IMG/VR virus record: IMGVR_UViG_3300020373_000074
Span: 1 to 50,138 of that record
Source of the DNA: a virus
Strand: one strand, 5' to 3'
Length of the DNA: 50,138 nucleotides
The notes beneath the pieces are model-generated. The model made no database searches and was not told the DNA's origin. It saw nothing but the letters and a program-made list of their open reading frames with translations. Each line of letters opens with the position of its first letter. The first letter of the stretch is position 1. Below are positions 1 through 50,138 of the stretch, piece by piece. The position numbers were made by a program, and so were the translations under genes.

Positions 1-41
1 TGCAAGGTATAGTAGTGGTTACAACGAAATGGGAAAAAGAA

Positions 42-488
42 ATGAATCTAATTGATGAAACATTAGAGATGTGGGAACAAGATGGTGTTATAGACCAATT
101 CAAACTAGATGATACTACAATCAAAATGGCGAGTATGCACTCGAAGTATCTTGGGTTAATAACTAAATGCAAACTCACTAAGAAGAAACTTGACTTGGAT
201 TATAAAACCCTACTCAAGAATAAGTGGTTATATTATAATGGTAAGATGTCACAAGAGGAAATCGAATCATTTGGTTGGGAATTCGACCCATTCAAAGGAT
301 TGAAAATTCTTAAAGGTGATATGAATTACTATTATGATGCAGATGTGGATATTCAGAAAGCACAAGCAAAACTAGAATATTATAAAGTATATGAAGAAAC
401 ATTAAAGGAGATTTTAGACACTATAAGATGGCGACACCAAAACATTGGTAATATAATTAAGTGGCGTTCCTTTGAAGCAGGTGTATGA
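42..488 (+). CDS. uvsY: UvsY recombination mediator
   Basis: Recombination mediator that helps load UvsX on gp32-coated single-stranded DNA in T4-like recombination-dependent replication. The 148-residue product begins MNLIDETLEMWEQDG, has the usual all-helical charged composition, and ends RSFEAGV, very like the T4 UvsY end RAFEAGK. T4 UvsY has 137 residues. I chose the ATG at 42 because family members start with MxLxxLxxMW; an in-frame GTG at 15 with an AAGG upstream would add nine residues and cannot be excluded. The gene overlaps the next small ORF by four bases (ATGA) and lies near uvsW, as in T4. Identity is secure; the exact start is not. Confidence 0.9.
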   Translation: MNLIDETLEMWEQDGVIDQFKLDDTTIKMASMHSKYLGLITKCKLTKKKLDLDYKTLLKNKWLYYNGKMSQEEIESFGWEFDPFKGLKILKGDMNYYYDADVDIQKAQAKLEYYKVYEETLKEILDTIRWRHQNIGNIIKWRSFEAGV

Positions 489-661
489 TAGCTTGCATAT
501 GTCGTAATATAAGTGAGAATAAATATAAAGATAAGAAAGCTTTATATAAAAGATTAATACAAGATGATAAACAATGTTGCAAATGTTTAGTAAATTATCA
601 CATATCGGATACAGAGAAGAACGATATAGAAGAGCCGATGTCAACAATCCACTCCTATTAG
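485..661 (+). CDS. Small Cys-rich protein, UvsY.-2-like candidate
   Basis: A 58-residue ORF that starts in an ATGA overlap with the uvsY stop. Its N-terminus is MIACICRN and a second cluster is QCCKCLV about 30 residues later, so a CxC plus CxxC set could bind one zinc ion. T4 has small ORFs of this size beside uvsY (uvsY.-1, uvsY.-2), and the position fits; I recall those families only loosely. Its last 88 bases overlap the N-terminus of the radical SAM gene in another frame, so one of the two boundaries may be wrong. Function unknown. Confidence 0.55.
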   Translation: MIACICRNISENKYKDKKALYKRLIQDDKQCCKCLVNYHISDTEKNDIEEPMSTIHSY

Positions 662-1467
662 GATTATCAACCATTGAATTAAATGTTAGTGAGTTGTGTA
701 ATCGTAAGTGTAGTTTCTGTCCTCGTTATGACGAGTCAGTCTATCCAAATCAAAAAAAGTTTATGTCTACTGCAACGGTAGACGCTTTAGTGAAACAACT
801 GAAATGGTGTGGTTGGTACGGTGATGTTCATATCGCTGGTTTCGGTGAACCACACACTCACCCAACACTACTTCAAATCATTAAGATATTAAAATCGTAC
901 AATAACTTGTTTATTGAAATAGCAACTAATGGGGATAGACTAATAGATAATGATATTGAATTCACTAAGAAATTATTTGATGCTGGACTAGATTTGTTAA
1001 CCATTGATTGTTATGACGGTGATGCACAATACTATGAAAGAATATCTACGTGTCAAGTATTACCCGAAGGTAGATATAGATTATCAAATAAACCCGATAC
1101 TGGTGCATCTAATTTGATTAATGAATTTGGATTTACTAATCGTGCTGGGATTATGGGAAAGACGGAGACTCTAGATAGAGAATGTTATTTACCATTTTAC
1201 AAGACATTAATTGATTGGAATGGTAATATGTTATTATGTTGTAACGACTGGCATAGGAAAGGTGGTGATTTCGGTAACATAAACAAGGATAGTATTATAG
1301 ACGCTTGGAACTCTGATAAGATGATAAAGAAACGTCGTAGACTCTCAGAAGGAAAACGAGATGATGTTTGTGCTACTTGTGATATAGACGGAAAGAAGTT
1401 TGGATTAAAAAGTTTTGAATTACACGAATCTCACTATAACTACATTCTCCACAAGCTTGTGGATTAA
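574..1467 (+). CDS. Radical SAM/SPASM domain enzyme
   Basis: Predicted radical SAM enzyme of 297 residues. The CxxxCxxC motif for the SAM-binding 4Fe-4S cluster is CNRKCSFC (C42, C46, C49), followed by the GFGEP segment (89-93) that contacts SAM. A C-terminal SPASM-type region has C204, the pair C222-C223, and C266-C269 for auxiliary clusters. SPASM enzymes mature peptides or modify sugars and nucleotides; no substrate can be read here. Starts at 574 or 583 both overlap the preceding small ORF, and no good Shine-Dalgarno (SD) site is visible. The final residues ESHYNYILHKLVD lie in a short duplicated DNA segment shared with the uvsW start. Confidence 0.85.
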   Translation: MLQMFSKLSHIGYREERYRRADVNNPLLLGLSTIELNVSELCNRKCSFCPRYDESVYPNQKKFMSTATVDALVKQLKWCGWYGDVHIAGFGEPHTHPTLLQIIKILKSYNNLFIEIATNGDRLIDNDIEFTKKLFDAGLDLLTIDCYDGDAQYYERISTCQVLPEGRYRLSNKPDTGASNLINEFGFTNRAGIMGKTETLDRECYLPFYKTLIDWNGNMLLCCNDWHRKGGDFGNINKDSIIDAWNSDKMIKKRRRLSEGKRDDVCATCDIDGKKFGLKSFELHESHYNYILHKLVD

Positions 1468-1489
1468 CATGAATCTCACTATAACTACA
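1426..1489 (+). repeat. 19-nt direct repeat, 45-nt period, with 14-nt palindrome
   Basis: GAATCTCACTATAACTACA occurs at 1426-1444 and again at 1471-1489. The first copy encodes ESHYNY at the end of the radical SAM gene; the second, read in another frame, encodes the uvsW start MNLTITT. Between them at 1449-1462 is the perfect palindrome CCACAAGCTTGTGG. This looks like a remnant of a 45-bp tandem duplication at the gene junction. Confidence 0.85.
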
Positions 1490-2956
1490 AAAAATAATAC
1501 CTACATTACATTAGATTGTGATGATAAAGGAATACTACACGAACTATCCGAGTTCTTTACATTCTATGTTCCTGGATATAAGTTTATGCCTGCATTTCGT
1601 AATAAGATGTGGGACGGTAAACTTAGACTCTTTAATATAAACAACCAACAGATATACTCTGGATTGTATTCGTATATCGTCGAATTCTGTAAAGAGAGGG
1701 ATATCACCATTACTATGAAAGAAGGGAACTACGATAACCCAGACAAAGAGTATGATGATTCTCTTGATTGGATTAAAGAACTATCATTGACGGTTCGTGG
1801 AAAGAAAATAGAACCAAGAGATTATCAGTTGGAAGCAATCCGGATGGCCCTTAAAACTAGGAGAGGAATGTTGTTAAGTCCAACTGCGTCCGGAAAATCT
1901 TTGATTATATATCTACTAATGAGAAAAATGCTGTCAGAGGCATCCGGTAAAGTTTTGATTATCGTACCAACAACTTCTCTGGTAAAACAGATGTATGGTG
2001 ATTTCGCAGATTATTCCGAATTTGATAAAGAATGGGATTCCCATATGAACTGTCACGAGATAATGGCAGGAAAGGATAAAGGACATAAGACTAAGAGAGT
2101 TTATATCTCTACGTGGCAATCCATATACAAAATGAGTAGTAAATACTTTGAACAGTTTGGTATGGTAGTAGGTGATGAGGCACATCAATTTAAAGCAAAA
2201 TCTCTTACATCTATATTGACTAAGTGTACAGAAGCAAAATATAGACTTGGAACTACTGGTACACTTGACGGTACGCAAACACATAAGTTAGTACTTGAAG
2301 GTTTGTTCGGGCCAGTTAGAAAGATAACCACATCAAAGACTCTTATGGATAGGGGTGACCTTGCACCATTAGAGATTGATGTATTATCAATGAAGTATCC
2401 CACAGAGATGTGTCAGATTGTGAAGGGAATGAAGTACCCAGAGGAAATAAATTACCTTGTAACGAATGATATGAGGAATAATTTTATAAAGAATCTCGCA
2501 TTAGACCAAAAAGGTAATACATTGGTCTTATTCAATTATGTAGAGAAACACGGTGTACCTCTGTTTAGATTGATAGAGAAATGTGCGAAGAAAGGTAGAA
2601 AGGTATTCTTTGTATCTGGAAATACTGATGCAACGGTTCGTGAGGAAATCAGAACCATAACCGAAACAGAAAAGGACGCTGTGTTAGTATGTTCTTTCGG
2701 TACATTCTCTACTGGTGTTAATATAAGGAATCTTCATAACATCATATTCGCATCACCGAGTAAATCCCAAATTAGAGTATTGCAGTCTATTGGTAGAGGA
2801 TTAAGGAAATCGGATAGACAAACCAAAATATATGATATCGCAGATGACCTATCTTGGAAGAAATATAAGAACTTTGCACATAGACACGCTGCTGAAAGGG
2901 TTAAAATATATGCGAAAGAAATGTTTAAATTCAAGATACATACCGTTAAATTATGA
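1469..2956 (+). CDS. uvsW: UvsW DNA/RNA helicase
   Basis: Superfamily 2 helicase that in T4 unwinds R-loops and branched recombination intermediates and shifts replication from origin to recombination initiation. The 495-residue product has the UvsW N-terminal domain (YVPGYKFMPAFRNKMWDGK), a Walker A SPTASGKS (127-134), DEAH box (226-229) and motif VI QSIGRGLRK from 429. T4 UvsW has 502 residues. An upstream in-frame ATG at 1415 only reads through a duplicated copy of the real start, so I use 1469, two bases after the radical SAM stop. Downstream, the Sm-like gene overlaps by ATGA. Confidence 0.95.
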   Translation: MNLTITTKNNTYITLDCDDKGILHELSEFFTFYVPGYKFMPAFRNKMWDGKLRLFNINNQQIYSGLYSYIVEFCKERDITITMKEGNYDNPDKEYDDSLDWIKELSLTVRGKKIEPRDYQLEAIRMALKTRRGMLLSPTASGKSLIIYLLMRKMLSEASGKVLIIVPTTSLVKQMYGDFADYSEFDKEWDSHMNCHEIMAGKDKGHKTKRVYISTWQSIYKMSSKYFEQFGMVVGDEAHQFKAKSLTSILTKCTEAKYRLGTTGTLDGTQTHKLVLEGLFGPVRKITTSKTLMDRGDLAPLEIDVLSMKYPTEMCQIVKGMKYPEEINYLVTNDMRNNFIKNLALDQKGNTLVLFNYVEKHGVPLFRLIEKCAKKGRKVFFVSGNTDATVREEIRTITETEKDAVLVCSFGTFSTGVNIRNLHNIIFASPSKSQIRVLQSIGRGLRKSDRQTKIYDIADDLSWKKYKNFAHRHAAERVKIYAKEMFKFKIHTVKL

Positions 2957-3345
2957 TAAATAGTAGTATGGCAGAAGAAAAAAAGATAAGTATAACTGAA
3001 TTACCAATCAGATACTTTAAAATGATGAATGGAGACTCAATCATCTCATACTTACATGATGAAGCATTAGAAGGTGAAGAAGTCTATGCATTAGAAGAAC
3101 CAATGTTAGTCACAACAGATGATGACCATAGATATAATTTATCACCTTGGTTTCCATTTAGTAAAGAGAATATACACTTCATTGATGTAGAGAAGGTATT
3201 GTCTACTGATTCTGTTGATGATGGTATTAAGAACACATATCTTCGTCTTGTCCTTGATAAGACCGAATACGAGTCAAGGGGTACTCCCACTCAAGCCTCT
3301 AGTACTGCGTTCCACGTAGAACAACTATCCTACTCTAAACACTAG
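2953..3345 (+). CDS. Sm-like fold protein (phage conserved)
   Basis: A 130-residue protein with a small beta-barrel-like pattern: IRYFKMMNGDSIISYL, then EEPMLV, then LSPWFPFSKENIHFIDVEKVL. This hydrophobic/GD layout is shared by a family of about 100-residue Sm-like proteins common in T4-like marine phages, and by a second gene here at 25515. Host Sm/Hfq proteins bind RNA; whether this one does is inference. The start uses an ATGA overlap with uvsW; an in-frame ATG at 2968 (MAEEKK) is a good alternative. The last 25 residues are polar and probably disordered. Confidence 0.65.
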   Translation: MINSSMAEEKKISITELPIRYFKMMNGDSIISYLHDEALEGEEVYALEEPMLVTTDDDHRYNLSPWFPFSKENIHFIDVEKVLSTDSVDDGIKNTYLRLVLDKTEYESRGTPTQASSTAFHVEQLSYSKH

Positions 3346-3415
3346 CTCAGCCCTGGCAGACACAGCCCTTATTATACCTGATAAATAGCCAAAAGTCAAG
3401 TTTATGCTGATTTAA

Positions 3416-3444
3416 TTGACTTTGGCCTTGTACTATGGTATAAT
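3416..3444 (+). promoter_or_regulatory. Sigma70-type promoter for gp55
   Basis: TTGACT at 3416-3421, 17-nt spacer, TATAAT at 3439-3444. An SD site (ATAGGAG) follows before the ATG at 3478. The -35 is the right arm of an inverted repeat, AAAGTCAA (3392-3399) and TTGACTTT (3416-3423), a possible operator. Confidence 0.85.
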
Positions 3445-3477
3445 GGTATGTAATATTATAATAATAGGAGTATTGAA

Positions 3478-4050
3478 ATGCCTGAAAAGATTAAACCAAG
3501 AGATAAACCACATTATGTAAATAATAGAGATTTTAGTAATGCCGTTGTCGATTATTGTAAACATTGTATTACTGAGGACGAGTCTGGTAATGAAAGACCA
3601 GTAGTAACTGATTATATCGCAACGTGTTTTATGAAGATATGTGAAGGATTATCACACAAATCTAATTTCGTTAGATATACATATCGAGATGAAATGGTTA
3701 TGGACGGAGTAGAGAATTGCCTTCGTGCGATACATAACTATAACATTGAAACAACTACTCGTACTGGTAAACCTAATGCTTTTGCATATTTCACACAGAT
3801 AGCGTATTTCGCTTTCATTAGACGAATCACTAAAGAAAAGAAACAACAAGATATTAAGTTTCATTTCTTAGAACAAGCAGATATCGAATCCTTTATTACT
3901 TCAACAGATACTAGTAATCCTATTGACCAAGCATATGTTGATGTGTTAAGGAATAAGATTGCATCAATCAAAAAGAAAGATGATGCTATTAAAGAGTTCG
4001 GTAAAGTTGTTAAAGAGAAGAAAGCAAAAGGAGTCGAATTGCATACATGA
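3478..4050 (+). CDS. 55: gp55 late-transcription sigma factor
   Basis: Sigma factor that directs host RNA polymerase to TATAAATA late promoters, acting with the gp45 clamp. The 190-residue protein aligns by eye with T4 gp55 (185 residues): YVNNRDFSNAVVDY near the N-terminus, EGLSHKSNFVRYTYRDEMVMDGVE, then a region-2-like segment AIHNYN...NAFAYFTQIAYFAFIRRI. Its own promoter is sigma70-type with an SD leader, so it should be made before late genes. Four intergenic TATAAATA boxes in this window are its probable targets. The stop overlaps the next ATG (ATGA). Confidence 0.95.
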   Translation: MPEKIKPRDKPHYVNNRDFSNAVVDYCKHCITEDESGNERPVVTDYIATCFMKICEGLSHKSNFVRYTYRDEMVMDGVENCLRAIHNYNIETTTRTGKPNAFAYFTQIAYFAFIRRITKEKKQQDIKFHFLEQADIESFITSTDTSNPIDQAYVDVLRNKIASIKKKDDAIKEFGKVVKEKKAKGVELHT

Positions 4051-4865
4051 TGAAATTCCACGATAATTATTTCTGGTGGACTTACACAGATATAATTGAT
4101 ACATTGGTCTTTGCACATATGTTAGTAGAGAAATTTCAATGCAATGCAACGTTAGAATCGGTACAACCTAGTAGTGTAAATAACAATGCAAATGAATTTG
4201 AAACTCATTTAGACCAAATAAACTTCGTATATGATTATATGAATCTTAAAGAAAGGGGTGTAGACCTCAAGATTGATATAATGGATAGCAAGTTACATAA
4301 CAAAATCTGTGCAAATAAGTCAATAGACCACGAAGGTAATTCCGTGGGTAGACTCTTTTGGCCTCATAATATTAATCACGTTAAGAACCACAAGATAGCA
4401 ATCTTTAGTGGGGAAGATAACCGTAGTAAGTTTAGTGATAACCTTGATGCACACGGTAAAGATAAGAATTGGAAGAATCCTATGTATGGTAATTGGGATA
4501 TAGTGAGAGAAGATTTGACAAGACAAGGATATGAGTTAGTTGAAATCAGTTATAAGGATAAGATATCTGACACGATAGAGAAAGTACAAGATTGTTATGC
4601 GTGTGTGGGATACTTTGGTGCAATAAACAGCATTGCATTATTAACAAACAAACCCCTTATTCTTATATACCAATCTCCGGGAAATGATGGATATACTAGA
4701 TTGTGTAACAGGGAGATTATTAATATTAGTTCACCAGACGAATACAGTTTATTACTACATAACTCAAAACACCAATGGCACGAGTTAATAAGGAACTCAC
4801 ACAAAATGTGGGCGAAAGGTTATCATAATTATCAGGGATATAAACTAGGAACTAAATCGGTATGA
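4047..4865 (+). CDS. GT-B-like (GT9-like) protein, paralog 1 of 3
   Basis: A 272-residue protein paralogous to its neighbour at 4862 and more distantly to the gene at 48835. All three share a C-terminal block: NPMYGNWD, then GYELVEISYKDKISDTIEKV, then a Gly-rich VGYFGAINSIALL turn and KPLI strand. This resembles the donor-binding half of GT-B glycosyltransferases such as heptosyltransferase-like GT9 enzymes, where a conserved G-rich loop follows the D-I-I helix. The N-terminal half (YFWWTYTDIIDTL) has no recognised motif. It overlaps gp55 by ATGA and the next gene by ATGA. A glycosyltransferase role is inferred from fold-like pattern and the nearby sugar dehydrogenase; no catalytic residues are certain. 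Confidence 0.6.
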   Translation: MMKFHDNYFWWTYTDIIDTLVFAHMLVEKFQCNATLESVQPSSVNNNANEFETHLDQINFVYDYMNLKERGVDLKIDIMDSKLHNKICANKSIDHEGNSVGRLFWPHNINHVKNHKIAIFSGEDNRSKFSDNLDAHGKDKNWKNPMYGNWDIVREDLTRQGYELVEISYKDKISDTIEKVQDCYACVGYFGAINSIALLTNKPLILIYQSPGNDGYTRLCNREIINISSPDEYSLLLHNSKHQWHELIRNSHKMWAKGYHNYQGYKLGTKSV

Positions 4866-5704
4866 TGACACTAGTAGATAATTATAATTGGAAAGCATAT
4901 GCAAATACCATTTGTAAATTCGTCTTTGCGAATATGTTAATGGAAAGATATCAATGTCCAGCAGTATTAAAGTCTGTACAAGATGTTGGTATAAACAAAC
5001 AAGCAAATCAATACGAGACTTATTATGACCAAATAATGTTCTTCTATGATTATATGGAAATGAAGGAAAGGGGATTAACCCTTGAAGTGAGAAAGATTGG
5101 AACAAGAGAACACACAAGAACGTGTAACAATCAACGAATAGATACGTGGACTAATGACCAAGCAATAGGTAGACTTTTCTGGCCTGGCCTAAACCAGTGT
5201 ACTCCGATTGGTTCACCTAATAAGATTGCAGTATGTACTGGGGAAGATAATATTCAGAAATATTTTTCCACCACCAATAGTTATAATTGGAGTGCCAATA
5301 TTGATGATATTACACCTACATGGCGAAATCCTATGTATGGTGAATGGGATTTAGTCAAAGAAGATTTAGAATCACAGGGGTTCGAAGTAGTTAATATCTC
5401 TTATAGAGAGAGATTATCTGACACTATAAATAAATTAGAAGATTGTTCTTCTATTATAGGATATTATGGTGTAACTCAGTTCCTTGCATTATTGATGAAC
5501 TTACCACTCATATCTGTTTATGATAATAGTAAAAATGACAGTTATTCTAGAGTATGTAATAGGGTTATTATAAACGATTATAAGAAACCTAAACTCACAG
5601 CGACAGCGCCCCACGATTTCAAAGAGTTGATAAGGGAATCAAAAAAGAAATGGGAGTTGGGTAAGAAACGTTATGGTTTATTTAAAGAGGGGATACAATA
5701 TTGA
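4862..5704 (+). CDS. GT-B-like (GT9-like) protein, paralog 2 of 3
   Basis: A 280-residue tandem duplicate of the preceding gene. Both share the sequence order DNYxWxxY, QANxxETxxDQIxFxYDYM, IGRLFWP, (S/T)GEDN, NPMYGxWDxVxEDL, ISYRERLSDTI and IGYYG...LALLMNLPL. The level of divergence implies an old duplication, not a recent one. The conserved GEDN and G-rich turn suggest nucleotide-sugar binding in a GT-B-like fold, but this is inferred. The stop is overlapped by a TTG start for a small membrane protein. Substrate and acceptor are unknown; a surface glycan or a phage protein are equally possible. Confidence 0.6.
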   Translation: MMTLVDNYNWKAYANTICKFVFANMLMERYQCPAVLKSVQDVGINKQANQYETYYDQIMFFYDYMEMKERGLTLEVRKIGTREHTRTCNNQRIDTWTNDQAIGRLFWPGLNQCTPIGSPNKIAVCTGEDNIQKYFSTTNSYNWSANIDDITPTWRNPMYGEWDLVKEDLESQGFEVVNISYRERLSDTINKLEDCSSIIGYYGVTQFLALLMNLPLISVYDNSKNDSYSRVCNRVIINDYKKPKLTATAPHDFKELIRESKKKWELGKKRYGLFKEGIQY

Positions 5705-5889
5705 TTAGATTGATTGAGAAGTGTTTGATTATAGCAATACCAACATATAGTATTGCTTGGTGGACTGAGATGATGGTATACACTATGCCAATGTTAGCAA
5801 TAACAACTGTTATTGCAACTAGTATCTTTAATGAAGATAATATTACAAAGAGAATTGATTTTGATTATAAGGAAGGAAAAGAAGGGTGA
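5701..5889 (+). CDS. Small membrane protein
   Basis: A 62-residue protein with TTG start in a TTGA overlap with the preceding stop and a GTGA overlap with the next start, which supports translation. Hydrophobic residues fill positions 5-45 (LIIAIPTYSIAWW, then MPMLAITTVIATSIF), enough for one or two membrane helices, followed by a charged tail ending DFDYKEGKEG. No family recognised. Its place between glycosyltransferase-like genes and a sugar dehydrogenase suggests the same operon but not a role. Confidence 0.6.
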   Translation: MIRLIEKCLIIAIPTYSIAWWTEMMVYTMPMLAITTVIATSIFNEDNITKRIDFDYKEGKEG

Positions 5890-6641
5890 AAATATTAGTA
5901 GTAGGATATGGCGTTGTCGGACAGGCAGTCGCAAATGGATTGGATTGGGAAAGTGATAATGTAGTAGATGTACTTGACCCACCCAAAGGAATGAATAATA
6001 TAGATGATTATGATGATTACAATGGAATCATACTATGTCTACCAACCCCAATGGCGAGTGACGGAACGTGTGAAGATTCCCTTGTAGATAACTATCTTGC
6101 AGACATAAGAATGAAATGTAGAGATATACCAGTACTAATTAAAAGTACTACGAGTATAGAACTAATTAAAGAAAACAAACACGACCCCAACCTCACCCAT
6201 AACCCGGAATTTCTAACCGAAGTAAATGCATTTGAAGAATTTCGAAATCAGAGGTTCGCAATCTTTGGTGGTAATCAAGGAAGATTTTGGTATAACGTCT
6301 TTATCGAAAGTGGTATTAAGATTAAAGAAGTTAGGTTTACTGATATGGTTAAAGCCGCATATGCCAAGTATACTATCAACTGTTTCCTTGCAACAAAAGT
6401 TATATTCTTCAATCAATTACGAGAGATGTATAATGAACAAGATTTCGACCAGTTAACCGACTTGGTTTCTCTTGACTCTCGTATAGGTAAATCCCATATG
6501 ATGGTTCCAGGCCCCGACGGGGAGTGGGGATATGGTGGTATGTGTTTCCCAAAAGACACTAGTGCCTTCCTCAAAAGTTCAAATAATACCCTGACTTTGT
6601 TACAAAAAGTAATAGAAATAAACGACGAATATCGGTCATAA
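5886..6641 (+). CDS. UDP-glucose/GDP-mannose dehydrogenase, short form
   Basis: NAD-dependent nucleotide-sugar dehydrogenase. The Rossmann motif GYGVVG is at 7-12, the central helix AKYTINCFLATKVIFFNQ follows the family pattern, and the catalytic cysteine sits in GGMCFPKD (C220). These enzymes oxidise UDP-glucose, or a relative, to the uronate in two steps. The protein has only 251 residues, whereas bacterial enzymes have about 390-450; it ends shortly after the catalytic loop and so lacks the C-terminal UDP-binding domain. GTG start in a GTGA overlap, preceded by GGAAAAGAAGGG. The short form may be active as an oligomer or with another substrate. Confidence 0.8.
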   Translation: MKILVVGYGVVGQAVANGLDWESDNVVDVLDPPKGMNNIDDYDDYNGIILCLPTPMASDGTCEDSLVDNYLADIRMKCRDIPVLIKSTTSIELIKENKHDPNLTHNPEFLTEVNAFEEFRNQRFAIFGGNQGRFWYNVFIESGIKIKEVRFTDMVKAAYAKYTINCFLATKVIFFNQLREMYNEQDFDQLTDLVSLDSRIGKSHMMVPGPDGEWGYGGMCFPKDTSAFLKSSNNTLTLLQKVIEINDEYRS

Positions 6642-6656
6642 CAGGGCCCCCTTTAA

Positions 6657-6664
6657 TATAAATA
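6657..6664 (+). promoter_or_regulatory. T4-type late promoter box
   Basis: TATAAATA lies in the intergenic stretch between the dehydrogenase stop (6641) and the envelope cassette (first ATG 6746). It is the exact T4 late -10 consensus read by gp55. The resulting leader of about 80 nt contains the hairpin at 6698-6720. Confidence 0.65.
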
Positions 6665-6697
6665 TAAGTTATATACTATGTTGAAGTGCATAGTGGC

Positions 6698-6720
6698 GCT
6701 GGGTGGCTCCACCGACCAGC
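6698..6720 (+). other. Leader hairpin upstream of envelope cassette
   Basis: GCTGG (6698-6702) pairs with CCAGC (6716-6720), and GTGG (6703-6706) with CCAC (6709-6712), leaving a CGA bulge. It is much more GC-rich than its surroundings and lies 25 nt before the start codon of the first cassette gene, so it may modulate translation or mRNA stability. There is no T-run, so it is not a typical terminator. Confidence 0.5.
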
Positions 6721-6745
6721 ACCTAAATCTAAAAGCGGGGAAACA

Positions 6746-7645
6746 ATGTTTAAACAATTCTTTGAGGAGACAAAATGGCTCTTAATAATCGTAACCACAG
6801 TAATAATAATCTTACTGGGAAACGTAGCATATTTTGTATGGGAAGATGGCAAGCTCGCTAGAGAGAATGAAGGTATTCCCGAATGGTTATGGAATCCAGA
6901 GGTAAGAGAACTAGATGTAGTACTTAAAGGACTGGAGTTTAAACAACTAAAAGAAAATCTATACAGTCTGACAGGAACAGTTCGACAAGACGACTGCGAG
7001 AAAATCGTTCCTCTACTCCCTATTGATAAACCATTTTCAGTAATATTGGAATCGCCTGGCGGAAGTCTTTTTGATGGTGGTTGTATTGCTGCTCATTTCA
7101 AACTTAGAGATGTTATCACAGTTGTTAGGGATACTCCTGTCTTAGATGAAGATGGTAATATATTGTATCAGCCTGGACTTATACCTATGGCAGATAAGAA
7201 TGATGAAGGCGAGGGATATACAATATGTGCATCATCTTGTTCTTTAATATTCCTTGGTGGTGATTTAAGATATCTTATAGGTAATGTCTTTTTAGGTATT
7301 CACGCACCACATACACCCGAAGAAGTAATAAATACTATAGGAAAACGTGCATTAGAATCTGATGCATATAGAACAGCAGCCTCATTACAGTTGTTGTTAG
7401 AAAAACTTGGAGTAACCGACCCTAATTTGAGGTTGTTGTTTATTCAAGTACCAGCGGCTTCTATGTACTGGTTGACTCCAAGAGATTTTGAATCTCAACC
7501 AACATTAATTACATTAGCAACGCACTATAAGAACTTCTGGGGATTTAACTTTGAAAATGAGTTCATGGATGTCATAGACTCCAATGAGGACAGAAAGATA
7601 ATAATGGAATCTGAACCACCACCAACTAAACCGGGGTTAAAATAA
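6746..7645 (+). CDS. Membrane-anchored ClpP/SDH-fold serine protease-like protein
   Basis: A 299-residue protein with one N-terminal membrane helix (about 11-30) and a ClpP/crotonase-type domain that would face the periplasm. The oxyanion region is ESPGGS (102-107), the likely nucleophile is S164 in CASSCSLIF, and the likely catalytic histidine is H186 in GIHAPH. The acidic third residue is not obvious: the position matching the ClpP aspartate, before YWLTPRD, is Met. I start at 6746 because GCGGGGAAAC gives a good SD; an in-frame upstream ATG at 6686 would put a polar leader before the anchor. It heads a six-gene cassette and ends one base before the SbmA-like gene. Confidence 0.75.
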   Translation: MFKQFFEETKWLLIIVTTVIIILLGNVAYFVWEDGKLARENEGIPEWLWNPEVRELDVVLKGLEFKQLKENLYSLTGTVRQDDCEKIVPLLPIDKPFSVILESPGGSLFDGGCIAAHFKLRDVITVVRDTPVLDEDGNILYQPGLIPMADKNDEGEGYTICASSCSLIFLGGDLRYLIGNVFLGIHAPHTPEEVINTIGKRALESDAYRTAASLQLLLEKLGVTDPNLRLLFIQVPAASMYWLTPRDFESQPTLITLATHYKNFWGFNFENEFMDVIDSNEDRKIIMESEPPPTKPGLK

Positions 7646-7646
7646 T

Positions 7647-8669
7647 ATGTTAAAATCATTCTTTTGGACTAGACAAAACGCCTTTTACGCTTGGGTAATG
7701 TTATCATTACTATTAGGTATCGCTTGGTATACTGTAGAGATACTAGTATTTTACAATGCGTGGAACAAAGAAATCTATGATGCGATTCAATCTTTACAAG
7801 AGGAAAGGTTTTGGACATTGTTCTTAGGATTTGACCTCAGTAGGATAACAGAATTTGTAATGCTTAAGGAAGATACTATGCCATCATTCCTTGAGATTAT
7901 AACTTTATATACACCTATAGCAGTATATGCCACTTGGCAGACACAAAGGTATTGTTTCAAATGGAGAGAAGCGAATACGCATCACTACGCAAGAAGGTGG
8001 GAAAAATCACCAGCAAAGATTGAAGGTGGTTCTCAACGTATCCAAGAAGACCTTATGATATTTGGTAAGACACTACAGAGTTTATTTTCAGGGTTCTTCT
8101 CAGCAATCTTAGTATTGTTTGCGTTTCTTCCTATACTTTGGGAATTATCAGAAGGATTACCTGTTTGGAATGGTAAGATAATTCCGGGATTTCTTGTATG
8201 GGTTGCATTAGGTGTTTCAATTGGTGGTACTTTAATATCTCTTATACTGGGTTGGAAACTACCCAAACTTGAATATAATAATCAGGTAGTAGAAGCGAAG
8301 TTTAGAAAACAACTCGTATTTTCTGAGGACGATTTCAAGGCACGAGCAACTGATGTGTTGTTCCCAATGTTTAGTGCAGTTAAGAGAAACTATTATCGAC
8401 TCTTTAATTGGTATATGGGATTTGGAGTATGGCAAACAGCATTCGGTCTGGCAGTAGGTAACTTAGCATTAGTAGTATTAGCGCCTGCATACTTTGACCA
8501 ACTAATTACACTTGGAGTATTATTCCAAGTACTCAACGCCTTTGGGCGAGTAGAATCGTCTATGGGATATTTTATAGACCGTTGGACTACAATCGTAGAC
8601 TTCTTATCGGTTATTCGTCGTATCCGTGAATTTAACAAAGCTTTGGACGAGGCAGAACAGAAGGGATAA
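7647..8669 (+). CDS. SbmA/BacA-like peptide transporter family protein
   Basis: A 340-residue polytopic inner-membrane protein. It carries the SbmA/BacA signature around IEGGSQRIQED (125-135), preceded by HHYARRWEKSPAK, with hydrophobic segments near 14-36, 83-98, 143-167, 180-204 and 263-295. SbmA and BacA import proline-rich peptides and other antimicrobial peptides using the proton gradient, as dimers without an ATPase domain. E. coli SbmA is about 406 residues, so this copy is shorter. It follows the ClpP-like gene by one base and precedes TolQ/TolR-like genes. Phage-directed peptide traffic across the inner membrane is inference. Confidence 0.8.
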   Translation: MLKSFFWTRQNAFYAWVMLSLLLGIAWYTVEILVFYNAWNKEIYDAIQSLQEERFWTLFLGFDLSRITEFVMLKEDTMPSFLEIITLYTPIAVYATWQTQRYCFKWREANTHHYARRWEKSPAKIEGGSQRIQEDLMIFGKTLQSLFSGFFSAILVLFAFLPILWELSEGLPVWNGKIIPGFLVWVALGVSIGGTLISLILGWKLPKLEYNNQVVEAKFRKQLVFSEDDFKARATDVLFPMFSAVKRNYYRLFNWYMGFGVWQTAFGLAVGNLALVVLAPAYFDQLITLGVLFQVLNAFGRVESSMGYFIDRWTTIVDFLSVIRRIREFNKALDEAEQKG

Positions 8670-8670
8670 T

Positions 8671-9132
8671 ATGAATAAAGTTTTACAAAGATGGTATCTT
8701 TTTGTAATGGTCTATCTCTGTGGTGTATATGCTTTATACACTAACGGAATATTCGTAGACATATATGAGAATGATGTTACCAAACTAACCTTTGTTATAT
8801 ATGGATTGTTTATACTTTCCACAGGTATTTTGGGGTGGGTGTCGCATAAGTGCAAACTTGGCCCAAAGAAATTTAAACACAATAAGTTCACAGATATGTG
8901 TTGGTTTATGAGTGATGCAATGATGACACTCGGACTGATAGGTACGGTTGCAGGTATGATATTCCTATTCGGAATGATATTCGGTAATATCGACCCAAGT
9001 GTACCAGAGGATTTGAAAAATGCATTAGGTCATATGGCAACTGGATTGTCTACTGCAATGTATACAACGATAGTAGGTATGGTGTGTTCTTTACTGACTA
9101 GGGTTCAGTTAATGAATATCGAATATGGATAA
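8671..9132 (+). CDS. TolQ/ExbB/MotA-like proton-channel protein
   Basis: A 153-residue membrane protein with about four hydrophobic segments. The core SDAMMTLGLIGTVAGMIFLFG followed by ALGHMATGLSTAMYTTIVGMV matches the TolQ/ExbB/MotA channel pattern, in which a G-L-x-G-T helix and a TAxGL...A helix line the proton path. TolQ is about 230 residues, so this is a minimal version. The start at 8671 follows the SbmA-like stop by one base; a GTG at 8626 would overlap heavily. It overlaps the TolR-like gene by eight bases, mirroring host tolQ-tolR order. Confidence 0.75.
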   Translation: MNKVLQRWYLFVMVYLCGVYALYTNGIFVDIYENDVTKLTFVIYGLFILSTGILGWVSHKCKLGPKKFKHNKFTDMCWFMSDAMMTLGLIGTVAGMIFLFGMIFGNIDPSVPEDLKNALGHMATGLSTAMYTTIVGMVCSLLTRVQLMNIEYG

Positions 9133-9799
9133 CAAGACAAGATTTAAAAGTCTGATTAGTTTCTTAGACCTGTTGTGGATTCTTCTTGCAGGTTTTGGTG
9201 CAATGTTTATTATTGCATTTCTTCTCATACAACCACCAGCGAAACATGCCGATATTATTAAGAAGGCAGAGTATATGATTATCCTAGAATGGGATAAGAA
9301 ATCTTCTGATGATATTGATTTGTGGGTGATGAATCCAAAAGGGGGAGTAGTATCCTTTAGGGGTAAGAGTATGGGGTATATGAACTTAGAGAAAGATGAC
9401 CTTGGTTCTAAGAATGATAAAGTTATAGATGAATATGGTGTTGCACACGTTCTCGAAATAAATAGAGAAGTAGTTACCCTTAGAGGTGTTATGAAAGGAG
9501 AATATAAAGTTATGGTACACGTTTATAATAGATATCCGGTTTCGGAAACTCCCGAATGGTTTACAATAGAAATTGTAAAGATAAATCCATATAAACAAGT
9601 GTATTTGTCAACAGGTACATATACATTCAGAGGACAAGAACATTCTGTTGTTAGATTTACCGTAGATGCAGATGCGAATTTCAAAGGGTTCAACTCTTTA
9701 AATACTAACTTCATCAACGCTAGTAGGACATCACCAGAAGAAAGAGCAGAAGATGTAATAACTAATCAAGGCGCTCAAGGTTATACAGGAGATTACTAA
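9125..9799 (+). CDS. TolR/MotB-like anchor with DUF2135/YfaP-like domain
   Basis: A 224-residue protein with one membrane helix (about 12-36) preceded by FLDLLWILLAGF, where an Asp inside the helix (D15) recalls the proton-binding Asp of TolR/ExbD/MotB. The periplasmic part is not a TolR domain: it shows WDKKSSDDIDLWVMNPKGG and later LRGVMKGEYKVMVHVYNRY, the beta-sandwich pattern of DUF2135/YfaP-like domains. Paired with the TolQ-like gene just upstream, it suggests an energised inner-membrane complex with a novel periplasmic head. The domain naming is by eye and needs profile confirmation. Confidence 0.65.
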   Translation: MDNKTRFKSLISFLDLLWILLAGFGAMFIIAFLLIQPPAKHADIIKKAEYMIILEWDKKSSDDIDLWVMNPKGGVVSFRGKSMGYMNLEKDDLGSKNDKVIDEYGVAHVLEINREVVTLRGVMKGEYKVMVHVYNRYPVSETPEWFTIEIVKINPYKQVYLSTGTYTFRGQEHSVVRFTVDADANFKGFNSLNTNFINASRTSPEERAEDVITNQGAQGYTGDY

Positions 9800-10263
9800 T
9801 GGATATTGAAAATTCAATCGCACTAGTTTCTTTATCAATCTTTCTATTAATGACATTCTCATTGATAGTGATGATTTGGTATGGTCGTTCTAACAAACTG
9901 ATATACTTAGTGATACCTCTGGTTCTTTGGTTAAGTGTATCAACTTATAGTACTATACAAGGATTACTTGGATATCCTGTACTAGCAAAAGATATACCCG
10001 AAGGAAACATATATCTATCTCACACAGTAGGAAAAGACCAAGAATGGTTATACTTCTGGTTAATTGATATAAATACATATGTACCTAAAGCTTATAAGAT
10101 AGTGTACACAGAGGAAGGTGAAAAGTTACTTGCAGAAGCGAAAGAGAAATCAGGTCTTGGTAATCCTCAAGGATTGAAACTTCAACTAGGAAGTAGTGAA
10201 CAAGAAACTGAAAAACAAATAACAATATACAATTTTAATAAACTAGAAGGAATAATCAAATGA
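9799..10263 (+). CDS. Two-helix membrane protein of the envelope cassette
   Basis: A 154-residue protein with two N-terminal hydrophobic segments (about 7-27 and 33-53) and a polar C-terminal domain with strand-like stretches (NIYLSHTVGKDQEWLYFWLIDI). No family recognised. It overlaps the TolR-like gene by one base (TAATG) and the ClpP gene by four (ATGA), so it is clearly part of the cassette. A regulatory or adaptor role in the same envelope complex is possible; nothing in the sequence proves it. Confidence 0.65.
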   Translation: MDIENSIALVSLSIFLLMTFSLIVMIWYGRSNKLIYLVIPLVLWLSVSTYSTIQGLLGYPVLAKDIPEGNIYLSHTVGKDQEWLYFWLIDINTYVPKAYKIVYTEEGEKLLAEAKEKSGLGNPQGLKLQLGSSEQETEKQITIYNFNKLEGIIK

Positions 10264-10910
10264 GTAAAAAACCGTCAAGAATGGATATCATAGGACAGAA
10301 CGGAAATGATGGCGACCACTATGACCAAGTAGATACAGCGCCACCACCGCCGCCACCAGGAATGGATACAGTCATTCCTAAATTGGACTTGATGAAAAAG
10401 AACATCAACTTCTTTATGGGTGATGTTACAATGCAATCAATGGAACCAATATGTGAGTGGATTATTTCTGCAAACCTATCTGATACTCCCCCAAAGGAAT
10501 TGACACTAGTTGTTTGTTCAAGAGGTGGTGACCTCAATGCTTGTTTCGCCCTCGTAGATTGTATGAGGGGTTCTAAGATACCTATCCGAACCATTGGTTT
10601 GGGTATGATTGCATCTTGTGGACTCTTAATGTTTATCTCAGGTACGAAAGGTCGTAGAGTACTTACACCAAATACTGCAATACTATCACATCAATACTCT
10701 TGGGGTTCAGTTGGTAAGGAACACGAACTCTTTGCAAGGGTTAAGGAAATGGAATTAACTACTCATAGACTACTGAGTCATTATAAGAAGTGTACTGGAT
10801 TAAATGAGAAGAAAATCAGAGAACATTTACTACCACCACATGATGTGTGGTTGGGTGCTGACCAAGCATTAAAATTAAAACTATGTGATAAGATATCGGA
10901 TATTACTTGA
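10260..10910 (+). CDS. clpP: ClpP-like serine protease
   Basis: A 216-residue ClpP family peptidase without a membrane anchor. The full triad can be read: S119 in GMIASCG, H144 in LSHQYSWG and D195 just before VWLGADQAL, matching E. coli S97, H122 and D171. The N-terminus (about 1-40) is polar and carries a run of seven prolines, unlike the ClpP propeptide. Other phages use ClpP homologs as prohead proteases, but here the gene closes an envelope cassette. Two ClpP-fold proteins in one operon, one membrane-bound and one soluble, is unusual. It starts in an ATGA overlap. Confidence 0.85.
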   Translation: MSKKPSRMDIIGQNGNDGDHYDQVDTAPPPPPPGMDTVIPKLDLMKKNINFFMGDVTMQSMEPICEWIISANLSDTPPKELTLVVCSRGGDLNACFALVDCMRGSKIPIRTIGLGMIASCGLLMFISGTKGRRVLTPNTAILSHQYSWGSVGKEHELFARVKEMELTTHRLLSHYKKCTGLNEKKIREHLLPPHDVWLGADQALKLKLCDKISDIT

Positions 10911-10935
10911 CTTTTAAACTCATATAGAGTATAAT
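10907..10935 (+). promoter_or_regulatory. Sigma70-type promoter, leaderless type
   Basis: TTGACT (10907-10912), 17-nt spacer, TATAAT (10930-10935), with the ATG of the epimerase at 10943, seven bases on. The expected transcription start is at or next to the ATG. The 22 nt at 10929-10950 are identical to those at the methyltransferase promoter (18674-18695). Confidence 0.85.
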
Positions 10936-10942
10936 ACTTACT

Positions 10943-11680
10943 ATGAATATAACTGTAACTGGTGGCAACGGCTACATAGGTTCACACCTAATTCCAGTAC
11001 TGAAAAGTGCAGGGCATAAAGTAAGCAATTACAGGGGAGATATATTAGACTTCCAAACTTACTGGACGACAGATATGGTTATTCACCTCGCATCACTAAC
11101 AGGCGTAAGACAATCCCTAGAAGAACCCGAAGAATACTACAAAGTAAATGTTGAAGGATTCCGTAAGGTCGTAGAAGAATGTGAGAAGTGGGAAGTCAAG
11201 TTATTATACGCAAGTTCATCTAATGCAGAAGAATGGTGGAGTAATCCTTACGCAGTTACTAAGAAGATAACCGAAGTAATGGCAGAAGATATTGATGCGA
11301 TTGGATTCAGACCACATACAGTATATCCTGGAAGGACAGATATGTTGTATCATAAACTCAAATCAAACGTAGACCAAATAACATATATCAATGGTGGTCA
11401 TTATAGAGATTTTACCCACGTCGAAGATGTGTGTAGCGCAATATTGACTTTAGTGGCGAATTACTGTATAATAGAGGATAAGGTAATAGATATTGGCACT
11501 GGTACGAGTAAGAGTGTTCTTGAGATAGCATTAATGATGGGATTCTGTGGTGAAGTCAGAGAAGATTTAACACCCAATGAAAGAGAAGAAACGTGTGCAG
11601 ATATTACAGTATTAAAGAACCTTGGTTGGAAACCGACCATACAAATAAAGGACTACATTGAAAATAGCAATTCTAAATGA
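10943..11680 (+). CDS. NAD-dependent sugar epimerase/dehydratase
   Basis: Short-chain dehydrogenase-type nucleotide-sugar enzyme of 245 residues. GGNGYIG (7-13) binds NAD, the catalytic YxxxK is Y103/K107 in NPYAVTKK, and YASSSNAE supplies the family Ser region. Typical UDP-glucose epimerases have about 310-340 residues, so this is compact. With the UDP-sugar dehydrogenase at 5886 and the glycosyltransferase-like genes it suggests a phage sugar pathway. It is read from its own promoter with a probably leaderless mRNA. It overlaps the gp47 gene by 23 bases. Substrate unknown. Confidence 0.85.
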   Translation: MNITVTGGNGYIGSHLIPVLKSAGHKVSNYRGDILDFQTYWTTDMVIHLASLTGVRQSLEEPEEYYKVNVEGFRKVVEECEKWEVKLLYASSSNAEEWWSNPYAVTKKITEVMAEDIDAIGFRPHTVYPGRTDMLYHKLKSNVDQITYINGGHYRDFTHVEDVCSAILTLVANYCIIEDKVIDIGTGTSKSVLEIALMMGFCGEVREDLTPNEREETCADITVLKNLGWKPTIQIKDYIENSNSK

Positions 11681-12710
11681 CACCCACGCTGGTGTTCGAA
11701 ATTCGTCAGAGATATTCATAGATTACCAATATAGGTTTTATAACGAAATCTTCTTCCCCTATTGTGAGGATAACAACATCACACACATCATTCACTTAGG
11801 TGATTACTATGACCACCGTAAGAATGTGAACTTCAAAGCTCTTAATGCAAATCGTCAGATGTTCCTGGAACCACTCAGGAAGAAAGGAATGACAATGGAT
11901 ATTATTCCGGGAAATCACGACGTATTCCACAAGAACACAAACGACCTATGTTCTCTCAAAGAACTCTTAGGATATTATACATCTAATATAAACATCATAA
12001 TGAAACCCACGACGATAAATGATATGCATTTCCTACCTTGGGTTAACAATGAGAATTATGAACACTCAATGAAATACATTAAGTCTAGGAAGGGTGGAAC
12101 TCTATTCGCTCACTTAGAATTAAAAGACTTTGAGATGATGCGTGGTATCAAATCACCACAAGGTATGTTGAAATCAGAATTCAAACATTTCGATAGAGTT
12201 TACTCTGGACATTTCCACGCAAGTTCGATACAAGATAATATCACTTACTTGGGTTGTCAAATGGAATTTACTTGGGCAGATTGTGAAGATGACAAATACT
12301 TTCACATATATGACACAGACAAGAAAACAATGACAAGGATACGAAACCCCCTTATATTGTATAAGAAGATATATTACAATGACGATAAGACAGACTACAG
12401 CAAGATAGATGATGTGTCCGATTACGCTGATAAGTTTGTTAAGATAATCGTCGAGAAAAAAGGAAATCCGTTTATGTTTGATAAGTTCGTTGATAGACTA
12501 TCAGATATAAACACACACGAACTCAAAATCGCAGAGAACTTCTCAGAGTTTCTCGGTGAGAATGTAGTAACCTCAATAGAAGATGTAGAGAATACTACCG
12601 ACTTAATGAACAATTACATAGACGGTATCAATACAGATTTGAATAAGGATAAGATGAAGAACTTAATGAATAGTTTATATAATGAAGCACTTGATATGGA
12701 GATACAGTAA
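11658..12710 (+). CDS. 47: gp47 Mre11-like nuclease subunit
   Basis: SbcD/Mre11-type metallophosphoesterase that with gp46 resects double-strand ends for T4 recombination. The phosphoesterase motifs appear in order: NDTHAG (D8, H10), HLGDYYDHR, PGNHD and SGHFHA. Length is 350 residues against 339 in T4. The start is a TTG inside the epimerase gene: the Asp-x-His motif lies only eight residues in, so a later start would remove it. The partner gp46 gene follows after one small gene. Confidence 0.95.
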   Translation: MKIAILNDTHAGVRNSSEIFIDYQYRFYNEIFFPYCEDNNITHIIHLGDYYDHRKNVNFKALNANRQMFLEPLRKKGMTMDIIPGNHDVFHKNTNDLCSLKELLGYYTSNINIIMKPTTINDMHFLPWVNNENYEHSMKYIKSRKGGTLFAHLELKDFEMMRGIKSPQGMLKSEFKHFDRVYSGHFHASSIQDNITYLGCQMEFTWADCEDDKYFHIYDTDKKTMTRIRNPLILYKKIYYNDDKTDYSKIDDVSDYADKFVKIIVEKKGNPFMFDKFVDRLSDINTHELKIAENFSEFLGENVVTSIEDVENTTDLMNNYIDGINTDLNKDKMKNLMNSLYNEALDMEIQ

Positions 12711-13213
12711 TGGAATATATATTAATGATTGCAATGGGTATTGCAATAGGAATGAACACAACAGAAACACAAACAACAGAGGTAGTAGATAAGTCTTGGT
12801 CAGACCCAATTGTTACTATCATACCTATAGATATGACACCTCTACCCGACAGGGGGATTATACCACTCGACGAAGAAATGAATTCAGACCCCCGAGAAGA
12901 AACCGAAGTAGTTGAAGAAGAAGTAATCATAGGGCCGAAGATTTTTGATGAAGAACTAGAATTCAGAAATATGGCAGTCCAAGTATTAGGTGGACTAAAC
13001 TTCTATACCTCTAACTGTGGACAACTAACTGAATTAGGTAATGTCTATAAATCGCAGATAATGGAAACCTTTAACCTAGACGAAGATTTAATGACACTAG
13101 ACCAATACTATATTGATGGAATGTATGCGGCTTCCACGTATGAAACGTGTGATGCTTTATATGAAGTTATAGATAGTATAGGTGGTGCAGATATGGTAAC
13201 TAAAGGGTGGTAA
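12710..13213 (+). CDS. Acidic, possibly exported protein between gp47 and gp46
   Basis: A 167-residue protein. The first 15 residues (MEYILMIAMGIAIGM) are hydrophobic and could be a short signal or anchor, though there is no positive residue before them. An acidic, proline-containing linker (about 40-78) follows, then a helical C-terminal domain with two cysteines (SNCGQL and YETCDALY) that could form a disulfide if exported. No family recognised. It overlaps gp47 by one base and is followed directly by gp46, so it is cotranscribed with the nuclease genes without an evident link. Confidence 0.6.
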   Translation: MEYILMIAMGIAIGMNTTETQTTEVVDKSWSDPIVTIIPIDMTPLPDRGIIPLDEEMNSDPREETEVVEEEVIIGPKIFDEELEFRNMAVQVLGGLNFYTSNCGQLTELGNVYKSQIMETFNLDEDLMTLDQYYIDGMYAASTYETCDALYEVIDSIGGADMVTKGW

Positions 13214-14884
13214 ATGATTACATTTCGGGAATTAGAATATAGCAACTTCCTAGCGTGTGGGAACAATCCAATAACAATCAGATTAGACAAGAGTAAGAGT
13301 ACTCTTATCGTCGGTCAGAATGGTTCGGGTAAATCCACAATCCTAGATGCATTATCTTTTGCATTGTTTGGAAAGGCACATAGGAATGTTCCTAAGAATG
13401 GATTAGTCAATTCAGTTAATGGTAAAGGTACGGTAGTATCAGTTACCTTTGAAACTGCTGGACATAACTTCAAGATTATCAGAGGTATCAAACCGAACAT
13501 CTTTGAAGTATGGCAGAACGATAAGATGATTGACCAAACAGCGTCAGTCCGTGATTATCAGAAATTCCTCGAACAGAATATACTCAAACTCAATCATAAG
13601 AGTTTTCACCAAATCGTAGTATTAGGACAATCGTCCTTTATTCCATTTATGCAATTATCAACTGCACACAGACGAGATGTCGTAGAGGACTTGCTAGATA
13701 TCAATATCTTCTCGAAGATGAAAGGTATTCTCAAGGAAAGGAATTCAGTTAGTAAACAAGAAGCAACCACAGCCAGACACGAATTAACTACCCAAAAGGG
13801 TAAGATAGATTATCAAAAGAAACACATAGACTCATTAAAGAAACTCAATCAGAAAGCAGACGAATCCACTAAACAAATCGAAGATGACATTACGTCTGAT
13901 ATTGAAAATCTCAAGACACAGAGAGATGGATATCCAAAGACATTACAAAAACAGGTGAAGGAACTACAATCGAAGAAGGCAGATAACAATCAACTACTTG
14001 GAAAGTGCAACCATAAGATATCGGAATTAGCAGAGAAACATAAGTTCTTTGAATCACATACTGAATGCCCCGAATGTGAACAATCGATTACCAAGGAATT
14101 CAGAGAAAAGAGATTAGAAGATATCGTAGTAAGTGCAAGAGAAACTTCGAAAGGGGTTACAGCATCTCAATTACAGTCTAAAATGGTGCAAGATGAGATA
14201 GATATCCTAATGTCAGATATAACTGATTACAATGAGATACTCACTAAGATTAAAGGAAAAAAGACTGAGTTGGATAGGGTTCAAGCAAAAAAACCTCTAA
14301 AATCGAATATAAGCCCCCTAGAAATGGATTTAAATGACCTAATTTTAAAAGCCGACGATATAAGGGATACCTTAGATGATTGTACAGACAAGCTATTATA
14401 TAATGAAATTGCGTGGGAAATGTTAAAAGACACGGGGATACGTACCAAAGTTATACGAGAATACCTACCAGCGATGAACACATTAATCAATCAATACTTA
14501 CAAACTCTTGACTTCTTTGTTGCGTTTACTCTGAATGAGAACTTCGAAGAAACCATTCGTTCAAGACATAGAGATAAATTCAAATACGATAACTTCTCAG
14601 AGGGCGAGAAGATGCGTATAGACCTTTCATTGTTATTCACTTGGCGACAGATTGCGAAGATGAAGAACTCAACGAACACCAACCTATTAATCCTTGACGA
14701 AACATTCGACTCATCATTAGATGCAGACGGTGTGGACAATCTAATGAAGATACTATTGACCTTAGAGGATTATACCAATACCTTTATCATATCACATAAA
14801 CCTGATGTGTTAGAATCGAAATTGAAATCTAAAATCGAATTCGCAAAGGTTAACAATTTTAGTGCAATCAAGTCCGGGATTTAA
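13214..14884 (+). CDS. 46: gp46 Rad50/SbcC-like ATPase
   Basis: SMC-type ATPase partner of gp47 in end resection and recombination-dependent replication. Walker A is GQNGSGKST (34-42). A coiled coil (about 170-400) is interrupted by the zinc hook CPEC (285-288), and the C-terminal signature/Walker B region reads NFSEGEKMRIDLSLLF and NLLILDETFDSSLDADG near residue 495. The 556 residues compare with 560 in T4. The stop is overlapped by a small ORF (TAATG). Confidence 0.95.
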   Translation: MITFRELEYSNFLACGNNPITIRLDKSKSTLIVGQNGSGKSTILDALSFALFGKAHRNVPKNGLVNSVNGKGTVVSVTFETAGHNFKIIRGIKPNIFEVWQNDKMIDQTASVRDYQKFLEQNILKLNHKSFHQIVVLGQSSFIPFMQLSTAHRRDVVEDLLDINIFSKMKGILKERNSVSKQEATTARHELTTQKGKIDYQKKHIDSLKKLNQKADESTKQIEDDITSDIENLKTQRDGYPKTLQKQVKELQSKKADNNQLLGKCNHKISELAEKHKFFESHTECPECEQSITKEFREKRLEDIVVSARETSKGVTASQLQSKMVQDEIDILMSDITDYNEILTKIKGKKTELDRVQAKKPLKSNISPLEMDLNDLILKADDIRDTLDDCTDKLLYNEIAWEMLKDTGIRTKVIREYLPAMNTLINQYLQTLDFFVAFTLNENFEETIRSRHRDKFKYDNFSEGEKMRIDLSLLFTWRQIAKMKNSTNTNLLILDETFDSSLDADGVDNLMKILLTLEDYTNTFIISHKPDVLESKLKSKIEFAKVNNFSAIKSGI

Positions 14885-15036
14885 TGAGAATCAAGAATGT
14901 AAAATATACTCGAAATGGTCAGACCACTTCGAAGTCAATACCAAAGAAATATCAGACATCTGCACGGTTATATGTTAAGGAAATACTGAAAAATCCTAAA
15001 TGTGACACCGTTGTGGTTGAATACAGCTCAACTTAA
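14884..15036 (+). CDS. Small basic protein after gp46
   Basis: A 50-residue ORF whose ATG overlaps the gp46 stop by one base. It begins MRIKNVKYTRNGQTTSKSIP, is basic in its first half and ends in a strand-like DTVVVEYSST. T4 also has small ORFs between genes 46 and 45. The stop codon lies within the conserved 27-nt element that precedes the next promoter. Function unknown; the overlap start and amino-acid composition support it as real. Confidence 0.6.
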   Translation: MRIKNVKYTRNGQTTSKSIPKKYQTSARLYVKEILKNPKCDTVVVEYSST

Positions 15037-15055
15037 GTTGAATATTTGGCGCTGT
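15029..15055 (+). promoter_or_regulatory. Conserved 27-nt upstream element, copy 1
   Basis: This starts with the perfect palindrome CAACTTAAGTTG and ends GGCGCTGT. It matches 17321-17347 at 25 of 27 positions and lies 17 nt before the -35 at 15073, nearly the same spacing as copy 2. A shared operator or activator site for the metalloprotease/VWA gene and the AAA+ gene is the simplest reading. Confidence 0.7.
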
Positions 15056-15072
15056 AAATAGCGAAAAATAGT

Positions 15073-15101
15073 TTCACTTTTGGTGAAATAACTGGTATAA
15101 T
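15073..15101 (+). promoter_or_regulatory. Sigma70-type promoter for VWA/metalloprotease gene
   Basis: TTCACT (15073-15078), 17-nt spacer, TATAAT (15096-15101). The -35 is embedded in an inverted repeat, TTTCAC-TTTTG-GTGAAA. The ATG follows at 15135. Confidence 0.7.
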
Positions 15102-15134
15102 AGTATTATAGAATGAAAAAGGAACTATAAAACT

Positions 15135-17309
15135 ATGAATTTGACCTCCCAAGAATACCTCGCCAGACTTCTCGCCAAAGAGAATCTGACTATCCAACAC
15201 GGTAACTACTCTACTGCCTCATTTGATACTGAGAATCGTATCCTTAGACTTCCATTATGGGAAGATAAAGGTAAGGCAGTTTATGACCTATTGGTTGGAC
15301 ATGAGGTAGGACACGCACTATACACTCCTAATGAGGGATTGCACTCTGCATTGTCTGAGGGTGATATACCTAAACCATATTTAAACATTGTTGAAGATAT
15401 TCGTATTGAACGAATGATTCAAGAAACATATCCAGGAATTGTCAAGGCTTTTCGTGCTGGATATAAACGTCTGTTTGATGATAACCTATTTGGTACTAAC
15501 GATAGAGAACCAACTTCTCTTATGGATAGACTGAATGTTCATTCTAAAGGTCGTGGTCTTTTCCCAGTAGAATTTGATGATGAAGAATCACCATTAGTCA
15601 AAGAGGCAATGGAAGTCAAAACTTGGGAAGATGTTGTTGTGGTTTGTAAGAAACTAAAAGAATTTTTAGATGCTCGTTGCGAAGAAGAAGAAGAAGCAAT
15701 GGGTGTTGGTGATATGGGTGAGTCTGAATCAGAAGAAATTGAAGATTCAAGTGCTGATAGTGGTTCAGGCCCAAGTGAAGAAGAATCTGAAGAATCGGAA
15801 GAAGAATCTGAATCTGAGGGTGGTGAATCAGGCTCTGAGAGTTCTGAGGAAGAAGGTGAAGGCGAGGGTGAAGAATCCGAAGAAAGTTCTGCTGGTTCAA
15901 GTGGTGGTGAAGAACTTGTAGAAAAGGCAACTGATACCTTTACTGAGGAAACTTTCCGTAAGAACGAAGAAGAATTATTAGACATTAAACCAGACCGTTA
16001 TGGTAGAAAACGCCAAAGTCGTTTTACTTCTGGAATGTCTGAATCAAGTATTGAGGGTGCAGTTTACGGTTATAAAGAAGTTATGGACGCTCGTGAAGAA
16101 GAACTTGATTATGAATCTAGTGAAGGCTGTTATATGACTAACCGTGAGTTGTCAGAAAAATGGTTGACTATTAAAAAGAAATTAGACAGTACTGCGAGTT
16201 TACTTGCAAAAGACTTCGAAAGGAAGAAAGCTGCGTATGAGTACTCAAGGGCGACTGTCGCTAAGAAGGGAAGTTTAAACCCCAACAAACTTCACCAATA
16301 CAAATACTCTGAGGATATATTCCTAACTACTACTCGACTTGCACAAGCAAAATCACACGGTATCGTTTCTTTTATCGATATGAGTGGTTCAATGTGTGAG
16401 ATAATCGAAGATGTTGTTTGTCAGGCAATGACTATCGCAATGTTCTGTAAGAAAGTTAATATCCCATTTAGGTTTTACACTTTCACTTCTCGTTGGACTT
16501 CTGTTGACGATAGAGATGAAGAAGCGAAACCAACTGAGATTGAGAACACAAACTCTTTAAAGATTTGTGAAGTACTGAGTAACGAAATGAAATCTTCTGA
16601 ATTCAAACTTGCATTGAAAGGTTTGTATGGTACTGCTTGTGTTAACGGTTATAGAGGTTATGGTCGTGGTGGTGTTTGGTTAGACCGTCGTAACGCTACT
16701 AGGTTTGACGAAATGGGAACTACTCCTTTAGTCCAAACTACTATTGTTGCTGCTTCAATCGTTAAGAAGTTCCAAAGGAAATACAATGTTCAAAAAACAA
16801 ACATTATGATGTTGACTGATGGCTATGCTGATAGTATCAACGTCAACGTTGATGGCGATTTAAGTGTTGACTCTTATAAAACTACTATGAGATTTGGTGG
16901 TAAGATGATTCACGGTGAGAGTTCTCGTGAGTTGTATCAAGAGTGTCTGAAAAGACTTCGTGAGATTACTGGTGCAAAGATTACTGGTTTCTTCCTTGCT
17001 TCTAAACCTCGTGATATGTATCACGGAATATGGGGTGTTGAGTGGGGCAAACAGTTCAAAGGTGATGATAAGGCAATCAGAAAAGAATGGAACAAGAACA
17101 ACATAGTGTCTTTCAAAGATGCTATTGGGTATGATGATTACTTCGTTGTGAAAGTTGGCGACGGGTATCATGGTGATGATGAGTTTACTCTGCCGGAAGA
17201 TAAAACTCATGAAATTAAAGATATCCGGAATGCGTTCAAGAAACACAGTCAAACTAAAAAGAAGGCGAAGATGTTAGTGAATAAAATCTCTGAGGCGGTT
17301 GCAGTATGA
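15135..17309 (+). CDS. CobT-like metalloprotease/VWA protein
   Basis: A 724-residue protein of three parts. The N-terminal domain has a zinc-protease motif HEVGH (56-60) with a downstream NIVEDIRIE helix that could supply the third ligand. A long acidic Ser/Glu/Gly-rich linker spans about 185-275. The C-terminal VWA domain has a MIDAS motif DMSGS near 415 and a second conserved TDGYAD. This is the layout of CobT-like partners of MoxR/CobS AAA+ ATPases, and the next gene is such an ATPase. In marine phages such genes are often labelled cobalamin chelatase subunits; remodelling or proteolysis of a protein target fits better, but that is inferred. Confidence 0.8.
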   Translation: MNLTSQEYLARLLAKENLTIQHGNYSTASFDTENRILRLPLWEDKGKAVYDLLVGHEVGHALYTPNEGLHSALSEGDIPKPYLNIVEDIRIERMIQETYPGIVKAFRAGYKRLFDDNLFGTNDREPTSLMDRLNVHSKGRGLFPVEFDDEESPLVKEAMEVKTWEDVVVVCKKLKEFLDARCEEEEEAMGVGDMGESESEEIEDSSADSGSGPSEEESEESEEESESEGGESGSESSEEEGEGEGEESEESSAGSSGGEELVEKATDTFTEETFRKNEEELLDIKPDRYGRKRQSRFTSGMSESSIEGAVYGYKEVMDAREEELDYESSEGCYMTNRELSEKWLTIKKKLDSTASLLAKDFERKKAAYEYSRATVAKKGSLNPNKLHQYKYSEDIFLTTTRLAQAKSHGIVSFIDMSGSMCEIIEDVVCQAMTIAMFCKKVNIPFRFYTFTSRWTSVDDRDEEAKPTEIENTNSLKICEVLSNEMKSSEFKLALKGLYGTACVNGYRGYGRGGVWLDRRNATRFDEMGTTPLVQTTIVAASIVKKFQRKYNVQKTNIMMLTDGYADSINVNVDGDLSVDSYKTTMRFGGKMIHGESSRELYQECLKRLREITGAKITGFFLASKPRDMYHGIWGVEWGKQFKGDDKAIRKEWNKNNIVSFKDAIGYDDYFVVKVGDGYHGDDEFTLPEDKTHEIKDIRNAFKKHSQTKKKAKMLVNKISEAVAV

Positions 17310-17320
17310 TGAATTTAATT

Positions 17321-17347
17321 CAACTAAAGTTGAATATTAGGCGCTGT
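17321..17347 (+). promoter_or_regulatory. Conserved 27-nt upstream element, copy 2
   Basis: This begins CAACTAAAGTTG, differs from copy 1 (15029-15055) at two positions, and lies 18 nt before the -35 at 17366. With the preceding TT, the left part forms a TTCAACT-AA-AGTTGAA inverted repeat. Confidence 0.7.
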
Positions 17348-17365
17348 CGAAAGGCGGATTTAAGC

Positions 17366-17393
17366 TTGACATTTGAGCCAGCTGTGGTATAAT
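17366..17393 (+). promoter_or_regulatory. Sigma70-type promoter for AAA+ gene
   Basis: TTGACA (17366-17371), 16-nt spacer, TATAAT (17388-17393). An AAAGGAAAA leader precedes the ATG at 17426. Confidence 0.8.
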
Positions 17394-17425
17394 ATAATCT
17401 GAAATAGAGAAATAAAGGAAAATAT

Positions 17426-18595
17426 ATGATGTTAAATAATGAAATAATTGAAAAATTGAGTGAGAACTTTGCTGGTCGAACTGAGTTCACCAACAAAGAA
17501 GTCTTTTCAGTTGCTGAAGAATTCGGTATGACTGACAAGAAAGTCTTTCACGCTCTTGCGAAATATCCAAAGGTTGCTCGAGGTGTCTATGACCTCTCGG
17601 AAGAATTTGGTAAACCAAGTGCTGTTGTTGAATCGAAAGTGAAACCTAAACCTGTTATGAAACAGGCATTGAAAGGTGTTGTTTCGGTTTCCAATGACGA
17701 AGTGTTTATTCCTAGAGCGATGCCAGAATTTGTTCCTTGGGGACATTTTGCTGATATCGTGAAAATCATAAAATCACGTATGTTCTACCCAACTTACATT
17801 TCTGGATTATCTGGAAACGGTAAGACTTTTATGGTGGAACAGGCCGCTGCTAAGGCACGACGTGAGTTTGTTCGAGTTCAGATTTCGCCCGAAACTGATG
17901 AAGATGATTTGATTGGTGGTTTCCGTTTAATCAACGGTGAAACTGTTTTCCAAAAAGGTGCTGTAATTAAGGCAATGGAAGCTGGTGCATTACTTCTGAT
18001 TGACGAGATTGACCGTGGAACTAACAAGATTATGTGTCTACAGGGTGTCCTTGAAGGCAAACCAGTTCTTATTAAAAAGACTGGCGAAGTGGTTGAACCC
18101 GCTCCAGGTTTTAACGTGATTGCTACTGCAAACACAAAAGGTAAAGGTTCTGAGGACGGCCGTTTCTCTGCTGCTACTGTTATTGACGAAGCGTTCTTAG
18201 AACGATTCACTATCAACGTTGAACAAACTTTCCCTCAAATTGCTACTGAGAAAAAGATTGTTATGAAACATATGAAGAAGTTCGAAGTTATAGATGAAGA
18301 ATTCGCTGACTTGCTTGTAGGTTGGGCCGATGCGATTCGTAAGACTTTCTATGATGAAGGAATTGACGAAGTGATTTCCACTCGTCGTCTATGTCATATC
18401 GTTCAGACTTTCTCAATATTCAACAAACGTGATAAGGCAGTTTCTCTTTGTGTTAACCGTTTTGATGATGATACTAAGGAAGCGTTCAAAGACCTTTACG
18501 AAAAGGTTGATGCTACTATCAATGGTGAAGAACCTGAAGAAGTTCCAACTGGTTCGTATCCGTCTGATGATGATGATACTTGGAATGCTGAATAA
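17426..18595 (+). CDS. MoxR/CobS-like AAA+ ATPase
   Basis: AAA+ ATPase of 389 residues related to MoxR and CobS. Walker A is GLSGNGKT (127-134), Walker B LLLIDEID (189-196), with a sensor-1 segment NVIATANTKGKG and an arginine region AFLERF. The first 60 residues look like a winged-helix (FTNKEVFSVAEEFGMTDKKVF). Phage copies are commonly named cobS, but the neighbouring VWA/metalloprotease suggests a MoxR-type remodelling pair. It shares its upstream control element with that gene and ends before a strong terminator. The C-terminal tail is acidic. Confidence 0.85.
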   Translation: MMLNNEIIEKLSENFAGRTEFTNKEVFSVAEEFGMTDKKVFHALAKYPKVARGVYDLSEEFGKPSAVVESKVKPKPVMKQALKGVVSVSNDEVFIPRAMPEFVPWGHFADIVKIIKSRMFYPTYISGLSGNGKTFMVEQAAAKARREFVRVQISPETDEDDLIGGFRLINGETVFQKGAVIKAMEAGALLLIDEIDRGTNKIMCLQGVLEGKPVLIKKTGEVVEPAPGFNVIATANTKGKGSEDGRFSAATVIDEAFLERFTINVEQTFPQIATEKKIVMKHMKKFEVIDEEFADLLVGWADAIRKTFYDEGIDEVISTRRLCHIVQTFSIFNKRDKAVSLCVNRFDDDTKEAFKDLYEKVDATINGEEPEEVPTGSYPSDDDDTWNAE

Positions 18596-18618
18596 AAAAT
18601 ATTAACCGTTCTCCTTTC

Positions 18619-18647
18619 CCCCCTTACATTGTGTGAGGGGGTTTTTT
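18619..18647 (+). terminator. Rho-independent terminator
   Basis: A ten-pair stem, CCCCCTTACA against TGTGAGGGGG with one G-T pair and a TTG loop, is followed by six T. It closes the metalloprotease/AAA+ unit just before the methyltransferase promoter. Confidence 0.9.
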
Positions 18648-18651
18648 ATAC

Positions 18652-18680
18652 TTGACTTTTGGTCAAGTTTTCTGTATAAT
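18652..18680 (+). promoter_or_regulatory. Sigma70-type promoter, leaderless type
   Basis: TTGACT (18652-18657), 17-nt spacer, TATAAT (18675-18680), ATG at 18688 seven bases later. The -35 lies in the inverted repeat CTTGAC-TTTTG-GTCAAG (18651-18667). Confidence 0.85.
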
Positions 18681-18687
18681 ACTTACT

Positions 18688-20106
18688 ATGAATATGAAAT
18701 TACATAACGCAGACTGCATTATCAAAATGCAAGAGATGATTAACGAGGGTGTCAAAGTAGATTCTGTTGTTACTGACCCACCATATGAACTTGGATTTAT
18801 GGGTAAGAGTTGGGATTCTACTGGAATCGCATTTCAACCAGACACTTGGAAACTCGCATATAAACTCCTAAAACCCGGTGGACACCTCTTAGCGTTCTCT
18901 GGTTCTAGGACATATCACAGAATGGCAGTTGCAATAGAAGATGCAGGGTTCGAGATTCGTGACCAAATGATGTGGTTATACGGTTCCGGATTTCCTAAAA
19001 GTTTGAACTTAGGTAAAGGCGTTGACAGGCGCCTCGGAAATGAAAGAATAAAGACTGGCGAAACAAAGACACACGCTAGAAAAGGTGTTGCGATTGCAGA
19101 AGAAAGAAGTGCAATTGGCGCTGGTGCATTTGGTCAAGAAACAGAAGAAGAAGTAACCGTTGGAACATCTGAATGGGAAGGTTGGGGTACTGCTTTAAAA
19201 CCAGCACACGAACCTGTGGTGGTTGCAAGGAAACCACTATCGGAAAAATCTATTGTAGATAATGTATTGAAACACGGAACTGGTGGTATCAATATTGATG
19301 GGTGTAGAATCGACGGCGAAGTAGTAAGACCAGAATCAAATCCTGATTTCAGAGATATCGCTGATAAAGCAATGGCACAAGGTGGAGTGAACAAACTCAA
19401 CTTTAATCAAATGTCAGGTGCAAAGAGAAAAACAACTAAAAGAAAATCTAGAAGTAAAGACGGTGTATGGACTGATGATAATTCTGGAATGAGTGCAGAG
19501 GGTTCTGTATATGCTGATGCCGACCCCAGAGGAAGATTCCCTGCTAATGTTATGCACGATGGAAGTGATGTGATTACAAAAGAGTTCCCACAAACAGGTA
19601 AATCATCTGGTGGTGGTGGCGATAAAACCGTATCAAAGAATAAAAACGTTTTTGATGGTGGTTGGGGAAATATTCAATATGAAGATAACATTGGATATGG
19701 TGATAATGGTTCAGCAGCAAGATTCTTCTATTGTCCAAAGGTTTCCCAAACAGAAAGGAATGATGGATTAGATTCATTTGAAACAAAACAAACTCAAGGT
19801 GGTGGTGGTGGAATAGGTGATTATCAAGATGATGTCAATTCTGCTAGTGGTAAGTTCGGTAGTGAGAAAGCACCTAGTAAGAATACCCACCCAACAGTAA
19901 AACCTGTTGAGTTAATGAAATACCTTTGTAGATTGGTTACCCCGAAAGGTGGTACAGTCCTTGACCCATTTATGGGTTCTGGTTCAACTGGGATAGCCGC
20001 AAAAGATGAGGGATTCAATTTTATCGGAATCGAAAGAGAAAAGGAATACTATAATATTGCCAAATCTCGGATAGGGTCTAGTTCACCCTTAATGGACTTT
20101 ATGTAA
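18688..20106 (+). CDS. DNA methyltransferase (beta-class, DPPY)
   Basis: Amino-methyltransferase of 472 residues. The catalytic motif DPPY (30-33) comes first and the SAM-binding motif LDPFMGSGSTG (425-435) last, the order of beta-class N6-adenine or N4-cytosine enzymes. HPTVKPVELM (motif X) precedes it. The roughly 300-residue middle is long and Gly-rich and is probably the target-recognition region. No restriction endonuclease gene adjoins, so a solitary role in protecting or marking phage DNA is likely. Of the close ATGs at 18688 and 18694, I use the first because it lies seven bases after TATAAT. Confidence 0.9.
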   Translation: MNMKLHNADCIIKMQEMINEGVKVDSVVTDPPYELGFMGKSWDSTGIAFQPDTWKLAYKLLKPGGHLLAFSGSRTYHRMAVAIEDAGFEIRDQMMWLYGSGFPKSLNLGKGVDRRLGNERIKTGETKTHARKGVAIAEERSAIGAGAFGQETEEEVTVGTSEWEGWGTALKPAHEPVVVARKPLSEKSIVDNVLKHGTGGINIDGCRIDGEVVRPESNPDFRDIADKAMAQGGVNKLNFNQMSGAKRKTTKRKSRSKDGVWTDDNSGMSAEGSVYADADPRGRFPANVMHDGSDVITKEFPQTGKSSGGGGDKTVSKNKNVFDGGWGNIQYEDNIGYGDNGSAARFFYCPKVSQTERNDGLDSFETKQTQGGGGGIGDYQDDVNSASGKFGSEKAPSKNTHPTVKPVELMKYLCRLVTPKGGTVLDPFMGSGSTGIAAKDEGFNFIGIEREKEYYNIAKSRIGSSSPLMDFM

Positions 20107-20108
20107 AC

Positions 20109-20137
20109 TTGACTTTAATGGTCAATTAGAGTATAAT
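20109..20137 (+). promoter_or_regulatory. Sigma70-type promoter for gp45
   Basis: TTGACT (20109-20114), 17-nt spacer, TATAAT (20132-20137). The -35 is part of TTGAC-N7-GTCAA. An SD (ATAAGGAT) precedes the ATG at 20168, so this mRNA has a leader. Confidence 0.85.
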
Positions 20138-20167
20138 GGCCAGTAACAATTAATATAAGGATTAATT

Positions 20168-20872
20168 ATGAAACTTAGTAATGAAACAAAGGAAGTTTTA
20201 GATAACTTCGCAGGTATAAATGCAAATTTAGTTATAGGCGACGAAGGTTTCGTTAGGTCTGTAACAACTGCAAAGAACCTTTTAGCAAAGGCAACGATTA
20301 CAGATAACTTCCCATATAAGTTTGGGATATATGATTTGAATTCGTTCCTTGGTAGTATGGCAATGTTCGACGACCCAGACTTGGAATTTGACGACAAACA
20401 GAAGTTTGTTAAGATTAAAGATAAAGGTCGAGTTCTAATATATCGATTTGCAGACATTGGTAATCTTGTAACATCTGACAAAGATGTCAATATGCCAGAG
20501 GTAGATGTATCATTTACATTATCCCATACTGACCTTATGACCATTAAGAAAGCATCTGCAACTTTACAAGCATCTCACTTCGTTGTTAAGAAACACGAAC
20601 ACGTAGATACTGATGGCAATGTTAGTGATGTTCTATTGGGTGTCGTAACAGATACTAAGAACGCTTCTTCAAACGAATTTGCAATAGAGTTAAATAATTC
20701 TAGTATAAATACTTCTGAAACATTTGAGTTTGTGTTTGATATTAACAATTTCAAATTCATTGTTTCTGATGATTATAACTTTGAAGTGAGTTCAAAATTG
20801 ATATCGTCTATTAAAACACCGACAGTAACTTACTGGTCGGCATTATTGAAAACATCTAAGTATGGAGAGTAA
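20168..20872 (+). CDS. 45: gp45 sliding clamp
   Basis: Trimeric processivity clamp for gp43 and co-activator of late transcription with gp55. The N-terminus MKLSNETKEVLDNFAGINA matches T4 gp45 (MKLSKDTTALLKNFATINS), and the block FGIYDLNSFLG matches T4 VAIYDLNGFLG. Length is 234 residues against 228 in T4. Clamp-loader genes follow after a short block of other genes. Confidence 0.95.
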   Translation: MKLSNETKEVLDNFAGINANLVIGDEGFVRSVTTAKNLLAKATITDNFPYKFGIYDLNSFLGSMAMFDDPDLEFDDKQKFVKIKDKGRVLIYRFADIGNLVTSDKDVNMPEVDVSFTLSHTDLMTIKKASATLQASHFVVKKHEHVDTDGNVSDVLLGVVTDTKNASSNEFAIELNNSSINTSETFEFVFDINNFKFIVSDDYNFEVSSKLISSIKTPTVTYWSALLKTSKYGE

Positions 20873-20876
20873 GAAA

Positions 20877-21167
20877 ATGGCAGAAGAAACAACTGAAGCA
20901 CAAACACCTGAAGCACCCGAACTATCATTAATTGACTTAAGTTCAGTTATTAAGATTATTGATGTGGTAACAAAGCGTGGAGCATTTGATGGTGGTGAAA
21001 TGGCCGATGTAGGTGCAGTCCGTAACAGACTTGCAACCTTTTTAGAACATGCAACTGGTCAAAAACACCCTGAAGAAGCTACCCCACCGGAATCTCAAAC
21101 AGATACCGAAGAAAAAGCTGAAGAACGTAAAGCAAGGGTAAAAGACAAAGACACGAAAAAATCCTAA
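20877..21167 (+). CDS. Conserved phage hypothetical next to clamp gene
   Basis: A 96-residue protein with acidic disordered ends and a helical core SLIDLSSVIKIIDVVTKRG...AVRNRLATFLEHATG. I recall similar small proteins beside gene 45 in T4-like marine phages, but no function. The ATG at 20877 has a GGAGAG six bases upstream, so I prefer it to the ATG at 20862, which lies inside the gp45 gene. Confidence 0.7.
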   Translation: MAEETTEAQTPEAPELSLIDLSSVIKIIDVVTKRGAFDGGEMADVGAVRNRLATFLEHATGQKHPEEATPPESQTDTEEKAEERKARVKDKDTKKS

Positions 21168-21388
21168 TGGGTAAAATATCAAAAGAGTGGCGTATCTTCC
21201 TAATGATACCTGCTGTTGTGGTGTTCATTGGCATTTGGTTAACTGGATTTAGTGTAGTATCTTGGGTACTTTATGTACCTATAGTATTATTACCGTTTGC
21301 ATCAATTACTGGATATTGTCCAGGTATGCATATCGTTCGTTGGTGCAGAAAAAGTAAAGGCAGATTTGCTCACGGAATTGGGAAGTGA
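21167..21388 (+). CDS. Small two-helix membrane protein
   Basis: A 73-residue protein with two hydrophobic segments (about 8-28 and 30-48) and a basic tail with cysteines (YCPGMHIVRWCRKSKGR). It overlaps the preceding gene by one base and the halogenase by four (GTGA), which supports translation. No family assigned. Confidence 0.65.
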   Translation: MGKISKEWRIFLMIPAVVVFIGIWLTGFSVVSWVLYVPIVLLPFASITGYCPGMHIVRWCRKSKGRFAHGIGK

Positions 21389-22614
21389 AAGTAGTCATAG
21401 TCGGTGGTGGTACTGCTGGTTGGTGGACTGCTGGTTGTTTAGAACATAACTTTCCCGATTGGGATATCACCTTAATAGAATCTAAAGACATTCCCATTGT
21501 GGGTGTCGGTGAATCAACTGTACCTCAAATAGGAAACTTCCTATCCAATATCGGAATCGAAGATAGTCATTGGTTAGCGAATTCTAACGCATTAAAGAAA
21601 TATGGTAATCGAAAGATTAACTGGCGTAAGAGTGGTGATGATAATTTCGATTGGACATTTTGGTACAACTACAATAAGAAGTTCGAAGGTTGGGCGCAAA
21701 AGTTTCGCAAGGGGGAAGTTGACTTGGATTCCCTTAATGATTTTTACGACCCAAACGATTGGTCAGGATATGCGTATCACGTAGATGCATTTGAAATGGG
21801 AAGAATGGTTAAAGACCATTGTAAGAATGTTAAACACGTATATGCAACTCTGACGGAGAAACCAGAAGCAGATTTGGTATTTGACTGTTCCGGATTTGCT
21901 GCTAGATTCGTAGAAGATAAAACAAAACAACATTACCCCCACACAATAATCGATAGAGCATTTGTCGGGCCACACGAACCTAGAGATGATTTACCAATGG
22001 TAACTCAAAGTATCGGTAGAGATTATGGTTGGCAGTTTATCGTTAAGTTAAAGAATAGAGTTGGTGTTGGATATGTTTATTCATCTCGACACGTATCTGA
22101 CGAAGATGCATATAAAGAATTTGAAGAAATGATTGACGAGGGTGGTTTTGTTCCTATGGGTTTACCCTCAGAAGCAAATTCATATAATGACAAACATATG
22201 TTTTTTAAATGGGAGCCACACGCATTGACTAACCCTTGGAGTGGTAATGTTGTTGCGATTGGTACTACTGCTGGATTTATCGACCCACTAGAAGCGAACG
22301 CACTATTCCATATCCAACACGGTATTGAAACCTTTGTTAAATGTTGGAAACGAGGTTACGGTAAAAAGACATATAACAAAGCAGTTCGTATCTCTTGGAA
22401 CAATACAGTAGATTTAATGAAACACCACTATGCATTGTCTGATAGAGATGATACAGAGTTCTGGCGTTATTGGGATTGTTGCAGAGAAGAATGTAGACAA
22501 TCGGTTTGGGATAACTATGAAAAAAGACACAATCTAGAAACGAATTTATATCCATCATCTATATGGGCAACAATGGCCGCATACTTTGATGAATGGAAAA
22601 GAGCACCATTTTGA
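21385..22614 (+). CDS. Flavin-dependent tryptophan halogenase-like protein
   Basis: FAD-dependent halogenase family protein of 409 residues. The FAD-binding GGGTAGW (7-13) follows the first strand, and VGVGESTVPQIGNFL is a PrnA-family hallmark. The usual WxWxIP motif is replaced by RDYGWQFIVKL, and ATTAGFIDPLEANALFHIQ is the conserved C-terminal FAD region. PrnA has about 538 residues, so this is a short form. Similar genes are known in marine T4-like phages without an established role. The altered WxWxIP leaves halogenation uncertain. GTG start in a GTGA overlap. Confidence 0.85.
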   Translation: MKVVIVGGGTAGWWTAGCLEHNFPDWDITLIESKDIPIVGVGESTVPQIGNFLSNIGIEDSHWLANSNALKKYGNRKINWRKSGDDNFDWTFWYNYNKKFEGWAQKFRKGEVDLDSLNDFYDPNDWSGYAYHVDAFEMGRMVKDHCKNVKHVYATLTEKPEADLVFDCSGFAARFVEDKTKQHYPHTIIDRAFVGPHEPRDDLPMVTQSIGRDYGWQFIVKLKNRVGVGYVYSSRHVSDEDAYKEFEEMIDEGGFVPMGLPSEANSYNDKHMFFKWEPHALTNPWSGNVVAIGTTAGFIDPLEANALFHIQHGIETFVKCWKRGYGKKTYNKAVRISWNNTVDLMKHHYALSDRDDTEFWRYWDCCREECRQSVWDNYEKRHNLETNLYPSSIWATMAAYFDEWKRAPF

Positions 22615-23027
22615 GTGAACTAACAGTATTTGGAGATTCAGTTAAGGATAATCCCTTATCCGAGTGGCGAACTTTCGAGAATTATGTATGCAATATACTG
22701 AAACCGAAATACCAAAATGTCCAAGAACAAGTATCAATTGGTACAAAGGTCAATGGTAGAAAACATATCATAGATGTCTATGTACCCAAACCAAGAATAT
22801 TGGTATCAGTAAAACTACAAAACACAGGTGGTACTGCTGAAGAAAAGGTTGCATATGAAATGTTCACCCTACAAAGAGCATGTGATAAGTACGGATACAG
22901 TCGTGCATATCTTGTTTTAGGTGGTGATGCGTGGACAATCAAAAAAGACCTTTATGAGATAAGTGATTTATACCCCCAAGTTACAATACTTGAATATGAA
23001 GATGATAAAAACTTGTCTTTAATATAG
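22593..23027 (+). CDS. PD-(D/E)XK nuclease-like protein
   Basis: A 144-residue protein with the restriction-endonuclease fold pattern: a helix TFENYVCNIL, then IIDVYVPKPRILVSVKLQNTGG, in which the Asp and the following KLQ resemble the PD-(D/E)XK core, then a helix and strand RAYLVLGGD. Such single-domain nucleases act in DNA repair or processing. The ATG at 22593 overlaps the halogenase by 22 bases; a TTG at 22611 in a TTGA overlap would fit the local pattern equally. It lies upstream of the clamp loader genes. Confidence 0.65.
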   Translation: MEKSTILSELTVFGDSVKDNPLSEWRTFENYVCNILKPKYQNVQEQVSIGTKVNGRKHIIDVYVPKPRILVSVKLQNTGGTAEEKVAYEMFTLQRACDKYGYSRAYLVLGGDAWTIKKDLYEISDLYPQVTILEYEDDKNLSLI

Positions 23028-23041
23028 GGATATGGTATAAT
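23013..23041 (+). promoter_or_regulatory. Possible sigma70-type promoter before clamp-loader genes
   Basis: TTGTCT (23013-23018), 17-nt spacer, TATAAT (23036-23041). The -10 overlaps the ATG of the 49-residue ORF (23040), so it more likely serves gp44 than that ORF, or is fortuitous. Confidence 0.45.
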
Positions 23042-23189
23042 GGTAAATAGAAATAAACATAATGATGGTAAAGAAGGACGTCACGCAAAAGGCAGAAAGG
23101 GTGATATACCTTTAAGGCAATTCAATAATAAGAGAGATGACTATTGGGATGCAAAGACCAACGAATGGTTGAAAAAAAATGAAAAGTAA
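23040..23189 (+). CDS. Small basic hydrophilic protein
   Basis: A 49-residue ORF reading MVNRNKHNDGKEGRHAKGRK and ending NEWLKKNEK, rich in Lys, Asn and Gly, with no hydrophobic segment. An AGGGA lies nine bases before the ATG. It fills most of the gap before gp44. The start codon overlaps a TATAAT, so a transcript from that promoter could not translate it; expression would need upstream read-through. Function unknown. Confidence 0.5.
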   Translation: MVNRNKHNDGKEGRHAKGRKGDIPLRQFNNKRDDYWDAKTNEWLKKNEK

Positions 23190-23209
23190 TTATATTATGG
23201 AGCAAGTGA

Positions 23210-24148
23210 ATGAAAGAGTTTTTATGGGTAGAGAAATACAGACCTCAGAAGATTGAGGATTGCATATTACCAAAAACATTAAAGAATACCTTTAATGAAA
23301 TAATCAAAGGGGGCGAACTCCCAAATATGATGTTTACTGGTACTGCTGGTGTCGGTAAAACTACGGTTGCACGAGCGTTGTGTAATGAGTTAGGATTAGA
23401 TAATATAGTTGTCAATGGTTCTGAGGACGGTAACATTGATACACTTCGTGGTAAAATTAAACAGTTTGCAAGTACAGTATCACTACAGGGTGGATACAAA
23501 GTAGTTATATTAGATGAAGCAGATTACTTAAATCCACAATCAACACAACCAGCATTGCGTGGTTTCATTGAGGAGTTCTCAAGTAACTGTAGGTTTATCC
23601 TTACGTGTAATTTCAAGAATCGTATCATTGAACCACTACACTCTAGATGTTCTTTATACGATTTCAATGTAGGTACAACCGAACTCAAGACACAATTGAA
23701 GTTGGATTTCATGAAACGTGTATGGGATATATTAGATAAAGAGGAAATCAAATATGAAAATGTAGTTCTTGCTGAACTCATTCATAAACATTTTCCGGAT
23801 TGGCGTAGAGTCTTAAACGAGTTACAGAGATATGGAATGTCTGGTAATATCGACGCTGGTATCCTAGTAACTGTATCTGAGGAAAACGTTAAGAAACTTA
23901 TGTCATATCTAAAGGACAAAGACTTTAAGGGTATGCGTAAATGGGTTACTGAGAATATGGACTTGGAGTCTGCGAAGTTGTTTAGAATGATATATGACAA
24001 TATGAAAACATATGTTGAACCACGTTCTATCCCAGCGTTAGTAGTAATACTTGCAGATTATTCTTACAAGGATTCCTTTATGGCAGACCACGAATTGAAT
24101 GTGGTTGCGTGTTTAACCGAAGTAATGAGTCAAGTGAAATTCGTATGA
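23210..24148 (+). CDS. 44: gp44 clamp-loader ATPase
   Basis: Large subunit of the T4-type clamp loader that opens gp45 and places it on DNA. AAA+ motifs: Walker A GTAGVGKTT (44-52), Walker B VVILDEADYLN, and the arginine-finger LHSRC. The start VEKYRPQKIEDCILP is typical of RFC/gp44. 312 residues against 319 in T4. TATGGAGCAAG gives a good SD. It overlaps gp62 by ATGA, as expected for proteins made in fixed ratio. Confidence 0.95.
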   Translation: MKEFLWVEKYRPQKIEDCILPKTLKNTFNEIIKGGELPNMMFTGTAGVGKTTVARALCNELGLDNIVVNGSEDGNIDTLRGKIKQFASTVSLQGGYKVVILDEADYLNPQSTQPALRGFIEEFSSNCRFILTCNFKNRIIEPLHSRCSLYDFNVGTTELKTQLKLDFMKRVWDILDKEEIKYENVVLAELIHKHFPDWRRVLNELQRYGMSGNIDAGILVTVSEENVKKLMSYLKDKDFKGMRKWVTENMDLESAKLFRMIYDNMKTYVEPRSIPALVVILADYSYKDSFMADHELNVVACLTEVMSQVKFV

Positions 24149-24513
24149 GTCCATTCGACTACTTAAAGGCAATAAACTCAACCAAGAAAGATATCTTTGA
24201 GTCTGAAAAGGATTACTCACCGTTTATGATTAACCGTGGGTTATCTTATTTTCCAGATACAGTATTGTTTGCAAATGAAATGAATAAGTACCACCATATC
24301 GACCACAGGTTGCAATTCGATTTTCTTATAAATATTATTAGGAAACGAAATCGTTTCTCAAAGTGGAATAAGAAAATCAAACTTAGTGATTTAGATGCCG
24401 TCAAATCTTACTACGGATACTCTAGTGAAAAGGCAAGAGATGTACTTCCACTTTTAAGTAAAGAACAACTTAAAATAATAAAGGAAAGTATAAATTATGG
24501 TGGAGTACAATGA
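24145..24513 (+). CDS. 62: gp62 clamp-loader small subunit
   Basis: Small subunit of the gp44/gp62 clamp loader. The block KDYSPFMINRGLSYFPD matches T4 gp62 KDYSKFMVENALSQFPE, and RKRNRFSKWNKK matches RGKRYGKWAKL. Length is 122 residues against 187 in T4, mostly through a shorter N-terminus. The ATG in the ATGA overlap with gp44 is used; an upstream GTG at 24109 would overlap by 40 bases. Confidence 0.9.
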   Translation: MSPFDYLKAINSTKKDIFESEKDYSPFMINRGLSYFPDTVLFANEMNKYHHIDHRLQFDFLINIIRKRNRFSKWNKKIKLSDLDAVKSYYGYSSEKARDVLPLLSKEQLKIIKESINYGGVQ

Positions 24514-24538
24514 TGATTTGGTTGATTGGAGTCCGGCA

Positions 24539-24907
24539 ATGATGTTAGAAGTAACACTTTCAGAACCCGACGATTTTCTTAAGATTAAAGAAACCTTAAC
24601 CCGAATGGGAGTGGCATCTAAGAAAGACTCTAAGTTATATCAATCATGTCATATCCTACACAAACAAGGTAGATATTTTATAACGCATTTCAAGGAGTTA
24701 TTCTTGTTAGACGGTAAACCCTCTAACCTCACAGAAAATGACTTAATGCGTAGAAATACTATCGTAACATTAATGAGTGATTGGGGATTGTTAACCCCAA
24801 TGGCTGAGATAGGTGATACAGCACCTTTAAACCAGATTAAGATAATATCCCATAAAGATAAGACTAATTGGGAACTTTGTCCAAAATATAATATAGGAAT
24901 CAAATGA
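24539..24907 (+). CDS. regA: RegA translational repressor
   Basis: RNA-binding repressor of T4 early mRNAs. EPDDFLKIKETLTRMGVA and LYQSCHILHKQG match T4 RegA almost word for word, as does the end WELCPKYNIG. I place the start at the ATG pair 24539/24542, after GGAG, because T4 RegA starts MIEITL and this reads MLEVTL. An upstream in-frame ATG at 24497, also with an SD (AAAGGAAAG) and inside gp62, would add 14 residues. The presence of RegA implies translational control of some genes in this window. Confidence 0.93.
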   Translation: MMLEVTLSEPDDFLKIKETLTRMGVASKKDSKLYQSCHILHKQGRYFITHFKELFLLDGKPSNLTENDLMRRNTIVTLMSDWGLLTPMAEIGDTAPLNQIKIISHKDKTNWELCPKYNIGIK

Positions 24908-24913
24908 AACCTG

Positions 24914-24921
24914 TATAAATA
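24914..24921 (+). promoter_or_regulatory. T4-type late promoter box
   Basis: TATAAATA lies just after the RegA stop in the 97-nt gap before Hsp20. It predicts late transcription of Hsp20 and the following Sm-like gene. Confidence 0.7.
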
Positions 24922-24953
24922 AAATTGAATATGCCGAAAGGGTATTCAGAACC

Positions 24954-24970
24954 GTAGTCATGGCGACTAC
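24954..24970 (+). other. Hairpin in Hsp20 leader
   Basis: GTAGTC and GACTAC form a six-pair stem with a five-base loop, between the late promoter and the AGGAGG SD of Hsp20. No strong T-run follows, so a leader structure is more likely than a terminator. Confidence 0.45.
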
Positions 24971-25004
24971 ACTTTTAACCTTGCTATAATAATAGGAGGA
25001 CATT

Positions 25005-25469
25005 ATGTCAAACTTAGCAATAAACTTCCCGAGGAATACATTCTTCGGATTCGATTCAATCTTCGACCAAATCGAAAGATTGGAAAATTCAAAACCCAAC
25101 TTTGGCAGAGGCCAAGGATATCCACCTTATAACGTAATCAAGAAAGATGATACTCATTATCTTATTGAAATCGCTGTTGCAGGATTCAACAAAGATGACA
25201 TTTCACTTACTCTTGAGAAAGGTGAATTAACTATCGAGGGTGATGCTCATCACGGTGAAGATAAGAGGGATTATACACACAGAGGAATCTCTGCTCGTAA
25301 ATTCATTCGTAAATTCACTTTGAGTGAAACTATGGTAGTAGTTGGTGCAGATATAGTTGACGGTCTACTTGTTATCGGATTAGAAAATCAAATTCCGGAA
25401 GAAGATAAACCAAAGACTATTAAATTAGGTGACCTAGATAAGAGTGCAAAACAACTTTTACTAGGATAA
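25005..25469 (+). CDS. Hsp20 small heat-shock protein
   Basis: Alpha-crystallin-type holdase of 154 residues. PPYNVIKKDDTHYLIEIAVAG opens the beta-sandwich, KDDISLTLEKGELTIEG follows, and the GLLVIGLENQIPEEDKPK region replaces the usual GVLxI end of the domain. T4-like marine phages often carry such a gene; a role in head assembly or host stress is suggested. The SD is a perfect AGGAGG, and a late promoter lies upstream at 24914, so late expression is expected. Confidence 0.92.
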   Translation: MSNLAINFPRNTFFGFDSIFDQIERLENSKPNFGRGQGYPPYNVIKKDDTHYLIEIAVAGFNKDDISLTLEKGELTIEGDAHHGEDKRDYTHRGISARKFIRKFTLSETMVVVGADIVDGLLVIGLENQIPEEDKPKTIKLGDLDKSAKQLLLG

Positions 25470-25477
25470 CATTGCTA

Positions 25478-25498
25478 GGGTGGTCGTTATGGCCACCC
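25478..25498 (+). terminator. Hairpin after Hsp20, possible terminator
   Basis: GGGTGGTC and GGCCACCC form an eight-pair stem (one G-T) with a GTTAT loop, eight bases after the Hsp20 stop. Only a short ACTTT follows, so termination may be partial. Confidence 0.5.
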
Positions 25499-25514
25499 AC
25501 TTTCGGAGTACATT

Positions 25515-25790
25515 ATGATTAAAATAATCAAACTATCAAGTGGTGACGAACTCATTACTCAACTAAAAACAACATCAAAGAAAGGGAATGAAGTAGTAAG
25601 TCATACTGCAACCCACCCATTCATAATCAATCATTTAGATGAAGGCCAGATTGGTTTCGAACCTTACTGTGCATATGCAGTAGAAGGTGAGATTACTATT
25701 AGACCTGAACACGTTGTTTGGACAGCAATCCCTGAAACCGGATTGGAAACACAATATAAAGATTTGATAATAAACATTCCAAAAGATTGA
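25515..25790 (+). CDS. Sm-like fold protein, second copy
   Basis: A 91-residue protein with the same pattern as the gene at 2953: IKIIKLSSGDELITQL, then THPFIINHLD, then IGFEPYCAYAVEGEITIRPEHVV. It is shorter and lacks the polar tail. A small beta-barrel (Sm/LSM-like) family frequent in marine T4-like phages is the best match I can offer from memory. CGGAGTA provides an SD. Downstream is the gp43 promoter. Confidence 0.65.
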   Translation: MIKIIKLSSGDELITQLKTTSKKGNEVVSHTATHPFIINHLDEGQIGFEPYCAYAVEGEITIRPEHVVWTAIPETGLETQYKDLIINIPKD

Positions 25791-25815
25791 CTTTACACTA
25801 CGATTAGTGTATAAT
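25787..25815 (+). promoter_or_regulatory. Sigma70-type promoter, leaderless type
   Basis: TTGACT (25787-25792), 17-nt spacer, TATAAT (25810-25815), gp43 ATG at 25823 seven bases on. No SD is present before the ATG. Confidence 0.85.
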
Positions 25816-25822
25816 AGTCATT

Positions 25823-28333
25823 ATGGAATTTTATACAAACGTCTACCGTTACGGTAGGAACATTCGATATATTGGTTACAAGAATGGTAAGAGAATTCAA
25901 ACTCTCGTTCCATTCAGACCAACCCTGTATCTAGAATCTGACCAACCCAATACCACTTGGAAATCTCTCAAAGGTTTGAATGTCGAACCACTAGTGTTCT
26001 CTGATATGGCAGAGGGTACTCAGTTCGTTAGGAAGTATCAAGATGTAGAAGGATTTGACATATACGGTCAAACCAATTTCGCAGTCCAATATATGTATGA
26101 CAAATTCCCAGGAAAGATTAAGTGGGATAGAGAAGTCATCAATGTAACCTCAATCGATATTGAAACTAAGTTTGAGGACGGATTCCCCCACCCAGAAGAT
26201 GCAGACCAAGAAGTAACTGCGATTACTTGTAAGAGTAATACGGACGATACTTTCCATGTGTTTGGTTGTGGCGAATACACTCCCAGTAAACCAAATGTGA
26301 AGTACGTACAATGTATGGACGAACGAGAGTTATTGTCTCGATATGTTATGCATATGCAAGGTGTTGATATTATCACAGGGTGGAATGTTAAAGAATTTGA
26401 TATACCATATCTCGTCGTTAGGATAGAAAAGATATGTGGTAAAGAAGTTATGAAGAAACTCTCACCGTGGGGTGATGTCAAAGATGATACACCAAAGTTC
26501 GGTGATAAGTTCTACAAACCAAAATTGCAGTTCAAGTTGGGTGGTATTACAATCTTGGACTATATGGAGTTATTCAAGAAGTTCACTTACAACACGATTG
26601 GTACACAAGAGTCATATAGACTAGACCATATTGCAAATGTAGTGTTGGGTGATTCTAAGTTATCGTTTGATGAATACAGTAACTTGAATGAGTTATATGA
26701 GAAAGACTATCAGAAGTTCATTGACTATAACATTAAAGATGTGGACATTGTAGATAGACTCGACGATAAACTCGACCTTATCTCTCTCGCCCTCACTATG
26801 GCATATAACTCTGGTGCAAACTATATTGATGTGTTAGGTACAGTATCGATTTGGGATACAATCATATATCGTGATTTAGCACAAAGAAAGATTACAATCC
26901 CACCAAAGGTAGAGAATATACACGGTAAATTCGCTGGTGGATATGTGAAAGAACCACAAGTGGGTAAACACGATTGGGTATGTTCGTTCGACTTGGCTTC
27001 CCTATATCCGTCAATCATTATGCAATATAATATGAGTCCGGAAACTTTACACCCATTCTCTATTAAAGATGTTAATGTTTATAATGTGATGCACGACAAA
27101 GTTCAGAATGAAAAAGATGATGTATCTCTTGCAGTTAATGGTTCTCAATACTATACGAAAAAGGAAGGATTGATGCCTAGACTGATTCAAGATATGTATA
27201 ATGGTCGTGTCGGTATGAAGAACCGAATGATTAATGCACAAAAAGAATTAGAAACGATAGACCCTCACAACAAACAGGAAATGTATCGAGTGGAAAGAGA
27301 TATACAGATTGCGAAGAACCAACAGATGGCAATCAAGATTCTTCTTAACTCATTGTATGGTGCAATGGGTAATCGTTGGTTTAGATATTATGATAGACGA
27401 ATCGCAGAAGCAGTTACTCTCACAGGACAGTTAACTATCCAATGGGCAGAGAAAGCCATTAACAAGTATATGAATGACTTAATGAATACTCACAACCTCA
27501 GATTTGATGGTTCGAGAGAAGATTATGTTGTTGCGATTGATACTGATTCGGTCTATGTCAAATTAGGTTCGTTAGTTGATAAGTTCAAACCTAAGAATCC
27601 AGTACAGTTCTTGGACAAGATATGTAAGGAACAGTTGGAAAAGGTTCTTGAAGATTGTTATGATGAACTATTCAAAATGCTTGGTGGTCGTGAGAACAAA
27701 ATGATTATGGAACGAGAAGTGATTGCAGATAGAGGTATATGGACTGCAAAGAAACGATACATTCTCAATGTGCATAACAACGAGGGAGTTCAGTATAAAG
27801 AACCACAACTTAAGGTTATGGGAATCGAATCAGTTAAGTCCTCAACTCCACAGATAGTTCGAGATGCGTTAAAGGAAATCTTTAAGAGTATTGTGAGTAA
27901 GGAAGAATCTGATGTTCAGAAAGAGATTGCTCAATTCAGAGAGTACTTCTGCAAAGCAAATCCGGAAGATGTTGCATTTCCAAGAGGAGTTAATGGTATA
28001 GCGAAATGGAAACACGACGGTGAGGGAATCTATAAGAAGGGAACACCAATCCATGTTCGAGGTGCAATACTCCATAACCATTACACGGATAAGACTAAAG
28101 TTGCTACTATCGAATCTGGCGATAAGATTAAATTCACATATCTGAAAACACCCAATCCGATACAGTCAAACATCATTTCGTTTGTTGATTATCTTCCACA
28201 GGAATTAGGACTTCACGATTATGTTGATTACGAAACACAATTCGAGAAGACATTCATAAGTGCAATTCAACCAATCCTCAAGTCAATCGGGTGGAGAGTG
28301 GAACACACAGTATCCTTAGAGGACTTCTTTTAA
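25823..28333 (+). CDS. 43: gp43 family B DNA polymerase
   Basis: Replicative polymerase with 3'-5' proofreading, 836 residues (T4: 898). The exonuclease motif is SIDIET (D112, E114), with GWNVKEFDIPY as the second exonuclease motif. Polymerase motifs are DLASLYPSI near 390, KILLNSLYGAMGN and DTDSVY near 573, with KKRY later. The C-terminus YVDYETQFEKTFISAIQPIL and DFF end resemble the gp45-interacting tail. A probably leaderless mRNA from its own promoter is notable, since T4 gene 43 is translationally autoregulated through a leader hairpin, which cannot exist here. Confidence 0.97.
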   Translation: MEFYTNVYRYGRNIRYIGYKNGKRIQTLVPFRPTLYLESDQPNTTWKSLKGLNVEPLVFSDMAEGTQFVRKYQDVEGFDIYGQTNFAVQYMYDKFPGKIKWDREVINVTSIDIETKFEDGFPHPEDADQEVTAITCKSNTDDTFHVFGCGEYTPSKPNVKYVQCMDERELLSRYVMHMQGVDIITGWNVKEFDIPYLVVRIEKICGKEVMKKLSPWGDVKDDTPKFGDKFYKPKLQFKLGGITILDYMELFKKFTYNTIGTQESYRLDHIANVVLGDSKLSFDEYSNLNELYEKDYQKFIDYNIKDVDIVDRLDDKLDLISLALTMAYNSGANYIDVLGTVSIWDTIIYRDLAQRKITIPPKVENIHGKFAGGYVKEPQVGKHDWVCSFDLASLYPSIIMQYNMSPETLHPFSIKDVNVYNVMHDKVQNEKDDVSLAVNGSQYYTKKEGLMPRLIQDMYNGRVGMKNRMINAQKELETIDPHNKQEMYRVERDIQIAKNQQMAIKILLNSLYGAMGNRWFRYYDRRIAEAVTLTGQLTIQWAEKAINKYMNDLMNTHNLRFDGSREDYVVAIDTDSVYVKLGSLVDKFKPKNPVQFLDKICKEQLEKVLEDCYDELFKMLGGRENKMIMEREVIADRGIWTAKKRYILNVHNNEGVQYKEPQLKVMGIESVKSSTPQIVRDALKEIFKSIVSKEESDVQKEIAQFREYFCKANPEDVAFPRGVNGIAKWKHDGEGIYKKGTPIHVRGAILHNHYTDKTKVATIESGDKIKFTYLKTPNPIQSNIISFVDYLPQELGLHDYVDYETQFEKTFISAIQPILKSIGWRVEHTVSLEDFF

Positions 28334-28334
28334 C

Positions 28335-28363
28335 TTGACTTTTGACCCCAATTAGTGTATAAT
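28335..28363 (+). promoter_or_regulatory. Sigma70-type promoter, near-leaderless
   Basis: TTGACT (28335-28340), 17-nt spacer, TATAAT (28358-28363), ATG at 28372 eight bases on, two bases after the gp43 stop at its left edge. Confidence 0.8.
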
Positions 28364-28371
28364 ACAGGGTA

Positions 28372-29295
28372 ATGATTACAGTTACAATCTTTAAAAACTT
28401 ATTTGATACTAAGACCAATAACAAGGTCGAGTTGAATGATGATAGATTCGAATCGTTCTTATATAAGATGTTTGATAGACAATATGAGGTCAAACAAGAT
28501 GCGAGTCTAATGTCACCAGCAATGTATACGGCGGGAACTACACGGAAGAACGCAAGTGTAGTTAAGTGGTCTAAGTGGGCCGCTGTGGATATAGATGATT
28601 ACGAAGTTAAGAAGTCTGTCGAAGAAGATATGAAAGACTTGTTCGGACAATATCGGTATATCTGTTATTCTACTGCCAGTTCAAGTAAGGATAAACCAAA
28701 GTTTAGAATGGTGTTTCCATTATCTGAGGAAGTTGAGAAGGATAAGATTAAACACTTTTGGTTTGCTCTTAGTAAAGAACTAGGTGATTTAGGAGACCCA
28801 CAAACTAAGGACTTGAGTCGTATGTATTATGTTCCCGGCAATTATAGGGGTTCATATAACTTCATATTCAGTAACGAAGGTAAGTTAGTTCAACCGTCGG
28901 AGTTAATGAAGAAATACGAATATATAGATAAAACTGGGAATTCATTTTTAGACACATTACCAAATGCAATTAAGGAACAGATACTTGCATATCGTAAGAG
29001 TGAAATGACTAACACAGATATTAGATGGAATGGTTATCAAGACTGTCCATTTGTATCGAAGAAGTTAGTAAGGGAGTATTCGCAAATAACAGACACAGGT
29101 TGGTATTATAAGATGTATGGGATAATGGTTTCCATAGCAGGTCATGCCATCAAAGTTAAATATCCAATCACAGCAATTGAAATCGCTGACTTATGTAAAC
29201 AGATAGATGATGCAAACGGTGGTTGGTATAAGAATCGTCCTCTTAAGAAAGAGGCCGATAGAGCAATAGAGTACATATATGGACAGGATTTTTAA
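28372..29295 (+). CDS. AEP primase/Prim-Pol-like protein
   Basis: A 307-residue protein with features of archaeo-eukaryotic-type primases found in mobile elements: AAVDIDDY (D73, D75), then YSTASSSKDKPKFRMVFPLS (99-118), then DPQTKDLSRMYYVPGNYRG. The middle block recalls the YSTHSHTxEKPRxRxVxPLS pattern of VirE/PriCT-associated Prim-Pol proteins, with Ala-Ser in place of the His. The C-terminal helical part (ITDTGWYYKMYGIMV...AIEIADLCKQID) may be a PriCT-like domain. T4 uses a gp61 DnaG-like primase; none is seen in this window. The position between gp43 and gp41 fits a primase. Confidence 0.65.
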   Translation: MITVTIFKNLFDTKTNNKVELNDDRFESFLYKMFDRQYEVKQDASLMSPAMYTAGTTRKNASVVKWSKWAAVDIDDYEVKKSVEEDMKDLFGQYRYICYSTASSSKDKPKFRMVFPLSEEVEKDKIKHFWFALSKELGDLGDPQTKDLSRMYYVPGNYRGSYNFIFSNEGKLVQPSELMKKYEYIDKTGNSFLDTLPNAIKEQILAYRKSEMTNTDIRWNGYQDCPFVSKKLVREYSQITDTGWYYKMYGIMVSIAGHAIKVKYPITAIEIADLCKQIDDANGGWYKNRPLKKEADRAIEYIYGQDF

Positions 29296-29306
29296 AGGGA
29301 GTTGAA

Positions 29307-29741
29307 ATGTTAAAAGAAAAGATAAAAGGATTCATAATAGGATTCATAGGATTTGGTATCGTTGGAGTAGCAATCGCTGGTAGTGGTGCAACAGTAACAG
29401 ACCATTATAGAGATGTGGTATACTTAGAACCATATACGGTTGAAGTATGTGAACAACAGAAGATAACTAATCCAGATGACCTTATCAATAGTGCATTTTG
29501 GGGAGCAATCTTCGGTGCAGTTGTTGGTGATGCAATAGATGATGAAAACGGTAAAGCTCCTGGAGCAATTATCGGTGCAGCTATTGGTGCAAATGAAGCC
29601 GAGAAGAATAGTACTACCACAGCAATGGTATGCAAACAAGAAACACGTCAAAACAGAGTTGTTCGTACAGAGTATAGTCATTCTGTTATTGAGTTTGAAT
29701 ACGAAGGTAATCATTATGAAATAAATTTCACTAAAAGATAG
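29307..29741 (+). CDS. Glycine-zipper membrane protein
   Basis: A 144-residue protein with an N-terminal hydrophobic segment (about 7-26, IKGFIIGFIGFGIVGVAIAG) and a glycine-zipper 2TM region: FWGAIFGAVVGDAI, then GAIIGAAIGANEAEK. This pattern is seen in SlyB/17-kDa antigen-like envelope proteins. Two cysteines outside it (VEVCEQQ, MVCKQE) could form a disulfide in the periplasm. AGGGAG precedes the ATG. Role unknown; an effect on the host envelope is plausible. Confidence 0.65.
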   Translation: MLKEKIKGFIIGFIGFGIVGVAIAGSGATVTDHYRDVVYLEPYTVEVCEQQKITNPDDLINSAFWGAIFGAVVGDAIDDENGKAPGAIIGAAIGANEAEKNSTTTAMVCKQETRQNRVVRTEYSHSVIEFEYEGNHYEINFTKR

Positions 29742-29749
29742 GAGTTATT

Positions 29750-30001
29750 ATGACAGGTGAGAAAATCGATTTCACTAAGGATAGTGAATATATAAGACTG
29801 TATGGACACCCTAAAAGTGTTCATATTGAAATTCTTGAAAAGGAAGTAGAACATTTGAAAACTCTACTCCGAGAACATGCGACAGGACATATACACACAG
29901 CAATTGGTGTATTGGAAACACGCATTAAAGAAGAACGAGATAAATTGAATTTAGAAAACGCTACCAATAACTGGGGCCATTTTTTCTCTGGTGGGGGTTA
30001 G
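29750..30001 (+). CDS. Small coiled-coil hypothetical protein
   Basis: An 83-residue protein. Residues 25-42 (HIEILEKEVEHLKTLLRE) and 50-66 (IGVLETRIKEERDKLNL) are heptad-like helices; the tail ends HFFSGGG. AGGAGTTATT gives an SD. It directly precedes uvsX. No family recognised. Confidence 0.6.
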   Translation: MTGEKIDFTKDSEYIRLYGHPKSVHIEILEKEVEHLKTLLREHATGHIHTAIGVLETRIKEERDKLNLENATNNWGHFFSGGG

Positions 30002-30002
30002 T

Positions 30003-31028
30003 ATGGGTATAATGGATAAGTTACAAAAGAATAGTAAGATTAAACAGACAGCAGTCTTGGATAAATCTAAACTATTTACTGAAAAGAGTATGGTTACTAC
30101 TCCAGTACCTATGATTAATGTTGCGTTAAGTGGTGACCCCGACGGTGGATTAAGTTCGGGAATGACCGTACTTGCAGGCCCGTCAAAACATTTTAAGACA
30201 TCATTTGGATTATTGATGGCAGCTGCATATCTAGACAAACACGAAGATGCAGTTCTCTTATTCTATGATAGTGAATTTGGTTCACCCCAAAACTATTTCA
30301 AATCATTTGGTATTGATACTAAGAGAGTATTACATACCCCAATTACTAATGTTGAAGAACTTAAGTTTGACTTAATCAGTCAACTGGAAAATATGGAACG
30401 AGAAGATAAAGTCATTATTATGATTGACTCTATCGGTAATATCGCATCAAAGAAAGAACTAGACGATACTATGAACGAGAAGTCTGTTGCAGATATGAGT
30501 CGTGCGAAAGCATTAAAATCCTTATTCCGAATGAGTACACCTTACTTGACTCTTAAGGATATTCCGTTACTTGCAGTTAATCATACCTACCAAGAGATTG
30601 GTATGTTCCCTAAGGCAGTCGTGTCTGGTGGTACTGGTATCTATTATACTGCTGATAACATTTGGATTATCGGTAGACAACAAGATAAGAAAGGTACTGA
30701 CATTGTAGGATATAACTTTGTAATCAATGTTGAGAAGTCTAGGTTTGTCAAAGAGAAATCAAAATTACCTATCTCAGTTACTTGGGAAGGTGGTATCGAA
30801 TCTCATTCCGGATTACTTGACGTTGCACTCGAAGGTGGATTCGTTAATAAACCAACAATCGGTTGGTATTCAAGAGTCGATACGGATACTGGTGAGATAG
30901 AGGACAAGAAGGTTAGGATTGCTGAAACTCTTAAAGAAGAATTTTGGAAACCTATCTTCGAGAATACAAACTTCAAAAAGTATCTCAAGGCAAAGTTCCA
31001 AATAGGTCATATCGATATGATTCAATAA
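30003..31028 (+). CDS. uvsX: UvsX RecA-like recombinase
   Basis: Strand-exchange recombinase, 341 residues (T4: 391). Walker A is GPSKHFKTS (59-67), matching T4 GPSKSFKS; Walker B VIIMIDSIGNIAS and PLLAVNHTYQEIG follow the UvsX pattern. The start at 30003 follows GGTGGGGG; an ATG at 30012 is another option. It works with UvsY (42) and UvsW (1469) in this window. Confidence 0.95.
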   Translation: MGIMDKLQKNSKIKQTAVLDKSKLFTEKSMVTTPVPMINVALSGDPDGGLSSGMTVLAGPSKHFKTSFGLLMAAAYLDKHEDAVLLFYDSEFGSPQNYFKSFGIDTKRVLHTPITNVEELKFDLISQLENMEREDKVIIMIDSIGNIASKKELDDTMNEKSVADMSRAKALKSLFRMSTPYLTLKDIPLLAVNHTYQEIGMFPKAVVSGGTGIYYTADNIWIIGRQQDKKGTDIVGYNFVINVEKSRFVKEKSKLPISVTWEGGIESHSGLLDVALEGGFVNKPTIGWYSRVDTDTGEIEDKKVRIAETLKEEFWKPIFENTNFKKYLKAKFQIGHIDMIQ

Positions 31029-31029
31029 C

Positions 31030-31058
31030 TTGCCTTTTTAGTCTGAATAGGGTATAAT
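31030..31058 (+). promoter_or_regulatory. Sigma70-type promoter, leaderless type
   Basis: TTGCCT (31030-31035), 17-nt spacer, TATAAT (31053-31058), gp41 ATG at 31066 seven bases on. It starts two bases after the uvsX stop. Confidence 0.8.
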
Positions 31059-31065
31059 AGTTATT

Positions 31066-32421
31066 ATGCAAATCGAAACAATCATACTTCGTCATTTAAT
31101 TCAAGACGAAACTTTTATGAGGAAAACCATTCCTCATCTCGAACACAGATATTTCGAAGGCCCCCACGCACACGTCTTTAAGGGGATAGTGGACTTTGTT
31201 AATAAGTACGAGGAAATACCAGAACCTACTGCATTGGGAATTGAAATGCAGAGGAGTGCGAAACTTCCCAAAGAAGAAACTGCACAGACCTTTGATATCA
31301 TATCTGAATTGAATGATAAGGTTAAAGATGTAAATGATTCTTGGTTACTTCAAAAGACAGAACAATGGTGTCAAGATAGGTCTATCTTTCTGGCAATTAT
31401 GGAGTCGATTAATATTATCGACGGTAAGCATAAAGATTTAACGAAGAACGCCCTTCCCGACTTACTTCAAAATGCACTTCAAGTAAATTTCGATACTAAT
31501 GTCGGACACGATTATATCAACGACTCAGATGGACGATACGATTTCTATCATAAAAAGGAAGAACATCTCGAATTAGACTTAGAAATGATGAATCGGATAA
31601 CCAAAGGAGGATTCGTTAACAAATCTCTCAATATTGCAATGGCAGGTACTGGAGTTGGTAAGTCATTGTTTATGTGTCATTGTGCTGCTTCAGTATTATC
31701 AAGTGGTAAGAATGTATTGTATATCTCAATGGAAATGTCAGAAGAAAGGGTTGCAGAAAGAATTGATGCAAACCTAATGAATGTACCATTAGATGAACTC
31801 AAGAATCTCTCTAAGGATATGTTTGATAATAAGGTAAAACATATTGCAGACAAGGGAGTGGGTAAATTAATTATAAAAGAATATCCAACAGGTGCGGCTC
31901 ACGTAGGTCATTTCCGTTCCCTGTTGACAGAACTAAAAATGAAAAGGGATTTCGTTCCCAATTTGATTTGCATTGACTATATTAATATATGTGCATCATC
32001 TCGTATGAAAGATATGGGAAGTACATACACATATGTCAAGGCAATCGCAGAAGAATTGCGTGGTATGGCAGTAGAACAAAATGTTCCAATACTGTCCGCC
32101 ACACAAACAACACGGGGTGGTTATGACAATAGTGATGTTGGACTGACCGATACATCTGAATCATTTGGATTACCTGCAACTGCAGACTTAATGTTTGCAA
32201 TTATATCTACTGAAGAACTTGAGAATCTTAATCAGATTATGATAAAGCAACTGAAGAATAGGTATAACGACCCAACAGGTAAGACGAGAAGATTTGTCTT
32301 AGGAATCGACAGGGCGAAGATGAGATTGTATGATGTAGAGGATTCAGCACAACAAGGATTTATAGATACTGACCAAGTTAAAGCTAGCGTAGTTGATGAT
32401 TATGAAGGATTTAAATTATGA
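31066..32421 (+). CDS. 41: gp41 replicative DNA helicase
   Basis: DnaB-type hexameric helicase of the T4 replisome, 451 residues (T4: 475). Walker A is GTGVGKS (194-200), Walker B LICIDYINI, and the motif ILSATQTTRGG is the usual DnaB-family H3. The N-terminal domain begins METIILRHLIQDE-like. The stop overlaps the next methyltransferase by ATGA. Confidence 0.95.
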   Translation: MQIETIILRHLIQDETFMRKTIPHLEHRYFEGPHAHVFKGIVDFVNKYEEIPEPTALGIEMQRSAKLPKEETAQTFDIISELNDKVKDVNDSWLLQKTEQWCQDRSIFLAIMESINIIDGKHKDLTKNALPDLLQNALQVNFDTNVGHDYINDSDGRYDFYHKKEEHLELDLEMMNRITKGGFVNKSLNIAMAGTGVGKSLFMCHCAASVLSSGKNVLYISMEMSEERVAERIDANLMNVPLDELKNLSKDMFDNKVKHIADKGVGKLIIKEYPTGAAHVGHFRSLLTELKMKRDFVPNLICIDYINICASSRMKDMGSTYTYVKAIAEELRGMAVEQNVPILSATQTTRGGYDNSDVGLTDTSESFGLPATADLMFAIISTEELENLNQIMIKQLKNRYNDPTGKTRRFVLGIDRAKMRLYDVEDSAQQGFIDTDQVKASVVDDYEGFKL

Positions 32422-33440
32422 ATAAGATATTCAATTGCGATATTATGGAAGGCTTTAAACAACTTGACTCCCAGTCAGTTGATTGTGTTATAACTTCCCC
32501 ACCTTATTGGCAATTAAGAAACTATGGATTTGACGGACAATGGGGGTTAGAACCAACATTCGAAGAATACTTAGAAAACTTATGGAAAATGATGGACGAA
32601 ATCAATCGTGTCTTGAAAGATACTGGAACTGTCTGGATTAACCTTGGTGATACTTACTCAACTAAATCCGGTGGATTTGCTCAAGAGGCCTCAAAGAGAA
32701 CTCCAAGTATGACTCAAAAATACTTAGACCATATAGGAACAATCCAACAACCAAGTAATCTACCTACGAAATCACTATTGTTAATTCCACATAGATTTGC
32801 AATAGGGTGTTTTGATAGAGGTTGGACTATACGTAACGATATCATATGGGCAAAAACTTCTGCAATGCCAGAATCCGTATTAGATAGATTCTCTAAAAAA
32901 CACGAATACATTTTCTTTATGACAAAGAAACCAAAAGGATATTACTTTGATTTAGATTCCGTAAGGGAAGAACATATGCAATCCACACTTAAAAGAGAAA
33001 TGCGTGGAAGGAATACTGGTAAATATACTGGTGGCGCTGGTGGACAATCCGAACAAGGATTGATTAAAGAAAGAGAACACAAAGGATATGAGAATATGAA
33101 GGATATATATGAATCCGGAGAAACTACCCTCAATCCTAAAGGAAAGAATCCAGGTGATGTTGCAGATTTCTGGAAGATAGGTACTGCAATGTCTAAGACA
33201 GAACATGTTGCATCATATAACCCAGCATTGATTGATAAACCAATTCTCGCTGGTTGTCCTAGAGGTGGAGTGGTATTAGACCCATTCTCTGGTACAGGTA
33301 CAACATTGGTTCGTGCCTCTCAGTTAGGTAGACAGTATATCGGATTTGAGGCATCAGAACAGTTCTTTAAGATTACTGAGGAATCTGTTAATCAAGAAGA
33401 AGAACGTAAATCACAACCAACAATTGAGGACTTTATATAA
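32418..33440 (+). CDS. DNA methyltransferase (beta-class, SPPY)
   Basis: Second DNA amino-methyltransferase, 340 residues. SPPY (27-30) in TSPPYWQLRNYG is the catalytic motif most often seen in N4-cytosine and some N6-adenine enzymes, and VVLDPFSGTGTTLVRA near 287 is the SAM site. The central block has WINLGDTY and PHRFAIGCFDRGWTIRNDIIWAK, typical of solitary or type II enzymes. It is not closely related to the methyltransferase at 18688. No endonuclease gene is adjacent. It overlaps gp41 by ATGA. Confidence 0.9.
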   Translation: MNKIFNCDIMEGFKQLDSQSVDCVITSPPYWQLRNYGFDGQWGLEPTFEEYLENLWKMMDEINRVLKDTGTVWINLGDTYSTKSGGFAQEASKRTPSMTQKYLDHIGTIQQPSNLPTKSLLLIPHRFAIGCFDRGWTIRNDIIWAKTSAMPESVLDRFSKKHEYIFFMTKKPKGYYFDLDSVREEHMQSTLKREMRGRNTGKYTGGAGGQSEQGLIKEREHKGYENMKDIYESGETTLNPKGKNPGDVADFWKIGTAMSKTEHVASYNPALIDKPILAGCPRGGVVLDPFSGTGTTLVRASQLGRQYIGFEASEQFFKITEESVNQEEERKSQPTIEDFI

Positions 33441-33718
33441 TGTGGAAGAAGATTGAAATCCAGAAAATCACCCCAAGATTTGATTTATCGTGGTACATAA
33501 AATGGTTGTCATCATTCGCACTACTTGTTAGTATGGTAATGACAGCGAACTTTGATATGCACCCATATAATCTTATGTGGGCTGGTGCTGGTACTTTTGG
33601 TTGGTTTATTGTGGGTATGATGTGGAATGACAGAGCACTCATATTCATTAACTCGATTGCAACTGGTATATACGGTTATGCAATTTTAATGTGGGGTCTT
33701 AAACTATACTTTACATAA
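33440..33718 (+). CDS. Small three-helix membrane protein (DUF6552-like)
   Basis: A 92-residue protein with three hydrophobic segments (about 23-37, 44-61, 68-90). SWYIKWLSS, GWFIVGMMWNDRALIFINS matches my memory of the DUF6552 family, found in phages and marine alphaproteobacteria. Start overlaps the methyltransferase stop by one base (TAATG). Function unknown. Confidence 0.65.
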   Translation: MWKKIEIQKITPRFDLSWYIKWLSSFALLVSMVMTANFDMHPYNLMWAGAGTFGWFIVGMMWNDRALIFINSIATGIYGYAILMWGLKLYFT

Positions 33719-33726
33719 ATAAGTAT

Positions 33727-33828
33727 ATGAAAAGGGAAGAAAAAGAACCTAAATTGAAACCAGTGAAAACGAAGAAGAAGAAGAAAACCGAACCAAGGCC
33801 GCTATGGCACAAGGATTGGGCGAAGTGA
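33727..33828 (+). CDS. Very small Lys-rich peptide
   Basis: A 33-residue ORF beginning MKREEKEPKLKPVKTKKKKK and ending PLWHKDWAK. Its stop overlaps the next ORF start in GTGA, the junction used elsewhere in this genome. The basic composition is unusual for random AT-rich sequence. Evidence is limited to these points. Confidence 0.45.
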   Translation: MKREEKEPKLKPVKTKKKKKTEPRPLWHKDWAK

Positions 33829-33974
33829 ATGATGAAGATATTAAGGAATTTATCGAGTACTTTAAAGATGAATTACCAGACCCCGACCACCACCCTTTAA
33901 AGGTGATATGGTTGATGAAATGGTACCAATCGATTGTAATGAGGAATAGAAATGATAATAACAATAGACACTAA
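33825..33974 (+). CDS. Small conserved-looking phage protein
   Basis: A 49-residue ORF with GTG start in a GTGA overlap. DIKEFIEYFKDELPDPDHH, followed by PLKVIWLMKWYQS, resembles small proteins of marine T4-like phages that share the pattern xFxxxFxxxLPNPxHHPxxF. The C-terminal Asn/Arg tail overlaps the next ORF. Function unknown. Confidence 0.55.
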   Translation: MNDEDIKEFIEYFKDELPDPDHHPLKVIWLMKWYQSIVMRNRNDNNNRH

Positions 33975-34122
33975 AGAGTTACTACCTACATTGTTTGCAA
34001 TCTTGATATTTCCATTTATAATCGGTGGTCTGATAATATTTTATATATGTATAGGAGTTGTATGGTTAGTAATGGAAGTGAAAGACCTTTTGTTTCGTGG
34101 TCATTTGTCGAAAGAGATTTAG
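33952..34122 (+). CDS. Small single-helix membrane protein
   Basis: A 56-residue ORF with a long hydrophobic stretch (about 12-41: TLFAILIFPFIIGGLIIF and onward) and a short basic tail. It overlaps the preceding ORF by 23 bases and the next gene by 61 bases in different frames, so either its C-terminus or the next start may be wrong. No family recognised. Confidence 0.5.
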   Translation: MIITIDTKELLPTLFAILIFPFIIGGLIIFYICIGVVWLVMEVKDLLFRGHLSKEI

Positions 34123-34379
34123 ACCAAGACCAATGGTATATCCGACTTGACGGTGGGAAGTATAGCGGTGTGGTATTCAATTACACATCAATCAAATTGT
34201 TACCAGAAGATGAATCAATGTCTTTTGACTATGATGTCAAAGATTGGCTTGAGGAAGACCCACACGGAACACCAGAATTCAATAAAGTGGTAGGTAACAT
34301 ATTAAAACACGTCTTAGATGATGCAATGGACAAACAGGATTTTGTACTAGGTGAAAGAGATATTAACGATTCTAAGTGA
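34062..34379 (+). CDS. Conserved phage hypothetical
   Basis: A 105-residue protein. FVSWSFVERDLDQDQWYIRLDGGKY and DYDVKDWLEEDPHG suggest a small alpha/beta domain. The ATG at 34062 has AGGAG just upstream and is preferred to the ATG at 34047. It overlaps the MazG-like gene by 29 bases. I have a faint recollection of relatives in marine myoviruses but no function. Confidence 0.65.
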   Translation: MVSNGSERPFVSWSFVERDLDQDQWYIRLDGGKYSGVVFNYTSIKLLPEDESMSFDYDVKDWLEEDPHGTPEFNKVVGNILKHVLDDAMDKQDFVLGERDINDSK

Positions 34380-34617
34380 AGAATGTGCTGAAGTAATTCA
34401 ATGTTCTGCTAAACTGCAACGGTTTGGTGTGAATGATGAAAGAAATCAGAAGAAATTAGAATCTGAAGTAGGTGATGTCATGGCGATGATACTCATTCTA
34501 CATTACTACGGCGTAGTTTCTGATGTCGGTATCAAGAAACAAATCAAACGCAAACTACGAAAACTCAAGAGATTTTCCGAAATTGAGTGCATTGATGAGG
34601 TTCTGAAAGAATTATAA
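34351..34617 (+). CDS. mazG: MazG-like nucleotide pyrophosphohydrolase
   Basis: All-alpha NTP pyrophosphatase of 88 residues. The metal-binding motifs are SEECAEVIQ (ExxE) and ESEVGDVMA (ExxD), separated as in MazG. MazG-type enzymes hydrolyse (d)NTPs or, as proposed in cyanophages, lower ppGpp; purified cyanophage enzymes prefer deoxynucleotides. GTG start within the previous gene. It ends just before a late promoter, so it belongs to the upstream transcription unit. Confidence 0.8.
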   Translation: MKEILTILSEECAEVIQCSAKLQRFGVNDERNQKKLESEVGDVMAMILILHYYGVVSDVGIKKQIKRKLRKLKRFSEIECIDEVLKEL

Positions 34618-34618
34618 T

Positions 34619-34626
34619 TATAAATA
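34619..34626 (+). promoter_or_regulatory. T4-type late promoter box
   Basis: TATAAATA lies one base after the MazG-like stop and 30 nt before the ATG at 34657. It heads a unit of late-type genes to about 41564. Confidence 0.7.
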
Positions 34627-34656
34627 CTATTAGTCTTATAATACTTTTAATTCTTT

Positions 34657-35952
34657 ATGCACCAATTTAAATCATATTTAACAGATTCAACACCCTTTAA
34701 ACTGACTCCGGAACTGCGTAAAGAACTGGAAGATATTGCTTCGTCCCTACCAGATGACAAGTTTAAGAAGGAGTATGGCGATGAGTGGAAGTCCGTGAAA
34801 ATGGGTACTGCTATGAACATGCTTAAGAAAAAACACGGTTATAGTGAGTCGGTAGAATACCTAGAAGAAAAACTACTAATGATTAACAATGGTGCTCAAT
34901 ATGGGCAAATAGTATTCCTTGCTGGTGGTGCAGGTTCAGGTAAAGGTTTTGCAATTGATAACTTTATGGAAGGACAGAAATTCAAAGTTATTGATGTGGA
35001 CGAATGGAAAAAGAAGTTTTTAAAGTTAGCAAACGTTACTAATAAATACAAAGAGTTAAAAGGACTCAAGTTATCGAAACCAGCAGACGTTGAGAAGTTA
35101 CACGACTTCGTTAAGAAGATGAAGATTAAGGATAAAGTCCTTAATAATATGATACTTCAAATGAAGAATAAAGAAACTTTACCCAATATAATGTTTGATA
35201 TGACATTTAATGATATAAAGAAAGCGAAAAAATTAATGCCAGACTTACTGAAAGCAGGGTATAATCCTGCTAATATACATTTAGTTTGGATATTGCAAGA
35301 GTACAGAATAGCATTAAAACAGAATAAAGACCCAGAGAGGGATAGGGTAGTGCCAAAGAATATTATGTTTCATACACACGAAGGAGCAGGTAAAACTATA
35401 TATGAACTGCTCGCAAAGAAATCTAAACCAATTGCATTGAATGGTTCGATATCTGTGATACTGAATAACCCAAAGAATACGATATACTTTGAACCAACTG
35501 GTAATGAATCGAACCCTAAGAAGAAAGTGATAAAAGACTTTAAATATTTAACTTTGAAAAAACGTGGTCAACGAATGTTCAGAGACCAAATCGTAATGAA
35601 AGAGTTATTCTTTTGGATTAAGGCAAGTATTCCAAAAGGTGAGTTCTCAAAGTTTATGCAAGCCAAAGTGGATAATCCGGAACTAGATGAAAGCTTTAAA
35701 CAATTTCATAAGGAGGAACAAGCTTTGAGATTTATAGACTTATTACCGAAAAAGGTTAAACACGCAATAAGAAGAATTGCACATAAAGACAAGTATAAGG
35801 CCGCTTTACATATGTATCATGGATTGAAGAAAGACCCAGATGCGAAAAAAAGATTGACTGATAAGAAGATGAAAGAGATAGCGGCTGACCATTTCAAATT
35901 AAAACATAAAGAATTTGAGGCGATATTAAACAGAAAAACGAGGTATCAATAA
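34657..35952 (+). CDS. P-loop kinase-like (zeta-toxin-like) protein
   Basis: A 431-residue protein with a Walker A GGAGSGKG (90-97) in QIVFLAGGAGSGKGFAIDNF, followed by FKVIDVDEWKKKF, where the DVDE could be the acceptor-binding region, and NIMFDMTFND as Walker B. This is the layout of zeta-toxin/AAA_33-type kinases. The N-terminal 80 residues carry HQFKSYLTD, a short motif that other late genes of marine phages share near their start. The C-terminal 130 residues are Lys-rich and helical. Related phage genes are annotated only as kinases. Substrate unknown. Confidence 0.65.
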   Translation: MHQFKSYLTDSTPFKLTPELRKELEDIASSLPDDKFKKEYGDEWKSVKMGTAMNMLKKKHGYSESVEYLEEKLLMINNGAQYGQIVFLAGGAGSGKGFAIDNFMEGQKFKVIDVDEWKKKFLKLANVTNKYKELKGLKLSKPADVEKLHDFVKKMKIKDKVLNNMILQMKNKETLPNIMFDMTFNDIKKAKKLMPDLLKAGYNPANIHLVWILQEYRIALKQNKDPERDRVVPKNIMFHTHEGAGKTIYELLAKKSKPIALNGSISVILNNPKNTIYFEPTGNESNPKKKVIKDFKYLTLKKRGQRMFRDQIVMKELFFWIKASIPKGEFSKFMQAKVDNPELDESFKQFHKEEQALRFIDLLPKKVKHAIRRIAHKDKYKAALHMYHGLKKDPDAKKRLTDKKMKEIAADHFKLKHKEFEAILNRKTRYQ

Positions 35953-36293
35953 TGTCTGAACCACAATTAGATTTAAGAGAGACAGCAGGTGTAAGATTAG
36001 ATGTAAAGACCTTAGTGGGTATTATCGCAATGATATTATCTATCGCTGGTGTTTACTTTTCTCTACAAGGACAGATAGCACAATTACAATTAGACGTTAT
36101 CCGTTTGCAAGACCAACAAGCAATGAATACAGAGTTTAGAATCAAATGGCCCAGAGGTGAACTTGGTGCTTTACCAGATGATGCTGTACAAGATATAAAT
36201 ATTGAATATCTAAAGGAATCAGTAGATGATTTAATTGACGAACTGGACGAAGTTTCTAAGGAGATTGAAGACCATATAAGGGAGAGAGAATGA
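35952..36293 (+). CDS. Membrane-anchored coiled-coil protein
   Basis: A 113-residue protein with one membrane helix (about 20-41, LVGIIAMILSIAGVYFSLQ) followed by a heptad region (QIAQLQLDVIRLQDQQ) and a second acidic coiled coil at the end (ESVDDLIDELDEVSKEIED). One-base overlap with the kinase-like gene and ATGA overlap with the next. Similar anchored coiled coils can be spanins or tail accessory proteins; neither is shown here. Confidence 0.65.
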   Translation: MSEPQLDLRETAGVRLDVKTLVGIIAMILSIAGVYFSLQGQIAQLQLDVIRLQDQQAMNTEFRIKWPRGELGALPDDAVQDINIEYLKESVDDLIDELDEVSKEIEDHIRERE

Positions 36294-37378
36294 AAAAATT
36301 TAGAAGTTTCTTAACAGAGAAAAGAGCGGATACCACACAGAACGCTTCTGTTACGGAATTGTTTCCAGCACTTGCATTTAATCATAAGTTCCACCCAACT
36401 AGTGTAGAGGACTTTAAGAAGTTCTTATATAAAACTAATCTCAAAGGTGTGAATGCTAAAAAATCATTCCAAGTAAAGGACGCTAGTTCAGCTGCTCTGG
36501 TTATAGAGAGGTTGCCTCTTATGAAGGAAACATTTTCTAAGACCAAAATAGAAAATGCAATAGGTATCACAAACTACTTGTATGACTTACACGACGAAAA
36601 ACCTATATCTAAGGTTGTGTGGGGTTATCGTGCAAAACCAAAAGGTATTCCAAAGAGTCACGCTGGTGATATATTTGTACTGTTCACAGATAAGTCTTGG
36701 TTGGGAATCTCTTTGAAAGCAGGTGCAAAGAAATCCAGAGAACCACTTTACAATACGTATGTAGGAACACAATACGATAAGAGAGGTTGGAGTAAAGATA
36801 AGTTAGCGAAAGCACTTTGGACACAAGTATACAAGAAGATTCCGGGAGTTACTACTGTCGGTGAAGATGGTATCAAACCTACTGCGAAAGAGTTCTATAA
36901 AAATACGAAACAAAGAAAGAAAATTGTCGGACACTATGTCGATATGTTCGAAGCTGACCAATCAGCTGCTGATGAACTATATCACAAACAAGTTAAGGTA
37001 TGTATCACTCAATTGTGTAAAGAAGTCAACAAAATGTCTAATGCAGATTTTATAGATTGGTTAGGTTCGGATTTCAATCTAGAGAAGAAAGGTGAGAAAG
37101 TACCTTTGATTCTAGTGAAGGCTGTCGGTAAGACTGCAGACAGAAAAGGTGATGACCTTGCACCAGTATACAAAACAATTACAGGTCATATCGCATATAG
37201 AAATAAGAAGTCAGTCCAAGAATGGTTGATTGATGTTTTCTTACCAGAAGGTAAACTCACCCTTACAATGGTTTGTCGTAGTGATTCCGGAGTTCGTAGA
37301 GAGAAGGGAACTAGTGGTCAGGGTAGATTAGGACAGTTCTTACAATTAAAAGTATTATATACAGGAGTAAAAAAATAA
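36290..37378 (+). CDS. Conserved late-type protein, possible nuclease-like core
   Basis: A 362-residue protein starting MKKFRSFLTEKRA, a start shared with other genes in this late block (FKSYLTD, FKNYIFEA, FKQHYLEA). The segment SHAGDIFVLFTDKSWLGISLKAGAKK has the Asp...(hydrophobic)...S-L-K spacing of PD-(D/E)XK nucleases, which is suggestive only. The last third ends LQLKVLYTGVKK with strand-like stretches. Function unknown. Confidence 0.6.
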   Translation: MKKFRSFLTEKRADTTQNASVTELFPALAFNHKFHPTSVEDFKKFLYKTNLKGVNAKKSFQVKDASSAALVIERLPLMKETFSKTKIENAIGITNYLYDLHDEKPISKVVWGYRAKPKGIPKSHAGDIFVLFTDKSWLGISLKAGAKKSREPLYNTYVGTQYDKRGWSKDKLAKALWTQVYKKIPGVTTVGEDGIKPTAKEFYKNTKQRKKIVGHYVDMFEADQSAADELYHKQVKVCITQLCKEVNKMSNADFIDWLGSDFNLEKKGEKVPLILVKAVGKTADRKGDDLAPVYKTITGHIAYRNKKSVQEWLIDVFLPEGKLTLTMVCRSDSGVRREKGTSGQGRLGQFLQLKVLYTGVKK

Positions 37379-37479
37379 TGTTTACAACAATAGCATTTAT
37401 AGTAGGATTCGTTTTGGGTTGGTTTATTAACGATAAAATTGATGCAGTAAAGGATTCGAAGTTGAACCCATGGCGTTAG
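37378..37479 (+). CDS. Very small membrane protein
   Basis: A 33-residue ORF: MFTTIAFIVGFVLGWFINDK, then a short charged tail ending LNPWR. It overlaps the previous stop by one base and the next gene by ten. This short one-helix pattern (AFxVGFxxGWxxN) is common in marine T4-like phages. Function unknown. Confidence 0.6.
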   Translation: MFTTIAFIVGFVLGWFINDKIDAVKDSKLNPWR

Positions 37480-38693
37480 ATTTTAAAAACTACATATTCG
37501 AAGCAAAGAACACCCATATGACTCATGTCGAGGATATGGTTATAGACGGTGGTGTTGCTGGTACTCGTGCGGCCATTAATGCGTTGCGTGATTTACGCAA
37601 TATGCTAGCGGGGAGTACAAATGACACAAAACAAGTTACGGTCAAATGGGACGGAGCGCCGGCAGTATTCGCTGGTATCGACCCCAATGATGACGAGTTC
37701 TTTGTCGCTAAGAAAGGTATTTTCAATAAGAACCCTAAAGTATATAAGTCTCATAGTGAGATTGACGCTGACACCTCTGGAGATTTATCTGATAAACTCA
37801 AGGTTGCGTATACTGAATTAAAAAAGGTTGTTAAGAGTGGAGTATACCAAGGTGACATTATGTTCATCAAGAAAGACCTCAAAACAGAAAAGATTGACGG
37901 ACTGAAATATATTACATTTCACCCGAACACCATAGTCTATGCAGTACCAACAGACCAAGCAAAAGATATAAAGAAATCAAAAATTGGTGTGGTATGGCAT
38001 ACAAAATACACGGGAAGTACATTTGATACAATGTCTGCTTCCTTTAGTGTAAAGGATTCCGACTTCAAAGCAACCAAATCGGTGTGGCAGAAGACGGCAA
38101 ATTTACCAGACATATCAGGTCTGGCAACATTAAACAAAAAGGAAACAGATGAAATTACTAAACACATTTCAATGGCGGGAAAACTCTTTCAAAAAATCAA
38201 AGCTTCTACGCTTAAAGACGTATCTACAAATACAGATATTAACCTATTTATCAATACCTTTCGCAATGCGAAGGTTAGAGAGCAAAGTGAAATCACAAAC
38301 ACGACGAAACATACCCAAGACCTAATCAATTGGATACATAAGAGATATGATAAAGAAATCAAGAAACTTAAGTCGGATAAGGGTAAGGCCAGGAAGAACG
38401 CCGCCAAGATAGCCGCACTTGATTGGTTCAATGCATCTAATAAAAAGAACCTAAAACTGATGTTTGATATGCAAAATGAACTAGTATCTGCAAAATCTAA
38501 ACTGTTAACGCACTTGGATACCATGGATAGTATAAATACATTTGTAAAGACTAAAAACGGTTTTAAGGTTACTGGTGCAGAAGGATATGTTGCAATCGAC
38601 CATTTAACTAATGGTGCAGTAAAGATTGTAGATAGAATGGAATTTAGTCATAACAACTTTAGCAAAAACATAATCAAAGGGTGGGACAAATAA
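37470..38693 (+). CDS. Ligase-like covalent nucleotidyltransferase (conserved phage protein)
   Basis: A 407-residue protein in which I can read the motif series of DNA/RNA ligases: motif I K-x-D-G as VKWDG (K59-G62), a motif III-like segment GVYQGDIMF (124-132), motif IV EGYVAID from 371, and a motif V K at 385 in GAVKIV. FFVAKKG (77-83) may be the intervening strand. A helical insert (about 225-340) separates III and IV. Marine phages carry this as an uncharacterised family (I recall DUF6267). No other ligase gene is in the window. Ligase or other nucleotidyl transfer is inferred from motifs alone. Confidence 0.65.
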   Translation: MALDFKNYIFEAKNTHMTHVEDMVIDGGVAGTRAAINALRDLRNMLAGSTNDTKQVTVKWDGAPAVFAGIDPNDDEFFVAKKGIFNKNPKVYKSHSEIDADTSGDLSDKLKVAYTELKKVVKSGVYQGDIMFIKKDLKTEKIDGLKYITFHPNTIVYAVPTDQAKDIKKSKIGVVWHTKYTGSTFDTMSASFSVKDSDFKATKSVWQKTANLPDISGLATLNKKETDEITKHISMAGKLFQKIKASTLKDVSTNTDINLFINTFRNAKVREQSEITNTTKHTQDLINWIHKRYDKEIKKLKSDKGKARKNAAKIAALDWFNASNKKNLKLMFDMQNELVSAKSKLLTHLDTMDSINTFVKTKNGFKVTGAEGYVAIDHLTNGAVKIVDRMEFSHNNFSKNIIKGWDK

Positions 38694-39466
38694 TGCCAGG
38701 TAAATTAAAATACGATACTTATCATAAAGAATTCACAGGTGCAATACAACACGCATATGCAGTTGTAAAGAAACAGGGGTATAAGATTGATAAAGATTCT
38801 CAATGGAATGACGTTACTACTGGCCCTAAGAAACCCGGAAAAGGTAAGACAAATGAATATCACTTGAAGTTGAAAGGGTCGAAAAAAGCACTTCATATTC
38901 AAGTATATAATACTGGCCCAAAATACGAACTAAACATGTACATAGAGGAGACTGACATGACAGAGATAGACGAAATGCTTACATTGTTGGAAACTATCGA
39001 CGAGGAGTATTGTGGTTGTAAAGACCATAAGAATCACGAAGATTGCAACGAAGATAACTGTGAGTGTATGCAACCAGAGTTCACCGAAACTGAACTCGAC
39101 GAGATTAAGAACGCTGATACTATAGATGAGGTATCAATGCAGACTCGTAAGAAAATGAAGATGGCAATGAAACGTAATGCGAAGAAGATTCAAAAGAAAC
39201 GTAAACGTGCCATGAAACGAGTAGGAATGACCAAAGACCAAGCGAAGAAAGCTGCAATGGCAGCCGCAAGAAAAGTAATCGCATCTAAATTGGTTAAAGG
39301 TAAAACCAAAGCACAAATGAGTAATGCTGAAAAGGGCAATCTTGAAAAGAGAATGTCAAACCCTAAACTGAAGAAGAAGATGGCAATGTTGTCAAAGAAA
39401 CTTCTCAAGAAGGTTAAAGCGGCCCACAAGGCAAAAGCAATGGCAATGAAGCAGAAAAAGAAATAA
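38693..39466 (+). CDS. Two-part protein with Cys/His cluster and very basic tail
   Basis: A 257-residue protein. Residues 1-88 form a compact alpha/beta-looking domain (YHLKLKGSKKALHIQVYNTG). A Cys/His-rich loop follows at about 105-125 (CGCKDHKNHEDC, then CECMQ), a possible metal site. From about 150 to the end it is extremely Lys/Ala/Met/Arg-rich, as in histone H1-like or prohead-core proteins. One-base overlap start at 38693; an ATG at 38681 lies inside the previous gene. DNA packaging, internal head or nucleoid binding are all possible; none is shown. Confidence 0.65.
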   Translation: MPGKLKYDTYHKEFTGAIQHAYAVVKKQGYKIDKDSQWNDVTTGPKKPGKGKTNEYHLKLKGSKKALHIQVYNTGPKYELNMYIEETDMTEIDEMLTLLETIDEEYCGCKDHKNHEDCNEDNCECMQPEFTETELDEIKNADTIDEVSMQTRKKMKMAMKRNAKKIQKKRKRAMKRVGMTKDQAKKAAMAAARKVIASKLVKGKTKAQMSNAEKGNLEKRMSNPKLKKKMAMLSKKLLKKVKAAHKAKAMAMKQKKK

Positions 39467-40290
39467 TGATTAATACATTTAAACAACATTATTTAGAAGC
39501 AGTTTCTACTGAGGAGATTGTCGTATCGTTTGGTAGATTCAATCCACCAACAAACGGTCACGAAAAACTTCTTGCGAAGGTTTCTAAGATTTCCGGGGGA
39601 ATGCCTTATAGGATTTACGCATCACAAACTAATGACGCCAAAAAGAATCCTCTATCTTACAAGGCCAAGATTAAGTTTATGCGTAAGATGTTCCCTAAAC
39701 ATGCAAGGTCTATAATTGCAGACAAGAAAATCAAAACATTGTTTAATGTATTATCTAAGGTTCAAGACGACGGATTCAAGAAATGTTCTGTCGTAGTTGG
39801 TTCAGATAGAGTCCAAGAGTTTGATAAAATACTTAACAAGTACAATGGTGTTAAGGGTAAACACGGATTCTATGACTTTGAAGGTGGTGTAAAAATAGTA
39901 AGTGCAGGCGAGAGAGACCCCGATTCAGATGATGTATCTGGAATGTCTGCAAGTAAACTAAGGTTGGCTGCAAAGGAAAACGACCTCATTACATTCACTA
40001 AAGGTATGCCGAAGGGTTTCAAAGATGCAAAGGGTTTAATGAACGCTGTTCGTGACGGTATGGGTTTGAAAGAATCCGACGAATACAAACAGAATTGTAA
40101 GTTAAAAAGAAAGTCCTATATAAGAGAGAAGTATGTAAATGGTAAACTATTTAATATTGGTGATAAAGTTATTATTACTAAGACTAGGGAAGATGCTATT
40201 GTACAAGGACTAAATGCTAATCATATAAGTGTATTAGTAAATGATGAAATGAAAAACGTCTGGATATCAGACATTGTTAGGAGTAAATAA
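39466..40290 (+). CDS. NMNAT/cytidylyltransferase-like nucleotidyltransferase
   Basis: HIGH-type nucleotidyltransferase of 274 residues. SFGRFNPPTNGHEKLL (21-36) contains the (H/T)xGH motif, and GMSASKLR near 163 matches the ISGTxVR-like C-terminal motif. CSVVVGSDRVQEF is the conserved nucleotide-binding strand. Such enzymes make NAD or activate small molecules by adenylyl or cytidylyl transfer. The extra C-terminal 70 residues look like a small KOW-like or SH3-like domain (FNIGDKVIITKTREDAIVQG). It sits in the late-type block, as in other marine T4-like phages. Confidence 0.8.
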   Translation: MINTFKQHYLEAVSTEEIVVSFGRFNPPTNGHEKLLAKVSKISGGMPYRIYASQTNDAKKNPLSYKAKIKFMRKMFPKHARSIIADKKIKTLFNVLSKVQDDGFKKCSVVVGSDRVQEFDKILNKYNGVKGKHGFYDFEGGVKIVSAGERDPDSDDVSGMSASKLRLAAKENDLITFTKGMPKGFKDAKGLMNAVRDGMGLKESDEYKQNCKLKRKSYIREKYVNGKLFNIGDKVIITKTREDAIVQGLNANHISVLVNDEMKNVWISDIVRSK

Positions 40291-40562
40291 TGAAATATAA
40301 AAAGAAAGGTGCTTATAGTAAAGCAATTGCAAAACCAAATGGTCTATTCGCAGCCAATGGTGTTCTATTAGTAAGAGGTCAATTCTCACAGACAGACATT
40401 GATGAATTTAATGGAAATAAGAAGGATGAGAAATTCTCATTTTCCAATAGGTCATCAAAAGATGATTTGGAAGAATATGGTCGTACTGTTGGTATAGAAT
40501 TAGACAAGCGTAAGTCTAAAAAGAGCTTACTAAAACAATTGAGGGATTGGACTAAAAAATAA
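40290..40562 (+). CDS. Small basic hypothetical protein
   Basis: A 90-residue protein: MKYKKKGAYSKAIAKPNGLF, then FSQTDIDEFNGNKKDEKF and a Lys-rich end. The C-terminal SSKDDLEEYGRTVGIELDKRKSKK segment resembles a short LEM/HeH or SAP-like helix-turn-helix seen in phage proteins. Overlaps the previous stop by one base. Function unknown. Confidence 0.6.
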   Translation: MKYKKKGAYSKAIAKPNGLFAANGVLLVRGQFSQTDIDEFNGNKKDEKFSFSNRSSKDDLEEYGRTVGIELDKRKSKKSLLKQLRDWTKK

Positions 40563-40566
40563 AATT

Positions 40567-40926
40567 ATGTTAAAATTGAGTAAGGATAATTTTGAGTTGT
40601 ACGCATCTCAGCATTATTCGGCAGGTAAATGGTCTACGACAGAGGATTTTAAAAATGACTTTGCTAGATTTAATTATGTAAACCGACTGATTAATAGATA
40701 CTATCGTGATGATGAATTGAAAGAAAGATTGATTCTAAATCACTTGGTTATATTGGGCAATATGTTTGGCCCGAAAGAAACTGCCAAGATGGCTATGTTC
40801 AATATCAAAGCAGAACAGAAACCAGTACTCAAGACATTTTTAATATACTTAAACTATCTTCCAGAAGATATGCATTTGAGTATACCACTTGATTCTGAAA
40901 TAGTAGACAAATTAAGGAAGTTATAA
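40567..40926 (+). CDS. Conserved phage hypothetical (DUF7207-like)
   Basis: A 119-residue all-helical protein: FELYASQHYSAGKWSTTEDF, then LNHLVILGNMFG and KTFLIYLNYLPEDMH. I recall this arrangement from a conserved family of T4-like marine phages, placed next to the following gene. Function unknown. Starts five bases after the previous gene. Confidence 0.7.
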   Translation: MLKLSKDNFELYASQHYSAGKWSTTEDFKNDFARFNYVNRLINRYYRDDELKERLILNHLVILGNMFGPKETAKMAMFNIKAEQKPVLKTFLIYLNYLPEDMHLSIPLDSEIVDKLRKL

Positions 40927-41460
40927 ATGGGTATAAGCAGAGTTGCTGACGTATATTATACATATCGTTTCATAAAGACATTAGTTACTAAATGGGAAGA
41001 TATGGATGCATATAAGTTAGGTATAATAGATGAAAAGGGTAAGAACCTCATTAAGTACAGAAAGTTAAAGACTAATGAGCAGAAAGATGCCTTCACTACA
41101 TTCCATCGTTTGGTATTCAATATCAAGCGTCTTATGGAAATTATGCCATTTGGACGGTCTAAGTTAGCCAGTTATGCGGCTGCATTATTCCTATTGAGGG
41201 AAGAAACTGGTATGTCCGAAGAAGGAATTATGAACGCTTTAGATGAGTTGGGATATGAACATCACTTGGAAGATGAATTGGACTTAACGGAAGATACATT
41301 AGTTGCTGGTGAATACATATTAAACCATACTCTATCTGAAGAATTCTCTAGAGGAAAGGTAGTCACCTTAGTAGACCTCGAACCGATAGGAAAGTTCTCA
41401 CAAACTTTCATATATAAAACTGCCGAGGGTTGTCATGTTACTTATGAGAACTTACGGTAA
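40927..41460 (+). CDS. Conserved phage hypothetical, helical
   Basis: A 177-residue protein: VADVYYTYRFIKTLVTKWED, DAYKLGIIDEKGKN and FTTFHRLVFNIKRLMEIMPFG are highly patterned and match my memory of a protein conserved through marine T4-like phages, next to the DUF7207-like gene. The C-terminal 40 residues (GKVVTLVDLEPIGKFSQTFIY) look like a separate beta-rich part. No function known to me. Confidence 0.7.
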   Translation: MGISRVADVYYTYRFIKTLVTKWEDMDAYKLGIIDEKGKNLIKYRKLKTNEQKDAFTTFHRLVFNIKRLMEIMPFGRSKLASYAAALFLLREETGMSEEGIMNALDELGYEHHLEDELDLTEDTLVAGEYILNHTLSEEFSRGKVVTLVDLEPIGKFSQTFIYKTAEGCHVTYENLR

Positions 41461-41564
41461 TGCAAGTCTTATCATCAATAACAGGCAATGATTTGTTTGA
41501 ATTTGTGTTTGGCATGTTGTTTTTCTTTAGTGTAATGTTAGCAATGGCGATATACGACGAATAA
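41460..41564 (+). CDS. Very small membrane protein
   Basis: A 34-residue ORF whose ATG overlaps the previous stop by one base. It has one hydrophobic helix (FEFVFGMLFFFSVMLAMAI) and ends YDE. It fills the gap before the nrdA promoter. Function unknown. Confidence 0.5.
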   Translation: MQVLSSITGNDLFEFVFGMLFFFSVMLAMAIYDE

Positions 41565-41566
41565 AC

Positions 41567-41595
41567 TTGCCAAATTAAAGTATTTAAGGTATAAT
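41567..41595 (+). promoter_or_regulatory. Sigma70-type promoter, leaderless type
   Basis: TTGCCA (41567-41572), 17-nt spacer, TATAAT (41590-41595), nrdA ATG at 41603 seven bases on. Confidence 0.8.
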
Positions 41596-41602
41596 ATTAG
41601 TT

Positions 41603-43894
41603 ATGAATATATCAATTACCAAGCGTGATGGCACGAAAGAAAGGTTTTCGTTATCTAAAATACACCGTATATTAGAGTGGGCGTGTACCGATATCACTGG
41701 TGTGTCCGAATCACAAATAGAATTAAAAGCGAATGTACAACTGTATGAGGAAATAAGTACAGGTGATATTCACGACCTGTTAATCAAAAGTTCAGCAGAA
41801 CTTATTACGGAAGATACCCCCAACTATCAATTTGTAGCAGCAAGACTTATTAACTATAAGTTGCGTAAGTATGTGTACGGTCAGTTCGAACCTCTACATA
41901 TTAAAGATATTATCAATAATAATATATGGGAAGGTGTATATGACCACCAGATAGTTAACTGTTATACAGATGATGAACTAGACTACATCAACGATAACAT
42001 CATTAATCACGAGAGAGATGCTACTTTCACATACGCTGGTATGGAACAAATGAGGAGTAAGTATCTTGTACAGAATCGTTCTGATGGTACTGTATATGAA
42101 ACACCCCAAGTATTGTATATAATGATTGCAATGACTCTATTTGCAAGTTATACGAAACAACGTATGTATTATATCAAGAACTTCTATAATGCAATATCAC
42201 AATTCTATATCTCATTACCAACCCCAATTATGGCAGGGGTACGTACACCAACAAGACAATTCTCAAGTTGTGTTGTATTAGAGAGTAATGATTCACTTGA
42301 TTCAATCAATGCAACATCTACATCTATCGTTAAGTACATATCCAAGAAAGCAGGATTAGGTATTAATGCTGGTAAGATACGTGCAGTAGGTTCTCAGATT
42401 GGTGATGGTTCGATACAACATACTGGTCTAATACCATTCCTTAAGTTATTCCAAGCATCAGTTAAATCGTGTTCCCAAGGTGGAGTACGTGGTGGTGCGG
42501 CTACTGTCCATTTCCCTTTATGGCATTATGAATTCGAGGACTTAGTAGTTCTTAAAAACAATAAGGGAACGGAAGAAACCCGTGTAAGGAATATGGACTA
42601 TTGTTTCCAATTCAATAAACTAATGTATGAGAGATTATTAGAGGGCGGAGATATAACATTCTTCTCACCCCATGATGTTCCCGGATTATATGAGGCATTT
42701 AGTACAGACCAAGATGAGTTCAAGCGACTATACGAGAAGTATGAAAAATCGAGAAAGATTAGGAAGAAAACGTTACCAGCATTAGAGGTGTTCTCAAAGT
42801 TCATAACTGAACGAAAAGAAACTGGTAGAGTATATTTACAGAACATAGATAACGCAAACATACACGGTTCATTTATAGAAAAGGAAGCACCAATACACCA
42901 AAGTAATTTATGTCAAGAGATTGATTTACCTAGTCACGGATTAGAATCATATCACGACGAAGAAGGGGAAATATCTTTATGTACTCTATCTGCAATCAAC
43001 TGGGGATTGATAAACGACCCAAGTGAGTTTGAGAAGTATTGTGATTTGGCAGTTCGTGCCTTAGACTCCCTATTAGATTACCAAGAGTATCCAGTAAAAG
43101 CCGCAGAGATTTCTACGAAAAGTCGTAGACCTCTTGGAGTTGGAATCATCAATTTTGCATACTTCCTTGCGAAACGAGGACTTAAATATGACGAGAAGGC
43201 ACTCGCAACTGTTGATGAATATTCAGAAGCGTGGTCTTATTATCTGATTCGTGCAAGTGCTAACTTGGCAAAAGAATACGGTGCGTGTCCTAAGAATGAA
43301 CAAACAAAGTATGGTCACGGAATACTTCCTATTGACACATACAAGAAAGAAGTTGATGAGTTAGTTAAATTCAAATCAAGAATGAAATGGCAATCATTAA
43401 GGAATGATTTAAAGAAATATGGTATTAGGAACTCAACTCTTATGGCGATAATGCCAGCAGAAACTTCTGCACAAATATCGAATTCAACAAATGGAGTAGA
43501 ACCCCCACGGGCTTTAGTATCGTACAAACAATCTAAAGATGGTGTGATGGCACAGGTAGTTCCCGGAATATATCACTTAAAAGGATACTATGATTTGTTA
43601 TGGGAACAAAAATCTCCAGAAGGATATCTCAAATTAATGGCAATACTTCAGAAGTATGTTGACCAAGGTATCTCAGTAAACACAAGTTATAACCCTATAC
43701 ATTACGAAGATAATAAGATACCAATGTCTGTTATGTTGACCGACTTAATTACCTTTTATAAGTATGGTGGAAAACAACTGTACTACTTCAATACAAATGA
43801 TATGGCAGGTGATGATGATACACCTGAATTGGTCAGAGAAGATTTCAATACTAAAGAAGAATATGAGGAGTACTGTGAATCGTGTTCTTTATAA
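41603..43894 (+). CDS. nrdA: NrdA class Ia ribonucleotide reductase, large subunit
   Basis: Catalytic subunit that reduces ribonucleoside diphosphates. It has an ATP-cone at the N-terminus (ITKRDGTKERFSLSKIHRIL), the first active-site cysteine in FSSCVVLES, the NLCQEI radical-site motif with its cysteine, PAETSAQISNSTNGVEPPRA, and a C-terminal redox pair CESC. The 763 residues fit the family. Its partner nrdB is at 44985, but a tmRNA and small membrane genes lie between. Expressed from a leaderless-type promoter. Confidence 0.97.
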   Translation: MNISITKRDGTKERFSLSKIHRILEWACTDITGVSESQIELKANVQLYEEISTGDIHDLLIKSSAELITEDTPNYQFVAARLINYKLRKYVYGQFEPLHIKDIINNNIWEGVYDHQIVNCYTDDELDYINDNIINHERDATFTYAGMEQMRSKYLVQNRSDGTVYETPQVLYIMIAMTLFASYTKQRMYYIKNFYNAISQFYISLPTPIMAGVRTPTRQFSSCVVLESNDSLDSINATSTSIVKYISKKAGLGINAGKIRAVGSQIGDGSIQHTGLIPFLKLFQASVKSCSQGGVRGGAATVHFPLWHYEFEDLVVLKNNKGTEETRVRNMDYCFQFNKLMYERLLEGGDITFFSPHDVPGLYEAFSTDQDEFKRLYEKYEKSRKIRKKTLPALEVFSKFITERKETGRVYLQNIDNANIHGSFIEKEAPIHQSNLCQEIDLPSHGLESYHDEEGEISLCTLSAINWGLINDPSEFEKYCDLAVRALDSLLDYQEYPVKAAEISTKSRRPLGVGIINFAYFLAKRGLKYDEKALATVDEYSEAWSYYLIRASANLAKEYGACPKNEQTKYGHGILPIDTYKKEVDELVKFKSRMKWQSLRNDLKKYGIRNSTLMAIMPAETSAQISNSTNGVEPPRALVSYKQSKDGVMAQVVPGIYHLKGYYDLLWEQKSPEGYLKLMAILQKYVDQGISVNTSYNPIHYEDNKIPMSVMLTDLITFYKYGGKQLYYFNTNDMAGDDDTPELVREDFNTKEEYEEYCESCSL

Positions 43895-43897
43895 ATA
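43890..43897 (+). promoter_or_regulatory. T4-type late promoter box
   Basis: TATAAATA spans the end of nrdA and the gap after it. It would transcribe the small gene at 43958. Confidence 0.55.
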
Positions 43898-43957
43898 ATA
43901 GTAATGAGAAGTGGCCCTTTCAAAAAACAAATCAATGAGGATACGACGGGAGTCGTA

Positions 43958-44134
43958 ATGAGAATACTCACAACTTATAAATTAGTCAGAGGTGTAATGG
44001 TAAGAGAGGTTGCAACAAGAAGATATACTTCCCTAGGTAGTTATCACGACACGACAGAAGTGACGCCTCTCGGTGCAATGTTTCCCTCAGATGTGGAATA
44101 TATGCAAGATAAAAAACTTGACAAAGCAGACTGA
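43958..44134 (+). CDS. Small basic hypothetical protein
   Basis: A 58-residue protein starting MRILTTYKLVRGVMVREVAT with TSLGSYHDTTEVTPLGAMFPSD later. The start has a good SD (GGGAG, seven bases upstream). An in-frame ATG at 43904 would add 18 residues and would lie only six bases after the late box. The YTSLGSYHDTxxVxPLGxMFP pattern looks conserved, but I cannot name a family. Confidence 0.6.
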   Translation: MRILTTYKLVRGVMVREVATRRYTSLGSYHDTTEVTPLGAMFPSDVEYMQDKKLDKAD

Positions 44135-44146
44135 AGCAGGTATAAT
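44118..44146 (+). promoter_or_regulatory. Sigma70-type promoter for the small membrane genes/tmRNA unit
   Basis: TTGACA (44118-44123), 17-nt spacer, TATAAT (44141-44146). A unit from here would cover ORFs at 44176 and 44425 and the tmRNA, ending at the terminator at 44933-44967. GTCAAG after the -10 mirrors CTTGAC at the -35. Confidence 0.8.
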
Positions 44147-44175
44147 ATAGGTCAAGTTAACAACAAAAGTATATT

Positions 44176-44292
44176 ATGGAATATGTGGTCTTAACCCTAT
44201 GGGGAATCGGTTTATTATCAAACTTCTTTTTCATCTTCTTTATACCCGCTGATGACAGAATAAAAAAACAAATTGGTCTAAAATTAGACTAA
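44176..44292 (+). CDS. Very small membrane protein
   Basis: A 38-residue ORF about 25 nt after the predicted transcription start. MEYVVLTLWGIGLLSNFFFI and FFIP form one membrane helix followed by a charged tail (DDRIKKQ). No clear SD. Function unknown. Confidence 0.5.
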   Translation: MEYVVLTLWGIGLLSNFFFIFFIPADDRIKKQIGLKLD

Positions 44293-44297
44293 AAAAC

Positions 44298-44389
44298 AGA
44301 AGATTCTTCTACTGATACAGGCAATGAATCTTATAAGTAAAACTACGAGTATGCACATTCTACTCGCAGATGTACTTCCGAAATGAAGT
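44298..44389 (+). other. Three small hairpins in a 132-nt gene-free stretch
   Basis: AGAAGA/TCTTCT (44298-44310), CGAGTA/TACTCG (44346-44366) and ACTTC/GAAGT (44374-44389), the last followed by a T-run at 44397-44402. They lie between two small membrane genes and may form an attenuator or processing signals. No gene is seen here. Confidence 0.4.
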
Positions 44390-44424
44390 AAAACTATTTT
44401 TTAAAATAACATAGGAGTAAAAGT

Positions 44425-44649
44425 ATGTTAGATAAAATCACAAACGGCGTTTCAGCCGCAACGGCTATTGCCATGTCATTAATCGGTTTAGCAATTATGC
44501 TACAAATCGTATTTGGTGGCTCTGTACCTTTCCTTGGCGGAGACGTCATTGGTACAATCATTGGTATAGTTCATCAACTAGGCGACGCTGGCTTGGTTGG
44601 TTTAATTTCCGCTGCTGTACTTTGGAAATTACTAACTCATGATGAATAA
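44425..44649 (+). CDS. Small two-helix membrane protein (holin-like architecture)
   Basis: A 74-residue protein with two hydrophobic helices (about 9-31 and 38-68) separated by a Gly-rich turn (FGGSVPFLGGDVIG), ending KLLTHDE. The size and two-helix form suit a holin, but holins of T4-like phages (gp T) are larger with one helix, so this is only a topology note. ATAGGAG gives a strong SD. It immediately precedes the tmRNA and may share its transcript. Confidence 0.65.
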   Translation: MLDKITNGVSAATAIAMSLIGLAIMLQIVFGGSVPFLGGDVIGTIIGIVHQLGDAGLVGLISAAVLWKLLTHDE

Positions 44650-44771
44650 CTAAGTTTACACACCATGTGAAATGAACGTTTAGTGGAGTTCGTATAAACC
44701 ACTTCTCAACAGCGTTAATGTTGGGAATAGATATACTTAGGACGGCGGTGCAAGTCCGCCCTCCTCCACCA

Positions 44772-44798
44772 AATGTGTATTCTGCGAGTATATATTTG
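44772..44798 (+). other. tmRNA intervening segment
   Basis: Twenty-seven nucleotides between the mature 3' end (CCA at 44769-44771) and the mature 5' end (44799). In permuted tmRNAs this segment is removed by processing; RNase P would cut at the 5' end of GGGGGAG. Confidence 0.75.
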
Positions 44799-44880
44799 GG
44801 GGGAGAGTCAGATATCGACTGGGTATGCCATCTATCTCAATTCGCTAGTCAAGACTAGACTTTAAAATCAAAAATTAATC

Positions 44881-44913
44881 GGCAATCAAAACGATTATTT
44901 ACTGGCTGCATGA
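44881..44913 (+). other. tmRNA tag reading frame
   Basis: Codons GGC AAT CAA AAC GAT TAT then L L A A and TGA give GNQNDYLLAA, to be preceded by the alanine carried by the tmRNA. The resume codon GGC follows TTAATC, similar to E. coli TAGTC before its resume codon. ACTGGCT (44901-44907) pairs with AGTCAGT (44915-44921), holding the stop in the loop. Confidence 0.75.
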
Positions 44914-44932
44914 TAGTCAGTTTGAGGTTTCG

Positions 44933-44967
44933 CCCGAGTTCCTTATCACCAAATACTCGGGTTTTTC
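44933..44967 (+). terminator. Rho-independent terminator after tmRNA
   Basis: CCCGAGT (44933-44939) pairs with ACTCGGG (44955-44961), followed by TTTTTC. It closes the tmRNA transcript before nrdB. Confidence 0.85.
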
Positions 44968-44984
44968 TTTAACCTATATAAAAT

Positions 44985-46058
44985 ATGAAATCAGTATTTA
45001 AAGTCGGCACTAAAAAACACCTAAAGAAAAAGATGTTCTTCGACGAGAGTGTTGATATTGCACGGTATGATACGGTAAAGAATGTACCCCAACAAAAACT
45101 CTACGAGAAGATGTTATCATTTTATTGGACACCCGACGAGATTGATGTTACTAAAGATAAAATAGACTTCGGTAAATTGACTAAGGGTGAACAACACATC
45201 TTTACTGCAAATCTAAAAAGACAAATCTTATTGGATTCTGTACAAGGACGTTCCCCCAATATCGCATTACTTCCTTTATGTTCTACACCAGAACTAGAAG
45301 TCCTTATTGAAACGTGGTCGTTCTTTGAAACGATTCACTCCCGTTCTTACACTCACTTAATTAGAAATGTCTATCCAGACCCGTCAAAGGTTTTTGATGA
45401 AATTGTAACTATTCCGGAAATCTTAGATTGTGGAAAAGACATATCCAGGCATTATGATTTGCTAATGCACTATCGGGGTAAGTTCGGTTCATACGAACAT
45501 AAAAGATTATTGTATCTGTGTATGATTTCGATATACATACTAGAAGGTATTAGGTTTTATGTATCGTTTGCCTGTTCTTGGGGTTTCGCAGAGATAAAGA
45601 AAATGGAAGGTAACGCAAAGATTATTAAATTGATTGCAAGAGATGAGAACACCCACCTTGCGGCTTCGTTAAATATCCTTAAATCTTTCCCTAAAGAAGA
45701 TAAGGATTATGTGAAGATTCGTAAAGAAACACATAATGAAGTTATCGATATGTTTATGAGTGCAATCAAACAAGAAGAAGAATGGGCAGATTATCTGTTC
45801 AAACACGGTAGTATGATTGGATTGAATTCAGGAGTTCTGAAAGAATATGTAAGGTGGATAGGTGCAAAGAGATTTAAGAGTGCTGGATATACAACACCTT
45901 ACCCAACACAACAAGCAAATCCATTACCTTGGACAGAGAAATGGATTGGTGGTGGTAACGTTCAAGTTGCACCACAAGAAACTGAAATCACATCTTATCT
46001 CGTGGGGGGAGTAACACAAGATGTTAAAGAAAACACATTTAAAGGATTAAGCTTATGA
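44985..46058 (+). CDS. nrdB: NrdB class Ia ribonucleotide reductase, small subunit
   Basis: Radical-generating subunit, 357 residues. Its metal and radical residues fall at exactly the E. coli numbers: D84, E115, H118 and radical Y122 in FFETIHSRSYTHLIRN, with a second ligand set in RDENTHL. The C-terminus ends LSL, the R1-binding tail region. No strong SD precedes the ATG. It overlaps glutaredoxin by ATGA and makes a full reduction system with nrdA. Confidence 0.97.
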   Translation: MKSVFKVGTKKHLKKKMFFDESVDIARYDTVKNVPQQKLYEKMLSFYWTPDEIDVTKDKIDFGKLTKGEQHIFTANLKRQILLDSVQGRSPNIALLPLCSTPELEVLIETWSFFETIHSRSYTHLIRNVYPDPSKVFDEIVTIPEILDCGKDISRHYDLLMHYRGKFGSYEHKRLLYLCMISIYILEGIRFYVSFACSWGFAEIKKMEGNAKIIKLIARDENTHLAASLNILKSFPKEDKDYVKIRKETHNEVIDMFMSAIKQEEEWADYLFKHGSMIGLNSGVLKEYVRWIGAKRFKSAGYTTPYPTQQANPLPWTEKWIGGGNVQVAPQETEITSYLVGGVTQDVKENTFKGLSL

Positions 46059-46294
46059 TAACTATATGGAGTAAAAACGATTGTTCGTGGTGTACACGGG
46101 CGAAAGAATTTCTTGATAATGAGGGAGTCGATTACGAAGAAAGAAATATACAAGGTGGGGAATGGACTATCCAAGATTTACAAAAGAGGGCTCCTAACGT
46201 AAGGAGTCTACCAGTAATATTTCAAGATAAAAGATTCATTGGTGGTTATGAGAATTTAGTAGCACATATTAACTTAGGACAATTAAGACTATGA
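46055..46294 (+). CDS. nrdC: Glutaredoxin
   Basis: A 79-residue glutaredoxin with active site CSWC (10-13), conserved RSLPVIF cis-proline region and FIGGYENL. It would reduce the NrdA C-terminal disulfide, the job of T4 NrdC. ATGA overlap with nrdB and with the next gene. Confidence 0.93.
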   Translation: MITIWSKNDCSWCTRAKEFLDNEGVDYEERNIQGGEWTIQDLQKRAPNVRSLPVIFQDKRFIGGYENLVAHINLGQLRL

Positions 46295-46482
46295 CAACCT
46301 GTAGGGCATGTAACAAAAGTTATAAGATACAAATGGTAGTAGATGATAATGACGGTACGACAATGGACACCGAAGAAATAGGGGAAGAAACTACATTCTG
46401 TCCGTTCTGTGGTGAAGACCACCGATACCATCAACAATCATATGTAGGACATGAATGGCAGGCAACATTTGATAATAGATAA
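46291..46482 (+). CDS. Small zinc-ribbon protein
   Basis: A 63-residue protein with two CxxC pairs, CRAC near the start and CPFC after an acidic loop, which make a zinc ribbon. The tail HRYHQQSYVGHEW is His/aromatic-rich. Junctions are ATGA and TAATG overlaps. Function unknown. Confidence 0.75.
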   Translation: MTTCRACNKSYKIQMVVDDNDGTTMDTEEIGEETTFCPFCGEDHRYHQQSYVGHEWQATFDNR

Positions 46483-46883
46483 TGTGGACATATAAAGGTA
46501 AAGAATTTACTTCTGAAGATATAGGTGATTATTACGGATTCGTTTATAGGATAGTAAACACTATAAATGGACACGACTATATCGGACGAAAGTATTTTAA
46601 AACCAAACGTAAACTCAAACCGTTAATAGGTAGAAAGAACAAAAGACACAAGGTTATAGAAACTGATTGGCAAGATTATTGGGGTTCTTCAAGACGACTT
46701 CAAGAAGATATAGATAGATATGGAAAGGAAAACTTTACTCGTGAAATAATAATGTTATGTGATACGAGAGGTAACACTAACTACTATGAAGCGAAGATAC
46801 AGTTTGAAGAAGATGTATTATTAAGAGAAGATAATTACAATGGAATTATCGCAGTTAAAATTGGAGTAGGTTCGGTGAAATAA
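46482..46883 (+). CDS. GIY-YIG-like nuclease domain protein
   Basis: A 133-residue protein. GFVYRIVNTINGHDYIGRKYF has the GIY-(10)-YIG spacing with Phe-Val for Ile, followed by the basic loop of Seg-like homing nucleases; YWGSSRRL and FTREIIMLCDTR match the Arg helix and strand of the fold, and YYEAKIQFE supplies the Glu. No separate DNA-binding domain is present. Many T4-like marine phages have such small genes; mobility or repair roles are not established. Confidence 0.75.
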   Translation: MWTYKGKEFTSEDIGDYYGFVYRIVNTINGHDYIGRKYFKTKRKLKPLIGRKNKRHKVIETDWQDYWGSSRRLQEDIDRYGKENFTREIIMLCDTRGNTNYYEAKIQFEEDVLLREDNYNGIIAVKIGVGSVK

Positions 46884-47258
46884 ATGGCATATTCAAAAGA
46901 AGTTTTAGAACATTATAATAATCCACGCAACGTGGGTAAATTCGACCCGAAAACAGATTCGGTAGGAACTGGTATGGTCGGTGCGCCTTCCTGTGGTGAT
47001 GTTATGAAACTACAAATTAAAGTTAAAGATGATATAATTGAAGATGTAAAGTTTAAAACATACGGTTGTGGTTCTGCAATCGCTAGTTCTAGTATGGTTA
47101 CTGAAATGATTAAAGGTATGACATTAGACCAAGCACAAGCAGTAAAGAATACGGATATCGTAGAATCATTAAGTCTACCGCCAGTTAAGATACATTGTAG
47201 TGTACTGGCCGAAGATGCAATCAAAGCTGCAATAGAAGATTATCGGTCAAATACTTGA
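46884..47258 (+). CDS. iscU: IscU iron-sulfur cluster scaffold
   Basis: A 124-residue IscU that reads like the bacterial protein through its whole length: PRNVGKF, GAPSCGDVMKLQIKV, KTYGCGSAIASSS, LPPVKIHCS and LAEDAIKAAI. Cluster ligands C37, D39, C62 and C105 and the HscA-binding LPPVK (98-102) are all present, so it should be functional. IscU builds 2Fe-2S and 4Fe-4S clusters from IscS sulfur; no other Isc gene is in the window, so it would use host IscS and HscA. Candidate clients here are the radical SAM enzyme and, for iron supply, NrdB. A recent host origin is likely by family, although codon use appears AT-rich like its neighbours. Confidence 0.95.
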   Translation: MAYSKEVLEHYNNPRNVGKFDPKTDSVGTGMVGAPSCGDVMKLQIKVKDDIIEDVKFKTYGCGSAIASSSMVTEMIKGMTLDQAQAVKNTDIVESLSLPPVKIHCSVLAEDAIKAAIEDYRSNT

Positions 47259-47283
47259 CAAGCTAACTCAACTAGAGTATAAT
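47255..47283 (+). promoter_or_regulatory. Sigma70-type promoter for RNase H
   Basis: TTGACA (47255-47260), 17-nt spacer, TATAAT (47278-47283), at the end of iscU. Inverted repeat GTCAA-ATAC-TTGAC overlaps the -35. The ATG is at 47312, so the mRNA has a short leader. Confidence 0.85.
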
Positions 47284-47311
47284 GGTGGTAATGTATAAAA
47301 TGGATTAAATT

Positions 47312-48163
47312 ATGGTATTAGTGGATTTCAATGGTATATCGATTGGTTCAATCATGGGCCAACTCAACAGAGGTGAAAAACTCTCAGAAAGATTAGTCAA
47401 ACACATCATTCTTAATAACTTAAGAAGTTATCGTGTTAAATATCCCGAAGAAGATTATGGTAAAATGGTTATCTGTTGCGATTCTCATTCGTGGCGTAAA
47501 GATGTATTTCCTCAATACAAAGCCAGTAGAACAACCAATCGTGAAAAAGATAAAACTGATTGGGATACTATATATGACTTATTAGATAAAACGCTTAGCG
47601 ACCTGACACGGAATTTCCCTTATGCAGTAATCAAAATAGAGAAGGCAGAAGCAGATGATATAATCGGTGCATTAGCAAACAACACCGAAGTGATTCAAGA
47701 GGAAGTTGTAATCATATCTGCTGACAAAGACTTCATACAATTGCAAACTGGTAATGTTACTCAATGGTCACCTTTCCAACAGAAGATGGTAAGGGCCGAG
47801 GAAGGTGCAGAGAGATATCTATTTGACCATACAATGAAAGGTGATTCTTCGGACGGTGTTCCGAATGTTATGTCACCAGACCATTCATTTACGCACCACG
47901 TTAGACAAGTTCCAATGAGAAAGGTATTGATAGAAGAATGGTGGGAAGGTAGAGATAATCTTAAACAGGTTATGCCTCCCGAAGTCTTTAGAAACTATTG
48001 TCGTAACAAAGAGATGATAGATTTAAAAAGAACACCACAAGAAATTATTGATGAAAGTATAGAGAAATATGAATCTTATAAATACATAGACAAAGGCAAC
48101 ATTTTGACATATCTAATTGAAAATGATATGAAACTTTTAATAGAATCAGCAGGAGAGTTTTAA
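47312..48163 (+). CDS. rnh: RNase H / 5' flap nuclease (T4 Rnh-like)
   Basis: FEN-type 5'-3' nuclease that removes RNA primers, 283 residues (T4 Rnh: 305). VDFNGI starts the first strand with its metal-binding Asp; CCDSHSWRKDVFPQYKASR is a family hallmark; KAEADDIIGAL and VIISADKDFIQL carry the other acidic ligands; DHTMKGDSSDGVPN is the helix-hairpin-helix-linked site. Own promoter upstream. Confidence 0.93.
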   Translation: MVLVDFNGISIGSIMGQLNRGEKLSERLVKHIILNNLRSYRVKYPEEDYGKMVICCDSHSWRKDVFPQYKASRTTNREKDKTDWDTIYDLLDKTLSDLTRNFPYAVIKIEKAEADDIIGALANNTEVIQEEVVIISADKDFIQLQTGNVTQWSPFQQKMVRAEEGAERYLFDHTMKGDSSDGVPNVMSPDHSFTHHVRQVPMRKVLIEEWWEGRDNLKQVMPPEVFRNYCRNKEMIDLKRTPQEIIDESIEKYESYKYIDKGNILTYLIENDMKLLIESAGEF

Positions 48164-48574
48164 ATGGAAGAAAAGAAATATTATGAATCAATATGGCAAA
48201 TATTAGATGCCGTTCACGAGGCGTATGGGGCAGAAGCAAAGAGTAAAATCTTAATAGATAATGATTGCTTGGCGTTACGAGATATTATGAAAATTAACTT
48301 CGACAATAAGTTAACAATTCATGTTTCCAAGGGTATAGAGTGGCAACCCGGAGATGAACAGAAAGCAAACCTTAGAGATATAACTAAATTTTTAGTTCCA
48401 TTATCTAGAGGTAATATCGAACAGAAAAGGGCAGATGCTTCATTCAAAGCAATGTTGGAACAGATACACCCAATGGACGCTGTGTATTTAGAACAAGCAG
48501 TACACAAGAAACTCAAAGTGAAAGGTCTTACCGAAAGACTTATCAAAAACACTTGGGGTGATAGAATAATCTAA
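48164..48574 (+). CDS. Conserved phage hypothetical (DUF6433-like)
   Basis: A 136-residue protein: KSKILIDNDCLALRDIMKINFD, then ITKFLVPLSRGNIEQKRADASF and MDAVYLEQAVHKKL. I recall this pattern (LRDxxxxxxD plus LEQxxxHP) from a conserved family in T4-like phages, named DUF6433. It follows RNase H directly. Function unknown. Confidence 0.7.
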   Translation: MEEKKYYESIWQILDAVHEAYGAEAKSKILIDNDCLALRDIMKINFDNKLTIHVSKGIEWQPGDEQKANLRDITKFLVPLSRGNIEQKRADASFKAMLEQIHPMDAVYLEQAVHKKLKVKGLTERLIKNTWGDRII

Positions 48575-48834
48575 TGCCTACTTATTGTTTCAAAAATAAA
48601 ACAACGGGTGTCGAGTGGGAAAAGGAAATGAAAATGTCCGAGGTTGATGATTACGTCAAGGAAAATGATTGTTCCATAATAGTTCAAACACCCAATTTTG
48701 CTATAAAACATGGCGATGGTAAGGGTAAAGACCAATACGCTCGTGCTGATGGTGATTTTAGAGATAGAATGAAGAATCTTAGAAAAGCAAATCCAACTGC
48801 AGAATTAACAAATCCCGATATCAAAAACTGGTAA
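48574..48834 (+). CDS. Small FmdB-like conserved phage protein, no zinc ligands
   Basis: An 86-residue protein starting MPTYCFKNKTTGVEWEKEM, as FmdB-type zinc ribbons start MPTYxYxC, but only one further cysteine (DCSI) is present, so a zinc ribbon cannot form. The tail ANPTAELTNPDIKNW is a short conserved-looking end. One-base overlap start. Function unknown. Confidence 0.65.
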   Translation: MPTYCFKNKTTGVEWEKEMKMSEVDDYVKENDCSIIVQTPNFAIKHGDGKGKDQYARADGDFRDRMKNLRKANPTAELTNPDIKNW

Positions 48835-49644
48835 ATGAAAGTAAATTGGTTTGGTGCATATGGTTATGGTGACTGCATACGTTCTATGGGATATGCAAAT
48901 ACCTTTGCAAGGAAAACAGACACACCAATAGAACTCAATATTCATTGGTATGGTAATGATACTGAAAAGTTTCATAGTACTGACCCAGAATCCAAATACC
49001 AGAGATACATCACACTACAAGACGAGATATCAATCGATTATAATATGGTTGATATTAGACATCATTTCAATTCACGAGATACTGTCTATCAAGGTATCGC
49101 TTGGAAGGAATGGGATAAAGGACTTCACCTACCTAGATTTTTTCCAGTATTCGACCAAGGACTATCATTACACGCACTAGTCAAACCAAAGAAACCTAGA
49201 TTGATTAATAAGAATCAAATCTGTATATGGACACCCACTAGTAACATACACTCACTATATCAATGGAAAAACCCTTTAAAAGAATGGAATACCTTTAGAG
49301 GTATTGTTAAAGCACACGGATATGATATAGTAGAGATGTCATATAGAGAACCAATTAAAGATGCAATAGAGAAGGTTGCAACATCAGAGTTTTGTTGTGG
49401 GTATGGTGGAATGGGTAAAGGTCTTGCTGGTCTATTCTGGAAACCTTTAGTATCCATTACCGAACGTCCAAACAACACATACAGGGAAACCCCTTGGGCA
49501 TATCCAGTTGACAACTTAAGAGATTTCCACAATCTACCAACAATGATAGAAGAATCTATCAAAAGGATTCCCATAGTACAAAGAGATTATAACCGTTACA
49601 TAAACAACCAAGGATTTAAGATTGAAAGATATGATATCTTCTGA
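48835..49644 (+). CDS. GT-B-like (GT9-like) protein, paralog 3 of 3
   Basis: A 269-residue relative of the genes at 4047 and 4862. It starts MKVNWFGAYGYGDCIRSMGYA, a G-rich acceptor-domain start like GT9 heptosyltransferases (which begin with a G-D-x-L loop), and repeats the C-terminal block NPLKEWNTFRGIVKAHGYD, EMSYREPIKDAIEKVA and CGYGGMGKGLAGLFWKPLV. The clearer N-terminal motif here supports the glycosyltransferase reading for all three. It overlaps the GT25-like gene that follows, so two transfer enzymes are probably coexpressed. Confidence 0.65.
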   Translation: MKVNWFGAYGYGDCIRSMGYANTFARKTDTPIELNIHWYGNDTEKFHSTDPESKYQRYITLQDEISIDYNMVDIRHHFNSRDTVYQGIAWKEWDKGLHLPRFFPVFDQGLSLHALVKPKKPRLINKNQICIWTPTSNIHSLYQWKNPLKEWNTFRGIVKAHGYDIVEMSYREPIKDAIEKVATSEFCCGYGGMGKGLAGLFWKPLVSITERPNNTYRETPWAYPVDNLRDFHNLPTMIEESIKRIPIVQRDYNRYINNQGFKIERYDIF

Positions 49645-50138
49645 CGTACCTGTTTATATGATACAGATGTCTGATAATAAGATATCTCAATATTATAAAG
49701 AAATGGTTCTACCGAGTTGGGAGAATCTAGAATATAAGGTGCATATGTTTGAGGCGACAACTCCGGAAACTCTAGGGGATATGTTGAGGTTTGATGTACT
49801 GAAGTCTAAGAAATCTAACGGAAGGGAGTTTTCCCCAACCGAGAAAGCAGTATGGTATTCCCATTTAAATCTGTGGTTGAAATGTACTAAACCAATGATT
49901 ATTATAGAACACGATTGTATGACAACTGCTAAATTCTTTATTCAACGGTCTTTGGATTTCAAATTCTTAAGTAAAGATAAGAACCTATCCCCGTGTAATG
50001 CATACTTTCTTACACCTAAAATTGCAAATAAACTGATAGTAAATGCAGTAAAGAACCCATTGACATTGAACACAGACGGTTTTATGTATACTGTATGCAA
50101 AGACGAACCTAGAGGGTTCTGTTGCTATCCCATAATGC
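49631..50138 (+). CDS. GT25-like glycosyltransferase, truncated by window end
   Basis: An open frame of 169 residues that runs off the right edge. VYMIQMSDNKISQYY at the start, then FSPTEKAVWYSHLNLWLKCT and KPMIIIEHDC, is the GT25 (LPS/collagen-type) pattern, in which xGExGCxxSHxxxW precedes a strand and an acidic EDD. Here the acidic motif is EHD. CNAYFLTPKIANKL is the usual conserved block after it. It overlaps the GT-B-like gene by 14 bases. A sugar-transfer role on phage or host surface polymer is inferred. Confidence 0.75.
   Translation, partial: MISSDVPVYMIQMSDNKISQYYKEMVLPSWENLEYKVHMFEATTPETLGDMLRFDVLKSKKSNGREFSPTEKAVWYSHLNLWLKCTKPMIIIEHDCMTTAKFFIQRSLDFKFLSKDKNLSPCNAYFLTPKIANKLIVNAVKNPLTLNTDGFMYTVCKDEPRGFCCYPIM

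Follow-up and report, generated by a model that had tools for sequence, protein, structure and literature searches.

A circularly permuted tmRNA gene between nrdA and nrdB of an uncultured marine T4-like phage, and small protein genes probably housed in the intervening segments of related phage genes

The short region that separates the two ribonucleotide reductase genes of an uncultured marine T4-like phage raises the question of whether it encodes a working tmRNA in two pieces and, if so, what such a gene would do for a phage. The region belongs to the window analysed here, that is, the whole stretch of 50,138 nucleotides of IMG/VR record IMGVR_UViG_3300020373_000074. An initial annotation, read from the letters alone, had proposed a phage-encoded, circularly permuted tmRNA at this place, and had made the proposal depend on a significant match to a tmRNA covariance model. 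Such a match was obtained when the Rfam models were run on the whole window: RF04321 (tmRNA_permuted), built for the permuted form of the molecule (PMC11915505), aligned at 44711-44913 with 82.5 bits and E=2.2e-14, against a gathering score of 47. ARAGORN called a permuted tmRNA at 44679-45004, with the tag GNQNDYLLAA followed by two stops. RF01850 (beta_tmRNA) aligned end to end, over all 331 positions of the model, but its 63 bits fall short of the gathering score of 84 for this subtype, a threshold that was passed by three relatives (L131, L132, and L141). The gene resembles both models in a full-length match that includes both pieces, and it differs in a shorter tag region and in its T-loop, UGCAAGU. 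In addition, the window has a single match to a pattern specific for tmRNA, which combines the CCA end, the 5' strand of the acceptor, and TCGAC; none of 100 shuffles has one. On the basis of the covariance model, ARAGORN, and the covariation and tag conservation described below, positions 44704-44963 were identified as a permuted, two-piece tmRNA gene.

The layout is the permuted one, with the piece that ends in CCA located upstream of the 5' acceptor strand. The 3' tRNA-like piece (44704-44771, plus strand, as are all features of this locus; 5' boundary approximate) was delimited from the RF04321 and RF01850 alignments and from covariation. It includes the T-arm that the initial annotation had placed here (44744-44760), with the stem GGCGG/CCGCC at 44744-44748/44756-44760 and a loop with G at position 55, and the 3' acceptor strand CUCCUCC followed by A73 and CCA (44761-44771, CCA at 44769-44771). 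An intervening segment (IVS) of 27 nt follows (44772-44798), devoid of any ORF, whose ends are complementary over 11 bp and which would be removed on maturation. It forms a hairpin into which the acceptor stem continues, and the fold of this precursor gave a z-score of -4.75 against shuffles. The 5' mRNA-like piece (44799-44963; 3' boundary approximate), recognized by ARAGORN, RF04321, and RF01850, begins with GGGGGAG and carries the D-loop-like sequence AUCGACUGGG, as well as AUAUCGACUGGG at about 44814-44825. All of the seven acceptor pairs of the initial annotation are present in the sequence (44799-44805/44767-44761), including G3-U70, the alanine identity element, as G44801-U44765. The tag frame (44881-44910) is closed by TGA and TAG (44911-44916), and the TGA sits, as had been noticed, in the loop of a hairpin (44901-44908/44914-44921). 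Finally, a stem-loop at 44932-44962, followed by a T-run up to 44968, had been taken for a terminator. It is probably one, but not only that, as it matches a 3' stem-loop of the mRNA piece in the RF01850 alignment and is conserved in relatives, where its hairpin (helix 10) covaries.

Relatives were collected through NrdB and, with better results, through the neighbouring gene for a 74-aa protein, referred to here as mem. They revealed a lineage of uncultured phages in which nrdA is followed by mem, the tmRNA, other genes (e.g., an IscA-like ORF), and nrdB; 47 distinct tmRNAs were found in it, selected by mem and then only by the motif CTCCACC downstream. On 26 aligned relatives, the structure of the window kept 81.6% of its pair cells, compared with 32-47% when the partner was slid, and 54 pair cells were doubly changed versus 15.9 in shuffled controls. 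Three hairpins were 96-100% paired in these relatives, at the resume site, at the tag and stop (95.9%, with covariation), and in the T-arm (100%), and the T-stems of the 47 lineage members covary through many pair types. The pairing between the two pieces that had been proposed was also recovered, as long helices that are 65-82% paired and partly covarying.

All 47 tags end in Y-x-(L/I)-A-A followed by a stop, whose type changes among TAA, TAG, and TGA, and the third codon positions vary. Without translation of the tag this combination would have no easy explanation, and it points to selection on a frame with a hydrophobic -AA end. For four of these tags the anchor-based reading was too long, and the shorter form given by ARAGORN and the alignment was adopted. 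In most of the lineage the tag opens with GGC (Gly), where GCA is usual. The idea of a phage-specific degron survives in a mild form, since the lineage tags end in Y-x-L-A-A (YAIAA in one member), close to the -ALAA endings of bacteria. A genome scan for tags of the ANDNVYALAA type led only to the one-piece tmRNAs of two MAGs (Paludibacterium and Rhodanobacteraceae) and gave no host assignment, and a search for nucleotide relatives among isolates found none, its matches being short and mostly tRNA-like fragments. Two contigs of the lineage start inside the tmRNA gene (L126:1-94 and L133:1-43) and were for that reason missed by automatic tools, with the tags ANENVYSLAA and ANDNVYALAA still readable in them. 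The gene is optional, as L127, L130, L134, L137, L142, and others have no counterpart at this place. A divergent tmRNA in L127 and L130, hinted at by equal spacing, was discarded: even with the threshold relaxed no model matched, and the space is taken up by another ORF-like stretch.

The flanking genes were assigned by tblastn to annotated phage homologues, with nrdA (large subunit) upstream at 41603-43894 and nrdB (small subunit) downstream at 44985-46058. Directly upstream of the tmRNA, mem (44425-44649) encodes a small membrane protein with relatives of 64-97% identity, most of them in the same order nrdA-mem-tmRNA-nrdB, and it matched no Pfam or PHROG family. A second tiny ORF (44176-44292), read from the sequence, encodes a hydrophobic peptide of 38 aa without a Pfam match. 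Upstream of mem and the tmRNA, a sigma70-like promoter sequence, TTGACA-17-TATAAT, with 12/12 matches to the consensus, was located at 44118-44146. Many relatives show TATAAT, the 17-nt spacing, and a near-consensus -35 element, in most cases 190-310 nt ahead of mem. Most shuffles scored as well as many of the relatives taken singly, and the evidence lies in the conserved position. Iron-sulfur assembly genes cluster with the ribonucleotide reductase genes in the window, L203, and L236: a NifU_N protein (PF01592) is encoded downstream of nrdB at 46884-47258 of the window, and IscA-like Fe-S carrier ORFs were read between the tmRNA and nrdB in the other two (L203:2348-2660 and L236:2868-3180). 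The window also contains a radical SAM protein with a SPASM domain (574-1467) and an SbmA/BacA-like transporter (7647-8669; PF05992, E=4e-76), an unexpected cargo gene for a phage contig.

Two-piece tmRNAs of phages are already known. They were published for Methylophilales phage Melnitz (MZ577097) and Pelagibacter phage Mosig, in a study (PMC9004378) of 133 unique phage tmRNA structures, in which 53 were two-piece and 50 of these came from marine or aquatic phages. A single scan of IMG/VR alone returned at least 119 stretches matching a permuted-tmRNA pattern. The window is a further case, from a lineage for which no isolate was found. Like the window gene, that of Melnitz is phage-encoded and permuted, has an intact tag, and belongs to a marine T4-like phage, filed in Kyanoviridae. 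However, the alpha-type model fits the Melnitz RNA (106.7 bits), whereas the best clan model for the window is the beta-type one, and the Melnitz gene lies upstream of the late-transcription coactivator and adjoins a glutamine riboswitch instead of lying between nrdA and nrdB. Its predicted mature 5' end is GGGGGCG and its tag ANDNYVPVDYALAA, compared with GNQNDYLLAA in the window. The one-piece tmRNAs of mycobacteriophages (e.g., Bxz1) and of Bacillus phage G are likewise carried by phages, but they are not described as permuted (PMC4131195).

A further difference between Melnitz and the window concerns the IVS, of 142 nt in the former and 27 nt in the latter. The Melnitz IVS contains an unannotated ORF (L426:46076-46265, a locus annotated only as "SsrA") that starts with MFKWLSKTRLVVITRDYF behind a good Shine-Dalgarno sequence, GGAGAAG. 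It reads MFKWLSKTRLVVITRDYFRERNRKADAKIPKYLSGTRSVYD/GGELGSTGRNRKV followed by a stop (the slash marks the mature 5' end) and is thus stop-free into the mature RNA; its IVS part ends in ...SVYD, and the uncut reading would end in ...SVYDGGELGSTGRNRKV. In the lineage of the window, six distinct tmRNAs with a 133-nt IVS carry an unrelated ORF of 42 codons encoding a zinc ribbon (L235:3639-3795, L236:2551-2710, L237:4315-4471, L241:4317-4473, L262:3629-3785, and L275:4315-4471). This ORF is also free of stops into the mature 5' strand (...YIYD/GGDxASI(K/R), then stop), ending 27 nt inside the tmRNA, and in L203 its homologue is an ordinary gene just upstream of nrdB. Pairwise identities revealed that the IVS and the mature RNA move separately. 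The mature pieces of L237 and L231 are 97.7% identical, with IVSs of 133 and 27 nt, and those of L241 and L247 are 97.0% identical, with IVSs of 133 and 26 nt. In the opposite case, the IVSs of L262 and L275 are 99.2% identical and the mature pieces around them 87.2% identical, and L236 and L237 have an identical IVS on mature pieces that are 94.3% identical. The window carries the short, empty IVS form of this exchangeable cassette.

To cover phage permuted tmRNAs with a long IVS, two pattern scans with exact motifs were carried out, for IVSs of 125-155 and 156-186 nt, which gave at least 150 distinct IVSs. Most of the loci compared in this work lie on contigs from uncultured phages. Among the matches listed, 109 of 150 contained an ATG-initiated ORF of 35 codons or more, compared with 9.4 expected from mononucleotide shuffles, and these 109 ORFs fall into roughly 20 unrelated peptide groups. 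Also among the matches listed, a Shine-Dalgarno-like motif, from a permissive motif list, precedes 89 of the 109; 24 remain open into the mature RNA, 74 end in a TGA one base before it (TGAT/GGGGG), and 11 stop earlier. One large family, with at least 58 distinct IVSs (within L535-L653, e.g., L638, L648, L593, L588, and L540), consists of small membrane peptides of about 38-48 aa, similar to MKNPLVREVSKWMFKAYILWSICADITLLAGIIYLVFF, with the TGA one base before the mature 5' end; its dN/dS has a median of 0.15 and a range of 0.02-0.55. For most of the diverged pairs of the other families dN/dS was 0.03-0.35, with 0.81 for one poorly aligned pair (MNKIDEY), which suggests that the IVS ORFs are mostly under purifying selection. 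One type corresponds to Pfam DUF6356 (E=5e-8), with a homologue that is an ordinary gene in phage C48C1, and another matches PHROG 16066 (E=3e-6).

As an alternative, these ORFs could be chance readings of a structured spacer without any gene function. Two frames are open through the conserved TATGAT flank that precedes the mature 5' end, and some types, such as the zinc-ribbon one, have weak ribosome-binding sites. However, the roughly 9.4 ORFs expected stand against the 109 observed among the matches listed, most of them behind Shine-Dalgarno-like motifs, and the low dN/dS values, the matches to known families, and the two types with homologues as ordinary genes elsewhere render this explanation very improbable. 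The reading that we consider highly likely from these sequence comparisons is that the IVS of phage permuted tmRNA genes serves as an exchangeable slot for small protein genes. This does not extend to permuted tmRNAs in general: no nested ORFs were found in the 45 bacterial permuted tmRNAs examined (IVS of 10-126 nt), and a pattern for IVSs of 120-181 nt, which demands GGGGG acceptors, gave seven matches in 399 Pseudomonadota genomes, none of them at the tmRNA position known for that genome, as compared by eye. No earlier report of ORFs in tmRNA IVSs was found in the open-access literature.

The ORFs that lack a stop of their own, among them the zinc-ribbon, Melnitz MFKWL, and DUF6356 types, allow a more tentative proposal. 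In relatives with such ORFs, folding predicts a single long helix of the IVS ends and the acceptor, with the start and the end of the ORF inside or next to it, so that translation of the ORF should compete with folding or cutting of the precursor. Cutting by RNase P would convert the nested gene into a non-stop message, which would be rescued and tagged by the tmRNA itself. It is thus possible, although doubtful, that slot and tmRNA form a self-limiting circuit in which maturation of the RNA and translation of the nested gene exclude each other. A conceptual parallel is E. coli arfA, whose non-stop mRNA is, in the account cited, kept low by trans-translation (PMC10107115), and which shares with these ORFs a stop-less message open to that process. 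In that account arfA is a separate gene, whereas the ORF of the relatives lies inside the tmRNA gene and its cutting would be tmRNA maturation, a feature absent from the window. Since 85 of the 109 nested ORFs, among the matches listed, have a stop of their own, the circuit cannot account for nesting in general. A simpler explanation treats the IVS as a tolerant space that accepts insertions while the end helix is kept.

Returning to the window, the evidence on structure and tag argues with high confidence for a functional, phage-encoded, circularly permuted tmRNA that would carry out trans-translation with host SmpB during infection. The gene would be transcribed as one RNA by the host RNA polymerase from the host-type promoter, probably early. 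Host RNase P would cut before G44799 and other tRNA nucleases would trim after the CCA at 44771, releasing the IVS, and the two pieces would stay paired, be charged with alanine, and be bound by SmpB from the host. The host protein would be needed because SmpB was found in none of ten records of these and related phages, all of which may be fragments. The RNA would then free ribosomes that stall on broken mRNAs and keep them cycling while message is degraded during infection, and the nascent chains, tagged with GNQNDYLLAA, would be directed to proteolysis by host ClpX with either host or phage ClpP. Tags ending in -LAA are ClpXP degrons in bacteria. A ClpP-like protease is encoded on the same contig as this -LLAA-tagged tmRNA (10260-10910, plus strand; PF00574, E=2.4e-25) and is a possible partner in this degradation. 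The roles initially suggested, namely keeping trans-translation running, retagging proteins, and replacing the host RNA, are all plausible.

An alternative would be a regulatory or decoy RNA that titrates host SmpB or blocks host trans-translation. Inhibitors derived from tmRNA are known in phages, a decoy role having been proposed for the RNA of mycobacteriophage DS6A, which consists only of a tRNA-like domain (PMC4131195, PMC11915505), and the strong promoter-like element would suit such a role. However, a reading frame would be superfluous in a decoy, and in the lineage selection acts on the tag, on its stop, and on the tag hairpin. We regard this explanation as very unlikely.

The T-loop raised a further doubt, as the initial annotation had considered the G in place of the conserved U55 an oddity. 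The base is indeed there, but it is not odd: G55 occurs on different T-stems in 9 of the 47 lineage members. A search restricted by loop forms and acceptor pairing gave it in 41 of 116 distinct phage permuted tmRNAs, and among 45 bacterial ones from Pseudomonadota genomes, where the usual loop is GGCGGUA, at least 42 have it. In these sequences, alphaproteobacterial-type tmRNAs have G55 as a rule, and it also turns up repeatedly in the phage lineage, so it is no sign of decay. Thus, although the loop departs from UUCRANU, the 82.5 bits are lower than those of most bacterial permuted tmRNAs found, and the gene is optional in its lineage, a captured host gene in decay, tmRNA-like but no longer working, is the least probable explanation, given that G55 is normal in bacterial permuted tmRNAs, that the helices covary, and that 47 distinct sequences preserve the end of the tag and a stop despite changes in codons and stop type.

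In conclusion, the functional permuted tmRNA favoured here adds a lineage in which a phage tmRNA occupies a fixed place between the ribonucleotide reductase genes, with 47 distinct sequences that make the evolution of tag and structure readable. The wider result on the IVS of the relatives matters more than the window gene itself. If the IVS is a gene slot, annotation misses phage proteins inside genes considered non-coding, even in the published isolate Melnitz, and phages may have in the slot one reason to retain the permuted form of the gene. The stop-less examples would then represent an RNA gene whose maturation creates its own substrates, a proposal that is directly testable.
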